DNA of 64,000 nt from Roseovarius faecimaris (GTDB taxonomy: Bacteria > Pseudomonadota > Alphaproteobacteria > Rhodobacterales > Rhodobacteraceae). The translations under genes and the position numbers were made by a program. The stretch covers positions 2,672,501-2,736,500 of the forward strand of contig NZ_CP034348.1 of assembly GCF_009762325.1 (NCBI RefSeq), given 5' to 3'. How positions within the stretch are numbered: the first letter of the stretch is position 1; the number at the start of each line of letters is the position of its first letter. The notes below the pieces were generated by a model, which searched no databases, was not told the DNA's origin, and worked only from the letters and a program-made list of their open reading frames with translations. Positions 1-64,000 of the stretch are shown here, piece after piece.

Positions 1-464
1 AGAGCTTCAACCTCCACCTCCGCCGCCTCGCGCCTGCGCGTAGGTAGTTTATGGATGGTTTTAGGATGGTTTGGGGTCCACCGTGAACCCCGTACCCCGT
101 TCACCGTGGACCCCGTGCCGGGTTCAGGCTGGACGGGGTTCACAGTGACCCCCGTCTCGATGTCGGGCTCAGCCGTGGGCTCGAGCGCGGCCACGCGTTC
201 CAGAACGATGCGGTAAATGACGGTGTAGCCGTTCTTGCACTGCCGCCGCCCCGTCTCGATCAAAATGCCTTCGCGGAGGAAGTCGATGATGGTGCGCTTC
301 ACCGTGCTCTCGCTGAGCTCAGTGTGGCGCTGGATGGTCCCCTTGGAGCACCAGATGCCTGAGCCATCATCGCTCGCCTTATCGGCCAGGAACATGATGA
401 TCTGCTTGCGCGCGGCGCTGCCGAAGCGACGCTCTGCGCATTCATTTGCAACCGCCCAACTCAT
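1..464 (-). CDS. Helix-turn-helix protein of an integrated element (partial, runs off left edge)
   Basis: The minus strand is open from an ATG at 464 to the first base of the window, giving at least 154 residues with no stop. The N-terminal ~95 residues look like a winged HTH of the kind seen in plasmid and phage replication or regulatory proteins: a start reading MSWAVANECAERRFGSAARK, then KGTIQRHTELSESTVKRTI as the recognition helix and a wing near residues 68-90. From about residue 97 the chain becomes Pro/Thr/Glu-rich low complexity with repeated TVN motifs. That composition, and its position beside a displaced tRNA-Cys 3' end, suggest a gene of a mobile element lying to the left. Function is inferred from fold resemblance only. 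The C-terminus is outside the window. Confidence 0.6.
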   Translation of the reverse strand, partial: MSWAVANECAERRFGSAARKQIIMFLADKASDDGSGIWCSKGTIQRHTELSESTVKRTIIDFLREGILIETGRRQCKNGYTVIYRIVLERVAALEPTAEPDIETGVTVNPVQPEPGTGSTVNGVRGSRWTPNHPKTIHKLPTRRREAAEVEVEA

Positions 465-527
465 CGAATTATCCCAAGGTTAGAAACGATTTTGTGAGCA
501 TTCTGGCACGCAAACAGCGTTGAAACT

Positions 528-549
528 TTCGCTTTTTGTTCACTTTTTG
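528..549 (+). repeat. Two tandem 11-bp repeats next to the att site
   Basis: TTCGCTTTTTG is followed at once by TTCACTTTTTG, an 11-bp direct repeat with one mismatch. It lies between the start of the HTH gene and the tRNA-Cys 3' fragment. Short tandem repeats beside an att core are often arm-type integrase sites, or iterons. Either role is inference. Confidence 0.4.
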
Positions 550-600
550 TCAGGAGGTGTTTTGCACCCATAAGCCGTTGTTTTTGCGACCGTTCTTTCT

Positions 601-647
601 GGATTGCAAATCCGTGTACACCGGTTCGATTCCGGTACTCGCCTCCA
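601..647 (+). other. Displaced tRNA-Cys 3' half: attachment site (att) and island boundary
   Basis: Bases 601-647 read as the 3' half of tRNA-Cys: anticodon stem-loop GGATTGCAAATCC with anticodon GCA, variable loop, T-arm CCGGTTCGATTCCGG, acceptor strand ACTCGCC and discriminator/CCA as TCCA. The sequence upstream of 601 does not supply the acceptor, D-arm or 5' anticodon bases, so this is not a working tRNA. A homology block that starts in the anticodon loop and runs to the 3' end is the typical direct repeat left when a tyrosine recombinase integrates into a tRNA gene. The intact tRNA-Cys should lie at the far left end of the element. Chromosome resumes on the right. Confidence 0.85.
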
Positions 648-698
648 CAAGCTTCCTTAACAGAACAACGCGCCGAAGGCGCAGGAAACTCCGGGATC

Positions 699-1583
699 TC
701 AGATCCGGGGCAGCCGCCAGGTTGGGGTCAGGCCGGATTGCTGACAGAAGGGCCGTGTATCGACGCCGGCGAAGAGCCCGTCGCGGGTCACCAGAACGGT
801 GCGCCATCCGCGGGCCGCGGCGCCCAGAATGTCAGTATGCAGCGTATCGCCGCACAGCGCGATGCGATGCCTTTCGATACCGGGCAGCGAGGCTTCGACG
901 ATCTCGTAGGCTTCTGGAAAGGGCTTTCCGTAGAATCGGATATCGTCCAGCCCCTCATCGGCCAGCAGATGGCCATAATGGCCGGGTTCCAGCGAAAACC
1001 CATGATCGCGTGGCGCGGCCAGGTCGGCATTGGCGATGACCAGCGGGCGCGGCGCCGAAAGAAGGCTCTCGCGCAGAAGCGCCTGCTGCGCCTCGGTCCA
1101 GACTTCGGTTGACAGAAACAGCACGCCGTCGACGCGGGCATAATCGCGCGGATTGTCAGTGAGGCGCAGCGTGTCGACCGGAATATCGGAAAGATCATCC
1201 GACGGCGCCGCGATACAGCCCCAGAGGCCTGGTGTTAGTTCTGCGAGCGCGGCGTCCCGGCTGGTGACGATTTCCTCCTGCGTCACGGGCATGCCGAGTT
1301 TCTGAAACTTCGCCGTCGCGCCATCGTGGTTGTAGCTGGCGGCGTTCGACAGGATGCGAATGTGGCGCCCCCGCTCGCGCAGCTGACCAAGCCGGTCCGC
1401 GGCGCCCGGGATCGGCGTTTCACCCACATTAAGCACGCCGAACGCGTCGAACACGAAGGCGTCCACCTCTTCCGAAATATCCAGAAGCGAGCCGATATCG
1501 ATGGTTTCAGCCCCGAACGTGGCCTCCGGCAACCGGTGCCGCACGGATTGATAGCGGTCGAAAATGCCGATGGCAGTGTCCAT
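699..1583 (-). CDS. HAD superfamily subfamily IIA hydrolase (sugar-phosphatase-like)
   Basis: A 294-residue haloacid-dehalogenase-fold hydrolase of the NagD/4-nitrophenylphosphatase-like branch. Motif I reads FDAFGVLN near residue 43, motif II is in RILSNA, the conserved lysine is in YGKPFPEAY and motif IV is CGDTLHTDI. Motif I has the nucleophile Asp, but the usual second Asp of DxD is Phe. The same position is aromatic (DxWG) in a known subgroup of these proteins, so activity on small phosphate esters is plausible but the substrate is unknown. I chose the ATG at 1583 because an upstream extension is low complexity and would enter the control region of the divergent deoR-type gene. It faces away from a glycerophosphate-type transport operon, so a role in phosphate ester turnover is possible but unproven. 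Confidence 0.75.
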   Translation of the reverse strand: MDTAIGIFDRYQSVRHRLPEATFGAETIDIGSLLDISEEVDAFVFDAFGVLNVGETPIPGAADRLGQLRERGRHIRILSNAASYNHDGATAKFQKLGMPVTQEEIVTSRDAALAELTPGLWGCIAAPSDDLSDIPVDTLRLTDNPRDYARVDGVLFLSTEVWTEAQQALLRESLLSAPRPLVIANADLAAPRDHGFSLEPGHYGHLLADEGLDDIRFYGKPFPEAYEIVEASLPGIERHRIALCGDTLHTDILGAAARGWRTVLVTRDGLFAGVDTRPFCQQSGLTPTWRLPRI

Positions 1584-1649
1584 TTTCCGGGCCGGTCCTT
1601 GCTTGCGATCCTGGCCTAATGGTACCGCGATGCGGGGAAAATGGAAGAG

Positions 1650-1785
1650 AAAACAACAAAACGACAAAAAGGCTTATTCCCACAGAACGCGGCGCAGATG
1701 CGAGCATTTAAGGGAGACGACGGGGGAAACCCGGTTGTCCGGGCGCCATCAACGGCAGATAAAAATGTTGTTTTGGCGTTTTATT
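1650..1785 (+). promoter_or_regulatory. Candidate operator pair for the DeoR-type regulator
   Basis: The 235-bp divergent gap holds two oppositely oriented copies of one motif. AACAAAACGACAAAAA lies at about 1655-1670. TTGTTTTGGCGTTTTA lies at about 1768-1783, and its complement is TAAAACGCCAAAACAA. AT-rich inverted sites flanking a deoR-type start are typical of autoregulation. The assignment is by pattern only. Confidence 0.4.
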
Positions 1786-1818
1786 CAGGTATCGTCGACT
1801 CAAAGAGACAGGATTCTG

Positions 1819-2601
1819 ATGGCATCCAAGAAGATCAGACGCCGCGACCTGATTCAGCAGGTCGTACAGGAACGAGGGGGAGTGAGCGTGGGGGCGCTGG
1901 CCGAAATGCTGGGTGTATCAACGCAGACGATCCGGCGCGATCTGGATATTCTGTGCGATTCCGAAGGGTTGCGCCGGGCGCATGGGCGGATCGAACTGGC
2001 CGAGGACCGGCTGAACACCCCGTTCGAACAGCGCGCGGGCACGAATATTGTCGGCAAACGCGCCATCGCCGATATCGCCGCGTCGCGAATCCCTGACGGC
2101 GCGACGCTCTTTATCTCGATTGGATCGACCGTTCTGAGCGTCGCCCGCGCCCTGCACCGGCGCAAGGAACTGACCGTTATCACCAACAATCTGAGCGCGG
2201 CGATGGCGCTGAGCGAAGAAGTGTCGAATCGCATCATCGTACCGGGCGGGGAAATCCGCCTGCCGGACCGCGATTTCGTGGGCGAGGAAGTGGTGGATTT
2301 CTTTTCGCATTACCGCGCAGAATACGCGATCTTCGGCACCGCCGGGATCGACCGCGAGGGCGGGCTTCTGGAGTTTCATCAGTCGGAGGTGCGGGCCACG
2401 GAACAGATGCGCAGGAACGCAACGCACTCTGTCCTCGTGATCGACCGAAGCAAGTTCGGGCGGCTCGCCCCGGCGGTGGGCTGCCATTTGTCCGACATCG
2501 ACACCGTGATCTGCGACAGGCCTCCTGCTGCGGATTATGCAGAGCTGATCGAGGGGTTGCGGGATCAGTTCGTCTTTGCCGAGGAGGCCAGCCAGCAATG
2601 A
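1819..2601 (+). CDS. DeoR/GlpR-family transcriptional regulator
   Basis: A 260-residue DeoR-family repressor. Residues about 5-57 form the winged HTH, with recognition helix VSTQTIRRDLDIL followed by GLRRAHG, the family hallmark. Residues about 75-235 form the DeoRC sensor domain, which normally binds a phosphorylated sugar or glycerol metabolite. The ATG at 1819 is preceded by AGACAGGA and gives the normal family length; longer in-frame extensions read through low-complexity sequence. The stop overlaps the next ATG as ATGA, so it is the first gene of the transporter operon and most likely its ligand-responsive repressor. Given the neighbours, glycerol-3-phosphate is the likely effector (inference). 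Confidence 0.88.
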   Translation: MASKKIRRRDLIQQVVQERGGVSVGALAEMLGVSTQTIRRDLDILCDSEGLRRAHGRIELAEDRLNTPFEQRAGTNIVGKRAIADIAASRIPDGATLFISIGSTVLSVARALHRRKELTVITNNLSAAMALSEEVSNRIIVPGGEIRLPDRDFVGEEVVDFFSHYRAEYAIFGTAGIDREGGLLEFHQSEVRATEQMRRNATHSVLVIDRSKFGRLAPAVGCHLSDIDTVICDRPPAADYAELIEGLRDQFVFAEEASQQ

Positions 2602-3635
2602 CCGAGTCCTTTGTCCGTGTCGATAACGTCGCCAAGCGCTGGAACGGGCAGCTTGGTGTGGAGCATATCGACCTCGACATTCCGCGCGGCGCGTTTGTTG
2701 CGCTTCTGGGTCCGTCGGGCTGTGGCAAATCAACGACGCTGCGTTTGCTCTCGGGGCTCGAATTGCCCGATGAGGGGTCAATCCACATTGACGGGCGCGA
2801 GGTGACACTGGCCGCGCCGTCCGAGCGCAACCTGTCCATGGTGTTCCAGTCCTACGCGCTGTTTCCGCATCTGAGCGTGGCCGAGAACGTGGTCTTCGGC
2901 CTCAAGGTGCGCCGGGTGGCGGCGGCAGAGCGGCGCGAGAAGCTCAAACGTGCGCTCGAGATAACCGGGCTGCTTGGTTATGAGGACCGCAAGCCGGGCG
3001 AGCTTTCGGGCGGGCAGCGTCAACGCGTGGCCCTGGCCCGTGCCATCGTCGCAAATCAGCCGCTTTGCCTGATGGACGAGCCGCTGAGCAATCTGGATGC
3101 CAAGCTGCGCGCCTCGGTGCGCAAGGATATCAAGAAGCTGCAGCTCGATCTGGGGATCACCGTGGTTTATGTGACCCATGACCAGACCGAGGCGATGTCG
3201 ATGGCGGATATGGTCGTGCTGATGAAGGACGGCCGCATCCAGCAGACTGGTGCGCCCGAAGACCTCTATTACAAGCCCGCCAACACCTTTGTCGCCGAAT
3301 TTGTCGGCTCGCCCCCGATGGCGCTGATCGACGGGTCGGCGCTACCGGGCTTTGACGGGGTGGCCTCCATCGGGCTGAGAGCCGAGAACGTCACCGTGGT
3401 CGAGCCGGGCACCGGGCGGCTGACCTGTCAGGTGTCGGAATGCGAATTCCTGGGCTCGGAGACCTTCATCGGCCTGTCACATCCGTCTGCCAAGGGTCTG
3501 ACGGTCAGCATGCCGGGGCTCAAGCATATTCCGAATGGCGAGACATTGGAGATCACCTTCTCGGACAGCGACCTGCACTTTTTCGACAGTGCGGGCGAGA
3601 GGACAGAGCACAAAAAACACGCGACCGCGGACTGA
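2598..3635 (+). CDS. ABC transporter ATPase, UgpC/MalK type
   Basis: A 345-residue ATPase of the CUT1 (MalK/UgpC) group that powers sugar or glycerol-3-phosphate import. Walker A is GPSGCGKST (38-46), the Q-loop sits in MVFQSYALFPHL, the signature is LSGGQRQRV (136-144), Walker B is CLMDEP (157-162), and the H-loop is in VYVTHDQTEAMSMAD. The C-terminal ~110 residues form the TOBE/regulatory domain with the RAENV motif. It overlaps the deoR-type gene by ATGA and is followed by the binding protein and two permeases, so the importer is complete. Length is slightly short of MalK (~370), as is common in alphaproteobacterial UgpC-like proteins. The substrate is inferred from context. Confidence 0.9.
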   Translation: MTESFVRVDNVAKRWNGQLGVEHIDLDIPRGAFVALLGPSGCGKSTTLRLLSGLELPDEGSIHIDGREVTLAAPSERNLSMVFQSYALFPHLSVAENVVFGLKVRRVAAAERREKLKRALEITGLLGYEDRKPGELSGGQRQRVALARAIVANQPLCLMDEPLSNLDAKLRASVRKDIKKLQLDLGITVVYVTHDQTEAMSMADMVVLMKDGRIQQTGAPEDLYYKPANTFVAEFVGSPPMALIDGSALPGFDGVASIGLRAENVTVVEPGTGRLTCQVSECEFLGSETFIGLSHPSAKGLTVSMPGLKHIPNGETLEITFSDSDLHFFDSAGERTEHKKHATAD

Positions 3636-3673
3636 CGGCGCAAGAGGGACTAGACCATTCAAGGGAGGATCAA

Positions 3674-4930
3674 ATGAAAACCATCAGACAACTCGGACTG
3701 GCAACCGTGGCATCTGCCGCGCTGGCCATCCCCGCTGCGGCGGAAACGGAACTGACGATGTATTACCCCATTGCTGTCGGCGGCGCGCTGACCGAGGTGG
3801 TGGACGGCATCGTGGCTGATTTCGAGGCGGCCAACCCCGATATCAAGGTGAACGCCATCTATTCGGGCAACTATGACGACACGCGCGTGCGCGCCCTGTC
3901 GGCGCTGGCCTCGGGCGAGCCTGCACAACTTGCCGTGATGTTCTCGATCGATGCCTATGACCTGATCGAGCAGGACCTGATCGTCGCCTTCGATGACATC
4001 GAGGGGGTCGATGCGGGCTGGCTTGACAGCTTCTATCCGGCACTGATGGCGAACGGCAAAATCGAGGGCAAGACCTGGGGCATTCCGTTCCAGCGTTCGA
4101 CCATCGTGGCCTATTACAACAAGGACATGTTCCGCACCGCGGGGCTGGACCCGGAAAGCCCGCCCACGACCTGGGACGAGATGATTTCGATGGGCAAAGC
4201 CCTGACCAAGGACGGCACCTATGGGATCATGATCCCGTCGACCGGCTATCCCTACTGGATGTTCCAGGCGCTGGCGATCCAGAACGGCAAGGAAGTGATG
4301 TCAAACGACGGTCTGACGACCTATTTTGACGACCCCGCCGTCGTGGAAACGCTGGAATTCTGGAAATCCCTGTCGACCGAACATGGCGTGATGCCTGAAG
4401 GCACCGTGGAATGGGGCACCCTGCGCCAGGCCTTCCTGGAGGGCCAGACCGCGATGATGTGGCATTCGACCGGCAACCTGACAGCGGTCAAGAACAACGC
4501 GAGCTTTGATTTCGGCGTGGCCGAGCTGCCCGCGAATGTGCGCAAGGGCTCGCCCACCGGCGGCGGCAACTTCTATGTGTTCAAGGACACCACCCCCGAG
4601 GAGAAAGCCGCAGCGCTGAAACTGATCGAGTTCATGACCTCGCCCGAGCAGGCCGCCACCTGGTCGATCAAGACCGGCTATATGGGCGTGTCCGCGGCGG
4701 CCTATGAAACCGAGGCGCTGAAAAGCTACACCGCCGAGTTTCCGCCCGCTCTGGTCGCGCGCAATCAGCTTGAAAACGCCGTGGCCGAGTTCTCGACCTT
4801 CGAGACCGCCCGCGTGCGCGAGGGGCTGAACAACGCCATCCAGGCGGCGCTGACCGGCTCGAAATCCGCCGCCGATGCGCTGGCCGAAGCACAGGCCGCC
4901 GCCCAGCGCCTGCTGCGCGACTACCAGTAA
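3674..4930 (+). CDS. ABC transporter periplasmic binding protein, UgpB-like
   Basis: A 418-residue family-1 extracellular solute-binding protein. The ATG at 3674 follows a strong AGGGAGGA site and gives a clean Sec signal peptide, with cleavage after AIPAAA. The mature start ELTMYYPIAVGGALTEVVD and the stretch YSGNYDDTRVRAL resemble UgpB, the glycerol-3-phosphate binding protein, rather than maltose-type proteins. The remainder shows the usual two-lobe pattern with PFQRSTIVAYYNKDMF and TGGGNFYVF segments. It sits between the ATPase and permease genes, with a hairpin directly after the stop. The ligand is probably sn-glycerol-3-phosphate or a glycerophosphodiester, from similarity and context, not from a verified binding-site match. 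Confidence 0.88.
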   Translation: MKTIRQLGLATVASAALAIPAAAETELTMYYPIAVGGALTEVVDGIVADFEAANPDIKVNAIYSGNYDDTRVRALSALASGEPAQLAVMFSIDAYDLIEQDLIVAFDDIEGVDAGWLDSFYPALMANGKIEGKTWGIPFQRSTIVAYYNKDMFRTAGLDPESPPTTWDEMISMGKALTKDGTYGIMIPSTGYPYWMFQALAIQNGKEVMSNDGLTTYFDDPAVVETLEFWKSLSTEHGVMPEGTVEWGTLRQAFLEGQTAMMWHSTGNLTAVKNNASFDFGVAELPANVRKGSPTGGGNFYVFKDTTPEEKAAALKLIEFMTSPEQAATWSIKTGYMGVSAAAYETEALKSYTAEFPPALVARNQLENAVAEFSTFETARVREGLNNAIQAALTGSKSAADALAEAQAAAQRLLRDYQ

Positions 4931-4940
4931 ACCGATCGCG

Positions 4941-4964
4941 GGTGCCCGGCCTCGGTCGGGCACC
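4941..4964 (+). other. Intercistronic hairpin after the binding-protein gene
   Basis: GGTGCCCG (4941-4948) and CGGGCACC (4957-4964) form a perfect 8-bp stem with an 8-base loop and no U-run. Such hairpins between a binding-protein gene and its permease genes commonly stabilise the upstream mRNA, so that binding protein exceeds permease. The role here is inferred. Confidence 0.6.
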
Positions 4965-4993
4965 TGCCCTTCTTCACGGGCAGACCACGGATC

Positions 4994-5887
4994 ATGTCAG
5001 AGCACATCAATCTCGAAAAGCGCAGACAGGCCATTTATGGCTGGCTCCTGCTGTCGCCGGCGATGATCCTGCTGACACTGTTCGCCTTCTATCCGTCCAT
5101 CGCGACCCTTTGGTCGAGCCTGTTTTCCAGGGGCACCCGGCGCAAACCCTCCGAGTTCGTGGGGGGAGAGAATTACGCCGATCTGTTTGCCGATCCGGTG
5201 TTCTGGAAAGTGGTCACGAACAACCTGATCTATGCCGCGGCCACGATCCCCATCTCCATTGCCATCGCACTGGCCATGGCGCTCTGGGCCAACTCGAAAA
5301 TCCCCGCGCGCGGCTTCGTGCGCACCGCCTATTTCACGCCCACTGTGCTGCCGATGATCGCGGCGGCCAATCTGTGGCTCTTTTTCTACACGCCGGGGCT
5401 GGGCGTGCTTGACCAGTTTTTCGGCCTCTTTGGCCTGCCCAGCATCAACTGGCTGGGTCAGCCGGAAACCGCACTCTGGGCCGTGATCATCGTGACGATC
5501 TGGAAAGAGGCCGGGTTCTTCATGATCTTCTATCTGGCCGCGCTTCAGACGATCCCGGAAGACCTGAAGGAAGCCGCCGATATCGAGGGCGCCAGCCGCT
5601 GGACCTATACAAGGCGGATCGTGCTGCCCTTGCTGATGCCGACAACGCTGTTCATCATGGTCAATGCGCTGATCAACTCGGTCAAGCTGATCGACCACCT
5701 GTTCATCCTGACCAAGGGCGGGCCCAATGACGCTTCCAAGCTGATCCTCTATTACATCTGGGAAATGGCCTTTGCCTTCTTCGACGCGCCCCATGCGGCG
5801 GCGATGACGATCCTGGTGCTGGTGGTGCTGGGTGTGGTCGCGGGCATCAAGTTCACCATTCTCGACAAGCGGACCCATTACCAATGA
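4994..5887 (+). CDS. ABC transporter permease, UgpA/MalF type
   Basis: A 297-residue inner-membrane permease of the CUT1 group, with about six hydrophobic helices starting at YGWLLLSPAMILLTLFAFYP. The cytoplasmic EAA loop that contacts the ATPase is visible as EDLKEAADIEGASRWTYTRRIVLPLL at about residues 194-219 (key residues EAA...G). It follows the binding-protein gene by 63 bp and overlaps the second permease gene by ATGA, so the two half-channels are translationally coupled. Length matches the family. The N-terminal tail SEHINLEKRRQ is charged and cytoplasmic. Confidence 0.9.
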   Translation: MSEHINLEKRRQAIYGWLLLSPAMILLTLFAFYPSIATLWSSLFSRGTRRKPSEFVGGENYADLFADPVFWKVVTNNLIYAAATIPISIAIALAMALWANSKIPARGFVRTAYFTPTVLPMIAAANLWLFFYTPGLGVLDQFFGLFGLPSINWLGQPETALWAVIIVTIWKEAGFFMIFYLAALQTIPEDLKEAADIEGASRWTYTRRIVLPLLMPTTLFIMVNALINSVKLIDHLFILTKGGPNDASKLILYYIWEMAFAFFDAPHAAAMTILVLVVLGVVAGIKFTILDKRTHYQ

Positions 5888-6693
5888 ACCCGATCATGCG
5901 GCATATCGAAAGCATCGGCGCGCTGCTTCTGGCGGTGATCTGGATTTCGCCGCTGGTCTTTGCGTTCTGGGCGGCGTTTCACACCACGTCGGACGCGGTG
6001 AACTTCAACCTTGCAGCCCCCTGGACACTGGACAATTTCCGCACCGCCTGGGTCGGCGCGCCCTGGCTGAAGTATTTCCTCAACACCTTCCTTCTGGTGA
6101 CGGTCATCCTGATCGGACAGTTCATCGTGACCACCTTGGCGGGCTTTGCCTTTGCGCAGGTGCGTTTTCCGGGGCGCGACTTTGTCTTCATCCTTGTGCT
6201 GATGCAGCTCTTCATCCTGCCTGAGGTGCTGATCGTGGAAAACTACGCCATGGTGTCGCGACTGGGCCTGTTCGACTCGATCCTCGGCGTGGGGATGCCC
6301 TATATGGCCTCGGCCTTTGGCATTTTCCTGATGCGGCAGGCCTTCAAGGGCGTGCCAATGGAGTTGCACGAGGCCGCGCGGGTGGAAGGGTGCGGCTGGT
6401 TCGGCATTCTCTGGCGGGTCTATGTGCCGCTCGCGCGTCCGACATATCTGGCCTATGCGCTGGTCTCGGTCTCGACCCATTGGAACAACTTTCTCTGGCC
6501 GCTCATCGTCACCAACTCGCCCGACACGCGGCCGCTGACGGTGGGGCTGTCGATCTTTGGCGCGCCCGAGAACGGCGTGGATATCTCGGTAATTTCGGCC
6601 GCGACGATGATGTCGGTGGCCCCGCTTCTGATCGCGTTCCTGGTGTTCCAGCGCCAGTTCGTCCAGGCCTTCCTGCGCGCCGGGATCAAGTGA
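5884..6693 (+). CDS. ABC transporter permease, UgpE/MalG type
   Basis: A 269-residue second permease of the importer. The N-terminal helix is followed by the FHTTSDAVNF segment typical of MalG/UgpE-type subunits, then about five more helices. The EAA loop reads PMELHEAARVEGCGWFGILW, near residues 158-177. It starts inside the stop of the first permease gene and ends 4 bp before the phosphodiesterase gene, so it is in the same operon. Together with the ATPase and the binding protein it makes a full type I importer. Confidence 0.9.
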   Translation: MNPIMRHIESIGALLLAVIWISPLVFAFWAAFHTTSDAVNFNLAAPWTLDNFRTAWVGAPWLKYFLNTFLLVTVILIGQFIVTTLAGFAFAQVRFPGRDFVFILVLMQLFILPEVLIVENYAMVSRLGLFDSILGVGMPYMASAFGIFLMRQAFKGVPMELHEAARVEGCGWFGILWRVYVPLARPTYLAYALVSVSTHWNNFLWPLIVTNSPDTRPLTVGLSIFGAPENGVDISVISAATMMSVAPLLIAFLVFQRQFVQAFLRAGIK

Positions 6694-6697
6694 CGCC

Positions 6698-7495
6698 ATG
6701 GCGCGGCTTCTCCAGCTCAGCGACCTGCATGTGGTGGCCCCGGGCCAGCTCTGTTCGGGTGTGCTGGACACATGCGCGCTGCTGCGGGCCGCGATTGACC
6801 GGCTGATTGCAATGCGGCCTGCGCTGGGGGCGCTCGATGGCGTGCTGATCACCGGCGATGTAAGCGATGACGGCTCGCCCGAAAGCTACGCTTTTGCCCG
6901 CGCCGAGCTGGACCGGCTCGGGCTTGCCCTGCTGCCGCTGCCGGGCAACCACGACAATCGCGCGGCCTTCCGCGCAGGGTTCGGCGATCTTGAGATCATG
7001 CCGGAACAGGGGCTGATCGACTGGGCGGCGGATGTGGCGGACTGCCGGGTGATCGGCCTCGACACGCTTGTCGAGGGACAGGGCGGCGGGCGCCTGCGCG
7101 CGGAAAGCCTTGATTTTCTGGCGGCCGAACTTGACATGGCGGGGGGGCGGCCCGTGATCGTGGCGCTGCATCATCCGCCCTTGCGCACGCGAATCCGCTT
7201 CATGGATGCGATCGGACTGGACAACGTCCCGGCTCTGGAAAAAGTGCTGGAGCGCGCGCCGCAGGACGTCACCGTGCTGGCCGGGCATGTGCACCGGGTG
7301 CATCTTGGGCGTGTCGGACGCCACAGCGTGATGACAGCACCTTCGGTCTGTTCGGCCTTTGCGCTGGATCTGCGCGCCAAGGCACCGGTGGGTTTTCTGA
7401 AAGGCCCGACAGGCTGTGCCGTGATCGAGACCGGGCCGGGAGGTACGTGGAGCGTTCTGCCGCTTGATCAGGCTGAAGGTCCATATCCGTTCTGA
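6698..7495 (+). CDS. Calcineurin-like metallophosphoesterase, GpdQ/CpdA type phosphodiesterase
   Basis: A 265-residue binuclear-metal phosphoesterase. All class-III phosphodiesterase motifs are present: DLH (9-11), GDVSDDG (53-59), GNHD (83-86), HH (158-159) and GHVHRVH (196-202). This family includes cAMP phosphodiesterase CpdA and the glycerophosphodiesterase GpdQ. It is the last gene of the deoR-ABC operon, only 4 bp after the permease stop. GpdQ-like hydrolysis of glycerophosphodiesters to glycerol-3-phosphate would fit, replacing the unrelated UgpQ of enterobacteria. No signal peptide is seen, so it acts in the cytoplasm after uptake. CpdA activity cannot be excluded. Confidence 0.85.
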   Translation: MARLLQLSDLHVVAPGQLCSGVLDTCALLRAAIDRLIAMRPALGALDGVLITGDVSDDGSPESYAFARAELDRLGLALLPLPGNHDNRAAFRAGFGDLEIMPEQGLIDWAADVADCRVIGLDTLVEGQGGGRLRAESLDFLAAELDMAGGRPVIVALHHPPLRTRIRFMDAIGLDNVPALEKVLERAPQDVTVLAGHVHRVHLGRVGRHSVMTAPSVCSAFALDLRAKAPVGFLKGPTGCAVIETGPGGTWSVLPLDQAEGPYPF

Positions 7496-7562
7496 TCGAA
7501 ACCTGCATCAATCGGGTGCTTGGAAAAGGCAGCCTCGGGCAGCCGATAAGGCGACCTAAGGA

Positions 7563-8813
7563 TCAGGACGCCGCCAGAGTCTCTTGTCTGGCGTCAGCAA
7601 TCTGTTGGCGCACCCCTTGGCGGATGACCATGCTTTCGCGCTCGATCAGGTTGAGGCATTCGCGCGTGTTGGCCTGAAAGTCAACCAACTGCGAGATGAT
7701 GGATTTCATGCTCTGCGCCTCGTTTCCGATCCGTGCGACCTCGATCTGTGACAGAACGCGCGTCATGTTCAGCCCCGACAGGATACGTTTGAGACAGACG
7801 CAGTTGAAAATGAACCGCTCCGCCTCATTGGAGATGCTGCGCAGGGCGTTGTCGGATTCAAGCCTGTAATCCGACATTTGTTTTTGCAGGCGTTCGACTT
7901 CTTCTTCCTTCGAGAGGCCGTTATCAAGCGGCTCTTCCCGCTCGAACTGCGCCAAGAGTTCCTTTTGCAGACTGCAGGTACAGCTCAGGAACAGGCCCGT
8001 CCTGATCTTTTCAAGCGCGGTGTCGGAACTGTCGAGGAAAACACGGATGCGTTCGTAAATTTCATCTGACAGGGTTGTATAATTCATCGAGATCACACTC
8101 AGCACCGCCGACTGATCGCCCAATTGCTCGGCCTGGATACGCATGTTGAGCGGGGTGGAGCGGATCGCCTCGAACTGTCTGACGATATCCTCGCCGGTGC
8201 GCCTTACGGTGCGCAGGGCATTGGTCATGGTGCTGAAGATGAAAGCGGCCTCGTCCCGCGGCTTTTTCAGCGCCTTGCTGCGCGCCTTGCTTTCCTGACG
8301 CGCGGCATGCGCCATGAAGCTTTCGTAATCAGGAAAGCCGAGCGCGTCCAGCCGCTCAATGAACACCTCAGCGCTCCTTTCCGGGGTCAACTGCTCTTCT
8401 TCTTCGCGCGCGAGCAGGGCGGCATATTCGGCCTTGATAAGCGAGAACACGTCGCTGGTAGGCTTCATCCGCACCGAAAGATAGCCCTCATCCATCGGGG
8501 TGACGATCGCGTAAACCCAGTAGAACAACCCCTCCTTGCTGCGGTTTTGCACATAGGTGCCCACCGGCTCACGCTTCTTGATCTTGTCCCACATGAGCCA
8601 GAAGGCCCCGCGCGGCATTTCAGGGTGCCGGATGATCTTGTGCGGTGCCCCGATCAACTCCTGCCAGCTATAGTCGCTGACCCGTTGAAACACCGAATTG
8701 CCGTATTGGATCACACCGCGCGCATCGGTACGGGAAAAGAACAACTCGTGAAGATAAAACCGCGCTTCGTTGGCGGCAAAGGAAACGTGGGCATCCGTGT
8801 CTGCAGTGGTCAT
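7563..8813 (-). CDS. Aer-like PAS-domain protein lacking membrane and MCP signalling regions
   Basis: A 416-residue soluble protein. Residues about 15-125 are a PAS domain of the Aer energy-taxis type, with the signature IIRHPEMPRGAFW (60-72) and the RSKEGLFYWVYA beta-strand segment. In Aer this domain binds FAD. The rest is mostly helical, with coiled-coil character around residues 185-400. I see no transmembrane segment, no HAMP and no canonical MCP hairpin tip (EIVxxVxxIAxQTNLLALNA type). It might sense redox state and signal through helical contacts with unknown partners. The gene stands alone, convergent with the transport operon. Function is unassigned beyond the PAS domain. Confidence 0.7.
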   Translation of the reverse strand: MTTADTDAHVSFAANEARFYLHELFFSRTDARGVIQYGNSVFQRVSDYSWQELIGAPHKIIRHPEMPRGAFWLMWDKIKKREPVGTYVQNRSKEGLFYWVYAIVTPMDEGYLSVRMKPTSDVFSLIKAEYAALLAREEEEQLTPERSAEVFIERLDALGFPDYESFMAHAARQESKARSKALKKPRDEAAFIFSTMTNALRTVRRTGEDIVRQFEAIRSTPLNMRIQAEQLGDQSAVLSVISMNYTTLSDEIYERIRVFLDSSDTALEKIRTGLFLSCTCSLQKELLAQFEREEPLDNGLSKEEEVERLQKQMSDYRLESDNALRSISNEAERFIFNCVCLKRILSGLNMTRVLSQIEVARIGNEAQSMKSIISQLVDFQANTRECLNLIERESMVIRQGVRQQIADARQETLAAS

Positions 8814-8965
8814 CGTGCACTCGCTCTTGGTTTGCCGTCAGCCTTGGTGCAAAAACCTCAACAATTCTCTAAAGCCAGCCAAAAACCTGCAGAAAATCTC
8901 GGGGGACCGGATTTGCCGCCCCGCGCTCTCGCCAGAGCCCGGGGCGCGTGGACCAGCGGACCGGC

Positions 8966-9424
8966 TTACTGCGACAGCACCGCCGGCCAGTTGGCCTCGC
9001 CTTTGGCGATATTGCCGGGGATATCCGCGCTCCACAGCTCTCGGGCGCGCAGGGAATAGTTGAGATACAGTTTGCCGTCGTAAACCGACCAGGCATCGGG
9101 ATCGGTGGGGGCTGTATAGCCACGCGAGACGGCGTAGGCGCAGTAGCCGCCGAACTGCGGTGCAAAGTCGGCGGGGGCGGCATCGAATGCCGCCTTGTTC
9201 TCGGCCGACGAGAAATGCCAGGTCGCGCCGTTATAGCTGCTTTTGTGGGTGTCATTGCCCTTCACCGGTTTGCCCTGGGTGAAATACGCAACCGGGTCAT
9301 AACCGTTGATCGCCACGCTTTCGGTGGTGAAAACCTCGGGCTGGGCGGCAAAGGACGGGCGGCTGAAAAGCGCCAGGGCGGGCAGACTGGCGGCAGCGGT
9401 CAGAAAACGGCGGCGGGTGGGCAT
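8966..9424 (-). CDS. YHS domain-containing exported protein
   Basis: A 152-residue protein with a twin-arginine-like leader (PTRRRFLTAAASLPALALF, cleavage near SFAA). The mature part is a YHS domain: INGYDPVAYF, YNGATWHFSS and FGGYCAYAVSRGYTA. YHS domains are small and often metal-binding, and occur in heavy-metal proteins; this stand-alone exported form is common in Rhodobacteraceae but has no fixed role. The ATG at 9424 is chosen because it follows GGAGAGAGCTC and begins the leader; an upstream in-frame extension only adds unstructured sequence. The gene is monocistronic as far as can be seen. Confidence 0.8.
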   Translation of the reverse strand: MPTRRRFLTAAASLPALALFSRPSFAAQPEVFTTESVAINGYDPVAYFTQGKPVKGNDTHKSSYNGATWHFSSAENKAAFDAAPADFAPQFGGYCAYAVSRGYTAPTDPDAWSVYDGKLYLNYSLRARELWSADIPGNIAKGEANWPAVLSQ

Positions 9425-9560
9425 GAGCTCTCTCCATGATCGGGTTGTGTCGGTTTCCAACAGATTGGGAGAGCGGCCTCCTGCGCGCAATATCGGACAC
9501 GCCCATGTGATGTTGCGTGTATACGCCTGCCCGTGTGGCCGCGCCCGCCCGTGCCGGGGC

Positions 9561-11072
9561 TCAGCTGCCGTAGACCGCGCCCCAGCGCTCGATCAGCTTC
9601 TGCTGAAGCTGCTTTGCGCGTTTGTTCCAGCTTGCCGAGCCAGGAGGGCGGGCATCGGACCGGCGGTCGATCTGGGTGCGCTTCTGATCGTTGACCGCGA
9701 AAATCGCAAAGGCCATTTCCGTGCCGTCCTGCGCTGTCATGTAGCCTGCGAGGGAACTGACGAAGTAAAGCGTGCCGGTCTTGGCCATGACCTTGATCGG
9801 GTGGGCGTCGTTGATCTTGCCATTCTCGTGACGCATGGAGATGGGCTTGAGGATCGGCTTGAGCGCCCCGGCCCGGTGCACCCGCGCAAGGGCCTGCGCC
9901 ATTGCTGCCGCCGAGACCCGGCTGGCCGAGCCGAGCCCGGAGTGATCGACAAACCGCGCGCCCGACATGCCCAGCGTCTGCCTGGCGAAGGTCGACATCT
10001 CCTGCGCCGAACGGCTCAGGCTCCCCCCTGCCCCGCGCTGCGTGGCGGTTGCGGCCATCCCGACCGCCTCGGCGGTCAGGTTGTTGGAGTATTTCAGCAT
10101 GTCGCGCAGGATCTCGCGCAGCGGCGCGCTCTTGTGGCTGGCCAGTACCACTCCGGTATCGGGCAGCGTCCGCACCTGTTTGCCCGGCTTCACGGCAATC
10201 CCGTGGGCGCGCGCGAAGGTCGCAAACACCTCGGCGGCATAGGCCTCGGGCTTGCGCACCGGCAACCAGCGCGCCCCGCCCTTGCCCAGCGCCTTGCTGG
10301 CGACGGTCCAGGCGTCATGGTCGCCCTTGTCGGCATAGGTATAGACCGGCATCTCGCGGGCGGCGACGCTCATCCGGGCGACACGCACCTCCGGCCGGTA
10401 CTTGGCCGAGCGCGCATCCATCGTGACCGCATAGCCATTGCCGCTGCGCTTCCATTCGAAATGCACGCGGTTGAAATTCAGGTTGAGGCCCGAGACCGTC
10501 GGATTATACGCCACATGGTCGGGCTGATCGCGGTCGATCTCGGCCACGCTGGGTAGGGCACCGCCATAGGGGCGGATCGTTCCCCGGATTTCTCGTACGC
10601 CCGCCGCCTTGAGCTTGCGCGCCAGATCGGCCAGCGCATCGGTATCGAGCGTGGGATCGCCGCCGCCGGCGAGGATCAGATCTCCCTTGATCACTCCGCC
10701 CTGTACCGCCGAGGCAGCGATGAGGCGGGTCTCAAACCGATATCCGGCCCCGAGCCGGTGCAGCGCATAAAGCGCGGTCACAGCCTTGGTCACGCTGGCG
10801 GGCGGCTGACCGGAGCGGCCGTCACTCTCTTCCAGCACCCGGCCCGATGTCACATCGACGACCGAGAAGCCCACGCGCCCGCCAAGCTGGGCCTGAGCAA
10901 TCAGCGCCTCCGCCCCGGCCGCTTTCGGCTTGATACTGGCAGCCGTCGCCGCCGCACCGGAGGGCCGCGCCATCGGGCGCAGAGACACCTTGGGCGCTTC
11001 GGCAAAAAGCGCCGTCGCCGTACCGGAAAGAAGTCCGCTCAGAAAAAGGCGGCGGGAAAAGGGCTTCGTCAT
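9561..11072 (-). CDS. dacB: D-alanyl-D-alanine carboxypeptidase/endopeptidase (PBP4, peptidase S13)
   Basis: A 503-residue PBP4-type enzyme that trims or cleaves DD-crosslinks in periplasmic peptidoglycan. Active-site motifs of the penicillin-binding fold are visible: SVTK (93-96, nucleophile Ser93), SNN in LKYSNNLTAEA, and KTG in VMAKTGTLYF. The N-terminus SRRLFLSGLLSG is Tat-like rather than plainly Sec, which is unusual for this family. Length agrees with DacB (~480-500). It lies upstream of nothing in an obvious operon; nadD is 58 bp upstream on the same strand, so co-transcription nadD-dacB is possible. Confidence 0.92.
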   Translation of the reverse strand: MTKPFSRRLFLSGLLSGTATALFAEAPKVSLRPMARPSGAAATAASIKPKAAGAEALIAQAQLGGRVGFSVVDVTSGRVLEESDGRSGQPPASVTKAVTALYALHRLGAGYRFETRLIAASAVQGGVIKGDLILAGGGDPTLDTDALADLARKLKAAGVREIRGTIRPYGGALPSVAEIDRDQPDHVAYNPTVSGLNLNFNRVHFEWKRSGNGYAVTMDARSAKYRPEVRVARMSVAAREMPVYTYADKGDHDAWTVASKALGKGGARWLPVRKPEAYAAEVFATFARAHGIAVKPGKQVRTLPDTGVVLASHKSAPLREILRDMLKYSNNLTAEAVGMAATATQRGAGGSLSRSAQEMSTFARQTLGMSGARFVDHSGLGSASRVSAAAMAQALARVHRAGALKPILKPISMRHENGKINDAHPIKVMAKTGTLYFVSSLAGYMTAQDGTEMAFAIFAVNDQKRTQIDRRSDARPPGSASWNKRAKQLQQKLIERWGAVYGS

Positions 11073-11130
11073 GGTTCAGAATTACCCTCAGCTTTGGCGT
11101 GGGGCAATCAGGAATTGCGCCCCGCCCTGA

Positions 11131-11790
11131 TCACTTTTTCGCCGGATCCGATGACTGTCCCGGCCACGCCCCGGACTGGCGCAGCCGGGTCGAGGATATA
11201 TCGCGCATCGGCACATTCACAAAGCACCAGGCCGGCGTCGCACGATGCGCCAGAAGCTGGCTCATCCGCCCCGGCAGGCGGGCGTGTTCGAAGACTTTTG
11301 CCGCCTTGGAGGTGCGCGCCAGCGTGCGTTTGCCGGGCCGTGCGAGGATGCCCACCGGCACGCGCGCCATGATCTTCTGCCAATCCTGCCAGTGATGGAA
11401 CTGCGCCAGATTGTCGGCCCCCATCAGCCAGACAAAGCGCACGCCCGGGCGCGCGGCCTGAAGAGCGGCCAGCGTCTCGGCGGTATAGCGCGTGCCGACC
11501 TGGGCCTCGAAATCGCTGATCTCGATCCTGGGATCGCCCTGCACCAGCGCCCGCGCCGCCGCCATGCGCCGCGCCAGTGGCGCGGGGCCGCGCTCTTTCA
11601 GCGGGTTGCCGGGGCTGACCAGCCACCACAGGCGATCCAGCCCGAACCGCTTGAGCGCTTCCTGGCTGATATGCAGATGCCCTGCATGCGGCGGATCGAA
11701 CGATCCGCCCAGAAGGCCGATCACCTGACCGGCCCGCGCCATCGGCAAGGAGGAGTGCGGCACGAGAAAACCCTTTAAAATCCGAAGCAT
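11131..11790 (-). CDS. nadD: Nicotinate-nucleotide adenylyltransferase
   Basis: A 219-residue enzyme that transfers AMP to nicotinate mononucleotide, the penultimate step of NAD synthesis. The nucleotidyltransferase motif [12 protein letters not shown] lies at about 28-39, and the C-terminal ISSTRLR motif closes the ATP site. LLGADN-like sequence appears as [13 protein letters not shown]. The start at 11790 has only a weak ribosome site. An internal Met at 11742 ([13 protein letters not shown]) is a plausible alternative that still keeps the whole domain. The neighbour dacB is on the same strand; nadE, the final enzyme of the same pathway, lies elsewhere in this window. Confidence 0.93.
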
Positions 11791-11856
11791 TTTCTATCGG
11801 CTTCAGTGGCTCTGCGCTACTGATTTTTAAGCGCGGCGGTTTCATATGCGCAGGGA

Positions 11857-13728
11857 GTGGACAACAAGGACCGCCCCGACGTGACCCGCGCTGAGAAACG
11901 CCAGCCCCCAGGACCGCCCGTGCACAATTGCTGGGACGCATGCCAGGTGCGCGGTACGGCATTCGGGTTGATGCTTGAACGGATGCGCGACGGGATCGTG
12001 CTTCAGGACATGTCGGCCCGGATCGAATGGGCGAATCCGGCCTGTGAGGCCATGTTCGGCTGGACCTTGCGGGAGATGCAGGGGCGCAAGCCGCAGGATT
12101 TTCTGCTGCCGCCGGACAAGCGCCCCGGCCCCGAGGCGATCGCCGCCTTCCGCTTTGATCCCGAGCGGTCGCTTTTCTCGCAACTGACGGTCACCGAACA
12201 TATCCGTCGGGATGGAACGCGGTTCTGGAACCAGCAGAGTTTTTCGATCATCGACATGGGGCCCAAGGACACCGACAAAAAGGTGGTGATCACCTGCCGC
12301 GACGTGACCGAACAGGTACGTAACGAGCAGCGCCTCGGGACGGCCCGGGCCGAGCTGGAACATGCGGCCTATCACGATGCGCTGACCGGGCTGGCCAATC
12401 GCAAACGGCTTGGGGATTTCATGCAGAGCGCCCGGGTCAGAGCCGAGATCGCGCGGGGGCGGCTCGGGGTTTTGCAGGTGGATATCGACAAGTTCAAGGA
12501 TATCAACGACACGTTCGGCCACGCCGCGGGTGACAGAACGCTGCGCCACGTCGCTGCGGCCCTGTGCGCCACCATTAGCGAGGCGGAGCTGGCCTGCCGC
12601 ACGGGCGGCGACGAGTTTCTGCTGATCCTGCCCGAAACCCCGTCCAAGGCCGCGCTGCTGGAGCGTGCCGAAGCGTTGCAAAAGGCGATCCGCGCACCTC
12701 TGACGATCGGCGCGCGCGGGATTCACGTCAGTGTCTCGGTCGGGGCCAGCCTGCCCGACCCGTGTGAGGTGACCGACACGGAGGCGCTGTTGCACATGGC
12801 TGATCAGGCGCTCTATGCCGCCAAGGACCAGGGGCGCGACCGGATCGTGTTTTATGACGCGCATCTGGGGCGCCGCTTGCAGGCAGAGCAGCTTCTGGCA
12901 CGCGACCTTGCCAAGGCCGTGACGGACTGCGAATTCGGTATCTTCCTGCAACCTCAGCTTGACCTGACCCGGACCTGCATCAGCGGGTTCGAAGCCCTGC
13001 TGCGCTGGCATCACCCGATCCGCGGCATCCTGCCTCCGGCAGAATTTCTGATGGCCGCAGAGAAGAACGGCTGCCTTGCGGATATCGACTATATGTCCAT
13101 GAACCTCGCGCTGGATGCGCTGGCCACGCTGCGGCGGGAGGGATTCAGCGATCTGTCCATGTCGATCAATGTGTCCAGCTCGATCCTTGCGGATGTGAAC
13201 TATCCGGGGTTGCTGGACTGGGCGATGCAATCGCGCGGCATTCCGCCCGACCGGATCTGTATCGAAATCCTGGAGACCACCATACTCGACCAAGACGGGC
13301 TGGACGTGATGACGGCGGTGGACCGGCTCAAGCGGCTTGGCGTGCGGGTGGCACTGGACGATTTCGGCACAGGCTATGCCGGGCTGGCGCATATGTCCGC
13401 GTTCGACATCGATGCGATCAAGCTCGACCGTTCGATGATCGCGCGCCTGGAGGAGGATCCGCGCAACCGGATGATCGTACGCTCGATCATCCGCCTTTGC
13501 CGACTGCTCGATGTCGCCGTGGTGGCCGAAGGCGTGGAAACCGGCGGCCAGCTCGACATTCTCCGGCGCAGTCAATGCCCGATGATCCAGGGCTATGGTC
13601 TGGCACGTCCTATGCCCGTGAGCGAGGCCATCGCGTGGATGCATGAGATGCGGGCGTCCCCGCACCCGCCCTTTCTGGGCCTCCCGGAGAGCAGTGCATC
13701 GGATGAGGGCCCCAACCTGCGGGCCTGA
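11857..13728 (+). CDS. PAS-GGDEF-EAL cyclic di-GMP signalling protein
   Basis: About 623 residues. A PAS domain (about 35-155) with WNQQSFSIIDMG is followed by a diguanylate cyclase domain with intact GGDEF (250-254), then an EAL phosphodiesterase domain with intact EAL (379-381), NVSSS, ILE, DDFGTGYAG, KLDRS and VVAEGVET. Both enzymatic motifs therefore look competent, so it can in principle make or degrade c-di-GMP. The RxxD inhibitory site upstream of GGDEF is absent. No membrane segment or signal peptide is seen. The start is uncertain: GTG at 11857 has its purine run adjacent, whereas GTG at 11881 has AAGGA at good spacing and may be the true start. It is divergent from nadD. Confidence 0.9.
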   Translation: MDNKDRPDVTRAEKRQPPGPPVHNCWDACQVRGTAFGLMLERMRDGIVLQDMSARIEWANPACEAMFGWTLREMQGRKPQDFLLPPDKRPGPEAIAAFRFDPERSLFSQLTVTEHIRRDGTRFWNQQSFSIIDMGPKDTDKKVVITCRDVTEQVRNEQRLGTARAELEHAAYHDALTGLANRKRLGDFMQSARVRAEIARGRLGVLQVDIDKFKDINDTFGHAAGDRTLRHVAAALCATISEAELACRTGGDEFLLILPETPSKAALLERAEALQKAIRAPLTIGARGIHVSVSVGASLPDPCEVTDTEALLHMADQALYAAKDQGRDRIVFYDAHLGRRLQAEQLLARDLAKAVTDCEFGIFLQPQLDLTRTCISGFEALLRWHHPIRGILPPAEFLMAAEKNGCLADIDYMSMNLALDALATLRREGFSDLSMSINVSSSILADVNYPGLLDWAMQSRGIPPDRICIEILETTILDQDGLDVMTAVDRLKRLGVRVALDDFGTGYAGLAHMSAFDIDAIKLDRSMIARLEEDPRNRMIVRSIIRLCRLLDVAVVAEGVETGGQLDILRRSQCPMIQGYGLARPMPVSEAIAWMHEMRASPHPPFLGLPESSASDEGPNLRA

Positions 13729-13855
13729 CCTGTTCGGCCCCTTCGGGGGACCCGCCTCTCCGCCGCGCGGTCCTGAGCGCGTGTCAGGGTGATTGCCCTC
13801 GGGGCTGCACTTGTCTATCTGGTCTCTCAACAACCCTTTCCAAGGAGCGAGAGCC

Positions 13856-15511
13856 ATGGCCGCTTATCAATATGTCTATCACATGCAAGGCGTCTCAAAG
13901 ACCTATCCGGGCGGCAAGAAGTGTTTTGAAAACATTCACCTGAGCTTTCTGCCCGGGGTGAAGATCGGGGTTGTCGGCGTCAACGGCGCCGGTAAATCGA
14001 CGCTGATGAAGATCATGGCCGGGCTCGACACGGATTACACCGGCGAGGCCTGGGCCGCCGAAGGGGCCAAGGTCGGCTATCTGCCGCAGGAGCCGCAGCT
14101 CGACGAGAGCCTGAACGTGCGCGAGAACGTCATGCTGGGTGTGGCCGAGAAGAAAGGCAAGCTGGACCGGTTCAACGAACTCGCGATGAATTACTCGGAC
14201 GAGACTGCCGACGAGATGGCCGCCCTGCAGGACCAGATCGACAGCGAGAACCTGTGGGATCTGGACAGCCAGATCGACGTGGCCATGGAGGCGCTGCGCT
14301 GCCCGCCGGACGAGGCGGATGTAAGCACCCTTTCAGGCGGGGAAAAGCGCCGTGTGGCGCTGTGCAAGCTGCTGCTGGAAGCGCCCGACATGCTCCTCCT
14401 CGATGAGCCGACCAACCACCTTGACGCCGAGACGATCGCCTGGCTGCAACAGCACCTGATCGACTACAAAGGCACGATCCTGATCGTCACCCACGACCGG
14501 TATTTCCTGGATGACATCACCGGCTGGATCCTGGAACTCGACCGCGGGCGCGGCATTCCTTACGAGGGCAACTATTCCAGCTGGCTCGAGCAAAAGGCCA
14601 AGCGCCTGGAGCAGGAGGCGCGCGAGGACAAATCCAAGCAGAAGACGCTGGAACGCGAGCTGGAATGGATGCGCCAGGGCCAGAAGGCCCGGCAGGCCAA
14701 GCAGAAGGCCCGGATCAACGCCTATAACGAACTGGCCAGCCAGTCCGAACGCGAGAAGATCAGCCGCGCGCAGATCGTCATCCCCAACGGTCCGCGCCTT
14801 GGCTCGAAGGTGATCGAGGTGACGGGGCTGAAGAAAGCGATGGGCGACAAGCTGTTGATCGAGGATCTGACGTTCTCGCTGCCGCCCGGCGGAATCGTCG
14901 GCGTGATCGGCCCCAACGGCGCGGGTAAATCGACGCTGTTCAAGATGCTGACCGGGCAGGAACAGCCCGACGCGGGCGAGATCAGCTATGGCGACACGGT
15001 GGAGCTGTCTTATGTCGACCAGTCGCGCGATGACCTGAAGGATGGCGATACCGTCTGGGAGGCGATCACCGGCGGGGCCGAGATCATCCAGCTGGGCGAT
15101 GCGCAGGTGAACAGCCGCGCCTATTGCTCGTCCTTCAACTTCAAGGGCGGGGACCAGCAGAAGAAAGTGTCGCTTCTGTCAGGCGGGGAACGCAACCGGG
15201 TCCACATGGCGCGGCTTCTGAAAGAGGGCGGCAACGTGCTCCTGCTCGACGAGCCGACCAACGATCTGGACGTGGAGACGCTGCGCGCCCTGGAAGACGC
15301 GCTGGTGGATTTTGCCGGGTGTGCCGTGGTGATTTCACACGACCGCTTCTTCCTCGACCGGATCTGTACGCATATCCTGGCCTTCGAAGGTGAGGCGCAT
15401 GTGGAATGGTTCGAGGGCAACTTCGAGGATTACGAGGAAGACAAGAAGCGGCGGCTGGGGGCCGATGCGCTGGAGCCGAAGCGGTTGAAGCATAAGAAGT
15501 TTGTGCGGTGA
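13856..15511 (+). CDS. ettA: Energy-dependent translational throttle protein (ABC-F ATPase)
   Basis: A 551-residue ABC-F protein with two ATPase domains and no membrane part. The first domain has GVNGAGKST, LSGGEKRRVAL and LLLDEPTNHLD; the second has GPNGAGKST, LSGGERNRVHMARL and LLLDEPTNDLD. The linker between them (about 240-320) is rich in charged helix and includes QGQKARQAKQKARINAYNEL, the P-site tRNA interaction motif region. Length and linker match EttA, which binds the ribosomal E site and gates the first elongation step according to ATP/ADP. The ATG at 13856 follows AAGGAGCGAGAGCC, a good ribosome site, and starts the conserved AAYQYVYHM N-terminus. Confidence 0.95.
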   Translation: MAAYQYVYHMQGVSKTYPGGKKCFENIHLSFLPGVKIGVVGVNGAGKSTLMKIMAGLDTDYTGEAWAAEGAKVGYLPQEPQLDESLNVRENVMLGVAEKKGKLDRFNELAMNYSDETADEMAALQDQIDSENLWDLDSQIDVAMEALRCPPDEADVSTLSGGEKRRVALCKLLLEAPDMLLLDEPTNHLDAETIAWLQQHLIDYKGTILIVTHDRYFLDDITGWILELDRGRGIPYEGNYSSWLEQKAKRLEQEAREDKSKQKTLERELEWMRQGQKARQAKQKARINAYNELASQSEREKISRAQIVIPNGPRLGSKVIEVTGLKKAMGDKLLIEDLTFSLPPGGIVGVIGPNGAGKSTLFKMLTGQEQPDAGEISYGDTVELSYVDQSRDDLKDGDTVWEAITGGAEIIQLGDAQVNSRAYCSSFNFKGGDQQKKVSLLSGGERNRVHMARLLKEGGNVLLLDEPTNDLDVETLRALEDALVDFAGCAVVISHDRFFLDRICTHILAFEGEAHVEWFEGNFEDYEEDKKRRLGADALEPKRLKHKKFVR

Positions 15512-15812
15512 CTGTGTTGCCGTTGGCATGAAAGTGAGCAGTGCGCGGCAGCGCATGCAGAGCATTCGCCTGCGCACCCCTTTCGCTTTTCCTTGCTTTA
15601 GCTTGAGTTCCGCCATTGGCTCATTGTCGCCACCCCTCCTCTGGGGCTGAGCAACGTCCCGCCAAAAACAACCTCAAGATGCATTAATACTTGCATCAAT
15701 CCACTTTTGCCTTAACACTCGCCTCACGAAATAGACCTATCCTTGCCCCATTCCTGCCCCAATTGCGGCATTAACCTTGCTGCAAGCTGACACACCTGGG
15801 AGGGTTCAGACC
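15512..15812. other. Intergenic region of 301 bp without a convincing gene
   Basis: Between ettA and the small membrane protein I see no supported coding sequence. A minus-strand open frame from 15616 reads back into ettA and has no family likeness. The right half is AT-richer and contains an imperfect inverted repeat (TGCATTAATACTTGCA) near 15679-15694. No clear terminator for ettA was recognised. Confidence 0.5.
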
Positions 15813-16022
15813 ATGGCACCGATTGCGCTTGTTCTTGGCGGATTTTTCGGCACCTTTTCGGCGCTGATCGGCTGGGTGGTGTTCGGGCTCAGCCTTTGGG
15901 GCGCCGTACAGCTTTATTTCGTCACCGGTCTGGCCGTCGCGGCAGCGCTGATCGTGCTGACCCTGCTGCGCCCGCGCAAGGCGGAGACCCGCAGCAAGAC
16001 ACGCGCGCTGCAACAGGCTTGA
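15813..16022 (+). CDS. Small two-helix membrane protein, unknown function
   Basis: A 69-residue protein from an ATG at 15813 preceded by GGGAGGGTTCAGACC, a very good ribosome site. It has two hydrophobic segments, IALVLGGFFGTFSALIGWVV and YFVTGLAVAAALIVLTLL, and a short positively charged tail RPRKAETRSKTR, predicting a hairpin in the inner membrane with the tail in the cytoplasm. No family was recognised. It stands between ettA and the L,D-transpeptidase gene, all on the plus strand, but with its own upstream region. Confidence 0.6.
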   Translation: MAPIALVLGGFFGTFSALIGWVVFGLSLWGAVQLYFVTGLAVAAALIVLTLLRPRKAETRSKTRALQQA

Positions 16023-16135
16023 TCCTCCGGCCACAGCGCCAAAAAATCGCACCTCAAACACTTCACCAGATTTTGATTTTGCCCTTATATCATGGCAGAT
16101 TATGCCTGTCTGTACGTTAGAAGGGAACATAACGC

Positions 16136-16690
16136 ATGATTAATCGCCGCACACTTTTGGCATCTGGCGCGGCCGCTGCCGCCCTGCCTGCTGCCGCACA
16201 AGCATTTGAAGTCGCAGACAAATACAAACCGCAGGACGTGCAGATCAGCACGGCTTACGAATCCGGGCAAATCCTGATTCTGCCGCGCGCGCATTTCCTC
16301 TATCTGATCACCGAGCCGGGTGTCGCCCGCCGCTATGGCGTGGGCGTGGGCAAGGCCGGGCTGGAATTTACCGGCAAGGCCGAAATCGGGGCCAAGAAGA
16401 AATGGCCGACCTGGCGCCCCACCAACGAGATGATCGAGCGTGAGCCGCGCACCTATGCCAAGTTTGTCGATAATGACTATGTGCAACCGGGCGGCCCGGG
16501 CAACCCTCTGGGCGCGCGCGCGCTGTATCTTTTCCAGAAAGGGCGCGACACGTATTTCCGCATTCACGGCACCACCGCGCCGCGTTCCATCGGCCGCTCG
16601 GTCTCGAACGGCTGCATCCGCATGATCAATGACCATGTGATTGACCTTTACGAGCGGGTCCCGATGGGCACGGCCGTGACCGTCCTCTGA
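16136..16690 (+). CDS. L,D-transpeptidase (YkuD domain)
   Basis: A 184-residue exported enzyme of the YkuD family that makes or edits 3-3 peptidoglycan links or attaches proteins to the wall. The catalytic motif is HGTTAP (144-149) followed by SIGRSVSNGC, with nucleophile Cys160 and the terminal IRM. The leader NRRTLLASGAAAAALPAAAQA is Tat-like with cleavage after AQA. A good AGAAGGGA site precedes the ATG. A strong intrinsic terminator follows the stop, so it is transcribed alone or with the small upstream gene. Confidence 0.92.
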   Translation: MINRRTLLASGAAAAALPAAAQAFEVADKYKPQDVQISTAYESGQILILPRAHFLYLITEPGVARRYGVGVGKAGLEFTGKAEIGAKKKWPTWRPTNEMIEREPRTYAKFVDNDYVQPGGPGNPLGARALYLFQKGRDTYFRIHGTTAPRSIGRSVSNGCIRMINDHVIDLYERVPMGTAVTVL

Positions 16691-16720
16691 CACGCGGCAT
16701 TCCGCCGATCCGACAGCCAG

Positions 16721-16754
16721 ACGGGCAGCTTTCCAAGGGCTGCCCGTTTTTTTG
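16721..16754 (+). terminator. Rho-independent terminator after the L,D-transpeptidase gene
   Basis: ACGGGCAGC (16721-16729) and GCTGCCCGT (16739-16747) form a perfect 9-bp stem, followed by a run of T (16747-16753). Confidence 0.9.
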
Positions 16755-16769
16755 TTATGCGAGAAAGAC

Positions 16770-16798
16770 TTGAAAAAATCGTCCAACCCTGTCATATG
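16770..16798 (+). promoter_or_regulatory. Candidate promoter and long leader of the cold-shock gene
   Basis: TTGAAA (16770-16775) and CATATG (16793-16798) are separated by 17 bp, a plausible sigma-70 pair just after the previous terminator. Transcription from it would give a leader of about 115 nt before the csp ATG at 16920. A stem GCTGCC (16875-16880) / GGCAGC (16892-16897) sits just before the ribosome site TAGGAG. A long structured leader is typical of cold-shock genes, whose mRNA refolds with temperature. Confidence 0.5.
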
Positions 16799-16919
16799 AC
16801 CGCTGCGACGTTACCACTATCGACTATCTGCTCCTCTAACGGCTCAGTCCTCGATCTTGCACTGACTTAGCCGAGCTGCCGCACTTACGCGGGCAGCACA
16901 ACCTGTAGGAGATACGGAT

Positions 16920-17126
16920 ATGGCCAATGGCACCGTAAAATGGTTCAACACGACAAAAGGGTATGGCTTCATCGCCCCCGAAGGCGGCGGCAAGGATGTG
17001 TTTGTGCACATCTCGGCTGTTGAGCGTTCGGGTCTGACCGGCCTCGCCGACAATCAGAAAGTGACCTTCGACATCGAAGCCGGCCGCGACGGCCGTGAAG
17101 CTGCGACGAACCTCGTCCTGGCGTAA
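16920..17126 (+). CDS. Cold-shock protein (CspA family)
   Basis: A 68-residue OB-fold nucleic-acid chaperone. RNP1 reads KGYGFIAP (13-20) and RNP2 reads DVFVHIS (26-32); the N-terminus NGTVKWFNTTKG is the family hallmark. It binds single-stranded RNA and melts secondary structure. The ATG at 16920 follows GTAGGAGATACGGAT. The gene is flanked on both sides by intrinsic terminators and so forms its own transcription unit with a long leader. Whether it is cold-induced or constitutive cannot be told from sequence. Confidence 0.95.
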   Translation: MANGTVKWFNTTKGYGFIAPEGGGKDVFVHISAVERSGLTGLADNQKVTFDIEAGRDGREAATNLVLA

Positions 17127-17148
17127 GCCAAGCGTCACGAACTTCGGG

Positions 17149-17175
17149 AAAGGCCTCCGGTTTCGGGGGCCTTTT
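17149..17175 (+). terminator. Rho-independent terminator after the cold-shock gene
   Basis: AAGGCCTCC pairs with GGGGGCCTT across a short TTTC loop and is followed by a T-run ending at about 17176. It abuts the stop codon of the convergent esterase gene and may serve both strands. Confidence 0.85.
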
Positions 17176-17802
17176 TCATTGCGCGCTGTCGACCAGTTCC
17201 AGCACCGCAGGCCCCAGTGCGGCCACGATCAGGCGCACCCCTTCGGCATTGGGATGAATGCCGTCGCCCTGGAAATAGGGTAGGAAGCTCTGAGGTGTGC
17301 CGTCGCCCAGGCCAGCGAAGAAAGACGGGTACAGCGCCACGCCATAATCTGCGGCCAGGTCCGGATAGATCGCGTCGAACGCCGACTTGAACTCCGCCCC
17401 GTAATTGCCCGACGCCTGCATCCCCACCAGCAGAACAGGCACGTCGCGCTCCGCTGTGCTGTCAAGGATGCGTTCCAGATTGGCGCGGGTCACCGCAGGG
17501 TCGATCCCGCGCAGAAGGTCATTGCCGCCCAGCGTCAGGATCATCGCATCGATGTCGGGCGTCAGGCTCCAGTCGATGCGCGCGGCCCCGCCCGCCGTGG
17601 TGTCGCCCGAGACACCGCCATTGATCAGCCGCACCTCGGCTCCCTGCCCGCGCAGCCAGCCCTCTAGCTGCGGCACCAGCCCGTCTTCTGCAGGCAGGCC
17701 ATAGCCCTGGGTCAGGCTGTCGCCGAAGGCCAGCACCGTGATCTCCTCGCCCCAGGCGGGGATAGACAGAAACCAAAACAGCACCAATGCCTTGCCCCAC
17801 AT
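17176..17802 (-). CDS. SGNH-hydrolase, TesA-like arylesterase/thioesterase
   Basis: A 208-residue exported GDSL/SGNH lipase-esterase. Block I is AFGDSLTQGYG with Ser29, block II contains the oxyanion Gly in NGGVSGDT, block III is LGGNDLLRG and block V is GDGIHPNAEG with the Asp-His pair. The likely start is the Met at 17802, giving the Sec leader MWGKALVLFWFLSIPAWG as in TesA. An upstream Met at 17853 would overlap the start codon of the divergent ABC ATPase gene and place non-signal residues in front. The pairing of tesA with the ybbA/ybbP ABC genes head to head is conserved in many proteobacteria. Confidence 0.9.
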   Translation of the reverse strand: MWGKALVLFWFLSIPAWGEEITVLAFGDSLTQGYGLPAEDGLVPQLEGWLRGQGAEVRLINGGVSGDTTAGGAARIDWSLTPDIDAMILTLGGNDLLRGIDPAVTRANLERILDSTAERDVPVLLVGMQASGNYGAEFKSAFDAIYPDLAADYGVALYPSFFAGLGDGTPQSFLPYFQGDGIHPNAEGVRLIVAALGPAVLELVDSAQ

Positions 17803-17851
17803 GGAGGCCACCCCATATGTGAGGGAGGCTTTCGCCAGACGGGCAATATTC

Positions 17852-18523
17852 ATGACCTCTCCGATCCTCTCTCTCGACGCCGCTGCCCTGTCACTCAGGG
17901 GCAATGCGGGGCCCGTGGAGATACTTAAGGGCATCTCGCTCGATGTCCATAAGGGCGAGACGGTGGGTCTGATCGGCCCGTCTGGTTCGGGCAAATCTTC
18001 GCTGCTGATGCTGATGGGCGGGCTGGAGCGGGCCACGGGCGGCACGGTGGAGCTTTTGGGCCAGGATCTGGCGCAGATGTCCGAGGATGCGCTGGCCCGG
18101 CTCCGGCGGGATCATGTGGGCGTGGTGTTTCAGAGCTTTCACCTGATCCCGACGATGACCGCGCTTGAGAATGTGGCCACACCGCTGGAACTGGCGGGGG
18201 ACCGGGACGCGTTTGACCGGGCCGCCGAAGAGCTGGAGGCGGTGGGCCTCGGGCACCGGATGGATCATTACCCGGCGCAATTGTCGGGCGGAGAACAGCA
18301 ACGCGTCGCTCTGGCGCGCGCGGCGGCCCCCCGGCCCGATCTGGTGCTGGCCGATGAGCCGACGGGCAATCTGGACAGCGCCAATGGGGCGGCGATTGTG
18401 GAGCTTTTGTTCGATCTCAGCACGCGGCATGGCGCAACGCTGGTGCTGGTGACGCATGACCCGACCCTTGCCGGGCGCTGCGACCGGGTGATCACCCTGC
18501 ATGACGGGACGATCGCGGCATGA
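17852..18523 (+). CDS. ABC transporter ATPase, YbbA/LolD-like
   Basis: A 223-residue ATPase of the MacB/LolD/YbbA group. Walker A is GPSGSGKSS (42-50), the signature is LSGGEQQRVALARA and Walker B is VLADEPTGNLDSANG, with the H-loop in LVLVTHDP. It works with a FtsX-fold permease and does mechanotransmission rather than classic transport. The start ATG at 17852 lies only 50 bp from the start chosen for the divergent esterase, so both promoters must overlap. Its stop overlaps the permease ATG (ATGA). Partner context argues for a YbbA role, possibly lipid or membrane-anchored substrate release. Confidence 0.92.
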   Translation: MTSPILSLDAAALSLRGNAGPVEILKGISLDVHKGETVGLIGPSGSGKSSLLMLMGGLERATGGTVELLGQDLAQMSEDALARLRRDHVGVVFQSFHLIPTMTALENVATPLELAGDRDAFDRAAEELEAVGLGHRMDHYPAQLSGGEQQRVALARAAAPRPDLVLADEPTGNLDSANGAAIVELLFDLSTRHGATLVLVTHDPTLAGRCDRVITLHDGTIAA

Positions 18524-21033
18524 GCCTTGCGAGCCTGCGGCAAGCGACCCGGCTGGCGCGGCGCGAACTGCGCGGCGGCGTCAGGGGGTTCCGCATCTTC
18601 CTGATCTGCGTGATTCTGGGCGTCGCGGCCATCGCTGCCGTGGGCACGATGCGCGACAGTATCCAGGCCGGGCTGGCCCAACAGGGCGCGGCCCTTCTGG
18701 GGGGCGATGCCGAACTGGAGCTGACCTATCGTTTTGCCGATGAGACCGAGCGCGCCTGGATGGCGCAGCGGGCTGTCGCGCTGTCCGAACTCGCGGATTT
18801 CCGATCCATGGCCGTGGTGGGCGAGACCCGCGCTCTGACCCAGGTGAAAGCGGTGGATGCAGCCTATCCGCTGGTGGGACAGGTCGTGCTGGAGCCTGCG
18901 ATACCGCTTGATCAGGCACTGGCGGGGGATGGCGCGGTACTGGATCCGGTGCTGATCGCCCAGCTTGGGATCGAGGTGGGGGACCGTTTCACCCTGGGCA
19001 CGAAAGAGATCACCCTGCGCGCCGCGCTGATCCGCGAGCCGGACAATGCCACGGCGGGTTTCGCCCTTGGCCCGCGCACGCTGCTGAAGCGTGAGACGCT
19101 GGAAGGGTCGGGCCTGTTGCAGCCCGGCACGCTCTTTTCCACCCATTACCGCATGACGCTGCCGGATGGCACAGACCTTGCGGCCCTTCAGTCCGAGGCC
19201 GAAACGCAGTTTGAAAACAGCGGGATGCGCTGGCGCGATGCGCGCAATGGCGCGCCGGGTGTGGCGAGTTTCGTGGACCGGCTGGGCGCGTTTCTCGTGC
19301 TTGTGGGCCTCTCGGGGCTGGCAGTGGGCGGCGTGGGGATTTCGGCGGCGCTGCGCGGGTATCTGGCGGGCAAGACCCGCACCATCGCGACCCTGCGCAC
19401 ATTAGGGGCAAGCCGAAGGGTGATCTTTCTGACCTATCTGATCCAGGTGACCGCGCTTGGCGCTGTGGGCATTGTGCTTGGGTTGCTGGTCGGTGTGGGC
19501 GGCGTGCTGCTGTTCAGCCCGCTGATCGAGGCGCGCCTGCCGGTGCCGGCGAGCTTTGCCATCTATCCCGCCCCAATGCTGGAGGCCGCGCTCTACTCCG
19601 CACTGACCGTGCTGATCTTCACCCTCTGGCCGCTTGCGCGGACCGAGGATGTGCGCGCCGCGACGCTCTTTCGCGATGCCTTGACCGAGGCCCCGTCCCT
19701 GCCCCGGGCAGCTTATCTGCTGGCGACGCTTGCGCTGCTCGGGCTGCTTCTGGCGGCGGCGGCATGGTTTTCTCAGACCCTGACGCTCACCCTGTGGACG
19801 GCGGGCGGGATCGCGCTGGCGCTTGTCCTGCTCACCCTCGCCGCAAAGCTGGTGCAGGCACTGGCCCGCCGGTTCCGTCGGCTGGGACGGCATCGCCCGG
19901 CGCTGGCCTGGGCCCTGGGGGCCATCGGCGGGCCCGGGACGACAGCGGGGCCGGTGATGCTCTCGCTCGGGCTGGGGCTGAGCGTGCTGGCCACCGTGGG
20001 CCAGATCGACGGCAATCTGCGGGGGGCCATTGCCCGCGATCTGCCGGAACAGGCTCCGTCCTTCTTCTTTGTCGATCTGCAAAAGGACCAGATGCCGGGG
20101 TTTCTGGAACGGGTTGAAGGCGATGACGCGGTCACCCGCGTGGACCGCGCCCCGATGCTGCGCGGGATCATCACCCAGATCAACGGCCGCCCTGCGCGCG
20201 AGGTGGCGGGCGATCACTGGGTGCTCGATGGCGACCGGGGGATCAGCTATGCCGCCACGGTACCAAGCCGCACGACCCTGACGGATGGGGAATGGTGGGC
20301 AGAGGAGTACTCCGGCCCGCCGCAACTCAGCTTTGCCGCCGAGGAGGCCGCGGAGATGGGGCTGTCCCTGGGCGACGCCATTACCGTCAACATCCTGGGC
20401 CGCGACATCACGGCGACGCTGACCTCACTGCGCGAGGTGGATTTTTCGACGGCGGGCATGGGATTTATCATGCTGATGAACCCCAGCGCCCTGGAGGGCG
20501 CGCCGCATTCCTTCATCGCCACCGTCTATGCCGGTGCCGAGGCCGAAGCGGCCCTGCTCAGGGATGTGAGCAGCACCTTTCCCAATGTCACGGCGATCCG
20601 GGTGCGTGATGCGATTGACCGGGTGTCGGACCTGCTGAGCGGGCTTGCCTCGGCGGTGGCCTGGGGCGCGTCAGTGACGTTGCTGACCGGTTTTGCCGTT
20701 CTGATTGGTGCGAGTGCGGCAGATCAGAGCACGCGCACATATGAGGCCGCCATTCTGAAAACGCTGGGTGCGAGCCGCCGCCGCATCCTGCGAAGCCTGG
20801 CCCTGCGGGCGATCCTTCTCGGGGCCGTGGCGGGGGTGGTGGCGCTGGCCACCGGGCTTCTGGGGGGCTGGGCCGTGAACCGGTATATCTTCGAGACCGA
20901 CTTCGAGGTGATCTGGCCCTCGGCCCTGTCCATCATTGCCGCGGGCATTGCGGTGACGCTGCTGGCGGGGCTGGCCTTTGCCTGGGGGCCGCTGACCGCG
21001 CGCCCGGCGGCGATATTGCGCGCGCGTGACTGA
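18520..21033 (+). CDS. FtsX-family ABC permease, YbbP-like
   Basis: An 837-residue inner-membrane protein. One TM helix near residues 25-45 is followed by a large periplasmic domain, a set of TM helices (about 250-440, two FtsX/MacB_PCD-like bundles), a second periplasmic domain (about 500-690) and three C-terminal helices. The repeated cytoplasmic loop TRTIATLRTLGASRRVI and its C-terminal counterpart YEAAILKTLGASRRRIL are the coupling segments for the ATPase. This duplicated 10-TM layout and length (~800) are those of YbbP. It is co-translated with the ATPase. The substrate is not established for the family. Confidence 0.9.
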   Translation: MSLASLRQATRLARRELRGGVRGFRIFLICVILGVAAIAAVGTMRDSIQAGLAQQGAALLGGDAELELTYRFADETERAWMAQRAVALSELADFRSMAVVGETRALTQVKAVDAAYPLVGQVVLEPAIPLDQALAGDGAVLDPVLIAQLGIEVGDRFTLGTKEITLRAALIREPDNATAGFALGPRTLLKRETLEGSGLLQPGTLFSTHYRMTLPDGTDLAALQSEAETQFENSGMRWRDARNGAPGVASFVDRLGAFLVLVGLSGLAVGGVGISAALRGYLAGKTRTIATLRTLGASRRVIFLTYLIQVTALGAVGIVLGLLVGVGGVLLFSPLIEARLPVPASFAIYPAPMLEAALYSALTVLIFTLWPLARTEDVRAATLFRDALTEAPSLPRAAYLLATLALLGLLLAAAAWFSQTLTLTLWTAGGIALALVLLTLAAKLVQALARRFRRLGRHRPALAWALGAIGGPGTTAGPVMLSLGLGLSVLATVGQIDGNLRGAIARDLPEQAPSFFFVDLQKDQMPGFLERVEGDDAVTRVDRAPMLRGIITQINGRPAREVAGDHWVLDGDRGISYAATVPSRTTLTDGEWWAEEYSGPPQLSFAAEEAAEMGLSLGDAITVNILGRDITATLTSLREVDFSTAGMGFIMLMNPSALEGAPHSFIATVYAGAEAEAALLRDVSSTFPNVTAIRVRDAIDRVSDLLSGLASAVAWGASVTLLTGFAVLIGASAADQSTRTYEAAILKTLGASRRRILRSLALRAILLGAVAGVVALATGLLGGWAVNRYIFETDFEVIWPSALSIIAAGIAVTLLAGLAFAWGPLTARPAAILRARD

Positions 21034-21115
21034 GAACAGCCCTTCACGCGGTTGAACGCCGTGCCCGGGGATGGCATGACCCGGGCGAGTTGCCGACAGA
21101 TCGAGGAGTGTCGCC

Positions 21116-21979
21116 ATGACCGACAATCTGCCCATCCCGTTGACCGCACCTCTGAGCCAGGCGCAGCAGACCAGCCTGATCAACCTGGTGCGCCGGGCCG
21201 CAAAGGCCGAGATCCTTCCGCGGTTTCGCAATCTGGAGTCGGGCGAGGTTACTGCCAAATCCACGCGGTTCGACCTTGTGACCGAGGCCGATACGGGGGC
21301 CGAAGCGATCCTCGCACGGGGGGTGCAACAGATGTTTCCCCATGCGCTTATCGTTGGCGAAGAAGCCGCGAGCGCCGATCCGGAGCTGCGCGCCAGGATC
21401 GCCGAAGCCGAGCTGTGCTTTCTGATCGACCCGCTTGACGGCACCTGGAATTTCGCCAACGGGCTGAGCCTGTTTGGCGTGATCATCGCTGTCACCCGTT
21501 TCGGCAAACCTGTGCTTGGGTTGCTTTATGATCCGGTGATGGATGACTGGATCATCGCGGACGAGACCACACCGGCCCGCTTTGCCCGCCATATCGGGGT
21601 CAGCCGGGCGTTGTCCGTGTCGCGGGGGGCGCCGCTGAGCGAGATGTCCGGCTTCATTCACATGTATCTGATGCCGCAGGACATTCAGGAGCTGATCGCC
21701 GGAACCCTGCCGGATTTCGCACGCACCCAGGTGCTGCGCTGTTCCTGCCATGAATACCGCACGCTGGCGCGGGGCAGCATGGATTTCTGCCTTTCGGGTA
21801 TGATGACGCCCTGGGATCACGCGGCTGGGGTACTGATCTGCCAACAGGCGGGCGGACATGTGGCGATGCTGGATGGCAGCGACTACAACGCGTCTGTGAC
21901 CGAGGGCTATTTGCTGGCCGCCCCGGACGAGGAAAGCTGGACCCGGCTGCGCGATCGGTTCGATTTTCTGCTTTCGTGA
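21116..21979 (+). CDS. Inositol-monophosphatase-family phosphatase
   Basis: A 287-residue Mg-dependent, Li-sensitive-type phosphatase. Metal ligands are seen in GEE (81-83), DPLDGTWNF (105-113) and WDHAAGVLICQQAGG (about 239-253). Family members act on inositol-1-phosphate, histidinol phosphate (HisN), fructose bisphosphate or PAP (CysQ). No neighbour points to histidine or sulfur metabolism, so the substrate is open. The ATG follows GAGGAGTGTCGCC. It is 83 bp after the YbbP-like gene and may share its transcript. Confidence 0.85.
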   Translation: MTDNLPIPLTAPLSQAQQTSLINLVRRAAKAEILPRFRNLESGEVTAKSTRFDLVTEADTGAEAILARGVQQMFPHALIVGEEAASADPELRARIAEAELCFLIDPLDGTWNFANGLSLFGVIIAVTRFGKPVLGLLYDPVMDDWIIADETTPARFARHIGVSRALSVSRGAPLSEMSGFIHMYLMPQDIQELIAGTLPDFARTQVLRCSCHEYRTLARGSMDFCLSGMMTPWDHAAGVLICQQAGGHVAMLDGSDYNASVTEGYLLAAPDEESWTRLRDRFDFLLS

Positions 21980-22069
21980 AACTTTCGTAAAATTCCTTAA
22001 CGTCTGGTTAACCTTACCTGCGCTCGGGGCGGGAATCGGTTACGTTGCGTCAAGAAAGGATGGAAACCC

Positions 22070-23857
22070 GTGGCAGATCATTCGCGCAAAGAGACAGGCA
22101 AAGGCGAGCATTCAACGCTGTCCGAGACCGACCGGAACGCGGCGATTGACCGGCTTTACGATGTCGCGCTGGATCCGGCGCGCTATGAGGCGCTGCTTGA
22201 CCATTGGGAAACCGCCATCCGGCCCCTGCGCGAGCATGCCGATTTCGAGGCGCCCCGCCTTCTGGACGACCCGCTGATTGCCGGGCATTTCGACCGGGCC
22301 AGCGCCTTTCTGGACCGGGTGGACACCTCGACCAAGGTGGATGAGATCGAAAGCATCCTGGCCCCGTTCGACCGGGTGGCGGCCTTTGTGATGGATGCCG
22401 AACAATCCATGCGCGCCGTGAACGATGCCGCACGCACCCATCTGGGGCTCAAAACAGGTGCCCGCCTGAGCGACCTGCCAATCAACCCCGAAGATATCGA
22501 GGCGGTACGCCGCACCCTGCGCTCCGTGCTTTCGGACAGCCCGGAAAACACGGCGATCCTGCGGGTGCGTTCGGCCCAGAAAGGCCAGTTCACGGTGCTG
22601 CGGCTACAGCTCTGCGCCACCGCCGACGGTCAGAAACTGGTGCTGGCGGCTTCCAACGAGGTGGGCTGGCCCGAGGGGTTCCGCGATATTCTGCGCCAGG
22701 CTTTCGGGCTGACCGCGGCAGAGGCCGATGTGGTGCGCGCGCTGGTGGAATGCGGCAGCCTTGCCGAGATTGCCGAGCAGCGCAGCCGCTCGCTCGATAC
22801 CATCCGCGCACAGGTGAAATCGATCCTGTCCAAGACCGAAACGCACAGCCAGGTGGAACTGGTCCGCCTCGCGCTTTCGATGATGGACATCATGAGCCTG
22901 ACGCTCAATGCCGCCCCTGGCCCGCGTGTTGTCAGCCGGGGCTATGGCAAGCTGGAGGAACGGGAGTTCAAATCTCTCGTTTCTGCTGACGGGCGGCGGC
23001 ATGACTACCTCGTGCTGGGCGAACCGACGGGCACACCGCTGCTGTTTCTGCCGCTGGATTATGGCTTGGTGCGCTGGCCTGCCCCGGCCGAGGCCGACGC
23101 CGCGCGGCGCGGGATACGGATCATCGTGCCGGTCCGCCCCGGGTATGGCCTGTCCGACCCGGTCCAAAAGAACGACGATTACGACAGGGCGCTGCTGGCC
23201 GATATTTTCGCCGTGCTCGATGCCGAACGGGTAAAGCGCTGCCCGGTGATCAGCCTTGGCGGTGACAGCTATTACGGCTTCCAGCTTGCCCTGCAACACC
23301 CGGACCGGATCAGCGCGCTGATCGGCTGTGCCGGGGTGCTGCCGCTGACCCGGCGTGAGCAGTTCGAGCGGATGGAGAAATGGCACCGGTTCATCCTGGC
23401 CGGTGCGAAATACACGCCACATCTGTTGCCCTTCATGGTCAAGGCCGGGTTCCTGCTTGCCCGCAAGATCGGCAAACGCGGCTTTGTGCACGCGGTCTAT
23501 GGTCAGTGCCCCGCGGATGTGGAGACCTTCGAAAACCCCGATGTCTTCGAAGCGATGGTGACCGGCTCGGAAGTGGCCCTGTCGGAGGATCATATCGCCC
23601 ATGCCGCTTTCTCGATGCAGATCCTGGGGCGCCAGCGCACCGACTGGTCCGAGGATCTCGACAAACTGAAGGGCCGCCTGCCCGTGATTTTCATGAACGG
23701 CCTTCAGGACCCCCAGATTCCCGAGGCGACCCTGCGCGATTTTCAGCGCGATCACGCCTGGATCGATTACCGTGAATATGACGATGCCGGACAGTTGGTA
23801 TTTTTCCGGCACTGGCGCGATGCGCTGGAGTGTGTGACGCCCTTTCTTGGCAATTAA
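22070..23857 (+). CDS. LuxR-type HTH regulator fused to an alpha/beta hydrolase
   Basis: A 595-residue two-part protein. The N-terminal ~205 residues hold a divergent PAS-like sensor region (FDRVAAFVMDAEQSMRAVN). Residues about 206-270 are a LuxR/GerE HTH: FGLTAAEADVVRALVECGSLAEIAEQRSRSLDTIRAQVKSI with partial consensus. From about residue 300 to the end is an alpha/beta hydrolase: PLLFLPLDYGL, IVPVRPGYGLSDP, a nucleophile-elbow region with Ser400 (GGDSYYG, not a strict GxSxG) and Asp547 in GLQDPQIP. The normal catalytic GH motif reads GQ (Gln575), but His581 follows in RHW. It may sense or hydrolyse a small signal and control genes. Start is GTG with AAAGGA upstream. Confidence 0.8.
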   Translation: MADHSRKETGKGEHSTLSETDRNAAIDRLYDVALDPARYEALLDHWETAIRPLREHADFEAPRLLDDPLIAGHFDRASAFLDRVDTSTKVDEIESILAPFDRVAAFVMDAEQSMRAVNDAARTHLGLKTGARLSDLPINPEDIEAVRRTLRSVLSDSPENTAILRVRSAQKGQFTVLRLQLCATADGQKLVLAASNEVGWPEGFRDILRQAFGLTAAEADVVRALVECGSLAEIAEQRSRSLDTIRAQVKSILSKTETHSQVELVRLALSMMDIMSLTLNAAPGPRVVSRGYGKLEEREFKSLVSADGRRHDYLVLGEPTGTPLLFLPLDYGLVRWPAPAEADAARRGIRIIVPVRPGYGLSDPVQKNDDYDRALLADIFAVLDAERVKRCPVISLGGDSYYGFQLALQHPDRISALIGCAGVLPLTRREQFERMEKWHRFILAGAKYTPHLLPFMVKAGFLLARKIGKRGFVHAVYGQCPADVETFENPDVFEAMVTGSEVALSEDHIAHAAFSMQILGRQRTDWSEDLDKLKGRLPVIFMNGLQDPQIPEATLRDFQRDHAWIDYREYDDAGQLVFFRHWRDALECVTPFLGN

Positions 23858-23866
23858 AATGTGTTT

Positions 23867-23882
23867 TACCCCATACGGGGTA
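23867..23882. repeat. Inverted repeat before the first small membrane protein gene
   Basis: TACCCC (23867-23872) and GGGGTA (23877-23882) form a perfect 6-bp stem around ATAC, 9 bp after the hydrolase-fusion stop, in an AT-rich stretch. It might be an operator or a weak hairpin; no T-run follows. Confidence 0.35.
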
Positions 23883-23938
23883 TGACGCTGATTTTTGAAC
23901 CGGCTAATTTTGAATCATTAGAAGACGAGTATTTTGAA

Positions 23939-24250
23939 ATGTCTGAATTTATTGAGTTTTTACGGGCTTATCCGGAGACGCTCCAAACCATCGGTGTCGT
24001 CGGGTTCTTGACCTATATTATCGGGTTCAAGTTGGTCCAGACAGGGCATTTATGCGGGAACGGGGTTGGCTTTGCGCTGACCAATGTGATCGCGGCGTGT
24101 CTTGTTCTTGTCTCGCTGGTGGGGGCGTTCAACCTGGCGTCCTTCCTGATCCAGGTGAGCTATATTTTGATCGGTCTTTACGGGATCGGCATGCGGCTGG
24201 CCAAGGCCCGGCGCACCCAACCCGGCAGAGACCTGGAGATTTTAGCATGA
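23939..24250 (+). CDS. Small integral membrane protein, CBU_0592-like, first of a tandem pair
   Basis: A 103-residue membrane protein with three hydrophobic segments: IGVVGFLTYIIGFKLVQTG, VIAACLVLVSLVGAFNLASF and SYILIGLYGIGM. It resembles the small CBU_0592-like family of unknown function. It aligns with the next gene across IGVVGF..Y..GF.LVQTGH..GNG, then VIAA...SL..AFNLA..L.Q.S...IG.YG...RL, so the two are paralogues from tandem duplication. I chose the Met at 23939 because it matches the start of the paralogue; an upstream Met at 23882 is possible. The upstream DNA is AT-rich compared with its neighbours. A terminator follows before the second copy. Confidence 0.65.
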   Translation: MSEFIEFLRAYPETLQTIGVVGFLTYIIGFKLVQTGHLCGNGVGFALTNVIAACLVLVSLVGAFNLASFLIQVSYILIGLYGIGMRLAKARRTQPGRDLEILA

Positions 24251-24289
24251 AAGCCTTTTCGATAAGGATCTTTCAGTAGCAAAGCCAAA

Positions 24290-24320
24290 GCGGCCCCGGT
24301 TTTATCGGGGCCGCCTTTAT
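24290..24320 (+). terminator. Rho-independent terminator between the paralogous membrane-protein genes
   Basis: GCGGCCCCG (24290-24298) pairs perfectly with CGGGGCCGC (24306-24314) across a GTTTTAT loop, followed by CTTTAT. The second paralogue must then have its own promoter or depend on read-through. Confidence 0.8.
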
Positions 24321-24713
24321 GCTCAAAGACGGAATTGACTGCGATGACAGAGCTTCTGACACTGTTGGAGGCCCCTCCGCTCAGCCCGCTGCAATGGATC
24401 GGCGTCGTGGGGTTTGCCATTTACATGCTGGGTTTCCTGCTGGTGCAGACCGGGCATATGGACGGCAATGGCATGCTGTTTCCGGGCTCGAAGGTCATCG
24501 CGGCCCTCTGCGTGATGTGCAGCCTGACAGAGGCGTTCAACCTGGCCACGCTGCTGGTGCAGATCAGCTTTGTCGTGATCGGCACCTATGGCGTGGCGGC
24601 CCGCCTGCTGCGCCTGCGCTCAGCCAGACGGCAGGCCGCAATCAGGTTTCATCCCGAGCGCCGGACGGCGGATCGCAGAACGCTCAGCCGCGGCGTCGGA
24701 ACGGACAGCACCG

Positions 24714-27563
<2,850 letters not shown>

Positions 27564-27620
27564 GATAATCCTCCCGTTCCAGGGGGCCGGACCCTCCGCC
27601 CGCACCCGCCTTCATCTTTC

Positions 27621-27677
27621 CAAAAATACTCCCGCCGGAGGCATGTCGCCCCAAAGATTTTTCGTACGAAAAATCTT
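27621..27677. repeat. Intergenic repeat: AAATACTCC element plus 24-bp perfect palindrome
   Basis: Between gcvH and gcvP, CAAAAATACTCCCGCCGGAG lies at 27621-27640. A perfect 24-bp palindrome covers 27654-27677, centred on CGTACG and flanked by AAGATTTTT and AAAAATCTT. Related AAATACTCC/AAATACCC elements occur at 39770 and 37507 in this window. They look like a dispersed family of short intergenic repeats. Confidence 0.7.
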
Positions 27678-27694
27678 CTGCCCGGTGACAGCTG

Positions 27695-28054
27695 TTACGC
27701 GATGAAGTCCTTGTAGGCGGCTTCATCCATGTAGTCGTCCATCTGGCTGGCGTCGCTCGCCTTGATCTTGAAGAACCACCCGTCGCCGATCGGGTCTTCA
27801 TTGACCTTGCCGGGCTCATCCGCCAGCGCCTCGTTCACCTCGACGATCTCGCCGTCAATCGGCGCCAGGATGTCCGAGGCGGCCTTAACCGACTCGATCA
27901 CCACGATCTCGTCATCCTTGGCCACTTCCGTCCCGACCTCGGGCAGTTCGACGAAGACGATATCGCCCAGCTGTTCGCTCGCATGCTCGGTGATCCCGAC
28001 GACGATCACGCCATCCTCTTCGCGCAGCCATTCATGTTCTTCGGTGTACTTCAT
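27695..28054 (-). CDS. gcvH: Glycine cleavage system H protein
   Basis: A 119-residue lipoyl carrier that shuttles the aminomethyl intermediate between P- and T-proteins. The lipoylated lysine is Lys57 in the ESVKAASDI motif. The N-terminus KYTEEHEWL and the C-terminal WFFKIK match the family. It lies 18 bp downstream of gcvT and upstream of gcvP in one operon governed by the glycine riboswitch ahead of gcvT. Confidence 0.97.
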
Positions 28055-28072
28055 CTGTCACTCCCTCGATGA

Positions 28073-29200
28073 TCAGCGTTTGAAATTGGCAGGGGTAAAG
28101 GGCATGGGCGCCACGCGCAGCGGCTGGCGTTTGCCGCGCACCTCTCCGTAAAGCAGGGTGCCGTCAGCAGCCAGCGCCGCGGGCACATAGCCCATGGACA
28201 TCGGCCCTTCGATGGTTGGCCCGAACGCGCCGGATGTGACCCGGCCCACCGGTGTGCCGCCCGTCTCGGCCTCGTAAATTTCGGTGCCTTCGCGCATCGG
28301 CGCGCGGCCTTCGGGGCGCAACCCGACCCGCAGTCTCGCAGGGCCGTTTTCCAGCTCGTCCAAAATACGATCTGCCCCGGGAAAGCCGCCCGCACGATCG
28401 CCACCCGCGCGGCGCACCTTCTGGATCGCCCAGCTCAGCGCTGCCTCCACCGGGCTTGTGCCCGTGTCGATATCATTCCCATAGAGGCACAGCCCGCCTT
28501 CAAGCCGCAGGCTGTCACGCGCGCCAAGGCCGATGGGTTCCACATCCTCATGCGCCAGAAGGCGGCGGGCGAGCGCCTCGGCATGGGTCGCATGTACAGA
28601 AATCTCGTACCCGTCCTCGCCCGTATAGCCAGAGCGCGACACCCAAAGCTCGCCGAATTCCGAAGTGAAAATCCCGATATCCATGAATTTCATGATGTCA
28701 CAGCCCTGCGCGATCGGGTCGAGCACCTGCACCGCCGCCGGGCCCTGCAACGCCAGCAACGCGCGGTCGGTGACCTCTTCGATTTCGCTGTTGGGCATGT
28801 TCGCGCGCATATGGGCGATGTCTTGGGCCTTGCAGGCGGCATTGACCACGACGAACATCTCGTCGCCGCGATGGGCGATCATGAGGTCATCCATGATCCC
28901 GCCTGCGTCATTGGTGAACACCCCGTAGCGCTGCCGCTTCTCACCGAGGCCCAGCAGGTTCACAGGCACCAACGCCTCCATTTCCTGGGCCGCCCCGGCA
29001 TAGCCCAGCGCATGGCGCACCACCACCTGCCCCATATGGCTGACGTCGAAAAGCCCCGCCTTGGCCCGCGTGTGCAGATGCTCTTTCATCACGCCCAGCG
29101 GATATTGCACCGGCATCTCATAGCCGGCGAAAGGCACCATCTTGGCCCCCAGCTCCACATGCAGGTCATAAAGCGGCGTTCGGCGCAGCGTGTCGCTCAT
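28073..29200 (-). CDS. gcvT: Aminomethyltransferase (T-protein) of the glycine cleavage system
   Basis: A 375-residue folate-dependent enzyme that moves the methylene group from GcvH to tetrahydrofolate and releases ammonia. Conserved segments are RRTPLYDLHVELGAKMVPFAGYEMPVQY (starting near residue 6), LFDVSHMGQ, GYTGEDGYE and GLGARDSLRLE. Length is normal for GcvT. The ATG follows GGGAGAGCCCG. It is the first gene of gcvT-H-P, and the tandem glycine riboswitch lies about 80 nt upstream, so expression should rise with glycine. Confidence 0.97.
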   Translation of the reverse strand: MSDTLRRTPLYDLHVELGAKMVPFAGYEMPVQYPLGVMKEHLHTRAKAGLFDVSHMGQVVVRHALGYAGAAQEMEALVPVNLLGLGEKRQRYGVFTNDAGGIMDDLMIAHRGDEMFVVVNAACKAQDIAHMRANMPNSEIEEVTDRALLALQGPAAVQVLDPIAQGCDIMKFMDIGIFTSEFGELWVSRSGYTGEDGYEISVHATHAEALARRLLAHEDVEPIGLGARDSLRLEGGLCLYGNDIDTGTSPVEAALSWAIQKVRRAGGDRAGGFPGADRILDELENGPARLRVGLRPEGRAPMREGTEIYEAETGGTPVGRVTSGAFGPTIEGPMSMGYVPAALAADGTLLYGEVRGKRQPLRVAPMPFTPANFKR

Positions 29201-29282
29201 CGGGCTCTCCCAATTTGCGCCAGCTTGATCTCAAAAAACATCAATCCGGCATCGGTTTCACGCAGGCGGATGCGCTGCGCCA

Positions 29283-29444
29283 CGATGCCCCCTCTGTCCT
29301 TTCGCCTGAGATCGCTATCCCTTCGGCGGCCCGGTCCTGGCCCGGGCTCTCTCCAGAGCTTTCACTGATCCGTTCGGTCCCTTTTGCCTGAGAGTTTCCG
29401 GGGCGGTTGCTCCTTCGGCATCGGCGGTTGCCGATTCTCCCGAA
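29283..29444 (-). promoter_or_regulatory. Tandem glycine riboswitch upstream of gcvT
   Basis: Reading the minus strand from 29444, two aptamers of the gcvT RNA motif appear. The first has CGGGAGA, GCCGAAGGAGCAACC and ACTCTCAGGCAAAAGGGAC. The second has CTGGAGAGAGC, GCCGCCGAAGGGATAGC and ATCTCAGGCGAAAGGAC. The repeated CCGAAGG...CTCAGGC(A/G)AAAGG pattern is diagnostic. A -10-like TATACT lies just upstream (plus-strand 29463-29468). Cooperative tandem aptamers normally switch on gcv expression when glycine is plentiful. Confidence 0.95.
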
Positions 29445-29482
29445 CTGATCACGGTGTACGCTAGTATACGCTTTGCGCGCGA

Positions 29483-29962
29483 TCAACCCCGATCTGTGCC
29501 GGTGCGCAGGGGCCGCGTGCTGTGGCAGCTGGGCATGACGAACAGCTCAAGCAGGGCCGTGTTGCCGCAGACGAGATTGTCGAGCGTTTCCTTGTCGAGA
29601 CGGTTGTAGAACGCCTCGAGCGCTTCCTTGAGCGTCAGCCGCAACCGGCACCCCTTGACCAGCGGGCAGGTATTGTCGCCATCGGCGAAGCATTCCAGAT
29701 TGTGCTGTTCTGACTCAAACTCACGGAAAATGTCGCCGATCACGATCTCGGCCATCGGCCTGGCCAGGGTAAACCCGCCACTGCGGCCCCGCTGCGTGTA
29801 GAGGTACCCGAGCTGCGCCAGCTTGTAGATCACTTGTGCCAGATGGCTCTCTGAGGTGTTGCACTTCTCCGCAACCATCGCCTTTGTCACCAAGACGCCC
29901 TCGTGCGCCCCGCAGAACATCAGAACGCGCATCGCGATATTCGTTCTTTTGGTGATGCGCAT
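29483..29962 (-). CDS. Rrf2-family iron-sulfur regulator (RirA/NsrR type)
   Basis: A 159-residue winged-HTH regulator. The recognition helix region is SESHLAQVIYKLAQLGYL, the wing is TQRGRSGGFTLARP, and the cluster-binding cysteines are Cys91, Cys99 and Cys105. This spacing matches what is described for RirA; NsrR proteins have similar but slightly different spacing, while the C-terminal half (GCRLRLTLKEALEAF) recalls NsrR. It probably senses iron/Fe-S status or nitric oxide. The start at 29962 gives the typical MRITKRTN N-terminus; a 23-residue upstream extension is not conserved in style. It is divergent from a GGCT-like gene with a palindrome between them. Confidence 0.85.
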   Translation of the reverse strand: MRITKRTNIAMRVLMFCGAHEGVLVTKAMVAEKCNTSESHLAQVIYKLAQLGYLYTQRGRSGGFTLARPMAEIVIGDIFREFESEQHNLECFADGDNTCPLVKGCRLRLTLKEALEAFYNRLDKETLDNLVCGNTALLELFVMPSCHSTRPLRTGTDRG

Positions 29963-30085
29963 GATCAAACCTCGTGCATGGAGCAGCAGGCGTTTGCATT
30001 TGATCTGAGCGACAGAATCGGATGAAAACACATGGAGCAGGTCGCGCTTAGACGTGATAGTGACGCCAATCTACCCCATGAGACA

Positions 30086-30098
30086 TGACATTTGTCAA
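30086..30098 (-). promoter_or_regulatory. Palindrome overlapping a consensus -35 upstream of the Rrf2 gene
   Basis: TGACA-TT-TGTCA (30086-30097) is a perfect inverted repeat. On the minus strand its edge makes TTGACA, a perfect -35 hexamer, with TAGATT as a possible -10 19 bp further on. Placement between the divergent Rrf2 and GGCT-like genes suggests an autoregulatory operator. Confidence 0.45.
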
Positions 30099-30109
30099 TT
30101 TTCTGCGGA

Positions 30110-30688
30110 ATGATGCTTAAAAAACATAGGTATTTCTTTGGCTACGGCAGCCTCGTCAACCGCGACACACACGCGTTCCAAGGCGCGTATCCGGCGCAGC
30201 TGAGCGGCTGGAGACGGGTCTGGCGGCACACCAAACTGCGCGAGGTGGCCTATCTCACCGTGGTGCCCGACGCGACCGCCGAGATCGACGGGCTGATCGC
30301 CGAGGTGCCCGATGATGACTGGGCCGCGCTCGATATCCGCGAAGGCGCCTATGACAGGGTGGATGCCGCGCACCAGGTGGCCCACCCTCTGCCGCACCGG
30401 CCCCAGATCGCCGTCTATGCGATCCCGGACGGCAAGCACGGGGCGCCAACCACCTCGGGGCCCGTGCTGCTGAGTTACATCGACGTGGTTGTGCAGGGCT
30501 ATCTGCGAGAGTTCGGCGAAGACGGCGCCCGGCGCTTCTTTGAAACCACCTTGGGGTGGGATGCCCCGATCCTGCGGGACCGCGACGCGCCGCTCTACCC
30601 CCGGCATTGTCGGCTGAGCAAGGCTGAAACCGGTTTCGTCGATGCGCAGCTGGAAGCGCTGGAGGTCCGGTTCATCACCCGCAGATAA
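30110..30688 (+). CDS. Gamma-glutamylcyclotransferase-like protein
   Basis: A 192-residue protein with the GGCT-fold signature FFGYGSLVNRDTHAF near the N-terminus and RVWRHTKLREVAYLTVVP in the next strands. Glu in DIREGAYDRV sits where the family has its catalytic Glu. GGCT-fold enzymes turn gamma-glutamyl peptides, including glutathione products, into 5-oxoproline; the exact substrate here is unknown. Two adjacent ATG codons at 30110 and 30113 are possible starts and a TTG lies further upstream. It is transcribed divergently from the Rrf2 regulator, which could control it. Confidence 0.75.
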   Translation: MMLKKHRYFFGYGSLVNRDTHAFQGAYPAQLSGWRRVWRHTKLREVAYLTVVPDATAEIDGLIAEVPDDDWAALDIREGAYDRVDAAHQVAHPLPHRPQIAVYAIPDGKHGAPTTSGPVLLSYIDVVVQGYLREFGEDGARRFFETTLGWDAPILRDRDAPLYPRHCRLSKAETGFVDAQLEALEVRFITRR

Positions 30689-30798
30689 TGCCGCGCGCGC
30701 CCTCGCAACTTGTGGGCGCGCCGACGCACCTACACTCGCGCCCATATCCGGCAACGGCACGACCCTGCCCCCGAAGCACTTGAAATATGATATTTTTT

Positions 30799-30826
30799 TT
30801 GAAAGGCTGCGACGAAGCTTTAGATA
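30799..30826 (+). promoter_or_regulatory. Candidate promoter for the RTX gene
   Basis: TTGAAA (30799-30804), 16-bp spacer, TAGATA (30821-30826), in an AT-rich stretch 40 bp before the RTX start. Only fair match to sigma-70 consensus. Confidence 0.35.
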
Positions 30827-30866
30827 AAAGCTGGAACGCGACTAAACAAAAAGAGACCTCCCCAAA

Positions 30867-33263
30867 ATGCAATTCAATTACTTCGGCGGCAACCAGGCCT
30901 TTCTGAACGACGCTTTCTTCCAGCCCACGGGCGAGTTAGAGCTTACAATTCTCAGCTTCTCGCCAACACAAGCCATCGTGATCCAACCGAGCACAGGGGA
31001 CGTCACCACTTTCAACGGAACGAATTTCGCCATTGATGCGAATGAAGACCCGACTTCGGGGACCATCACAAGCATCACGTTTTCCACCGGCGGCACCACC
31101 ACCGCGACACTTACCGATATCAACTGGAGCCTTGTCGAATTCATTTCGGCCCTCGATGCGGCCGGGTTCGAGAACCTTGGCCCAGCCATCACGCTGTTCA
31201 GCAAATCCAGCAGTTTCGGCTTCGATGCCTCAGGGGCGACGGACGGGGCCGACATGGGGCTGGATTTTCTGGACTTCCTGCCGCAGGTGAATGCGACCGG
31301 GACGATCATCGGCAGCCCGTTTGACGACAATCTCGTCGGCACTGCCGTCAATGACAGCATCAACCCCGGCGCCAATAACGGCAACGATTTCATGGTCGCG
31401 ACGACCGGCAACGACACCTACGATTTCGGGGATGCGGACGCCGACAGCTTCTACACCGTGGATTACAGCTTCATCAACGGCGCGCGCACCTTCAACATCA
31501 ACGCCGTCAACGCCACCGCATCGGTTTCCGGCTCGGGTGGCACGGATACCTTTATCAACATCGCGTCGTCGCTCACCTCGGAGCTGGGCGGCATGCAGTT
31601 CCACGGCAGCACCGCCAACGATACGTTCAACGTCACCAATGAGCTCGGCAGCTGGGTCAACCTGAATGGCGGACAAGGGGTCGATACCTACAACCTCACC
31701 CTGCCGTCAGGCAGCCTGATGCGCGTGTCCTTCAACGAGACCCCGAACAACACCCCGACGCAGGCCGTTGTGGTCAACCTGGCAACCGGTGTGGTCAGCA
31801 ATGACGGGCACGGCAATACCGAGCAGATCAACGTGACCGGTCAGGGGTCGGTCGAAATCCGCGGCAGCAATTTCAACGATGTGCTGACCGGATCGAGCCG
31901 AAATGACAGTTTCATCACCGACCTGGGCAACGACACGGTCAATGGCGGTGCCGGGTTCGACCGCGTACGCTATGACCGCAGCGGTCTGGAAACGGTGACG
32001 GTTGACCTGCAAAACAACGTGGCCACCGGTGTCTGGGCGGGGCAGAACTTCACCGATAGCCTGACCAGCATCGAAAGCGTCCGGGGATCGCGCAGCGGCA
32101 ATGATACGCTGCTCGGCTCGGGGGCCAATGAGATGCTGGACGGCCGCGGCGGCAACGACAGCCTGTCAGGGCGCGATGGCAACGACACGCTGATCGGCGG
32201 CGGTGGCAATGACATCCTGGAAGGTGGCAACGGCACCGACCGGGCCGTGTTCGACGTGGAGCTCAGCTTTGTCACCTTCACCGAGCTGAACGGCGGTCAG
32301 ATCCTCGTCTCCTCGGCCGAGGGCAATGACACGGTTTCGTCGGTTGAACTCTTCGAGTTCACGGATGCCACCCTGACCCAGGCCGACGTGATCGCCCTCG
32401 CCAATTCCGGCGGGCCGGGCATCACGCAGGTCGGCAATGACGGCAACGATACATTCGGAGGCTCCAGCGGCGACGATGTCATCGCAGGCGGCGGCGGCAA
32501 TGACAGCCTGAGCGGCGGGTTGGGCAGTGACAACATCGCCGGCTCGGTAGGCGACGATACGGTTGACGGAGGGTTCGGCAACGACAATCTCGGCGGCGGC
32601 GAAGGCAACGACAGCGTTCTGGGCAGCTTCAACAATGACACGATCGGCGGCGGCTTCGGCAATGACTTCGTCGATGGCGGCGGCGGCAATGACGAAATGT
32701 CCGGCGGCGCGGGGGATGACACGGTCGTCGGCGGCACCGGCGACGACACCATCGCGGGCAGCTTTGGCAAGGACAGTGTGCTTGGCAATGACGGCAATGA
32801 CAGCCTCGGCGGCGGCACCGGCCAGGATACGCTTGTGGGCGAAGCCGGAGATGACAGCCTCGGCGGCGGAGAAGGCGACGACCAGATCAGGGGCGGCGCG
32901 GGCAATGACTTCCTGGCCGGCGGCGGGCGCAACGACTCGATCAACGGCGGCGCGGGCAATGACGAGATCAACGGCGGCAAGGGGGATGACACCATGACCG
33001 GCGGGACGGGCGACGATGTGTTCATCTTCACCGAGTTCTTCTCGGGCGAAGTGGATGTCATCACCGACTGGACCGATGGAGAGGACAAGCTCCGCATGAC
33101 CGGGATCGAAAACGCCCCCGGCAGCGGGTTGCAGGGCCGTGTCGACGCCCTGAATCCAACCGCCGTCGCCAACGGGGTCGAGCTGACTTATGAAGGGCAA
33201 AAGATCATCCTTCAGGGCGCTTCGCTGAGTGATATCGGGGTTGAGGATTTCATCTTTATCTGA
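30867..33263 (+). CDS. RTX-repeat calcium-binding protein, probable type I secretion substrate
   Basis: A 798-residue acidic protein with no Sec or Tat leader. Residues 1-140 are unlike any domain I recognise. From about residue 145 there are degenerate, and from about 420 to 715 dense, GGxGxD-type nonapeptide repeats (GGGGNDILEGGNGTD, GGGEGNDSVLG and others), each row binding Ca2+ in a parallel beta roll. The chain ends DIGVEDFIFI, a hydrophobic C-terminus typical of type I secretion signals. No ABC/MFP/TolC exporter genes are nearby, so it must use a system encoded elsewhere. It lacks a toxin or enzyme domain, so a surface or matrix role is most likely. A terminator follows. Confidence 0.85.
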   Translation: MQFNYFGGNQAFLNDAFFQPTGELELTILSFSPTQAIVIQPSTGDVTTFNGTNFAIDANEDPTSGTITSITFSTGGTTTATLTDINWSLVEFISALDAAGFENLGPAITLFSKSSSFGFDASGATDGADMGLDFLDFLPQVNATGTIIGSPFDDNLVGTAVNDSINPGANNGNDFMVATTGNDTYDFGDADADSFYTVDYSFINGARTFNINAVNATASVSGSGGTDTFINIASSLTSELGGMQFHGSTANDTFNVTNELGSWVNLNGGQGVDTYNLTLPSGSLMRVSFNETPNNTPTQAVVVNLATGVVSNDGHGNTEQINVTGQGSVEIRGSNFNDVLTGSSRNDSFITDLGNDTVNGGAGFDRVRYDRSGLETVTVDLQNNVATGVWAGQNFTDSLTSIESVRGSRSGNDTLLGSGANEMLDGRGGNDSLSGRDGNDTLIGGGGNDILEGGNGTDRAVFDVELSFVTFTELNGGQILVSSAEGNDTVSSVELFEFTDATLTQADVIALANSGGPGITQVGNDGNDTFGGSSGDDVIAGGGGNDSLSGGLGSDNIAGSVGDDTVDGGFGNDNLGGGEGNDSVLGSFNNDTIGGGFGNDFVDGGGGNDEMSGGAGDDTVVGGTGDDTIAGSFGKDSVLGNDGNDSLGGGTGQDTLVGEAGDDSLGGGEGDDQIRGGAGNDFLAGGGRNDSINGGAGNDEINGGKGDDTMTGGTGDDVFIFTEFFSGEVDVITDWTDGEDKLRMTGIENAPGSGLQGRVDALNPTAVANGVELTYEGQKIILQGASLSDIGVEDFIFI

Positions 33264-33299
33264 CGGCCCTGCCCCGGCACGTTCCGGCTGAACCAGACC

Positions 33300-33341
33300 G
33301 GCCCGCCCTGTTCGACGAATGGGGCGGGCCGTTTGTTTATT
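33300..33341 (+). terminator. Terminator after the RTX gene
   Basis: GGCCCGCCC (33300-33308) pairs perfectly with GGGCGGGCC (33322-33330), followed by GTTTGTTTATT. It also abuts the stop of the convergent MATE gene. Confidence 0.8.
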
Positions 33342-33345
33342 GCCA

Positions 33346-34737
33346 TCAGCGGCGATTGTGGAACAGCTGCATCAACCGCGACTGGCGCTGGAAGGGCTGC
33401 GGCGCCTCGGGCCGGGCCGCCTCATCCATGACCCGTAGCGTCAGCCGCCAGGCCAGCACCCCGAACAGCACCCCGCCAAGCGCCTGCCCGATCAGCACCC
33501 CCGTCGCGCCAAAGGCATATGCCCCCGCCAGAACAAAGGGGATCGTCCCCAGCGTGTGCCGCCCCCAGTTCATCCAGGTGGAGAGGAACGGGCGGCCGAG
33601 ATTGTTGAATGCGGCATTGGCCACAAAGAGCACCCCGTTGAAGAAATACATCAGCGCCAGCGGGCCGCAGAAAAGATAGATCAACTCCCGGGTGATACCG
33701 TCCGCTTCGAAAAGCCAGGCAATCGGGCCGCGCAGACCAAACAAAAGAGCCGCCACAGCGGCGATGTAAAGCCCGGTGAACAGCAGTGCTGCGTTGAATG
33801 CGCCGCGCAGGCGCGCGCGGTCCCCGGCCCCGAAATTCTGACCGATGATCGGTCCCACGGCCCCGGAAAGCGCGAAGATCACCGCGAAGGCCAGCGGGGT
33901 GAGCCGCCCGACAATCGCCATACCGGCCACGGCGGCCTCGCCATACTCCGCCATGGCCCGGGTCACATAGGCCTGCCCCACCGGCGTGGCCAGCTGGGTC
34001 AGTATAGCGGGCACCGCAATCGCCAGGATGGGCCGCAGATCGCGGGCGAACGCCGCCGCACCCGGCCGGGCGAACCCGCCATAATGCCGCAGGATCGGAC
34101 GCAGCGCGACCACCGCGATGGCCACCCGGGCCGCCACACTGGCCAACGCCGCGCCGGTCAGCTCCAAGCCCAGCCCGAAGATCAGGATCGGGTCGAGTAT
34201 CGCGTTGACCAACCCGCCGATGATCGTGGCCCACATGGCGCGCTGCGCATCCCCATGAGCCCGCAGGATCGCCCCGCCGATCATCCCCACCACCAGCAGC
34301 GGCAGGCTGGGCACGATGATGGCGAGGTAATGCACCGCCAGCGCCGCCGTCTCGCCCCTGGCCCCCAGAAGGGCAACCAGATCAGCCAGATTGAGCCAGA
34401 CAAACACCGCGAAAAGCGCGCTGAAGACGACACCCCAGACAAGCGAGGTGGTGGCCCTCTCCCGGGCGGCCTCCGTCTCTCCTGCGCCCAGCGACCGGGC
34501 CGCGAGCGCGCCCGTGGTGATCGCCATGCCGATCCCGAAGGAGGTGGTGAAAAACAGGATCGCCCCGGCATAGCCCACCGCCGCGGCAAGCTCGGCCTTG
34601 CCCAGCATCGAAATGAACAGCATATCGATGAAATCGACCGCAAAAACCGCCATGAGCCCGACCGACCCGGTCAGGGACATGACACTGACATGGGCAAAAA
34701 GATTGCCCGTCAGGAATTTGGCCTTGTCTTGCGCCAT
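33346..34737 (-). CDS. MATE-family efflux transporter
   Basis: A 463-residue integral membrane protein with about 12 hydrophobic helices in two homologous halves, as in the multidrug and toxic-compound extrusion family that couples export to Na+ or H+. The N-terminal half begins VFAVDFIDMLFISMLGKAELAAAVGYAG, the usual MATE pattern. An in-frame extension upstream of 34737 is Arg/Ser-rich and unconserved, so the Met at 34737, preceded by GAGGG, is taken as the start. It is divergent from the DUF2254 gene. The substrate is not predictable. Confidence 0.9.
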   Translation of the reverse strand: MAQDKAKFLTGNLFAHVSVMSLTGSVGLMAVFAVDFIDMLFISMLGKAELAAAVGYAGAILFFTTSFGIGMAITTGALAARSLGAGETEAARERATTSLVWGVVFSALFAVFVWLNLADLVALLGARGETAALAVHYLAIIVPSLPLLVVGMIGGAILRAHGDAQRAMWATIIGGLVNAILDPILIFGLGLELTGAALASVAARVAIAVVALRPILRHYGGFARPGAAAFARDLRPILAIAVPAILTQLATPVGQAYVTRAMAEYGEAAVAGMAIVGRLTPLAFAVIFALSGAVGPIIGQNFGAGDRARLRGAFNAALLFTGLYIAAVAALLFGLRGPIAWLFEADGITRELIYLFCGPLALMYFFNGVLFVANAAFNNLGRPFLSTWMNWGRHTLGTIPFVLAGAYAFGATGVLIGQALGGVLFGVLAWRLTLRVMDEAARPEAPQPFQRQSRLMQLFHNRR

Positions 34738-34855
34738 CTGACCCTCATCGCGTGATCGCGCAGGATGGCCCGAAGCGGCGCCATCCGCAACCGCGAAAAG
34801 CCTGGCGCTGGACCTTGCGACACAACTCGCCCATGGTGAGGCAAGGAGATCTCTG

Positions 34856-36100
34856 ATGTTCAAGACCCGCCCGGTCCGCCTGCCTTTCGTGTTTCTGATG
34901 CGCCTGAGCCGCAAGCTCTGGGTTCGCGTCGCGCTGATGGCCGCGCTGGCGCTGGTCTCGGCCCTGGCGACAACGCTGTTCGAGGATTTGCTGCCGATTG
35001 GTCTGCGCAACCGCTTTGCCCCTGATGCGGCGCTGCCGGTGCTGACGATCCTCGCCTCTGGGATGCTCGCGGTCAGCACGTTTTCGCTGAATGTCATGGT
35101 CGCGGCCTTTCGCGCCGCCGCTGATCAGGCCACCCCGCGGGCACATCGTATCCTGCTCAATGACACCACGACGCAATCGGTGCTGGCGGTGTTCATCGGC
35201 GCGTTCGTCTATAGCCTGAGCGCGATCCTGCTGCTCAAGGCCGGGCTGCATGGCAACGGATCGGTGGTGATCCTGATGGGGGTGACCGCGCTGATCGTGG
35301 TGCTGGTGATCGTCGCCATGGTGCGCTGGATCGACCATCTGAGCGACCTGGGCAGCCTTGATGCGACACTCCGCCTGATCGAGGCCGAGACCCGCGCCGG
35401 TCTGGTCCAGACCCGTGCCTGCCCCGGCCTCGCCGCGCGGGTGCTGAGCAGCGACACCGTCATCCCCGCCAACGCAGAGGCGCTCAGAGCGCCGAAATCC
35501 GGCTATCTTCAGGTCATCGACCTGGCCAAGATCACCGGCTGCCTGCCCGGCCCTGCCGCGCATCTCTATCTCACCGTGGCGCCGGGAACCTTCGTGCTCG
35601 AAGGGCAAAGGATCGGCCATGTCACCGGACTGGACGCATCCGCGCTCAAAACCGTGCAGGCCGCGCTGGTGATCGGCGAGGAACGCACATTCGAACAGGA
35701 CGCCACGTTCGGGCTGCTGATCCTGTCGGAAACCGGCTCGCGCGCCCTGTCGCCGGGCATCAATGACCCGGGCACGGCCATCGACGTGATCGCACGGCTG
35801 GAGCGGCTGCTCTGGCACTGGGGCCGCACTGCACCAAAAGATATCCCGTTCCAACACCCGCAGATCTACCTGCCCAGGCTGGACCCCGGGAGCCTGATCG
35901 AAAACGCGTTTTCGGGCGTTGCCCGGGATGGGGCGGGACAGATCGAAGTGGTGAAACGCCTGCTCGGCGCGCTGACGGCCCTGCAGCAGAGCCCGGATAG
36001 CGAACTCAGCGCCGCCGCCGAGGACATGGCCGACCTCGCGCGTGCCTATGCTGCAAGAGCGTTGCCGCTTGAGCGTGAAAAAGCCCAGATCAGCGCGTGA
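34856..36100 (+). CDS. DUF2254 membrane protein
   Basis: A 414-residue inner-membrane protein of the DUF2254 family. Four hydrophobic segments lie in the first ~165 residues (LWVRVALMAALALVSALATTL, LTILASGMLAVSTFSLNVMV, SVLAVFIGAFVYSLSAILLL and VVILMGVTALIVVLVIVAMV). The rest is a soluble domain with the conserved patterns SGYLQVID, RTFEQDATFGLLILSETGSRALSPGINDPGTA. No biochemical role is established for the family. AGGAGA precedes the ATG. It is convergent with gltX, ending 6 bp from it. Confidence 0.88.
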   Translation: MFKTRPVRLPFVFLMRLSRKLWVRVALMAALALVSALATTLFEDLLPIGLRNRFAPDAALPVLTILASGMLAVSTFSLNVMVAAFRAAADQATPRAHRILLNDTTTQSVLAVFIGAFVYSLSAILLLKAGLHGNGSVVILMGVTALIVVLVIVAMVRWIDHLSDLGSLDATLRLIEAETRAGLVQTRACPGLAARVLSSDTVIPANAEALRAPKSGYLQVIDLAKITGCLPGPAAHLYLTVAPGTFVLEGQRIGHVTGLDASALKTVQAALVIGEERTFEQDATFGLLILSETGSRALSPGINDPGTAIDVIARLERLLWHWGRTAPKDIPFQHPQIYLPRLDPGSLIENAFSGVARDGAGQIEVVKRLLGALTALQQSPDSELSAAAEDMADLARAYAARALPLEREKAQISA

Positions 36101-36106
36101 ACCCGC

Positions 36107-37432
36107 TCAGCCCTTGGCGCGGATCACCTGCAAAAGCGGCAGAACCTGGCTCATGTCGGGCCCGTGGCTTTGCCCGGTCAGCGCCTTCCGGAGCGGCATG
36201 AACAGCCCGCGCCCCTTGCGGCCGGTGGCCTCCTTGACGGCTGCCGTCCACGCCCCCCAGCTTTCGCTGTCATAGGGACCATCCGGCAACAGCTCCAGCG
36301 CCTGCGCCACAAACTCGCGGTCCTCGTCGTCGATCACCGGCTCGGCACCATCCCGGAACAACGTCCACCAACCCTCGAGGTCTGCAAGGGTCGTGATGTT
36401 GTCGCGTGCAACCTGCCAGAACTGCTCCGCCAGCTCGGCAGGCACGCCAATGGCCGCCACATCGTTGCTCACCGCGGCATAGGGCAGCGACTGCAGATGG
36501 TGCGCGGTCAGCGGATAGAGATCGTCCACATCGAATTTGGTCGGCGCAGACCCGAAGCGCGAAATGTCAAACCCCTCGATCAGCTCGGCCATATCGCTGC
36601 GCAGCTCCACCGGATCGGCCGAGCCCAGACGCGCCATCAGGCTCAAAAGCGCCATCGGGGCGACACCCGCCGCCCGCAGATCGCGCAGGGACAGCGTCCC
36701 CAGCCGCTTCGACAGGCTCTCGCCCTGCGGCCCGGTCAGAAGGGAATGATGCGCAAATTCAGGCACTTGCCCGCCTAGTGCTTCGATGATCTGGATCTGC
36801 GTCGCGGTATTGGTCACATGGTCCGAGCCACGCACCACATGAGTAACACCCATTTCGGTATCGTCCACCACGCTCGCCAATGTATACAAAACCTGCCCAT
36901 CGCCGCGGATCAGCACCGGGTCACTCACGGATGCCGCGTCAATCGAGATGTCGCCCAGGATACCATCGGTCCAGATGATCCGCTCCTGATCCAGCTTGAA
37001 CCGCCACACGCCATTGCCGCGCTCGGCGCGCAGCGCCTCTTTCTGCTCGTCGCTCAGTGCCAGCGCCGCGCGGTCATAGACCGGCGGCTTGCCCATATTG
37101 AGCTGTTTCTTGCGCTTCAGGTCCAGTTCCACCGGCGTCTCGAACGCTTCATAGAAACGCCCCATCTCGCGCAGCTTGTCGGCGGCCTCGGCATAGCGGT
37201 CAAGCCGCTCTGATTGCCGTTCCACCCGGTCCCAGGTCAGGCCCAGCCACTCCAGGTCCTGCTTGATCCCGTCGACATATTCTTCCTTCGACCGCTCCGG
37301 ATCGGTGTCGTCGATGCGCAGGATGAAGGTGCCACCGGACTTGCGGGCAATAAGATAGTTCATCAGCGCGGTGCGCAGGTTGCCCACATGGATATAGCCG
37401 GTGGGCGACGGGGCGAAACGGGTGGTGGTCAT
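36107..37432 (-). CDS. gltX: Glutamate--tRNA ligase
   Basis: A 441-residue class I aminoacyl-tRNA synthetase. The HIGH-type motif is seen as FAPSPTGYIHVGNLRTAL (6-23) and the KMSKS-type motif as SLSKRLG (about 241-247). The length is below the ~470-485 of classical GluRS and the motifs are slightly altered (HVGN, SLSKR), as in one of the two GluRS paralogues that many alphaproteobacteria carry. It may charge tRNA-Glu, or mischarge tRNA-Gln for GatCAB amidation. A second gltX elsewhere in the genome is likely but not visible here. Confidence 0.93.
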   Translation of the reverse strand: MTTTRFAPSPTGYIHVGNLRTALMNYLIARKSGGTFILRIDDTDPERSKEEYVDGIKQDLEWLGLTWDRVERQSERLDRYAEAADKLREMGRFYEAFETPVELDLKRKKQLNMGKPPVYDRAALALSDEQKEALRAERGNGVWRFKLDQERIIWTDGILGDISIDAASVSDPVLIRGDGQVLYTLASVVDDTEMGVTHVVRGSDHVTNTATQIQIIEALGGQVPEFAHHSLLTGPQGESLSKRLGTLSLRDLRAAGVAPMALLSLMARLGSADPVELRSDMAELIEGFDISRFGSAPTKFDVDDLYPLTAHHLQSLPYAAVSNDVAAIGVPAELAEQFWQVARDNITTLADLEGWWTLFRDGAEPVIDDEDREFVAQALELLPDGPYDSESWGAWTAAVKEATGRKGRGLFMPLRKALTGQSHGPDMSQVLPLLQVIRAKG

Positions 37433-37537
37433 GGGCCTACTCCTAAGACAGAAGCGGCAATGTCACAGCCACGCGGAATTGTCCAGAAACCACCCCTGCT
37501 TCTTCTTGGCAAAAATACCCGAAATCTGACGCAACCC

Positions 37538-37966
37538 TCACGCTGGCAGCACCAGCCATCTCTTGTCCAGATCAGCGAGGCCCGCGCGGATCAGTTCGGC
37601 CAGCACGTCGAGGTCGATCTGGTCAAGCCGGGTCACATAGAGGCAGGATTTGCCCAGCTTGTGTTTGCCCAGACGTCCCAGGATCTCGCTGTAATCCTGA
37701 TAACCCGGCATGATGTATATCGAGAGATTGGCCTTGCGCGGGCTGAACCCGGTGGCCAGAAAATCGTCCTCGCGCCCGCTGTCATACACATAGTGATAGC
37801 GCCCGAAACCAATCATCGACGCCCCCCACATCACCGGCTCGAACCCCGTCACCTCCCTGAAAAGCTGTAACAGTGTGCCCCCATCCCGCCGCCGCTGGTC
37901 CGGTTGAACCGTCTTCAGGAAGGCCTCGGGCGAGTTATTGCCGGGTTTTGTCTTGTTTTCGGTCAT
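37538..37966 (-). CDS. DUF1801 domain protein
   Basis: A 142-residue soluble protein of the DUF1801/YdhG-like fold, recognised from EPVMWGASMIGFGRYHYVYDSGREDDFLATGFSPRKANLSIYIMPGY and the paired GKSCLYVTRLDQID stretch (key residues W, G-F, F-S-x-RK). Family members are small phosphate-binding-like proteins of unknown role. ATG at 37966 lies 5 nt after GAGG. It stands alone, divergent from the MBL-fold gene. The gap to gltX contains a CTTGGCAAAAATACCC element. Confidence 0.8.
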   Translation of the reverse strand: MTENKTKPGNNSPEAFLKTVQPDQRRRDGGTLLQLFREVTGFEPVMWGASMIGFGRYHYVYDSGREDDFLATGFSPRKANLSIYIMPGYQDYSEILGRLGKHKLGKSCLYVTRLDQIDLDVLAELIRAGLADLDKRWLVLPA

Positions 37967-38048
37967 CGACCTCACATTACCGTGACCGCGGCGGGCAAGC
38001 CAGATCCCCCGCGCTATCCTCGCTTACCAAGGATAGAGGAGACCTGAC

Positions 38049-38963
38049 ATGCCTGCACCGTTCTTCAATCGCCGCACGCTTCTGGCCAGTGCGGCCGCCC
38101 TGCCCCTTGCCCCGCTTGCCGCGCGGGCCAGCGCCCCGATGCTGGGCGTCGACACACCCCCTCATCGCCGGGTGAAACTTGGCGCCTTCGAGGTCACCAC
38201 CCTGCTTGCCGGGGCCGCCGTGCGCCCCGAGCCACAGACGATCTTTGGCATGAATGCCAGCGCCGAGGACTTCGCCGCCCTCTCGGCCGAGGCCAATATC
38301 CCGACCGATCAGGCGCAATTCTTCTTCACCCCTACCGTGGTCAATACCGGCTCGGAGCTGGTGCTGTTCGACACCGGACTGAATGCCGAGGGCACCGGTG
38401 CCGCGCTGGAGGCCGCAGGCTACAGCACGGATATGATCGACCTCGTGGTCATCACCCACATGCATGGCGACCACATCGGCGGGCTGATGAACGGGTCCGC
38501 CCCGACCTTCGGCAATGCGCGCTATGCCACGGGCCGGGTCGAGTTCGACGCCTGGGCCGGCATGGAGAATGAACGCTTCGAGGCCAACATGCGCCCGGTC
38601 GCAGAAATGACCACCATGATCGAAGACGGCGCCAGCGCCTTTTCCGGCCACACCGCCATGGCCGCTTTCGGACACACGCCGGGGCATATGGTGCATCTGA
38701 TCGAAAGCGAGGGGCAAAGCCTGCTCATCGCCGCCGATTTCGCCAATCACTATGTCTGGTCACTCGAACGTCCCGACTGGGAAGTGAAGTTCGACATGGA
38801 CAAGGCCGCGGCGGCCGCCACGCGCCGCCGTCTGCTGGACATGATGGCGACTGACCGCCTTCCGTTCGTCGGCTACCACATGCCCTGGCCGGGGATCGGC
38901 TATGTCGAGCGCTCAGGCGACAGCTACCGCTATGCCCCCATGAGCTATCAGCTGATGCTTTGA
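38049..38963 (+). CDS. Exported MBL-fold metallo-hydrolase
   Basis: A 304-residue metallo-beta-lactamase-fold hydrolase. The zinc motif is ITHMHGDHIGGLMNG, with further ligands in GHTPGHMVHLI, AADFANH and the C-terminal YHMPWPGIGYV. The leader FNRRTLLASAAALPLAPLAARA is Tat-like, nearly the same as that of the L,D-transpeptidase in this window, so it is exported folded, perhaps with metal already bound. Substrate is unknown; quorum-lactonase-like and sulfatase-like relatives exist. AGAGGAGA precedes the ATG. A metallopeptidase gene follows at 25 bp. Confidence 0.87.
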   Translation: MPAPFFNRRTLLASAAALPLAPLAARASAPMLGVDTPPHRRVKLGAFEVTTLLAGAAVRPEPQTIFGMNASAEDFAALSAEANIPTDQAQFFFTPTVVNTGSELVLFDTGLNAEGTGAALEAAGYSTDMIDLVVITHMHGDHIGGLMNGSAPTFGNARYATGRVEFDAWAGMENERFEANMRPVAEMTTMIEDGASAFSGHTAMAAFGHTPGHMVHLIESEGQSLLIAADFANHYVWSLERPDWEVKFDMDKAAAAATRRRLLDMMATDRLPFVGYHMPWPGIGYVERSGDSYRYAPMSYQLML

Positions 38964-38988
38964 GAGACCCGCGCCCTATATCAGGCGC

Positions 38989-39375
38989 ATGACGCAGGAC
39001 CTGGCTTATTTCGAAGAGGTGGCCCATGCCACCGTGGCGGCCCTGCCGGACCCGTTCCGGCAGGCGGCCACTCAGGTCGCCTTGCACGTAAGCGATTGGC
39101 CCGCGCGCGATATGCTGGCCGACCTCGGGATGCGCGACCCGCTGGAGCTGACAGGGCTCTACGAGGGCATCCCTCTCACGGAAAAATCCTTTTCCGATCA
39201 GCCCCAGGCGCCAGATACGGTCTGGCTCTTCCGCGAGCCGATCCTGGCGGAGTGGCGCGAGCGGGGCAACGTCGCTCTGGAGGCGCTGATCGCCCATGTC
39301 ACGGTGCATGAGTTCGCGCATCACTTCGGCTGGTCCGACGCGGACATCGCCGCAATCGCTCGTTGGTGGGAGTAG
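38989..39375 (+). CDS. Zincin-like metallopeptidase (DUF1025/PF06262 type)
   Basis: A 128-residue cytoplasmic minimal metallopeptidase. The zinc motif [11 protein letters not shown] (HExxH with a third ligand Asp) lies near residues 107-117, and the preceding FREPI and TLYEG-like [10 protein letters not shown] segments match the family. Biological role is not established. It sits between the MBL-fold gene (25 bp upstream) and the DUF393 gene (start 4 bp after its stop), and these three are probably co-transcribed. Confidence 0.85.
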
Positions 39376-39379
39376 CGAT

Positions 39380-39754
39380 TTGACCCTGACAGACAAAGAC
39401 CTGACGGTGTATTACGATGGTGCCTGTCCTCTCTGCGCCATGGAAATCGCCCATTACAAACGCCAGAAGGGTGCCGAGGCACTGGACTTCGTGGATGTAT
39501 CCGATCCCTCGGCCGATCCCGGCCCCGACCTGCCCCGCGCGGCGGCCATGAAACGCTTTCACGTGCGTCGGCCCGACGGCAGTCTCGCCTCTGGCGCGCG
39601 CGGCTTCACCCTGATCTGGCGCAGCTTGCCCCGCTGGCGCTGGGCCGCCCGCCTCGCCGCGCTGCCGGGTGTCACGCCCCTGCTCGAACTGGCCTACCGC
39701 GCCTTCCTGCCGATCCGGCCCCGGCTCGCCCGGCTGATCGCCCGGCGCAGCTGA
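39380..39754 (+). CDS. Thiol-disulfide DUF393 (DCC family) protein
   Basis: A 124-residue protein of the DCC family with the redox-like motif [13 protein letters not shown] near residue 11 and the conserved FVDVSDP and VRRPDG..ASGARGF segments. Start is taken as TTG at 39380 because GGGAG lies 7 nt upstream, it directly follows the metallopeptidase stop, and any ATG start would lie inside that gene. A dithiol CxxC suggests thiol exchange, but activity is unproven for the family. The C-terminal ~30 residues are hydrophobic and basic, hinting at membrane contact. Confidence 0.8.
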
Positions 39755-39769
39755 TCCTTTCAGCGTTCC

Positions 39770-39806
39770 CCAAATACTCCGGGGAGTTTGAGGGGTGGAA
39801 CCCCTC
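39770..39806. repeat. Intergenic repeat with two hairpins
   Basis: CAAATACTCC runs into ACTCC/GGGGAGT (39776-39787), and then GAGGGGT (39790-39796) pairs with ACCCCTC (39800-39806). It is related to the elements at 27621 and 37503. Placed between the convergent DUF393 and nadE genes, it may also work as a terminator. Confidence 0.65.
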
Positions 39807-39890
39807 ATCACCAAACAAGACGAGCGTGGCGCAGCCACTCAATCGGATCAGGACCGCATGCGGATTTGAAAAGCGGGTAACGCCGCGAGA

Positions 39891-41549
39891 TCAGCCGTTA
39901 TCGCGCCAGCGGTTGACGATGGGATACCGCCGGTCAAGCCAGAACGCGCGCTTCGACAGGCGCGTACCCGGAGCGGACTGGAATCGCTTGTATTCCGAGA
40001 TGTAAAGCAGATGTTCCACCCGCTTGGCATCCTCGCGGGCATATCCGGCGGCCACGCAATCGGCAATCGAGCCGTCCTGGTCCACGAGGATCTCCAGAAT
40101 GCCATCCAGCACCGGATAATCCGGCAGGCTGTCGCTATCCTTCTGATCCGGTCGCAACTCGGCCGAGGGCGGTTTCTGGATCACATTCTGCGGGATCATC
40201 TCGCCCGGGGGCGCCAGCATCCAGTCGCGGTGATTGGCATTGCGCCAGCGGCAGGTGTCAAAGACGCGGGTCTTGTACATGTCCTTGATCGGGTTGAACC
40301 CGCCCGCCATGTCGCCATAGATCGTGGCATAGCCCACCGCCACTTCGGATTTGTTGCCAGTGGTCAAAAGCATCTCACCGAACTTGTTGGACAGCGCCAT
40401 GAGGTACAACCCACGCAGGCGCGACTGGATGTTTTCCTCGGTCACATCCGGTTCGGTCCCCTCAAAGAGCGGCGCGAGCGTCTCGGTGATGGCCTGTCGG
40501 CCCGCCTTGATGGGGATGATGTCATAACGGCACCCCAACGCCTCGGCCACGGCCTTGGCATCGTCCAGCGAAGACTGCGAGGTGTATTCCGACGGCATCA
40601 TCACGCAGCGCACATTGTCTGGGCCCAGCGCATCGGCGGCGATGGTGGCCACGATCGCGCTGTCAATCCCGCCCGACAGCCCCAGCAGCACCTTGGAAAA
40701 CCCGGTCTTGCGCATATAGTCGCGCAAGCCCAGCACCATGGCGTTGTAATCCTGCTCATATTCGTCGGGCAGATGCGCCAGATCGCCTTTCTCCGCGCGC
40801 CAGCCATTTTCGGTGCGCACCATGTTCAGATGGGCAATCGCCTCTTCAAAAACCGGCATCTGCAACGCCAGTTCGCCACCGGGGTTCAGCACGAAGGTGC
40901 CACCATCAAACACCTGATCGTCCTGCCCGCCCACGAGGTTCAGATAAATGAGCGGCAGCCCGGTCTCGACCACGCGCGCCACCATCAGGTTCTGCCGGAC
41001 CTCCATCTTGTTGCGATAGTAGGGCGACCCGTTGGGCACCAGAAGGAACTCGGCGCCCGTCTCAGCCAGGGTTTCCGGTACGTCCTCGTGCCAGGCATCC
41101 TCGCAGATGGGGCTGCCCACGCGCACGCCATCGACCACATATGGCCCCCCCAGCGGTCCGGCATCGTAAAGCCGCACCTCGTCGAACACCGTCTCGTTGG
41201 GCAGCTTGTGCTTGAGGACCGTCGCGCTGATCGTGCCGCGCTTGAGAATGTAATAGGCGTTGTAAAGCTTGCCATCCTGCACCGCCGGGCCGCCGATGGC
41301 CAGAGCGGGCCCGTCGGCGCAACGATCCGCCAGCGCCTCGATGGCGCCAATGGCCGCCTCGTGAAAGGCGGGCTTCATCACCAGATCCTGGGTGTTATAG
41401 CCGGTGATGAACATCTCGGGCAGCGCCACCAGATCGGCCTCCGCCTCGCGCCCGGCCTCCCAGGCGGATTGCGCGAGCGCGGCATTGCCCGCGATATCGC
41501 CCACGGTGGCGTTGAGCTGTGCCAGGGTCAGGCGGAAGCGGTCGGCCAT
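39891..41549 (-). CDS. nadE: Glutamine-dependent NAD+ synthase
   Basis: A 552-residue enzyme that amidates nicotinic acid adenine dinucleotide to NAD. The N-terminal nitrilase-like glutaminase has the Glu in LPEMFITGY, Lys in LKHKLPN and Cys in SPICEDAWH; the C-terminal synthetase has the P-loop GLSGGIDSA near residue 290. The two-domain form uses glutamine, with ammonia passed through a tunnel. Start is the Met at 41549 (MADRFRLTLAQLNATVGDI). A 7-residue upstream extension is possible but atypical. It completes the NAD pathway whose preceding enzyme NadD is also in the window. Confidence 0.95.
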   Translation of the reverse strand: MADRFRLTLAQLNATVGDIAGNAALAQSAWEAGREAEADLVALPEMFITGYNTQDLVMKPAFHEAAIGAIEALADRCADGPALAIGGPAVQDGKLYNAYYILKRGTISATVLKHKLPNETVFDEVRLYDAGPLGGPYVVDGVRVGSPICEDAWHEDVPETLAETGAEFLLVPNGSPYYRNKMEVRQNLMVARVVETGLPLIYLNLVGGQDDQVFDGGTFVLNPGGELALQMPVFEEAIAHLNMVRTENGWRAEKGDLAHLPDEYEQDYNAMVLGLRDYMRKTGFSKVLLGLSGGIDSAIVATIAADALGPDNVRCVMMPSEYTSQSSLDDAKAVAEALGCRYDIIPIKAGRQAITETLAPLFEGTEPDVTEENIQSRLRGLYLMALSNKFGEMLLTTGNKSEVAVGYATIYGDMAGGFNPIKDMYKTRVFDTCRWRNANHRDWMLAPPGEMIPQNVIQKPPSAELRPDQKDSDSLPDYPVLDGILEILVDQDGSIADCVAAGYAREDAKRVEHLLYISEYKRFQSAPGTRLSKRAFWLDRRYPIVNRWRDNG

Positions 41550-41675
41550 TCTCTCTGCCTCTTTTTGCATGTCACGCCATGATTTAGCAGATCACGAGGC
41601 AAGGGAAAGCCGATTTGCCCAAGACCGGCGGCAAAACCCGTTGCCCCTCGCGGCCTGCTCTACTAGTTTCTGAGA

Positions 41676-41694
41676 GCCTGCCGCAGAGGCAGGC
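41676..41694 (+). other. Hairpin in the leader of the MORN gene
   Basis: GCCTGCC (41676-41682) and GGCAGGC (41688-41694) form a 7-bp stem with a 5-base loop about 25 bp before the ATG at 41719; no U-run follows. Confidence 0.5.
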
Positions 41695-41718
41695 CTTGGG
41701 GGCATCAGGGGGCGGTCG

Positions 41719-43176
41719 ATGACACAGGCGCTTGCGAAATCCATCATTCTGACGGCGGCACTGGGGCTGGCCGGTGCAGGTTTTGCGCAGGATGGCGAGG
41801 TACAGACCAAGCAATATGACGACGGCGGCATCTATGAGGGCACATTCAAGGACGGGCTTCAGCACGGCACCGGCACCTACACGCTGCCCAATGGCTATGA
41901 ATATGTGGGCGAATGGGTCGAGGGCGAGATCCGTGGGCGCGGTGTCGCGCGGTTTCCCAACGGATCGGTCTATGAGGGCGAGTTTGCCAAAGGCAAGCCC
42001 AACGGCATAGGCAAGATCGTCTTTACCGATGGGGGCACCTATGAAGGCGGCTGGGTCGATGGCAAGATCAGCGGCGAAGGGGTCGCGGTCTATGCCAATG
42101 GCGTGCGTTATGAGGGGGGGTTCCTGAACGCGATGCACCACGGCAAGGGCCGGATGCAGAGCCCGGGCGGCTATATCTATGACGGCGCCTGGGTCAATGG
42201 CGTCAAGGAGGGCAACGGCAAGATCACCTATCCCGACGGCGCCATCTACGAAGGCGAGGTGCGCCAGGGCACGCGCGACGGCCAGGGCACGCTGACCATG
42301 CCGGACGGGCTGATCTATACCGGGCTCTGGAAAGACGGGCAGATCAACGGCACCGGGCGGCTGGTGCAACCCAATGGCGACATTTACGAGGGCGAGCTGG
42401 TCAGCGGCCGGCGCGAAGGCCAGGGCAAGGTGATCTACCAGAACGGGGATATCTACCAGGGCAGCTTCAAGGATGATCAGCGCCACGGACAAGGCACGTT
42501 CACCGGCACCGATGGTTACAAATATGTTGGCCAATGGGTCGCGGGCAAGATCGCGGGGCAAGGCCGTGTCGTATACCCAGACGGGTCGGTCTATGAAGGC
42601 TCGTTCCGCGATGACCTTGCCAATGGCGAGGGCAAGATCACCTATCCGGACGGGGCCACCTATGAGGGCGGCTGGGTCGATGGGGTGATCCAGGGCGCGG
42701 GTGTCGCCACCTACCCCAACGGGGTGGTCTATGAAGGCGAGTTCCAGAACGCCAAGAACCACGGACAAGGGGTGATGACCTATGCCGATGGCTACCGCTA
42801 TGAAGGGGAGTGGGCGAACGGTCAGCGCAACGGCCAAGGCACCGCCACCTACCCCGACGGCACGGTCTATACCGGCACGTTCAAGGACGGGCAGCGCCAC
42901 GGAACCGGTGAGATCGTGATGCCCGACGGGTTCGAATATGCCGGCGAATGGCAGAATGGCGAGATCAGCGGGCGGGGCGTGGCCACCTACACCAATGGCG
43001 ATGTCTATGACGGCACGTTCCTCAAGGGCAAACGCCAGGGCACCGGCACGATGCGCTATGCCAGCGGCGAGGAAGCCTCGGGCAACTGGACGAATGGGGC
43101 ACTGGAAAGCCAGGTGGATACAGCCCCGGCGGAAGAGGCCGAGCCGGACGGCACCGACACATCGGAGACACAATAA
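41719..43176 (+). CDS. Exported MORN-repeat protein
   Basis: A 485-residue protein with a Sec signal peptide (cleavage near GAGFAQ, residue 23). Then come about 18 MORN repeats of 23 residues each, pattern YEGEFxxGxxxGxGxxxYPDG, over residues about 36-455. A short acidic, low-complexity tail ends at SETQ. MORN repeats make extended beta-hairpin stacks and bind lipids or proteins in eukaryotes; exported bacterial arrays this long have no settled role. AGGGGGCGG precedes the ATG. The gene is transcribed alone, with no evident partner. Near-identical repeats could make the length variable between strains. Confidence 0.9.
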   Translation: MTQALAKSIILTAALGLAGAGFAQDGEVQTKQYDDGGIYEGTFKDGLQHGTGTYTLPNGYEYVGEWVEGEIRGRGVARFPNGSVYEGEFAKGKPNGIGKIVFTDGGTYEGGWVDGKISGEGVAVYANGVRYEGGFLNAMHHGKGRMQSPGGYIYDGAWVNGVKEGNGKITYPDGAIYEGEVRQGTRDGQGTLTMPDGLIYTGLWKDGQINGTGRLVQPNGDIYEGELVSGRREGQGKVIYQNGDIYQGSFKDDQRHGQGTFTGTDGYKYVGQWVAGKIAGQGRVVYPDGSVYEGSFRDDLANGEGKITYPDGATYEGGWVDGVIQGAGVATYPNGVVYEGEFQNAKNHGQGVMTYADGYRYEGEWANGQRNGQGTATYPDGTVYTGTFKDGQRHGTGEIVMPDGFEYAGEWQNGEISGRGVATYTNGDVYDGTFLKGKRQGTGTMRYASGEEASGNWTNGALESQVDTAPAEEAEPDGTDTSETQ

Positions 43177-43342
43177 TCACAGCCCGAGAGCTGTAGCGGG
43201 CTAAACACCCCCTCGCAGGAAGGGCGGCTGATCGCTGGTCTCCGGACAGGCGCCATCAGCCGAACCCAGATACCCGCAAAATAGCGCCGGTTTCGGGCAT
43301 CGCGCCGCAAGTCCCGGGAACATTAAAGAGAGATACTGAGCC

Positions 43343-44872
43343 CTAGGCCACCTCGCCCGCGTCCATACGGGCCAGAAAGGCCGCGGCGTCTTTAAGCACG
43401 GTCGCGCGCCGGTCCTCGTCCATCCGGTCCCAGGTGCGGTACATATTGGCCATGCGCGGGTTGTTTTCGAACCGCTCGCGGTGGCGGATCAGGAAATCCC
43501 AGTAGAGCAGGTTGAAGGGGCAGGCCCCCTCGCCCGTTTTCGTGGTCACCGAATAGGCGCAATCACCGCAGTAATCCGACATCTTGTTGATGTAATTACC
43601 CGAGGAGACATAGGGCTTGCTGGCAATGATCCCGCCATCGGCGAACTGGCTCATGCCCACCGTATTGGGCGCCTCGACCCATTCATAGGCGTCCGCGTAA
43701 ACGCTCAGATACCATTCATGCACCGCATGCGGGTCGATCCCCGCCAGCAGCGCGAAATTACCCGTCACCATCAGCCGCTGGATATGGTGGGCATAAGCCT
43801 CGTCGCGCGTCTGTGCGATGGCCTCGCGCATGCAGGTCATCCGCGTCTCGCCGCCCCAGTACATCCAGGGCAGATCGCGGTCGTGACCCAAGACGTTCCG
43901 CGCAGGATAGTCCGGCCCCTCCAGCATGTAGATGCCGCGCACATAATCGCGCCAGCCGATGATCTGGCGGATGAACCCTTCGGCATCGTTGAGCGCCACG
44001 CGCCCGGCCTTGTATTCGGCCTCGACGCGCTGGCACACCTCCAGAGGATCCAGCAGACCAAGGTTGATATAAGGCGACAGGACCGAGTGATGCAGGAACC
44101 GGTCGCCTGTCAGCATCGCGTCCTGATAGGTGCCGAAACCCTCCAGCAGATGTTTGGCGAAATGGTCGAGCGCGCGCAGGGCCTGGCCACGCGTGACGGC
44201 AAACCAGAATGGCCGCAACTCCCCGAAACTGTCGCTAAACCGCGCCTCGACCAGATCCAGCACCTCCTCGGTGATTGCATCGGGCGTGAACTGCATCGGC
44301 TCGGAGCGCAGCATGTCTTCCTTGGCGGGCTTGCGGTTGTCATGGTCATAGTTCCACTTGCCGCCCTCGGGCTGATCGCCATCCATCAGCAGCCCGGTCT
44401 TGCGGCGCATCTCGCGATAGAAATACTCCATCCGAAGCTGCTTGCGGCCCTCTGCCCAGCTTTCGAACTCCGATTGCGAGGCGACAAACCGGTCGTCGGG
44501 CAACAGCGTGACGGTGAGCGGCGCGTTGTTCAGCGCCTCGATCAGCCGCCACTCTCCCGGCGTGGTGGCCAGAACCTCGGTCGTGCCATGCGCCTGCCCC
44601 CGGCGCATCAGCTCTCCGACGATGGATCTTGACGCATCCTCATCATCGAGCTTCGTATAAGCCACCTGCCATCCATCCCCGCGCAGTGTCTCGGCAAAGT
44701 GGCGCATCGCCGACAGCACCAGCGCGATTTTCTTGGGATGATGCGGGACATAGCCGGTTTCGTCCGTGACCTCGGCCATGACGATCAGGTCAGTGTCCTT
44801 ATCCGCCTCGCACAGCGCCGAAAGTGTTTCGCTCAACTGATCGCCCAGGATCAGGATCAGCCGCTTTACCAT
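43343..44872 (-). CDS. Iron-sulfur cryptochrome/photolyase family protein, (6-4) photolyase type
   Basis: A 509-residue member of the prokaryotic FeS-BCP group (Agrobacterium PhrB/Rhodobacter CryB), which repairs (6-4) photoproducts and may sense light. The N-terminal Rossmann part starts VKRLILILGDQLS. The four cluster cysteines are Cys347, Cys435, Cys438 and Cys451, in MTCMREA, YCGDC and GACPFNLLYWDFL. Their spacing equals that known for PhrB (350, 438, 441, 454). FAD-binding segments are seen in GRVALNDAEGFIRQIIGWRDYVRGIY. The start at 44872 overlaps the SDR gene end by 7 bp, so the two are translationally coupled. Confidence 0.93.
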   Translation of the reverse strand: MVKRLILILGDQLSETLSALCEADKDTDLIVMAEVTDETGYVPHHPKKIALVLSAMRHFAETLRGDGWQVAYTKLDDEDASRSIVGELMRRGQAHGTTEVLATTPGEWRLIEALNNAPLTVTLLPDDRFVASQSEFESWAEGRKQLRMEYFYREMRRKTGLLMDGDQPEGGKWNYDHDNRKPAKEDMLRSEPMQFTPDAITEEVLDLVEARFSDSFGELRPFWFAVTRGQALRALDHFAKHLLEGFGTYQDAMLTGDRFLHHSVLSPYINLGLLDPLEVCQRVEAEYKAGRVALNDAEGFIRQIIGWRDYVRGIYMLEGPDYPARNVLGHDRDLPWMYWGGETRMTCMREAIAQTRDEAYAHHIQRLMVTGNFALLAGIDPHAVHEWYLSVYADAYEWVEAPNTVGMSQFADGGIIASKPYVSSGNYINKMSDYCGDCAYSVTTKTGEGACPFNLLYWDFLIRHRERFENNPRMANMYRTWDRMDEDRRATVLKDAAAFLARMDAGEVA

Positions 44873-45531
44873 GGCACCGGCTTTCCGGCCCAGTCGAAGA
44901 AAGCCCCGGTATCGCGCGGCGTCAGCCCGTCCAGCACCGCCAGCAGGTTCTGCGCGGCCTCCTGCGGCGGCACGGTCTTGTGACGCGCGGCATATTTCGC
45001 CGTAAAATCGGTGGCCACGGTACCCGGATGCAGCGCCACGCAAATTGACCGTTTATGCGTGCGGGCAAGCTCGATCGCGGCGGAATGGATCATCTGGTTG
45101 AGCGCGGCCTTGGCGGTGCGGTATGCATACCAGCCGCCCAACCGGTTATCGCCGATCGAGCCAACACGGGCCGACAGCGCCGCAAAGATTGCCGTTTGGT
45201 TTCTGGGCAGCAGATGCCGCGCATGTTTCAGCACCAGCGACGGGCCGATACAATTGAGCGCGAACTGATCCGCCATCGCCTTGGGCGTGAGCTGATCCAG
45301 CGATTTTTCGGGCGTCGCTCCGTCGATCTCCAACGCGCCGGTGGCAACGAAGATCAGCTCATACGGGCCGGTCAGCGGCGCAAGGGCCGCCTCGACCGAG
45401 GCCTCATCCGTCACATCCAGCCCATCGTGCGAGCGCGACAGGGCCGTCACGGTCACCCCCCGCGCATCCAGCGCCTGGGTTATGGCCGCGCCTATCCCGC
45501 CAGATGCGCCGATGATGAGTGCCTGTTTCAT
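44866..45531 (-). CDS. Short-chain dehydrogenase/reductase
   Basis: A 221-residue SDR-fold enzyme. The NAD(P) motif is IIGASGGIG (6-14), a catalytic Ser lies in AALSARVGS and the YxxxK pair is in WYAYRTAKAALN. C-terminal AL-HPGTVATDF and DTGAFFDWAGKPVPW are as in CsgA-like SDRs. Substrate is unknown. It is the first gene of an SDR-photolyase pair with overlapping ends; this neighbour is seen beside FeS-photolyase genes in related organisms, but a joint function is not established. Confidence 0.88.
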   Translation of the reverse strand: MKQALIIGASGGIGAAITQALDARGVTVTALSRSHDGLDVTDEASVEAALAPLTGPYELIFVATGALEIDGATPEKSLDQLTPKAMADQFALNCIGPSLVLKHARHLLPRNQTAIFAALSARVGSIGDNRLGGWYAYRTAKAALNQMIHSAAIELARTHKRSICVALHPGTVATDFTAKYAARHKTVPPQEAAQNLLAVLDGLTPRDTGAFFDWAGKPVPW

Positions 45532-45637
45532 GACCGGTGAAGCTAGCCGGGTGCCCGGGGCCGTCAACCCAGACCCGTTACCATTTCAGAAACCTTTTCC
45601 TGCCAGGCTTGCCGAAACTTGTCTTCAAATTGGGGGC

Positions 45638-45666
45638 TTTTCATCGCCAAGCCTCAGGCCTATAGT
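45638..45666 (+). promoter_or_regulatory. Candidate leu promoter giving a leaderless transcript
   Basis: TTTTCA (45638-45643), 17-bp spacer, TATAGT (45661-45666). The start point expected 7 bp downstream (about 45673) lies 2 bp from the ATG of the leader peptide at 45675, so the leader would be translated as a leaderless mRNA. Confidence 0.55.
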
Positions 45667-45674
45667 CCGCGCCC

Positions 45675-45761
45675 ATGACACAGCAGGATCATATCATCGC
45701 CGCCACGCGCCCCTCAGGGGCCGTTTGTGCTGCACGCCTGCTTCTCCTAAGCCGCCTCTGA
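45675..45761 (+). CDS. Leucine leader peptide of the leuA attenuator
   Basis: A 28-codon frame ATG 45675 to TGA 45761 that reads MTQQDHIIAATR...AARLLLLSRL. Codons 22-25 are CTG-CTT-CTC-CTA, four consecutive leucines with four different codons, and codon 28 is a fifth leucine, CTC. A run of the pathway end-product's codons close to the stop, immediately before leuA, is the classic attenuator design: the ribosome stalls there when leucyl-tRNA is short. There is no ribosome-binding site, but a good -10 sits 8 bp upstream, so the message probably begins at or next to the ATG. Segments able to form alternative hairpins follow. It is too short for standard gene finders. The reading is by pattern; no homologue was compared. 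Confidence 0.75.
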   Translation: MTQQDHIIAATRPSGAVCAARLLLLSRL

Positions 45762-45820
45762 GCGTGCCCGCTGGCGCGACCGCTCAGAGGATGTGCCGAC
45801 CCGCGCCATTTGGCTTAGGA
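45745..45820 (+). promoter_or_regulatory. Attenuator RNA with alternative hairpins ahead of leuA
   Basis: Segment 1 (TCCTAAGCC, 45745-45753) can pair with segment 6 (GGCTTAGGA, 45812-45820). Segment 2 (CCTCTGAGCG, 45755-45764) pairs with 3 (CGCTCAGAGG, 45781-45790), a 10-bp perfect stem. TGGCGCG (45772-45778) pairs with CGCGCCA (45802-45808), followed by TTT. The last stem cannot coexist with 2:3. A ribosome stalled on the Leu codons would leave segment 2 free to form 2:3, while one reaching the stop would cover segment 2 and favour the terminator-like stem. The U-run is weak. Confidence 0.6.
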
Positions 45821-45842
45821 CAGACATAAAAGAGATACGAAC

Positions 45843-47408
45843 ATGACACAGAGCGACAAGAACCGCGTGGTGATCTTCGACACCACCTTGCGCGACGGCG
45901 AACAGAGCCCGGGCGCGACCATGACCCATGAGGAAAAGCTGGAGATCGCGGGACTGCTTGACGAGATGGGTGTGGACATCATCGAAGCGGGCTTTCCCAT
46001 CGCCTCCGAAGGGGATTTCAATGCCGTCAGCGAGATCGCCAAGAACGCCAAGGATGCGGTGATTTGCGGGCTGGCGCGGGCGAATTTCAAGGATATCGAC
46101 CGCTGCTGGGAGGCCGTGCGCCACGCAACGCGCCCGCGCATTCACACCTTCATCGGCACCTCCCCGCTGCACCGCGCCATTCCGAACCTGACACAGGACG
46201 AAATGGCCGAGCGCATTCATGAGACAGTGACGCATGCGCGCAACCTCTGCGACAACGTGCAATGGTCGCCGATGGATGCCACGCGTACCGAATGGGAGTA
46301 TCTGTGCCGCGTGGTGGAGATCGCCATCAAGGCCGGGGCCAGTACGATCAACATACCAGACACGGTGGGCTACACCGCCCCGCGGGAAAGTGCAGACCTG
46401 ATCCGGCGGCTGATCGAGACGGTGCCGGGCGCCGATGAGGTGGTCTTTGCCACCCATTGCCACAACGATCTCGGTATGGCCACGGCCAACGCCCTGGCTG
46501 CCGTGGATGGCGGCGCGCGCCAGATCGAATGCACGATCAACGGCTTGGGCGAACGGGCTGGCAATACCGCGCTGGAAGAGGTGGTGATGGCCATGAAGGT
46601 GCGCGGCGACATCATGCCCTACACCACCGGGATCGACACCACCAAGATCATGCATCTCAGCCGCCGGGTTTCGACCGTGTCGGGCTTTCAGGTGCAGCCC
46701 AACAAGGCGATCGTCGGCAAGAATGCCTTTGCCCATGAAAGCGGCATTCATCAGGACGGCATGCTGAAGAACGCCGAAACGTTCGAGATTATGCGCCCCG
46801 AGGATGTGGGCCTGAGCGAGACCAATATCGTCATGGGCAAGCATTCGGGCCGCGCCGCACTGCGCTCGAAGCTGAAGGATCTGGGGTATGAGCTGGCCGA
46901 TAACCAGCTCAACGATGTCTTCGTGCGCTTCAAGGAACTCGCCGACCGCAAGAAGGAAGTCTATGACGACGACCTCATCGCACTGGTCACAGCGGGCGAT
47001 GACAGCGAGGACAAACATCTGGTGATCAAATCCCTTCGGGTGGCCTGTGGTACCGGCGGCCCGGCAGAGGCCACGCTGGTCATGACCGTTGGCGGCGAGG
47101 AAAAGACCGCGACCCAGACCGGTGACGGTCCGGTGGATGCCACCTTCAAGGCGGTGCGCGAGCTGCATCCGAACAGCGCGCGTCTCTCGCTTTATCAGGT
47201 GCATGCGGTGACCGAAGGCACCGACGCTCAGGCCACCGTGTCGGTGCGGCTGGAAGAGGACGGGCGCATTTCCACCGGCCAGTCGGCGGATACTGATACG
47301 GTTGTGGCCTCCGCCAAGGCTTATGTGCATGCGCTCAACCGCCTGATGGTCCGTCGCGGCAAGACCGGCGGTGATACGCCTGAAATATCCTACAAGGACG
47401 TAAGCTGA
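45843..47408 (+). CDS. leuA: 2-isopropylmalate synthase
   Basis: A 521-residue enzyme that condenses acetyl-CoA with 2-oxoisovalerate in the first committed step of leucine synthesis. The catalytic TIM barrel begins [19 protein letters not shown] and includes the metal motif [13 protein letters not shown]. The C-terminal ~120 residues form the LeuA allosteric domain that binds leucine ([16 protein letters not shown] onward). Length is that of the standard bacterial form. Preceded by AGAGATACGAAC. It appears under leucine attenuation at the RNA level as well as feedback inhibition at the protein level. No other leu gene is next to it. Confidence 0.96.
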
Positions 47409-47420
47409 CGCGATCGGGGC

Positions 47421-47480
47421 CGCTCATCGCGCCCTTGCGTGCGCGCCTCGCGAGGCCGGCACGCAAGGGACGGATGAGCG
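47421..47480. terminator. Long bipartite hairpin between convergent leuA and DUF1772 genes
   Basis: Three nested stems: CGCTCATC (47421-47428) with GATGAGCG (47473-47480), CCCTTGCGTGC (47432-47442) with GCACGCAAGGG (47459-47469), and GCCTCG/CGAGGC at the tip (47445-47456). The 60-bp near-perfect structure between two convergent stops is likely a two-way terminator. Confidence 0.75.
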
Positions 47481-47490
47481 CCCCCCCTGA

Positions 47491-47976
47491 TCACGCATAG
47501 AGCACACAACCGACCAGGTAGCACAGGGCCGCAAGGCCGGACGCCACCGTGCGAAGGTGATTCCACTGGGTCCAGAAAGTCGCATAGACATCCCAGTATT
47601 TCTCGGCTGCGGCCCCGCCAAGGGGCAAGGTATCGAGCCGTTGGTTCATCGGCACATTGCCCAGCATCGTCACACCAACCGCACCGATGAGATAGATCAT
47701 CGAACCGGCCATGAACCAGGCCCGCGCCGGACCATCGATGCTGAAGAACGCATAGGCCCCCAGCCCGGCACTGACCGGTGCCATGCCCAAAAGCCAGACC
47801 AGAAAGATTGACGAGAAGACCTCGCGGTTGATGATCTGCATCGCCTCGATCCCTGTCGTGGGCGAGGCATTCCTGAGCGACCTCATCACAAAATCCGAAA
47901 AGGCCAGGAAGACCCCCGCGATCAGTGCACAGATCAGTGTGGCGAGGGCGAAAACGATAAGAGTTGCTGTGGTCAT
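47491..47976 (-). CDS. DUF1772 (anthrone oxygenase-like) membrane protein
   Basis: A 161-residue protein with four hydrophobic segments (LIVFALATLICALIAGVFLA, FSSIFLVWLLGMAPVSAGLGA, AWFMAGSMIYLIGAVGVTML and VASGLAALCYLVGCVL) and the conserved NVPMNQRL and WTQWNHLRT motifs. The family includes fungal anthrone oxygenases and bacterial proteins of unknown role. AAGGAAAAAG precedes the ATG. It is divergent from a TetR regulator with two near-identical operator-like sites between them, so it is probably the target gene of that regulator. Confidence 0.85.
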   Translation of the reverse strand: MTTATLIVFALATLICALIAGVFLAFSDFVMRSLRNASPTTGIEAMQIINREVFSSIFLVWLLGMAPVSAGLGAYAFFSIDGPARAWFMAGSMIYLIGAVGVTMLGNVPMNQRLDTLPLGGAAAEKYWDVYATFWTQWNHLRTVASGLAALCYLVGCVLYA

Positions 47977-48069
47977 GATCTTTTTCCTTTTGTTAGCGGG
48001 CCAGGCCGACGCAGGATCCAGAAGAAGTTCCTGCCTGCCATTTAGGTTTCCATTTTTGAATCACTAAGC

Positions 48070-48125
48070 TTTACACAGTGTCAATTGACAGGGTGCGGAA
48101 TACGAATTACTTTACACTATGTCAA
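48070..48125. promoter_or_regulatory. Two operator-like palindromes controlling tetR-type and DUF1772 genes
   Basis: TTTACACAGTGTCAA (48070-48084) and TTTACACTATGTCAA (48111-48125) share 13 of 15 bases; each is a near palindrome centred on ACAC/GTGT. The second overlaps the first start codon of the TetR gene. Spacing is 41 bp, about four helical turns. They are the natural candidates for TetR operators. Confidence 0.65.
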
Positions 48126-48703
48126 GTGAAATGAATCCAACCCGCCTGCGCATTCTGAAAGCCGCTTGGAAATTGCTGGATCGCAATCCCGGCGTCGCTG
48201 CGCGCATGTCCGATATCGCCAAGGCCGCCGGTGTCAGCCGCCAGGCTCTGTATCTGCATTTTCCCAACAGGACCGAGCTTTTCATCGCGACGACCAAATA
48301 CCAGGATGAGGTTTTCGGCATCCAGGACAGCCTTACCCCCAGCCGCGAAGCCACCTCCGGGTACGACCGGCTCGACGCTTTCGTGACCGCATGGGGCGCC
48401 CATATCCCGAAGATTTACGGCATCGCGAAAACGCTGATGGTAATGAAGGAATCGGATGAGGACGCCGCCCGCGCCTGGACGGAACGGATGGGCGATTTAC
48501 GCGAAGGCTGTGCCGCCGCCGTGGCCGCGCTGATCTCGGACTGGGATCTTGCCCCCAACCTGACCGAAACCGAAGCCACCGATCTGCTCTGGACCCATCT
48601 TTCGATCAGCCGCTGGGAACTGCTGACACAAGATTGTGGCTGGTCGCAGGAACGATATATGGAGGTGACACTGGCCAGTGCGCGCACACTGATCTGTCGC
48701 TGA
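48119..48703 (+). CDS. TetR-family transcriptional regulator
   Basis: A 194-residue TetR-type repressor. The N-terminal HTH reads RMSDIAKAAGVSRQALYLHFPNRTELFIAT at about 29-58, the standard TetR_N. The C-terminal ligand domain is unassigned. Two starts are possible, ATG 48119 and ATG 48131; the second avoids the operator overlapping the first. Divergent from the DUF1772 gene, with shared operators, so it most likely represses that gene and itself until a hydrophobic inducer binds. Confidence 0.88.
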   Translation: MSSEMNPTRLRILKAAWKLLDRNPGVAARMSDIAKAAGVSRQALYLHFPNRTELFIATTKYQDEVFGIQDSLTPSREATSGYDRLDAFVTAWGAHIPKIYGIAKTLMVMKESDEDAARAWTERMGDLREGCAAAVAALISDWDLAPNLTETEATDLLWTHLSISRWELLTQDCGWSQERYMEVTLASARTLICR

Positions 48704-48755
48704 AACGCGCCGTGGCCGGGAATGGGCAGGATTGTCGGTAACCGGGGGGAGTGTA

Positions 48756-48775
48756 GCGCGCCGCGGACGGCGCGC
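48756..48775. terminator. GC-rich hairpin between convergent TetR and cupin genes
   Basis: GCGCGCCG (48756-48763) and CGGCGCGC (48768-48775) form a perfect 8-bp stem. There is no U-run, so the terminator role is only suggested by its place between two convergent ends. Confidence 0.45.
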
Positions 48776-48801
48776 CTGACAGGATGTGGTGAGCGAAACG
48801 C

Positions 48802-49155
48802 TCAGGTCGCGATCATATAGATCTTGCGCAGCCGTTCGGTGATCTCCCAGACCACGGGCGCCCCCTTGGAGATGAAGAACGTATCGCCCGCCTTCAGATG
48901 CTCTTTGGTGCCGTCGGGATGGGTCAGGGTGATCTTGCCCGACACGATGGTCATCAGCTCATGCACCGGATAGGCCGGGATATCTTCGATACAGGGCGCG
49001 CATTCCCAGGTGCCGGTCAGGATGCTTTCATCCTGGGTGGCGAAATGCGTGTGGTTGAGCTCGGTCGTGTCGGCGCCGGTGAACGCTTCCTTGGCCGTCA
49101 TGTCCGACGGCTCCATCGCCGGATCGGGATCAATGAGAAACGGAATATTGGTCAT
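48802..49155 (-). CDS. Cupin domain protein
   Basis: A 117-residue single-domain cupin of the ethanolamine-utilisation/DUF861 style. The beta-barrel core reads GTWECAPC, YPVHELMTIVSGKITLTHPDG, then HLKAGDTFFISKGAPVVWEI. Metal ligands in the first motif are incomplete, so an enzymatic role is uncertain; binding of a small ligand is plausible. AGGAGGATATC gives an excellent ribosome site. It lies 12 bp downstream of the acyl-CoA synthetase gene, on the same strand, and is surely co-transcribed. Confidence 0.85.
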   Translation of the reverse strand: MTNIPFLIDPDPAMEPSDMTAKEAFTGADTTELNHTHFATQDESILTGTWECAPCIEDIPAYPVHELMTIVSGKITLTHPDGTKEHLKAGDTFFISKGAPVVWEITERLRKIYMIAT

Positions 49156-49167
49156 GATATCCTCCTG

Positions 49168-51051
49168 TTACGGGCGCCATTCCCAGGGCCGGACAAACGC
49201 GCCCAGCACCTGCCCAACGGCTGCATCATCGACATTTCCGGTTTTTTCCAATTGCGCCACAAGTCCACGCTTCTTGTCGTCGATCACATGAGTGACCTTA
49301 GCATTCAGACCCGCTTCGTCCAGTGCGGCATTGTAGATGCGTGTGATCGCAAGCTTGCGCAGGTCGGGCTTGAACACTTTGCCCACGGCGGTCTTGGGCA
49401 GCTCATCCAGCACCTCGATATGCTTGGGATGTGCGGCGCGCTCATGCACATGTTCCTTGCAATACGAGCGCAGTTCCTCACCGGTCACTGAGGCCCCTTC
49501 CACCAGTTCCACATAGACGCAGGGGATTTCACCGGCATGGGCATCGGGCTGACCGATCGCACCCGCCATGGCCACCGCCGGATGGCCCATCAGCGCCTCT
49601 TCGATCTCGGCCGGGTCGATGTTGTGACCACCTCGAATGATCAGATCCTTGGCGCGGCCGGTGATCCAGAGATAGCCATCGGAATCAAGCCGCCCCAGAT
49701 CGCCCGTGCGCAGGTATTTCTGATAGTGGTACAGCTCTCGGTTCTTGTCAGCCTCGGTATAGGTGTTGCCCGCGTAGACACCCGGGTTCGAAATGCAGAT
49801 CTCGCCAATCTCGTCCACATCGCATTCCGCCGGTCCATCAGAGGTGTCGATCAGGATCTTGACGTCGGTATAAGGCAGCGGCACCCCGACCGATCCCACC
49901 TTCTTTGCGCCATCGGGTGGGTTGGCGGAAACCAGGCAGGTGGCCTCGGTCAGGCCATAGCCTTCGATCACTTCCATGCCCGTCGCGCTCTCAAACCGCT
50001 TGAACAATTCCAGCGGCATCGGGGCAGAGCCGGAAAACGCCTTTTTGACCTTGGAAATATCGGCATCCACAGGGCGCTGCATCAGGGCCGAAACCGCCGT
50101 CGGCACGGTGATCACGAAAGTGGTGCCCCAGCGCTCCAGCAGCTTCCAGAAATTGTCAAAGACACCGTCGCCGCGATAGCCTGCAGGCGTCGGAAAGACC
50201 ACATGCGCGCCGGATTTGATCATCGCCATGAGGATCACATGCACGGCAAAGACATGGAACAGGGGCAGCGGGCACATGATGCTGTCCTGCTCGGTAAAGA
50301 GCAGCCGGTGACCCAGCCAGCCATTATAGACCATGCCCGAATACTGGTGTTGCGCCACCTTCGGCATGCCGGTTGTCCCGCCGGTATGGAAATAGGCCGC
50401 GACGCGGTCGCCTGTGCTGTCGTCGAAATCCAGAGAGGTGCTGCACTTGGCCATTTCCGTGTTGAAATTCAGCACCTTGGCATGATGCTGCACCGCCACT
50501 TTGGGCCGGATAAGCGGGACGATCCAGCTTTTCGGCGGGCTCAGATAACGGTTGAGATCGATCTCCAGAACCGTGTGCACATTCGGCGCGTCCTTGACGG
50601 CCTCGGCGGTTTTCTGGGCAATGTCGGTCTTGGGGAAGGCGCGCAGGGTGATCACCACCTTGGCGTTGGTTTCACGCAGGATGGCCGCGATCTGCTCGGC
50701 TTCCAGCAGCGGGTTGATCGGGTTGACGATCCCCGCGACGGCCCCGGCGATCACCGACAGCGCGGTTTCCATCGCATTGGGCAACACCATCGCCACCACG
50801 TCGGTTTCGCCAATGCCCAGCTTGCGCAGCATATTGGCCACCTGACACACCTGATCATGATATTGCTTCCAGGTCAGCGTCTCGGCCTTATCGCCCGGCC
50901 CGGAAAGAAGCTGATAGCTTACCGCGGGACGGTTGGGATGCACCTGGGCCGTTTCCGCCAGCATCTCATAAAGCGTCTCGGGCCGCTCGCGCGCCTCCCA
51001 CGGCATTTCATTCGCAATATCCAATGCATCCTGTTTTGAGGCAAAGCTCAT
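49168..51051 (-). CDS. AMP-dependent acyl-CoA synthetase
   Basis: A 627-residue member of the ANL superfamily that activates a carboxylate to acyl-AMP and then acyl-CoA. The phosphate loop is TGGTTGMPK, the adenylation motifs are EGYGLTEATCLVS and YLRTGDLGRLDSDGYLWITGRAKDLIIRGG, and the C-terminal lysine lies in PKTAVGKVFKPDLRK. It is longer than usual (~540-560), with an N-terminal extension. The carboxylate is not predictable from these motifs; a medium/long-chain or aromatic acid is possible. The cupin is its only operon partner. Confidence 0.87.
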   Translation of the reverse strand: MSFASKQDALDIANEMPWEARERPETLYEMLAETAQVHPNRPAVSYQLLSGPGDKAETLTWKQYHDQVCQVANMLRKLGIGETDVVAMVLPNAMETALSVIAGAVAGIVNPINPLLEAEQIAAILRETNAKVVITLRAFPKTDIAQKTAEAVKDAPNVHTVLEIDLNRYLSPPKSWIVPLIRPKVAVQHHAKVLNFNTEMAKCSTSLDFDDSTGDRVAAYFHTGGTTGMPKVAQHQYSGMVYNGWLGHRLLFTEQDSIMCPLPLFHVFAVHVILMAMIKSGAHVVFPTPAGYRGDGVFDNFWKLLERWGTTFVITVPTAVSALMQRPVDADISKVKKAFSGSAPMPLELFKRFESATGMEVIEGYGLTEATCLVSANPPDGAKKVGSVGVPLPYTDVKILIDTSDGPAECDVDEIGEICISNPGVYAGNTYTEADKNRELYHYQKYLRTGDLGRLDSDGYLWITGRAKDLIIRGGHNIDPAEIEEALMGHPAVAMAGAIGQPDAHAGEIPCVYVELVEGASVTGEELRSYCKEHVHERAAHPKHIEVLDELPKTAVGKVFKPDLRKLAITRIYNAALDEAGLNAKVTHVIDDKKRGLVAQLEKTGNVDDAAVGQVLGAFVRPWEWRP

Positions 51052-51163
51052 CCACTAAATCTCCCTGTCATGGCCCGGTTTGCCCGATGGCCAGTCATTC
51101 CCTCCGCAACAACATGATCGGGTTTGCAGCGCCGCGCAAGTTTTACGCGGCGTTCCAACCGGG

Positions 51164-52288
51164 TCAGGGCGTGACGCAGCCCTGCAACGCTTCGGCCATG
51201 GCCCGCAGGAGCGCCGGGTAGAGCGCCGAACCGGGGGTAAAACCGCGCCCCATCGGGTCCAGCATGCCATAGCGCTGCTCTGCGCCAAAGACATTGGCCA
51301 GCCGGTCTGTGTCGACGCCGGGCTCGACCAGGACACAGGCCACGTCCCGCTCGTCGATCAAGGCGCCCACATCCGACAGGCGCGCCGCGCTGGCCGGGGC
51401 CGCGTCCCCATCGGTCACGGCGGTGACGGCAAAGACGCCGAAACGGGCCTCGAAATACTGGAACGCATCATGTGACACCGCAAAGCGCAGGTCGCGCACG
51501 GCCTCCAGCGCCGTGGCAAGCTCGGCCTCCAGCGCGGTCAGTTCGGCCTGGCCGTCCGCCGCATTGGCCCGGTAGGTCTCGGCATTCGCGGGGTCGAGCT
51601 GCGCCAACTCTTCGGCAATAGCGTCCAGCCAGACCCGCGCATTCGACGGGTCAAGCCACGCGTGGGTGTCATTGGCACCGTCATGGGCGTGCCCGTGATC
51701 ATGGCCATGCCCGTGGTCGTCTTCCTCTGCGTGTTTGTCATGATCATGGCCTGCGTCATGGGCATGATCCTTGTCATGCGCGTGATCGTCATGGCCATGG
51801 TCCTCCTCATGGCCATGGTCCTCGTCATGGGCGTGATCGTCATGGCCGTGCTCTGCGTCATGCCCGTGCGCATCCTCATGCTCATGGCCCTCATGACCCT
51901 CGTGGCCCATCTGTCCGGCAATCTCAAAAGCCACGCCGTCGCGCCAGGGCAGAAGCTGCGTGCCCGGCACCTGCATCAGCGTCAGCCGCGCCGCGTCCTC
52001 AGCCACCGCGTCGAGCGCCTCTTCCAGCCAGGGGGCCAACTCCGGCCCCATCCACACGATCAGTTCGGCCTCCTGCAGGGCCCGTGCTTCGGAGGGGCGC
52101 ATCGCGTGATGATGCGGCGAGGCATCCTGCGGCAGGATCAGGGCCGGCTCTCCCACCCCTTGCATCACCCGTGCGACCAGAGCATGTACCGGGGCAATAT
52201 CCGCCGCCACATCCGGTGTCTCGGCGCGCGCCGCCGGGCTCATCCCGATACCAAGAACAACCGCACATGCAAAAACTGCCCTGATCAT
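51164..52288 (-). CDS. znuA: Zinc ABC transporter substrate-binding protein
   Basis: A 374-residue periplasmic zinc chaperone-receptor. After a Sec leader (cleavage near ARA, residue 22) the cluster A-I fold has zinc ligands at His60/61 (SPHHHAMRPSEA), His209 (THAWLDP) and in VSHDAFQYFEARFG, with an acidic ligand near the end. Residues 129-203 are an unusually long, 75-residue histidine-aspartate-rich loop with about 27 His, probably a low-affinity zinc reservoir. It is divergent from zur-znuC-znuB with a Zur box between, so it is derepressed under zinc shortage. Confidence 0.95.
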   Translation of the reverse strand: MIRAVFACAVVLGIGMSPAARAETPDVAADIAPVHALVARVMQGVGEPALILPQDASPHHHAMRPSEARALQEAELIVWMGPELAPWLEEALDAVAEDAARLTLMQVPGTQLLPWRDGVAFEIAGQMGHEGHEGHEHEDAHGHDAEHGHDDHAHDEDHGHEEDHGHDDHAHDKDHAHDAGHDHDKHAEEDDHGHGHDHGHAHDGANDTHAWLDPSNARVWLDAIAEELAQLDPANAETYRANAADGQAELTALEAELATALEAVRDLRFAVSHDAFQYFEARFGVFAVTAVTDGDAAPASAARLSDVGALIDERDVACVLVEPGVDTDRLANVFGAEQRYGMLDPMGRGFTPGSALYPALLRAMAEALQGCVTP

Positions 52289-52329
52289 GTCATACCCTCT
52301 GCTCAGCCAGAATCATCTGCGCTGTTGCT

Positions 52330-52350
52330 ATATGTTACTTTATAACATAT
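52330..52350. promoter_or_regulatory. Zur box between znuA and zur-znuCB
   Basis: ATATGTTA and TAACATAT flank CTTTA, a 21-bp inverted repeat 34 bp before zur and 42 bp before znuA. It resembles the TGTTATANNATAACA type of zinc-uptake regulator site. It should repress both directions in zinc-replete cells. Confidence 0.85.
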
Positions 52351-52383
52351 CAACCCCGAGGACTCACCTGCCGGAGGCCCGCC

Positions 52384-52863
52384 ATGGATCCGATCGGATT
52401 TGACCAGCACGACCACAAAAGTTGCATCACCAGCGGCCTCAGCGCGGTGGATCGCTATTGCGACGCGCGCGGGCTGCAGTTTACGCCCGTGCGGCGGCGG
52501 GTGCTCGAAATCCTGTTGCAGGAACACCGCGCCATGGGGGCCTATGACATCCTCGACATCCTGCGCGCCGAGGATCTGGGCTCGCAGCCGCCGGTGGCCT
52601 ACCGCGCGCTCGACTTCCTCGTGCGGCATGGGTTTGCGCACAAGATCGAGCGGCTCAATGCCTTCATCGCCTGTGCGCATATGGGCCAGGATCACACCCC
52701 GGCCTTCCTGATCTGCCGAGGCTGCGATGCAGTTGCCGAAGCCCATGCCGACCCTGCAGGCGGGATGCTGGGCCGCGCCGCCGCCGAAAGCGGCTTTGCC
52801 ATAGAACAAGCCGTGGTCGAGGCCCTTGGCCTCTGTCCCTCCTGCCAGGAAAAGGCCGCATGA
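52384..52863 (+). CDS. zur: Fur-family zinc-uptake regulator
   Basis: A 159-residue Fur-family repressor. The N-terminal part carries the winged HTH (RRRVLEILLQEHRAMGAYDILDIL and PPVAYRALDFLVRHGFAHKIE). The dimer domain has two CxxC pairs, ICRGC and LCPSC, that hold structural zinc, and the metal-sensing histidines lie in AHMGQDH. Position between znuA and znuC and the Zur box upstream identify it as Zur rather than Fur. It overlaps znuC by ATGA, so regulator and transporter are co-expressed. Confidence 0.94.
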   Translation: MDPIGFDQHDHKSCITSGLSAVDRYCDARGLQFTPVRRRVLEILLQEHRAMGAYDILDILRAEDLGSQPPVAYRALDFLVRHGFAHKIERLNAFIACAHMGQDHTPAFLICRGCDAVAEAHADPAGGMLGRAAAESGFAIEQAVVEALGLCPSCQEKAA

Positions 52864-53621
52864 GACTGATCGAAACAGAGGCCATGTCGGTCCAACTGGG
52901 CGGCCAGCGCGTCCTGCATCATGTGGATTTTCACATCGACCGGGGCGAGATCGTGACCATCGTCGGCCCCAACGGGTCGGGCAAATCCACGCTCTTGCGC
53001 GCCCTGATCGGCGCGGTTGCTATCGAGGGCCGACTGACCCGGGCACCGGGGCTCAGAATCGGCTATGTGCCGCAACAATTGCATATCGACCCCACCCTGC
53101 CCATCTCGGTGCATCGTTTCATGGGCCTGCCCCGCCGTCACAACCGCGCCCAGATCGACAACGCACTTGACCATGCGGGCCTGCCGCATCTGCGCGACCG
53201 GCAGATGACAGAGCTCTCGGGGGGGCAGTTTCAGCGCGTGCTGCTGGCGCGCGCCCTGATCGACGCGCCCGATCTTCTGATCCTCGACGAGGCCACGCAG
53301 GGGCTCGATCAGCCCGGCTCGGCGGCGTTTTACCGCCAGATCGAAGAGGTCCGCCGCGAGATGGGCTGCGCCGTACTGATGGTCAGCCACGAGCTGCATG
53401 TGGTGATGTCAGCCTCTGACCGGGTCATCTGCCTCAATGGCCATGTCTGTTGCGAAGGACAGCCCGAGCTTGTGGCCTCCGCCCCCGAATACCGCGCCCT
53501 GTTTGGCTCGGGCACACAAGGGGCGCTGGCGCTCTACCGGCATGATCATGACCACGATCACGCCCATCATGGCCACGGCTGCGCGCATGATCCGCTGCGG
53601 GAGACCCACGAAGATGCTTGA
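52860..53621 (+). CDS. znuC: Zinc ABC transporter ATPase
   Basis: A 253-residue ATPase. Walker A is GPNGSGKST (38-46), the signature is LSGGQFQRVLLARAL and Walker B LLILDEATQGLD; the Q-loop is IGYVPQQL. The C-terminus is unusual: RHDHDHDHAHHGHGCAHD, a histidine-rich cytoplasmic tail of about 18 residues, which may bind zinc delivered through ZnuB. It overlaps zur by 4 bp and znuB by 8 bp. Confidence 0.95.
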   Translation: MRLIETEAMSVQLGGQRVLHHVDFHIDRGEIVTIVGPNGSGKSTLLRALIGAVAIEGRLTRAPGLRIGYVPQQLHIDPTLPISVHRFMGLPRRHNRAQIDNALDHAGLPHLRDRQMTELSGGQFQRVLLARALIDAPDLLILDEATQGLDQPGSAAFYRQIEEVRREMGCAVLMVSHELHVVMSASDRVICLNGHVCCEGQPELVASAPEYRALFGSGTQGALALYRHDHDHDHAHHGHGCAHDPLRETHEDA

Positions 53622-54408
53622 TGATTTCCTGATCCGCGCTGCGCTGGCGGGGCTGGGCGTGGCGCTGGCCGCGGCCCCTCTGGGCTGTTTCGTGGTCTGG
53701 CGGCGGATGGCCTATTTCGGTGATGCCACGGCGCATGCCTCGATCCTCGGCGTGGCGCTGGCACTGGGGTTTTCGGTGTCGGTCTTCGCAGGCGCGCTCG
53801 GCGTGGCGCTCTTGATGGCGCTGACCGTCTCGGCGCTGTCGGGGCGCGGCTATGCGATGGACACTTTGCTGGGGGTGCTGGCACATTCCGCGCTCGCCTT
53901 CGGACTGGTGGCGGTGGCGCTGATCGACGGGATCCGCATTGACCTCATGGCCTATCTCTTTGGCGATATCCTGACCGTCAGCCGCACCGACCTTGCGGTG
54001 ATCTGGGGCGGATCGGCACTGGTTCTGGGCGGGCTCGCCTGGCGCTGGCAGGCGCTGCTGACCGCAACGCTCAGCCCCGATCTGGCCCATGCCAGCGGGA
54101 TCGACCCCAAGCGCGAGCAACTCGTGCTGACCGTGGCCCTGGCCGTTGTTGTTGCCGTGGCGATCAAGGTGGTGGGGGTGCTGCTGATCGCGGCCCTGCT
54201 GATCATCCCCGCCGCTGCCGCGCGGCCGCTGGCCAACACGCCTGAGCGGATGGCGGGCATCGCCGCAGGCATCGCGGCCTCCTCGGCGCTGCTGGGGGTG
54301 TGGCTCTCCTATCTTCAGGATACGCCAACCGGACCAACGATCGTATGCTGCGCCGCCGCGGCCTTCGCCTTTACCAGCGTTCTGAAGGCCGTGGGCGTCG
54401 CACGCTAA
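53614..54408 (+). CDS. znuB: Zinc ABC transporter permease
   Basis: A 264-residue inner-membrane permease of the ABC-3 metal family, with eight or so hydrophobic helices. GDATAHASILGVALALGF is the conserved family motif, VVGVLLIAALLIIPAAAARPL marks the C-terminal core. The ATG at 53614 lies inside the znuC end and is preferred to upstream in-frame starts, which would enter znuC. It ends 4 bp into the oppositely transcribed MOSC gene. Confidence 0.95.
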   Translation: MLDDFLIRAALAGLGVALAAAPLGCFVVWRRMAYFGDATAHASILGVALALGFSVSVFAGALGVALLMALTVSALSGRGYAMDTLLGVLAHSALAFGLVAVALIDGIRIDLMAYLFGDILTVSRTDLAVIWGGSALVLGGLAWRWQALLTATLSPDLAHASGIDPKREQLVLTVALAVVVAVAIKVVGVLLIAALLIIPAAAARPLANTPERMAGIAAGIAASSALLGVWLSYLQDTPTGPTIVCCAAAAFAFTSVLKAVGVAR

Positions 54409-54983
54409 GCCTGCCAGGCGCGCTGATCGGGGATATGCAGGCGCAGCCGGTCGCCCAGGGCCAATGGGCCCGGGCGCTCGACCCAGGCGGTCACGCCGCG
54501 CTTGCCCTTCGCCGCCGGAAGAAACGCCTTGCCGTGGCCGGGCTTGTCCTTCTCGATCTCCTTGGCCGGATAGACACAAGGCCGGTTCTGCATGTCGATC
54601 ACAAGGCAGGTCCCCGCCTCGTTCTGAAGCCGCGATGACGGCGGCACATGGCTGAAGTCGGGAATGCCCTCGATCACCAGCGTGGCCCCCAGCCATTCCG
54701 GGTCCAGCGCGTCAAGCCCGATCTCATCGGCGATCTCCTGCAATTCCTCGGCTGACAGCACCGAGAACTGGCGCACATTGGCGATTTCGGTGCCTTCGGG
54801 ATACTGCGTCTTGACCCGCACACAAGAGGCGCGCGTGCGCCCCGAATGCAGCTCGCCTTCGATCCCCTCAAAGCTCAGATCAACCGACTGCAAGGCCTCC
54901 GAGCGGATATCGTCCCGGCCCGGAGCGACCCGGCCCAGCCAGGTGACGGTGGCATAATGATCGGTGGGTTTCAGCGCGGGCAT
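54405..54983 (-). CDS. MOSC domain protein
   Basis: A 192-residue stand-alone MOSC (molybdenum-cofactor sulfurase C-terminal) protein. The expected pattern IEGELHSGRTRASC, QFSVLSAEEL and GATLVIEGIPDFSHVPPSSRL is present, with a lone Cys in NRPCVYPAKEIE in the region where such proteins carry a sulfur or persulfide. Reaction unknown; relatives deliver sulfur or bind Moco. It is convergent with znuB (4-bp overlap). Confidence 0.85.
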   Translation of the reverse strand: MPALKPTDHYATVTWLGRVAPGRDDIRSEALQSVDLSFEGIEGELHSGRTRASCVRVKTQYPEGTEIANVRQFSVLSAEELQEIADEIGLDALDPEWLGATLVIEGIPDFSHVPPSSRLQNEAGTCLVIDMQNRPCVYPAKEIEKDKPGHGKAFLPAAKGKRGVTAWVERPGPLALGDRLRLHIPDQRAWQA

Positions 54984-55086
54984 GACCTGTCTCCAATGGG
55001 ATAAACTGCAATGCGCCCACTGTCCGGCAGGCAGGCGGATGGGTCAATCCACTTTCCGTGATCGGGCGATCACCGGCGGGAATGGG

Positions 55087-55875
55087 TCAGATTGTCAGGG
55101 TAAAGAACATCCGCCGGAACGGGAACAGAACCGAGCCATCCTCGCGTACCGGATAGGCCGTGCGCATGACCTCTTCGTAGCGGGCAATCAGCTCGGCCTT
55201 TTCATCCGGTTCCAGCGCCTGCAGGATCGGACGGGCATACGTGCTCTCGGTATAGCGGCGCACCGGATGGCTCCCGGGTTCGGCCATGAGGCGCTGATAA
55301 TACTCGGTCTCCCACAGGCGGAACTGACCCATCGGCGCGAGAAGCTCATCGTATTTCACCGGGGCCATGACCCCAGGCGTGCCCATCTTCTCGACCCGTC
55401 CCGGGAACATCTCCTCGACCAGGGTCAGCCAGACCCGGTGCGACGGCGCCTTGTTCTGATGCGGCATCTGCACGGCAAGCGTGCCCCCTTTGCCCAGCAT
55501 CCGGGCCAGCTTGGGCAAAAGCTGTTCATGATGGCCAACCCAATGCAGCACGGCATTGGAGAAGATCAGACCCGGTGCGCGGCGCGGGTGCCAGTTGTCG
55601 ATATCGGCCTGTTGCAGGGCGGAATATCCCTTGACCTGCCGGGCCTTCGCCAGCATCGCCGGTGAGGCATCCACCCCGACCAGCTCGCGCCCGCCCGCCC
55701 GTGCAGACAAGGCCTGAGCCAGCGCGCCGTTACCACAGCCCAGATCGACGATATCGCCCGCGCCCATCTGGCTGACCGCGTTGAGCAGGTCGAGCCCCGG
55801 GCGCAGGCGCAGGTCATGAAACCGGGCATAGGCGCTCGGGTTCCAGTCCCCGGATCTGACGGCTGTCCCGCTCAC
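55087..55875 (-). CDS. tam: Trans-aconitate 2-methyltransferase
   Basis: A 262-residue SAM-dependent methyltransferase. The motif I is [14 protein letters not shown], motif [16 protein letters not shown], and the conserved N-terminal W-NPSAYARF and the [16 protein letters not shown]-like segments match Tam, which methylates trans-aconitate, an inhibitory side product of the TCA cycle. Start is GTG at 55875, overlapping the ftsH stop as GTGA, so translation is coupled to ftsH, an unusual pairing. Confidence 0.9.
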
Positions 55876-57800
55876 GCCGAGGGCTCGGGCTCCGGGCCGC
55901 CCTCTCCGAGGCCGGGATTGGATTTCGGCTTGGTCTTCGGAATCGCGGTGAGCGAGGGCGTATCGACCTTCTCGGGCGTACCCGCGTCGTTGCCGTCATC
56001 CTCTTCCGGCGGCTCTCCCCGGATCACGCGCTCGATCTCCTCGCCGGTCAGCGTCTCATACTCCAAGAGCCCCTGCGCCAGACGTTCCCAGTCGTCCTTG
56101 CGGTCCTCAAGGATCTTGTAGGCGCTCGCATAGGCCTCGTCGATCAGGCGCTTGACCTCTTCCTCGATCAGCTCCTTCGTGTGGGCCGAAATCGAGAAAC
56201 CACCGGCGGCATTGCCCATATAACCTTCATGGGCCTGCTCATAATCGACATTGCCCACCTTGTCGGACATGCCCCAGCGCAGCACCATCGCGCGCGCCAG
56301 CCCGCTGGCCTGCTGAATGTCACCGGCAGGGCCGTTCGAGACGTCATCAGGCCCGTATTTCAGGATTTCTGCCGCCTTGCCCGCCATGGTCATGGCCAGC
56401 TTTTCCTCGCACTCGGATTTGTGCCAGTTCAGACGGTCGATCTCGGGCAGGCTGACCACCATCCCCAGCGCACCACCGCGCGGGATGATCGTGGCCTTGT
56501 AGACCGGGTCGCATTTGGGAAGGGTCAGACCCACGATGGCATGGCCCGCCTCGTGATAGGCGGTTTTTTCCTTCTGATCGTCGGTCAGCACCATCGAGCG
56601 GCGCTCGGCCCCCATCATGACCTTGTCCTTGGCATTCTCGAAGTCTTCCATCGTGACAAAGCGGCGGCCGACGCGGGCGGCCATCAGTGCGGCCTCATTC
56701 ACCAGGTTCGCCAGATCCGCACCAGAGAAGCCGGGCGAGCCGCGGGCGATGATCCGCAGGTCCACATCCGGACCCAGCGGGGTCTTGCGGGCGTGCACAC
56801 CAAGGATTTTCTCGCGGCCCTTGATATCGGGGTTCGGCACCGTGACCTGACGGTCAAACCGGCCCGGACGCAGCAGCGCGGGATCAAGCACATCCTTGCG
56901 GTTGGTGGCCGCGATGATGATCACGCCCTCATTCGCCTCGAACCCGTCCATTTCGACCAGAAGCTGGTTCAGCGTCTGCTCGCGCTCGTCATTGCCGCCG
57001 CCATAGCCGGCACCCCGGTGACGGCCCACGGCGTCGATCTCGTCGATAAAAACGATACACGGCGCGTTCTTCTTGGCCTGTTCGAACATGTCGCGCACAC
57101 GGGACGCCCCGACACCTACGAACATTTCCACAAAGTCCGAGCCGGAAATGGTGAAGAACGGCACCCCCGCCTCGCCTGCAATCGCACGCGCCAGCAGGGT
57201 CTTACCAGTACCCGGAGGGCCGACAAGCAGCGCGCCCTTGGGGATCTTGCCACCAAGGCGGCTGAATTTCTGCGGGTTGCGGAGAAACTCGACGATCTCC
57301 TCCAGTTCTTCCTTGGCCTCGTCGATGCCCGCCACGTCGTCAAAGGTCACGCGGCCATGTTTCTCGGTCAGCATCTTGGCCTTGGATTTGCCAAAGCCCA
57401 TCGCGCCGCCCCGGCCCCCGCCCTGCATGCGGTTCATGAAGTAGATCCACACACCGATCAGCAGCAGGAAGGGCAGCAGGCTCAACAGGAAGGTCTGGAA
57501 GCCCGATTGCTCCTGGCTTTCGGCGCTGACAGGCACGCCTTTTTCGATCAGCATCGGGGTCAGTTCGGCATCTTCGGGCTTGATGGTCACATAGTCCTTG
57601 CCATCCGAGCCGCGAAAGCGAACGCTTTCACCATCGATCGTGACCTGTTCGATATTGCCGGCATCCACCTGCTCGACAAAGTCGGAATATTTCACCGTCT
57701 GGCTTTGCAACGTGTTGCCCGACCCTGAAAACAGGTTGAACAGTGCCAGAATCAACAGGAACAGAACCAGCCAGAAGGCGAGATTGCGTGCGTTACCCAA
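55872..57800 (-). CDS. ftsH: ATP-dependent zinc metalloprotease
   Basis: A 642-residue membrane AAA+ protease that removes damaged membrane proteins and short-lived regulators. Two N-terminal TM helices (about 8-26 and 104-121) enclose a periplasmic domain; the AAA domain has Walker A GPPGTGKT (194-201), Walker B FIDEIDA and the second region of homology [14 protein letters not shown]; the zinc site HEAGH is at about residue 416-420. A charged C-terminal tail ends PEPEPSA. It lies downstream of tilS in the tol-pal cluster but also has a candidate heat-shock-type promoter just upstream. Confidence 0.97.
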
Positions 57801-57856
57801 GGAAAGTCTCCCATGACATCGGTCGGTGTTGCGTCTAACACAACGCCCTTGGCTCT

Positions 57857-57884
57857 TAAATAGAGATCATACCTCGTACTTCAA
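57857..57884 (-). promoter_or_regulatory. Candidate promoter for ftsH, partly sigma-32-like
   Basis: On the minus strand TTGAAG (plus 57879-57884), 16 bp, then TATTTA (plus 57857-57862), inside the end of tilS. Heat-shock promoters of alphaproteobacteria have CTTGAA and CYTATNT elements, which this resembles only loosely. Confidence 0.4.
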
Positions 57885-59140
57885 TGCGATAATAGTGTGG
57901 CGGTAAAGCTGTCTTCCTCGCGCAATAATGTGGCAGACCATCCATTTGCCAGCCCGGCAAGCGGCGCTGCGATCAATTCCGTGCCCCGCCACACCGCGGG
58001 GCTGGCGATCAGGCTGGCAGACGGTCGGCCCGTTTCCTTGCGGTCCGGGCAGAGCGGCAGACCCGCCTCGCCCAGGGCCCCGATGTGCAGATCGTCCTGA
58101 TGCGGCCCGTGCAACTGCCACCGACCGTCCCAGATCTCCGAGGTCGCGCAACGCGTCTCCGCCACCGCCTTCCACTCGCGGCAGATGCGCAAATGGGATG
58201 CGCGCGACAGGATAGAGCAGCCCTGCAAGGTCCGGTCCTTACCGTCACGGGCCTGTTCGATCAGATCACTCATGGCGGACCCGCGTGGCGGATATCCCTC
58301 ATTCCCCACCCAGTTCAACGCGGCCAGCAGCAGCGCCCGCAAAATCTCGCCGGGCTGATCAAAAAGTGCGTCGCGCGCGAGCACCACATCGCCAGCATCG
58401 AATTGCACGATATCTTCAGCGGCCTTGCAGGCGCAGTTTCTCAGGGCCTCATCGGCCTCCCGCAGATTGCACGCCACGCTGGCCAGCGTCCCGGCGGAGA
58501 TGCCAAGCGGTGCAAGCTCTTTCAGAATGGCCCGCGCGCGGGTGCGGTCATAGGCAGGGTCGTCATTTGTCGGGTCCTCAACCCAGTCCACACCGCGCCC
58601 GGTCAGCAGATCACGCAGCGACATACGGCTGACCGAAAGCAGCGGCCGGTGAAAGGTGACCCCGTCCACCACCCGGCGGGCCGTCATGGCCGACAAACCG
58701 CTCAGCCCGGCCTCTCGCGACAGGCGCATCAGAAAGGTCTCGGCCAGGTCGTCCGATGTGTGGCCCAGGGCGATATCGGATAACCGATGCTCCTTCGCCC
58801 ATTGCGCGAGGGCCGCATATCGCCCGCGCCGGGCCATATCCATCACATTGCCCGCCTGGTCCGAAATCTCGATTCGCAGGGTGTTATGCGGCAGGTCGAG
58901 CCCGGCACACACCCGCGCGACCGCCTCGGCTTCCTGCGCGGCCTCGGGCCGAAGCCCGTGATCCACGGTCACCGCGCGCAACGCCGGGCCACCGGCCAAC
59001 GCCCAGTCGTGCAGCAACGTCAGAAGACCCAGTGAATCGCTGCCCCCCGAGACAGCAACGCCAAGGCATTGAGGCATGTCAGGCGCAAAATGCGCCGCGA
59101 TCTGTTGAAAGGCAGGCGTTGCGCCGCCGCTCACGGACAT
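57881..59140 (-). CDS. tilS: tRNA(Ile)-lysidine synthetase
   Basis: A 419-residue enzyme that converts C34 of tRNA-Ile(CAU) to lysidine so that AUA is read as isoleucine; it is essential. The PP-loop SGGSDSLGLLTLLHDW lies near residue 31, and DHGLRPEA, GHTSDDLAETFLMRLSREAGL, RPLLSVSR and VDWVEDPTNDDPAYDRTRAR follow in the family order. It overlaps cpoB by 10 bp and is about 80 bp upstream of ftsH. Confidence 0.94.
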   Translation of the reverse strand: MSVSGGATPAFQQIAAHFAPDMPQCLGVAVSGGSDSLGLLTLLHDWALAGGPALRAVTVDHGLRPEAAQEAEAVARVCAGLDLPHNTLRIEISDQAGNVMDMARRGRYAALAQWAKEHRLSDIALGHTSDDLAETFLMRLSREAGLSGLSAMTARRVVDGVTFHRPLLSVSRMSLRDLLTGRGVDWVEDPTNDDPAYDRTRARAILKELAPLGISAGTLASVACNLREADEALRNCACKAAEDIVQFDAGDVVLARDALFDQPGEILRALLLAALNWVGNEGYPPRGSAMSDLIEQARDGKDRTLQGCSILSRASHLRICREWKAVAETRCATSEIWDGRWQLHGPHQDDLHIGALGEAGLPLCPDRKETGRPSASLIASPAVWRGTELIAAPLAGLANGWSATLLREEDSFTATLLSH

Positions 59141-59961
59141 CCCAGGTTTTGCCGCGCCGATTGTGCTTCCAGCACCGCGTCAGAGCCCGGAAAACGCACC
59201 CCGACCTCGCTCAGCGTCACACAGGCTTCTTCGGTCTGACCCAACTGGCCCAGCGCACGGCCCAGATTATAAAGCGCATCGGCGGCCATCGGCCCCTCTG
59301 GCGCCGCACTGAACACATCGAGATAGGCCCGCGCGGCACCTGTCAGATCGCCCGCCCCTTCCAGGGCATCGCCGCGCATGATGCCGGCCTGATCGGTCAG
59401 CGGTCCGCCGGGGTAATTCGCACGGAATGCCGCAAACATCTCAGCCGCTTCGGCCCAGTTGCCCGCCGCCAGCGCCTCTTCGGCGCGATCAAAGTCGGCT
59501 TTCTCACCCACGGCCATCTCGACCGCCGGATCATCGGAGGGCTGCGTGATCGGCAACGCGCCTTCGCTGACCTCGACACCGCCCAGCGTCGTGCCCTCGC
59601 TCAACTGGCCGATGTCGCAATTGGCCTCCAGCTCACACAGGCGAAACTCCAGATCGCCGATCCGGTTGCTGCCATCCTTCACCACGCGGGCGATCCGCAG
59701 CTCCAGCTCCTCGGTCTTGGCGGTCAGCCGCGCCAGCTCGCTTTCGATCGTGTTGACCCGGTCGAGAAGGCTTTGGCCACCGGTCGCTGTGCCAGCTCCC
59801 CCCGTTGTGGACAGCTCGCGGTTAAGCTTCTGGACCTCAACGTAAAGCACCGACAGTTCCTGCCGGATATCGGCCAGCGTTTCGGTGGATTGCGCCGCCA
59901 CCGCGACAGGCATGGCAACAAGGGCAATCACAAGACAGATAAAGCGGCGCATGATCGTCAT
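59131..59961 (-). CDS. cpoB: Tol-Pal system protein CpoB (YbgF)
   Basis: A 276-residue periplasmic protein. A Sec leader (MRRFICLVIALVAMPVAVAAQS) is followed by a coiled coil (about 28-105) that trimerises, then a C-terminal TPR domain (about 155-270; FDRAEEALAAGNWAEAAEMF, YNLGRALGQLGQTEEACVTL). In E. coli it coordinates PBP1B with the Tol machine during constriction. It sits in its conserved place after pal and overlaps tilS. Confidence 0.93.
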   Translation of the reverse strand: MTIMRRFICLVIALVAMPVAVAAQSTETLADIRQELSVLYVEVQKLNRELSTTGGAGTATGGQSLLDRVNTIESELARLTAKTEELELRIARVVKDGSNRIGDLEFRLCELEANCDIGQLSEGTTLGGVEVSEGALPITQPSDDPAVEMAVGEKADFDRAEEALAAGNWAEAAEMFAAFRANYPGGPLTDQAGIMRGDALEGAGDLTGAARAYLDVFSAAPEGPMAADALYNLGRALGQLGQTEEACVTLSEVGVRFPGSDAVLEAQSARQNLGCP

Positions 59962-59968
59962 TCCCGGC

Positions 59969-60481
59969 TTAGCTGGACGGGACGACCGAAACCACCGTCA
60001 CGGCGCGGCGGTTTTTGGCATAGCAGCTTTCCTCGCTGCAGATCTCGATCGGCCGTTCCTTGCCATAGCTGACCACCTTGATCCGGTTGCCCGCCACACC
60101 GCGGCTGATCAGATAGTCCTGCACCGCCGCCGCCCGGCGCGCGCCCAGCGCAAGGTTGTACTGCCGCGTGCCCTGCTCGTCCGCGTGGCCTTCGATCAGT
60201 GCGTTATACTCCGGGTTGTTGGTCAGCCAGCTCGATTGCCCGTCAAGCGTTGCGCGGCCCGTCGGGCTCAGGGTGGACTGGTCCACCTCGAACAGCACCC
60301 GGTCACCCACGGTCTGCTGGAAATAAAGCGGTGATTTCGGATCCTGCGCCGAGCCCGGCACGATGCCCGCGTTGCTCCCGTTCAGGGTCACGTCGTTGGT
60401 GTCGTCGAACCGGCCTGCATTGGAACAGGCCGCAAGCGCCAGACCGGCGCTCAGGATCACGGCTTTGCTGAGAAGTTTCAT
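59969..60481 (-). CDS. pal: Peptidoglycan-associated lipoprotein
   Basis: A 170-residue outer-membrane lipoprotein. The lipobox LAAC places the lipidated Cys at residue 19. The C-terminal OmpA-like domain has IEGHADEQGTRQYNLALGARRAAAV and the NRRAVTVV ending and binds peptidoglycan diaminopimelate. It works with TolB and TolA to hold the outer membrane at the division site. Start is the Met at 60481 (an upstream in-frame extension lacks a signal peptide). Confidence 0.96.
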   Translation of the reverse strand: MKLLSKAVILSAGLALAACSNAGRFDDTNDVTLNGSNAGIVPGSAQDPKSPLYFQQTVGDRVLFEVDQSTLSPTGRATLDGQSSWLTNNPEYNALIEGHADEQGTRQYNLALGARRAAAVQDYLISRGVAGNRIKVVSYGKERPIEICSEESCYAKNRRAVTVVSVVPSS

Positions 60482-60582
60482 GGTTTTGCCCCACTCATTG
60501 AATTTGGTTCTTGGTGTTGTCACATGCTCTGATGTCGTTCTATCACAGCCATCCCGACCATGCTCAAAAAAATATTAACCCG

Positions 60583-61920
60583 TCAGTTCTGCAAGGGCGA
60601 CCAGGCCGGATCGCTCGCCCCGGTCGAGGTTGGCACCTGCCGCAGGTTACGCCCGGTGATGTCGACCGAATAAAGGCTGGCCCGGCCCTGCGCGCCCTGC
60701 GTCTCGCGGGTAAACATGATCACCCGACCGTTCGGAGCCCAGGTTGGCCCCTCATCGAGGAACGACGCGGTCAGAAGCCGCTCTTCGCTGCCATCCACGC
60801 GCATCACGCCGATATGGAACCGGCCCTTGGATTGCTTGGTAAAGGCGATGAGATCCCCGCGCGGCGACCACACCGGCGTGCCATAGCGGCCCTGCCCCTG
60901 GCTGATGCGCCGCGCCTCGCCGCCGCCAGCACTCATGATATAAAGCTGCGGAACACCTGACCGGTCGCTCTCAAACACGATCTGGCTGCCATCGGGGCTG
61001 AAACTTGGCGCGGTCTCGATCGAGGGCGTCACCGTCAGCCGCTCCGGCGCACCGCCGTCGATGGTCATGCGGTAGAGGTCCGTGTTGCCGCCCCGGGTCA
61101 GCGAATAGACCACCGTGCGCCCATCGGGGGCAAAGCGCGGGGCAAAGCTCATCGTGCCGTCCTGCGTGTCCAGCGCGCGTCGGCCAACCGAGGCCACATC
61201 CAGCACGTAAATCTTGGGAAAACCCGTCTCATAGCTTGTGTACAGCACCCGGTCGCCCGTGGGCGAGAAGCGCGGCGCCAGCACCAGCGACGAGCTGTCG
61301 GTCAGATACTGCACATTCGCGCCGTCATAATCCATGATCGCCAGACGCTTCTGGCGCGCGTCCTTCGGCCCGCTCTCGGCGACAAATACCACCCGGCTGT
61401 CGAAATACCCGCCCTCACCGGTGATCCGGGAATAGACCTGATCGGCCACCTTATGCGCGATCCGCCTCCAGCCGTCCTGCGTGCCCACCAATTGCAGCCC
61501 CTGGCCCAGCTCCTGCCCGGCAAAAACGTCATAAATACGGAACCGCACCACCAGCTTGCCCGCGTCATCCACGCTCACCGCGCCGCTGATCAGCGCCTGG
61601 GCGTTGATCGCCTTCCAGTCGGCATATTGCACCGGGCTGGAGAAGCTGGTGATCGTGCTGATGAAGGCATCCTTGGGGATCTCGCGAAAGAGGCCGGTGC
61701 CGGTCAGATCGTCCGAAATCACACGGGCGATTTTTTGCCCAAACTCGGCCCCGGCACTGTCATCCGACACAAAATCGGGCACCGCAAAAGGCAATGGCTC
61801 GATCACGCCTTCGGTGATCTCAATCCTCAGAGGGCCACTCTCCTGCGCCGCAGCAGGGCCAAAAAAGGCCGCGCCCCAAAGGGTTAGGGCAACAAGGAGA
61901 GTCAGTACACGTACCATCAT
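60583..61920 (-). CDS. tolB: Tol-Pal system beta-propeller protein
   Basis: A 445-residue periplasmic protein with a Sec leader (cleavage near PAAAQ), an N-terminal domain with [21 protein letters not shown] that touches Pal, and a six-bladed propeller in the C-terminal half marked by repeated [25 protein letters not shown] and [11 protein letters not shown] segments. Two adjacent ATG codons overlap the tolA stop, so it is coupled to tolA. Confidence 0.96.
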
Positions 61921-63008
61921 TTGATCCTCATTTTCTCAGGATTGAAGGTCATTTCAATATCGCGCCAGTGATCGAACTTGTCGCGGGGAAGATTGAAGCC
62001 TGAAGACCCGCAACGGATAATCGCCCGCCGCGCGGCCTCAAAGGCCTGCCGGGCCGCCGTGCCGCTGCCGCCTTCCGACCCGATCATGCGGATCGTGCCG
62101 ATATTGGGCTTGCCGTCCTCGGCCATCTGAACGCTCACCACCACAGTGGTCTGCAACGCCTCGGAACTGAGCGACCCCACGTTCCAGCATTTCTCCACCG
62201 CGACCCGGAGCGCATCCTTCTCGCCGGCGGTCAACGGCGGTCCGCTGGGCGCGCGCTGCGTCTCGCCGCCGCTGTTGCCCAGCGCCTCGGCCAGCGCGTC
62301 ATTGACGGCGGTATCGGGTTGACTGCTCTCGGCGGGCTCTTCGGTTGGCTGCGGGCGGCTGGGCCGTGTCTTGGGCCGGACCGAACGCGTCGGGGCGGAC
62401 TGCGCCGGCTCTTCGGCCTCGGTCACGATCTCGGTGGTGGCCTCTTCCTCGGCGCTCTGCTCGGTCTCCTCGCGGGGTATCTCCGCGGCCTCGTCCGGCG
62501 CGGTCTCGGGTTGGGTCACGTCGTCAATGCGCACATCCGGCTCGGGCTGGGCCACGGGCTCGGGCGCCACACGCTCTGCCGGGCGCGGCTGCGGGCGCAC
62601 GGCGTCATCGGGCAAAAGCACCGCCACATCTTCCGACGGCGGCTCCAGCACGGGCGGATCATCCGACACCTCCGCCTCGGGCAGTGGCGCCGGTTCTGTC
62701 ACCTCGGGCGTGTCGTCCACCGTGGCAGGCTCGGCCACTTCGGGCTCCACCTGCTCGGGGGCTGTGTCGGGTGTGGCGGCAATATCGGGGGTCTCTTCCT
62801 CGGGTTCAGGCGCTTCGGGCGTCACGATCTCCGAGGTCGCCTCAGGGCTTTGCTGCGGCGCGATCAGGGCGGCATATTCCTCGGACGAAATCGCCGTCAC
62901 CTCGGTCACCTCGAACGGCAGCGGCTCGGCGGTGAAGACACCGCCAAGAATCGCCCAGCCGATCAGGCCGATATGGCCCGCGCCCGAGATATACTGCCCT
63001 GTATTCAT
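61917..63008 (-). CDS. tolA: Tol-Pal system membrane-spanning protein
   Basis: A 363-residue protein with one N-terminal TM helix ([18 protein letters not shown]), a long Pro/Glu/Ala-rich spacer (about 50-235) that crosses the periplasm, and a C-terminal domain (about 260-360; [40 protein letters not shown]) that contacts Pal/TolB. The spacer is proline-glutamate-rich rather than the alpha-helical Ala/Lys type of enterobacteria, usual for alphaproteobacteria. It links the TolQR motor to the outer membrane. Confidence 0.92.
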
Positions 63009-63018
63009 CGCCTCCGGC

Positions 63019-63492
63019 TCAGCCGTCCTGCTCGTCGAGCGACGGCCCGCCGGTATCCGTCACCAACCCGATATTGGAGAACCCACCGCGGTTGAGCGCG
63101 CCCATCACCTGCATCACATCCGCATAGGGCACAGCCCCGTCGGCGCGCAGGAACACCCGGCTCCCCTCTCGCTCGGCGGCAATGGCGCGCAGCCGGTTCA
63201 CCAGCTCGTCGCGGGCCACTTCGGTGGTCTGGATCATCACCACGCCGTCGGCGGTCACCGTCACGGTCAGCGGCTCTTCCTGCTCACCGGGCAGGGCGTT
63301 GGCTGCCGTCTTGGGCAGCTCGACCGGCACGCCCACCGTCATCAGCGGCGCGGCCACCATGAAAATGATCAGAAGCACAAGCATCACATCCACGAAGGGC
63401 GTGACGTTGATCTCCGACATCGGGCGGCTGCGGCCCCGACCCCTGCGGCGTCGGCTGCCTCCGTCCGATTTCTGAACGACACCGGCCCCCAT
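63019..63492 (-). CDS. tolR: Tol-Pal system proton-channel subunit
   Basis: A 157-residue ExbD/TolR-type protein. A basic cytoplasmic N-terminus (RRRRGRGRSRPMSEINVTPFVDV) precedes the single TM helix MLVLLIIFMVAAPLMTVGV, whose Asp carries the proton. The periplasmic domain follows. It forms the TolQ-TolR motor with the neighbouring gene, 3 bp upstream. Confidence 0.95.
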   Translation of the reverse strand: MGAGVVQKSDGGSRRRRGRGRSRPMSEINVTPFVDVMLVLLIIFMVAAPLMTVGVPVELPKTAANALPGEQEEPLTVTVTADGVVMIQTTEVARDELVNRLRAIAAEREGSRVFLRADGAVPYADVMQVMGALNRGGFSNIGLVTDTGGPSLDEQDG

Positions 63493-63495
63493 CGC

Positions 63496-64000
63496 TCAGC
63501 TGTCCAACTGGCGGCTGAGGATCGTCGCGAACTCATCGGCAAAGGCCTCATAACCTGCCACGATCCGGTCCGCATCCGAGCTCAGCTTGTTGTAGAAAAC
63601 CACCGCCGGGATCGCCGCAAGAAGGCCCAGGCCCGTGGCCAGAAGCGCCTCGGCGATGCCGGGTGCGACCACGGCAAGGTTGGTGCTTTGCTGCTCGGCG
63701 ATCTCGATAAAGGCATTCATGATGCCCCAGACCGTCCCGAAGAGACCCACGAACGGCGCGGTGGAGCCGATTGTCGCCAGAACGGTCAGCCCGCTTTGCA
63801 GGCTCTCGCTTTCCTTCGCGATCGCCACATCCATCGACCGGTCGATCCGCGCCGTGGCCCCGGCGATCAGCCCGCCATCCTGCCGGTGACTGCGCCGCCA
63901 TTCCATCATGCCCGCCGCAAACACCTTCTCAGACTGCCCGTCCGGATCGGGGCCGATCACGTCGAACAGCTCGTCCAGCGGCTCACCCGACCAGAACTTG
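63496..64000 (-). CDS. tolQ: Tol-Pal system motor protein (5' part outside window)
   Basis: The C-terminal 168 residues of TolQ are in the window; the frame is open at 64000 and continues upstream (KFWSGEPLDELFDVIGPD reads on from the edge). Two TM helices are visible: STAPFVGLFGTVWGIMNAF and GIAEALLATGLGLLAAIPAVVFY. These are the second and third TM helices of the MotA/TolQ/ExbB fold. The start codon and first helix lie to the right of the window. Confidence 0.93.
   Translation of the reverse strand, partial: KFWSGEPLDELFDVIGPDPDGQSEKVFAAGMMEWRRSHRQDGGLIAGATARIDRSMDVAIAKESESLQSGLTVLATIGSTAPFVGLFGTVWGIMNAFIEIAEQQSTNLAVVAPGIAEALLATGLGLLAAIPAVVFYNKLSSDADRIVAGYEAFADEFATILSRQLDS

Follow-up and report, generated by a model that had tools for sequence, protein, structure and literature searches.

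A PAS-LuxR regulator joined to an alpha/beta-hydrolase domain without the catalytic serine and histidine in Roseovarius faecimaris, a candidate ligand receptor

The stretch of Roseovarius faecimaris DNA analysed in this work (the window; 64,000 nucleotides) carries a gene whose predicted product looks like an apparently complete PAS-LuxR regulator followed, in the same chain, by an apparently complete alpha/beta-hydrolase fold. The loss of the catalytic serine and histidine from the hydrolase of this protein is well supported, and we consider it rather probable that the protein is a cytoplasmic one-component regulator in which the dead hydrolase serves as an occupancy receptor for a small molecule. 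The open reading frame is uninterrupted, starts with GTG, is preceded by an AAGGA sequence about 9 bases 5′ of this start, and is a genuine gene. Its features are as follows:

22070..23857, + strand: gene of the PAS - LuxR HTH - alpha/beta-hydrolase-like regulator, 595 aa (open reading frame; conserved family)
22124..22327, + strand: N-terminal helical region, residues 19-86, with low-confidence predicted helices at 19-34, 36-56 and 68-86 and a conserved RLYDVALDP motif
22337..22663, + strand: PAS-like domain, residues 90-198 (strand/helix order; PDB matches to the PAS domains of EL222, VqmA, PYP and PpsR; PAS_4 in 6/30 relatives)
22703..22873, + strand: predicted LuxR/NarL-type HTH DNA-binding domain, about residues 212-268 (GerE profile; 63 residues at 1.4 Å to the DNA-binding domains of LiaR/VraR)
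22970..23848, + strand: alpha/beta-hydrolase fold, residues 301-593 (Abhydrolase_1; Foldseek match to 9wlv; VIA match to 3qit)
23252..23278, + strand: degenerate nucleophile elbow SLGGDSYYG, residues 395-403 (the Ser column is occupied by Gly397 and position Nu+2 by the invariant Asp399)
23342..23614, + strand: cap region, residues 425-515 (lowest entropy of the chain among 42 core sequences)
23708..23710, + strand: Asp547, kept acid position (42/42 core sequences)
23792..23794, + strand: Gln575, catalytic His column (42/42 core sequences; opposite the His of 9wlv)

The preliminary description of this DNA had recognised a sensor-like N-terminus, a LuxR-type HTH in the middle and a complete-length hydrolase at the C-terminus, and this layout was confirmed. 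Pfam profiles matched GerE at residues 214-268 of the window protein (E 5.9e-4; 19.8 bits, below the cut-off of 23.5 bits) and Abhydrolase_1 at residues 344-579 (E 3.1e-6, above the cut-off). Among 30 family members, GerE was found in 29 (best E 6.4e-8), Abhydrolase_1 in 22 and PAS_4 in 6, and the order of the domains is common to the relatives; the HTH is thus matched by its profile across the family. About 325 residues, mainly of hydrolase fold, extend beyond the HTH. The Autoind_bind profile was not matched in the window protein (E<=1), nor was it among the families found in the 30 members.

Structure models were built from only eight sequences (the window protein and related loci), which limited their quality: the full-length AF2 model had a mean pLDDT of 60, with values of 85-92 in the best blocks of the hydrolase core and 70-81 in most blocks of the PAS domain, and it was poor in the N-terminal helices and in the cap, where pLDDT fell below 50 at residues 427-524. 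The pocket geometry of the model is not firm because of these values in the cap. Comparison of the full-length model with the PDB by Foldseek returned the alpha/beta hydrolase 9wlv (E 1e-12). The predicted hydrolase region (residues 295-595) matched alpha/beta hydrolases with Z scores up to 21.5, the value obtained with VIA for the thioesterase 3qit (2.6 Å over 199 residues), and matched the plant receptors 5hzg (D14) and 6azb (KAI2-like) with Z scores of 17.7 and 17.1, respectively. Residues 80-290, modelled separately, reached a mean pLDDT of 74 and had EL222 and VqmA as best PDB matches (Foldseek, E 1e-6 to 7e-5), with Z scores of about 11 against PYP-type PAS domains and of about 10.5, over 63-66 residues, against the DNA-binding domains of LiaR/VraR/NarL. 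The sensor-like N-terminus therefore corresponds to a PAS-like domain whose predicted fold is that of EL222 and VqmA.

An HMM alignment with 9wlv, a hydrolase of solved structure, placed Gly397 opposite the nucleophile serine and Gln575 opposite the histidine. In the AF2 model, a strand formed by residues 391-396 leads directly into a helix at 397-409. Since these two independent methods agree, the register of the elbow was taken as fixed, and the nucleophile of the elbow (Ser/Asp/Cys) has no counterpart in the window protein, which has Gly397 at that position. Asp399, Asp547 and Gln575 are each invariant in the core clade (42/42), position 397 is occupied by Gly in 29, Ser in 11 and Ala in 2 of these 42 proteins, and the full Ser-Asp-His set was observed in none of them (0/42). 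Ser397 defines a subclade of 11 members of the genus (L086-L097), with elbows such as CLSGDAYYA, and all of these keep Gln575. The canonical alpha/beta hydrolase of the same genome (L011) reads Ser-Asp-His. It had been suggested beforehand that an altered elbow, GDSYYG, holds Ser400 as the nucleophile, with Asp547 and a displaced His581 as its partners. The elbow is indeed altered, but a Ser400-Asp547-His581 triad was ruled out by both alignment and model: Ser400 lies past the elbow, inside the helix, and the column of the catalytic histidine is that of the invariant Gln575. Ser400 is Ser in only 16/42 core proteins and the variable position 581 is His in 21/42.

Mean column entropy among the 42 core sequences was lowest in the cap (0.84 bits) and the HTH (0.99), intermediate in the two parts of the hydrolase core (1.38 and 1.55) and in the N-terminal helices (1.40), and highest in the PAS domain (2.03). 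Conservation is thus highest in the cap and, among the domains of the chain, lowest in PAS. Judged from these sequences, the dead hydrolase, and its cap above all, appears to be more constrained than the PAS sensor. Because the cap and the HTH are the most conserved parts, the hydrolase fold seems to have remained under selection after catalysis was lost. We speak of loss, and not of gain, since the alpha/beta-hydrolase superfamily is mostly catalytic; the tree of the family is unrooted and silent on direction.

We propose that the PAS domain and the LuxR-type HTH would form a DNA-binding half, laid out as in VqmA and EL222, and that the C-terminal alpha/beta-hydrolase domain, its hydrolytic catalysis lost, would have the role of receptor. 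A small molecule may sit in the former active-site cavity beneath the conserved cap, and its presence there would be signalled to the PAS-HTH half, altering the arrangement of the putative dimer or of the HTH and thereby promoter binding. Of the two ideas put forward in the preliminary description, a retired enzyme serving as ligand pocket is the better one. Retirement is borne out by the substitution of the His column in all, and of the Ser column in most, of the core proteins, and by the cap being best conserved; binding of a ligand is what we infer from it.

The main rival to the pocket receptor is a cap that acts as an interface. The dead hydrolase would then be a structural or protein-binding module, used in dimerisation or in the docking of a partner, and PAS would be the sole sensor of small molecules. 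Conservation of the cap fits a protein interface too, and PAS-LuxR proteins such as VqmA sense and dimerise via PAS (PMC8284805). We nevertheless regard this explanation as unlikely, although it deserves serious attention: the high entropy of PAS is a poor fit with one PAS ligand shared by the family, and the invariance of D399 and Q575 at catalytic-site positions suggests that it is the old pocket that has been under selection. It has to be noted that our preference for a pocket receptor over a PAS-only sensor is based mainly on the higher conservation of the hydrolase and its cap in comparison with PAS.

The second of the earlier ideas, an active enzyme acting on its own inducer, by degradation or modification, with Ser400 or another nucleophile and a displaced histidine, appears improbable. 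The retention of Asp547 is in its favour, as is the presence of Ser-Asp-His or of an Asp nucleophile in some distant relatives. On the contrary, the variability of Ser400 and His581 in comparison with the invariant Gln575, together with the location of Ser400 in the helix after the elbow, speaks against it, and the window protein has no catalytic triad; destruction of an inducer is conceivable for the distant Ser-Asp-His relatives. Among 91 sequences, these were six (L052, L067, L068, L070, L077 and L079), and in the same set Asp-Asp-His was found in L046 and Asp-Ser-His in L047-L049 and L063. The combination of Asp in the nucleophile column with a kept His in the last five resembles the arrangement of epoxide hydrolases or haloalkane dehalogenases. 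Both GerE and Abhydrolase_1 were matched by Pfam in L052, L067, L077 and L047; in L068, L079 and L046 the hydrolase alone reaches the threshold. At least eight changes between His and non-His are needed on the unrooted tree, in which the distant rows sit on long branches and are of uncertain placement.

A wider reading, which we consider quite possible though somewhat less likely than not, is that single-chain PAS-HTH-hydrolase regulators form a broad family in proteobacteria and that their hydrolase has changed repeatedly from an enzyme to a pure receptor, with catalytic and dead versions coexisting. Such a family would be the bacterial equivalent of the gibberellin receptor.

Still less credit can be given to a mechanism of the RsbQ type within one chain, the hydrolase making a molecule that is read by PAS. 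PAS and alpha/beta hydrolase are a published sensing pair, but RsbQ needs its triad (PMC3183031), and here the catalytic His is absent in 42/42 and the Ser in 31/42 core proteins. Finally, a chance or annotation artefact, whether two genes joined by read-through or an ordinary enzyme whose N-terminus has decayed, might be thought of on account of the window protein's own GerE score below the Pfam cut-off, and is refuted by conservation, the same full-length chain being found in dozens of genomes and the GerE match in 29/30 members.

The survey of other genomes recommended in the preliminary description did reveal the same architecture elsewhere. The gene was found in 22/60 genomes of the genus, and matches were obtained in 39/149 genomes of the same family (E<=1e-20), in 13/385 genomes of a class sample (1e-30) and in 40/398 genomes of a phylum sample (1e-25), part of the latter matches being partial. 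Many relatives are 50-81% identical over the full chain. They include proteins of Roseovarius, Lentibacter, Sulfitobacter, Tropicimonas and Actibacterium, and plasmid-borne relatives occur in Aliiroseovarius, Paracoccus, Ruegeria, Agrobacterium, Peteryoungia and Pseudosulfitobacter. Two family members (L043 and L054, G271:C16) lie in tandem in a genome of another family, and in three orthologues from draft genomes (L009, L098 and L102) an internal stop or frame break, which may be an assembly error, separates HTH and hydrolase. The R. faecimaris genome has one copy, and the sole other match there is the plain Ser-Asp-His hydrolase L011. This hydrolase is encoded outside the window (G000:C2 2548715-2552092) in an open reading frame of 600+ aa that also contains, by eye, a glycosyltransferase-like region, an unusual fusion.

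The order of genes around the regulator is conserved in the genus: ftsX-type permease, IMPase, regulator gene and gcvP. In other genera the gene adjoins what we take to be a recN-bamD-lpxC-ftsZ block, the names being recognised from the sequence and not from a profile. Two genes of membrane proteins lie downstream in the window:

23861..24250, + strand: CBU_0592-family membrane protein, copy 1, whose true start is uncertain (NF047864, E 4.7e-20)
24335..24799, + strand: CBU_0592-family membrane protein, copy 2 (NF047864, E 1.3e-17)

Copy 1 is possibly co-transcribed with the regulator gene. A third copy is present elsewhere in the same genome, and further copies lie beside L022 and in the vicinity of two distant paralogues, L030 and L103. 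CBU_0592 proteins were rejected as a conserved partner: they adjoin about 4 distinct loci (the window and its orthologue, L022, L030 and L103) among about 150, a weak enrichment that is not general. The distant plasmid paralogues L147, L148, L149 and L151 have genes of VWA-domain proteins nearby or in divergent orientation; the proteins that flank the VWA-domain ones gave no Pfam match, and AraC regulators intervene in L148 and L151. Comparison of the neighbourhoods in the genus, in other genera and around the plasmid paralogues revealed no shared pathway and indicated no ligand. An AHL ligand was considered on the basis of co-occurrence, which was non-discriminating (LuxI homologues in 57/60 genomes of the genus vs the gene in 22/60). 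No shared palindrome was seen by eye in the 120 bases upstream of the gene in the genus alignment, and a conserved operator was accordingly rejected.

In deposited records the family is named either 'LuxR C-terminal-related transcriptional regulator' or 'alpha/beta hydrolase'. Many annotations of this common and conserved family therefore imply an enzyme, which the proteins of the core clade are very likely not. A literature search of open-access papers found no description of a single-chain PAS-HTH-hydrolase family. If the proposal of a pocket receptor is correct, marine Rhodobacteraceae would possess a candidate DNA-binding receptor.

Several known systems share parts of this architecture. 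VqmA, the PAS-LuxR quorum-sensing receptor of Vibrio and of phage VP882, and the LOV-HTH protein EL222 likewise have an N-terminal PAS domain followed by a LuxR-type HTH; both end at the HTH, whereas the window protein, about 16-19% identical to them, continues with a hydrolase domain of 290 residues. AHL-type LuxR regulators and LuxR solos have the HTH in common with it, but theirs is C-terminal and that of the window protein central, and the autoinducer-binding domain of the AHL-type LuxR proteins was not found in it. Ordinary alpha/beta hydrolases (9wlv, the arylesterase 1va4 and the thioesterase 3qit) have the same fold, and their acid is kept in the window protein; unlike them, it has Ser and His replaced and is fused to a predicted DNA-binding regulator. 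The hydrolase is no routine enzyme to which a degenerate N-terminus is attached. The plant receptors D14 and KAI2 keep the catalytic triad. Together with GID1, they use a hydrolase fold as hormone receptor; they are eukaryotic, with no DNA-binding domain in the chain, and we draw an analogy without claiming a common origin. GID1 receptors are non-functional carboxylesterases in which the catalytic His is replaced by Val/Ile (PMC11294565), a precedent for the receptor role proposed here; the His column is substituted in the core clade as well.

The closest published concept is that of RsbQ and RsbP-PAS, in which an alpha/beta hydrolase and a PAS domain likewise control an output. There the hydrolase and the PAS module are encoded by two adjacent genes, the outputs are a PPM phosphatase, a histidine kinase or a diguanylate cyclase, and the hydrolase depends on its triad; the authors proposed two models, in which the ligand is a product of the hydrolase (Model 1) or occupancy of the hydrolase is itself the signal (Model 2) (PMC3183031). 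The window protein differs in being a single chain, with a LuxR HTH as output and the triad lost. If the systems are comparable, a PAS domain and an HTH joined to a hydrolase without triad would agree with Model 2 but not with Model 1. The architecture is common to members that keep the triad and members that lack it, and the family would thus offer a natural test of the question raised for RsbQ-PAS, in which signalling by the product of the hydrolase could be distinguished from signalling by its occupancy.
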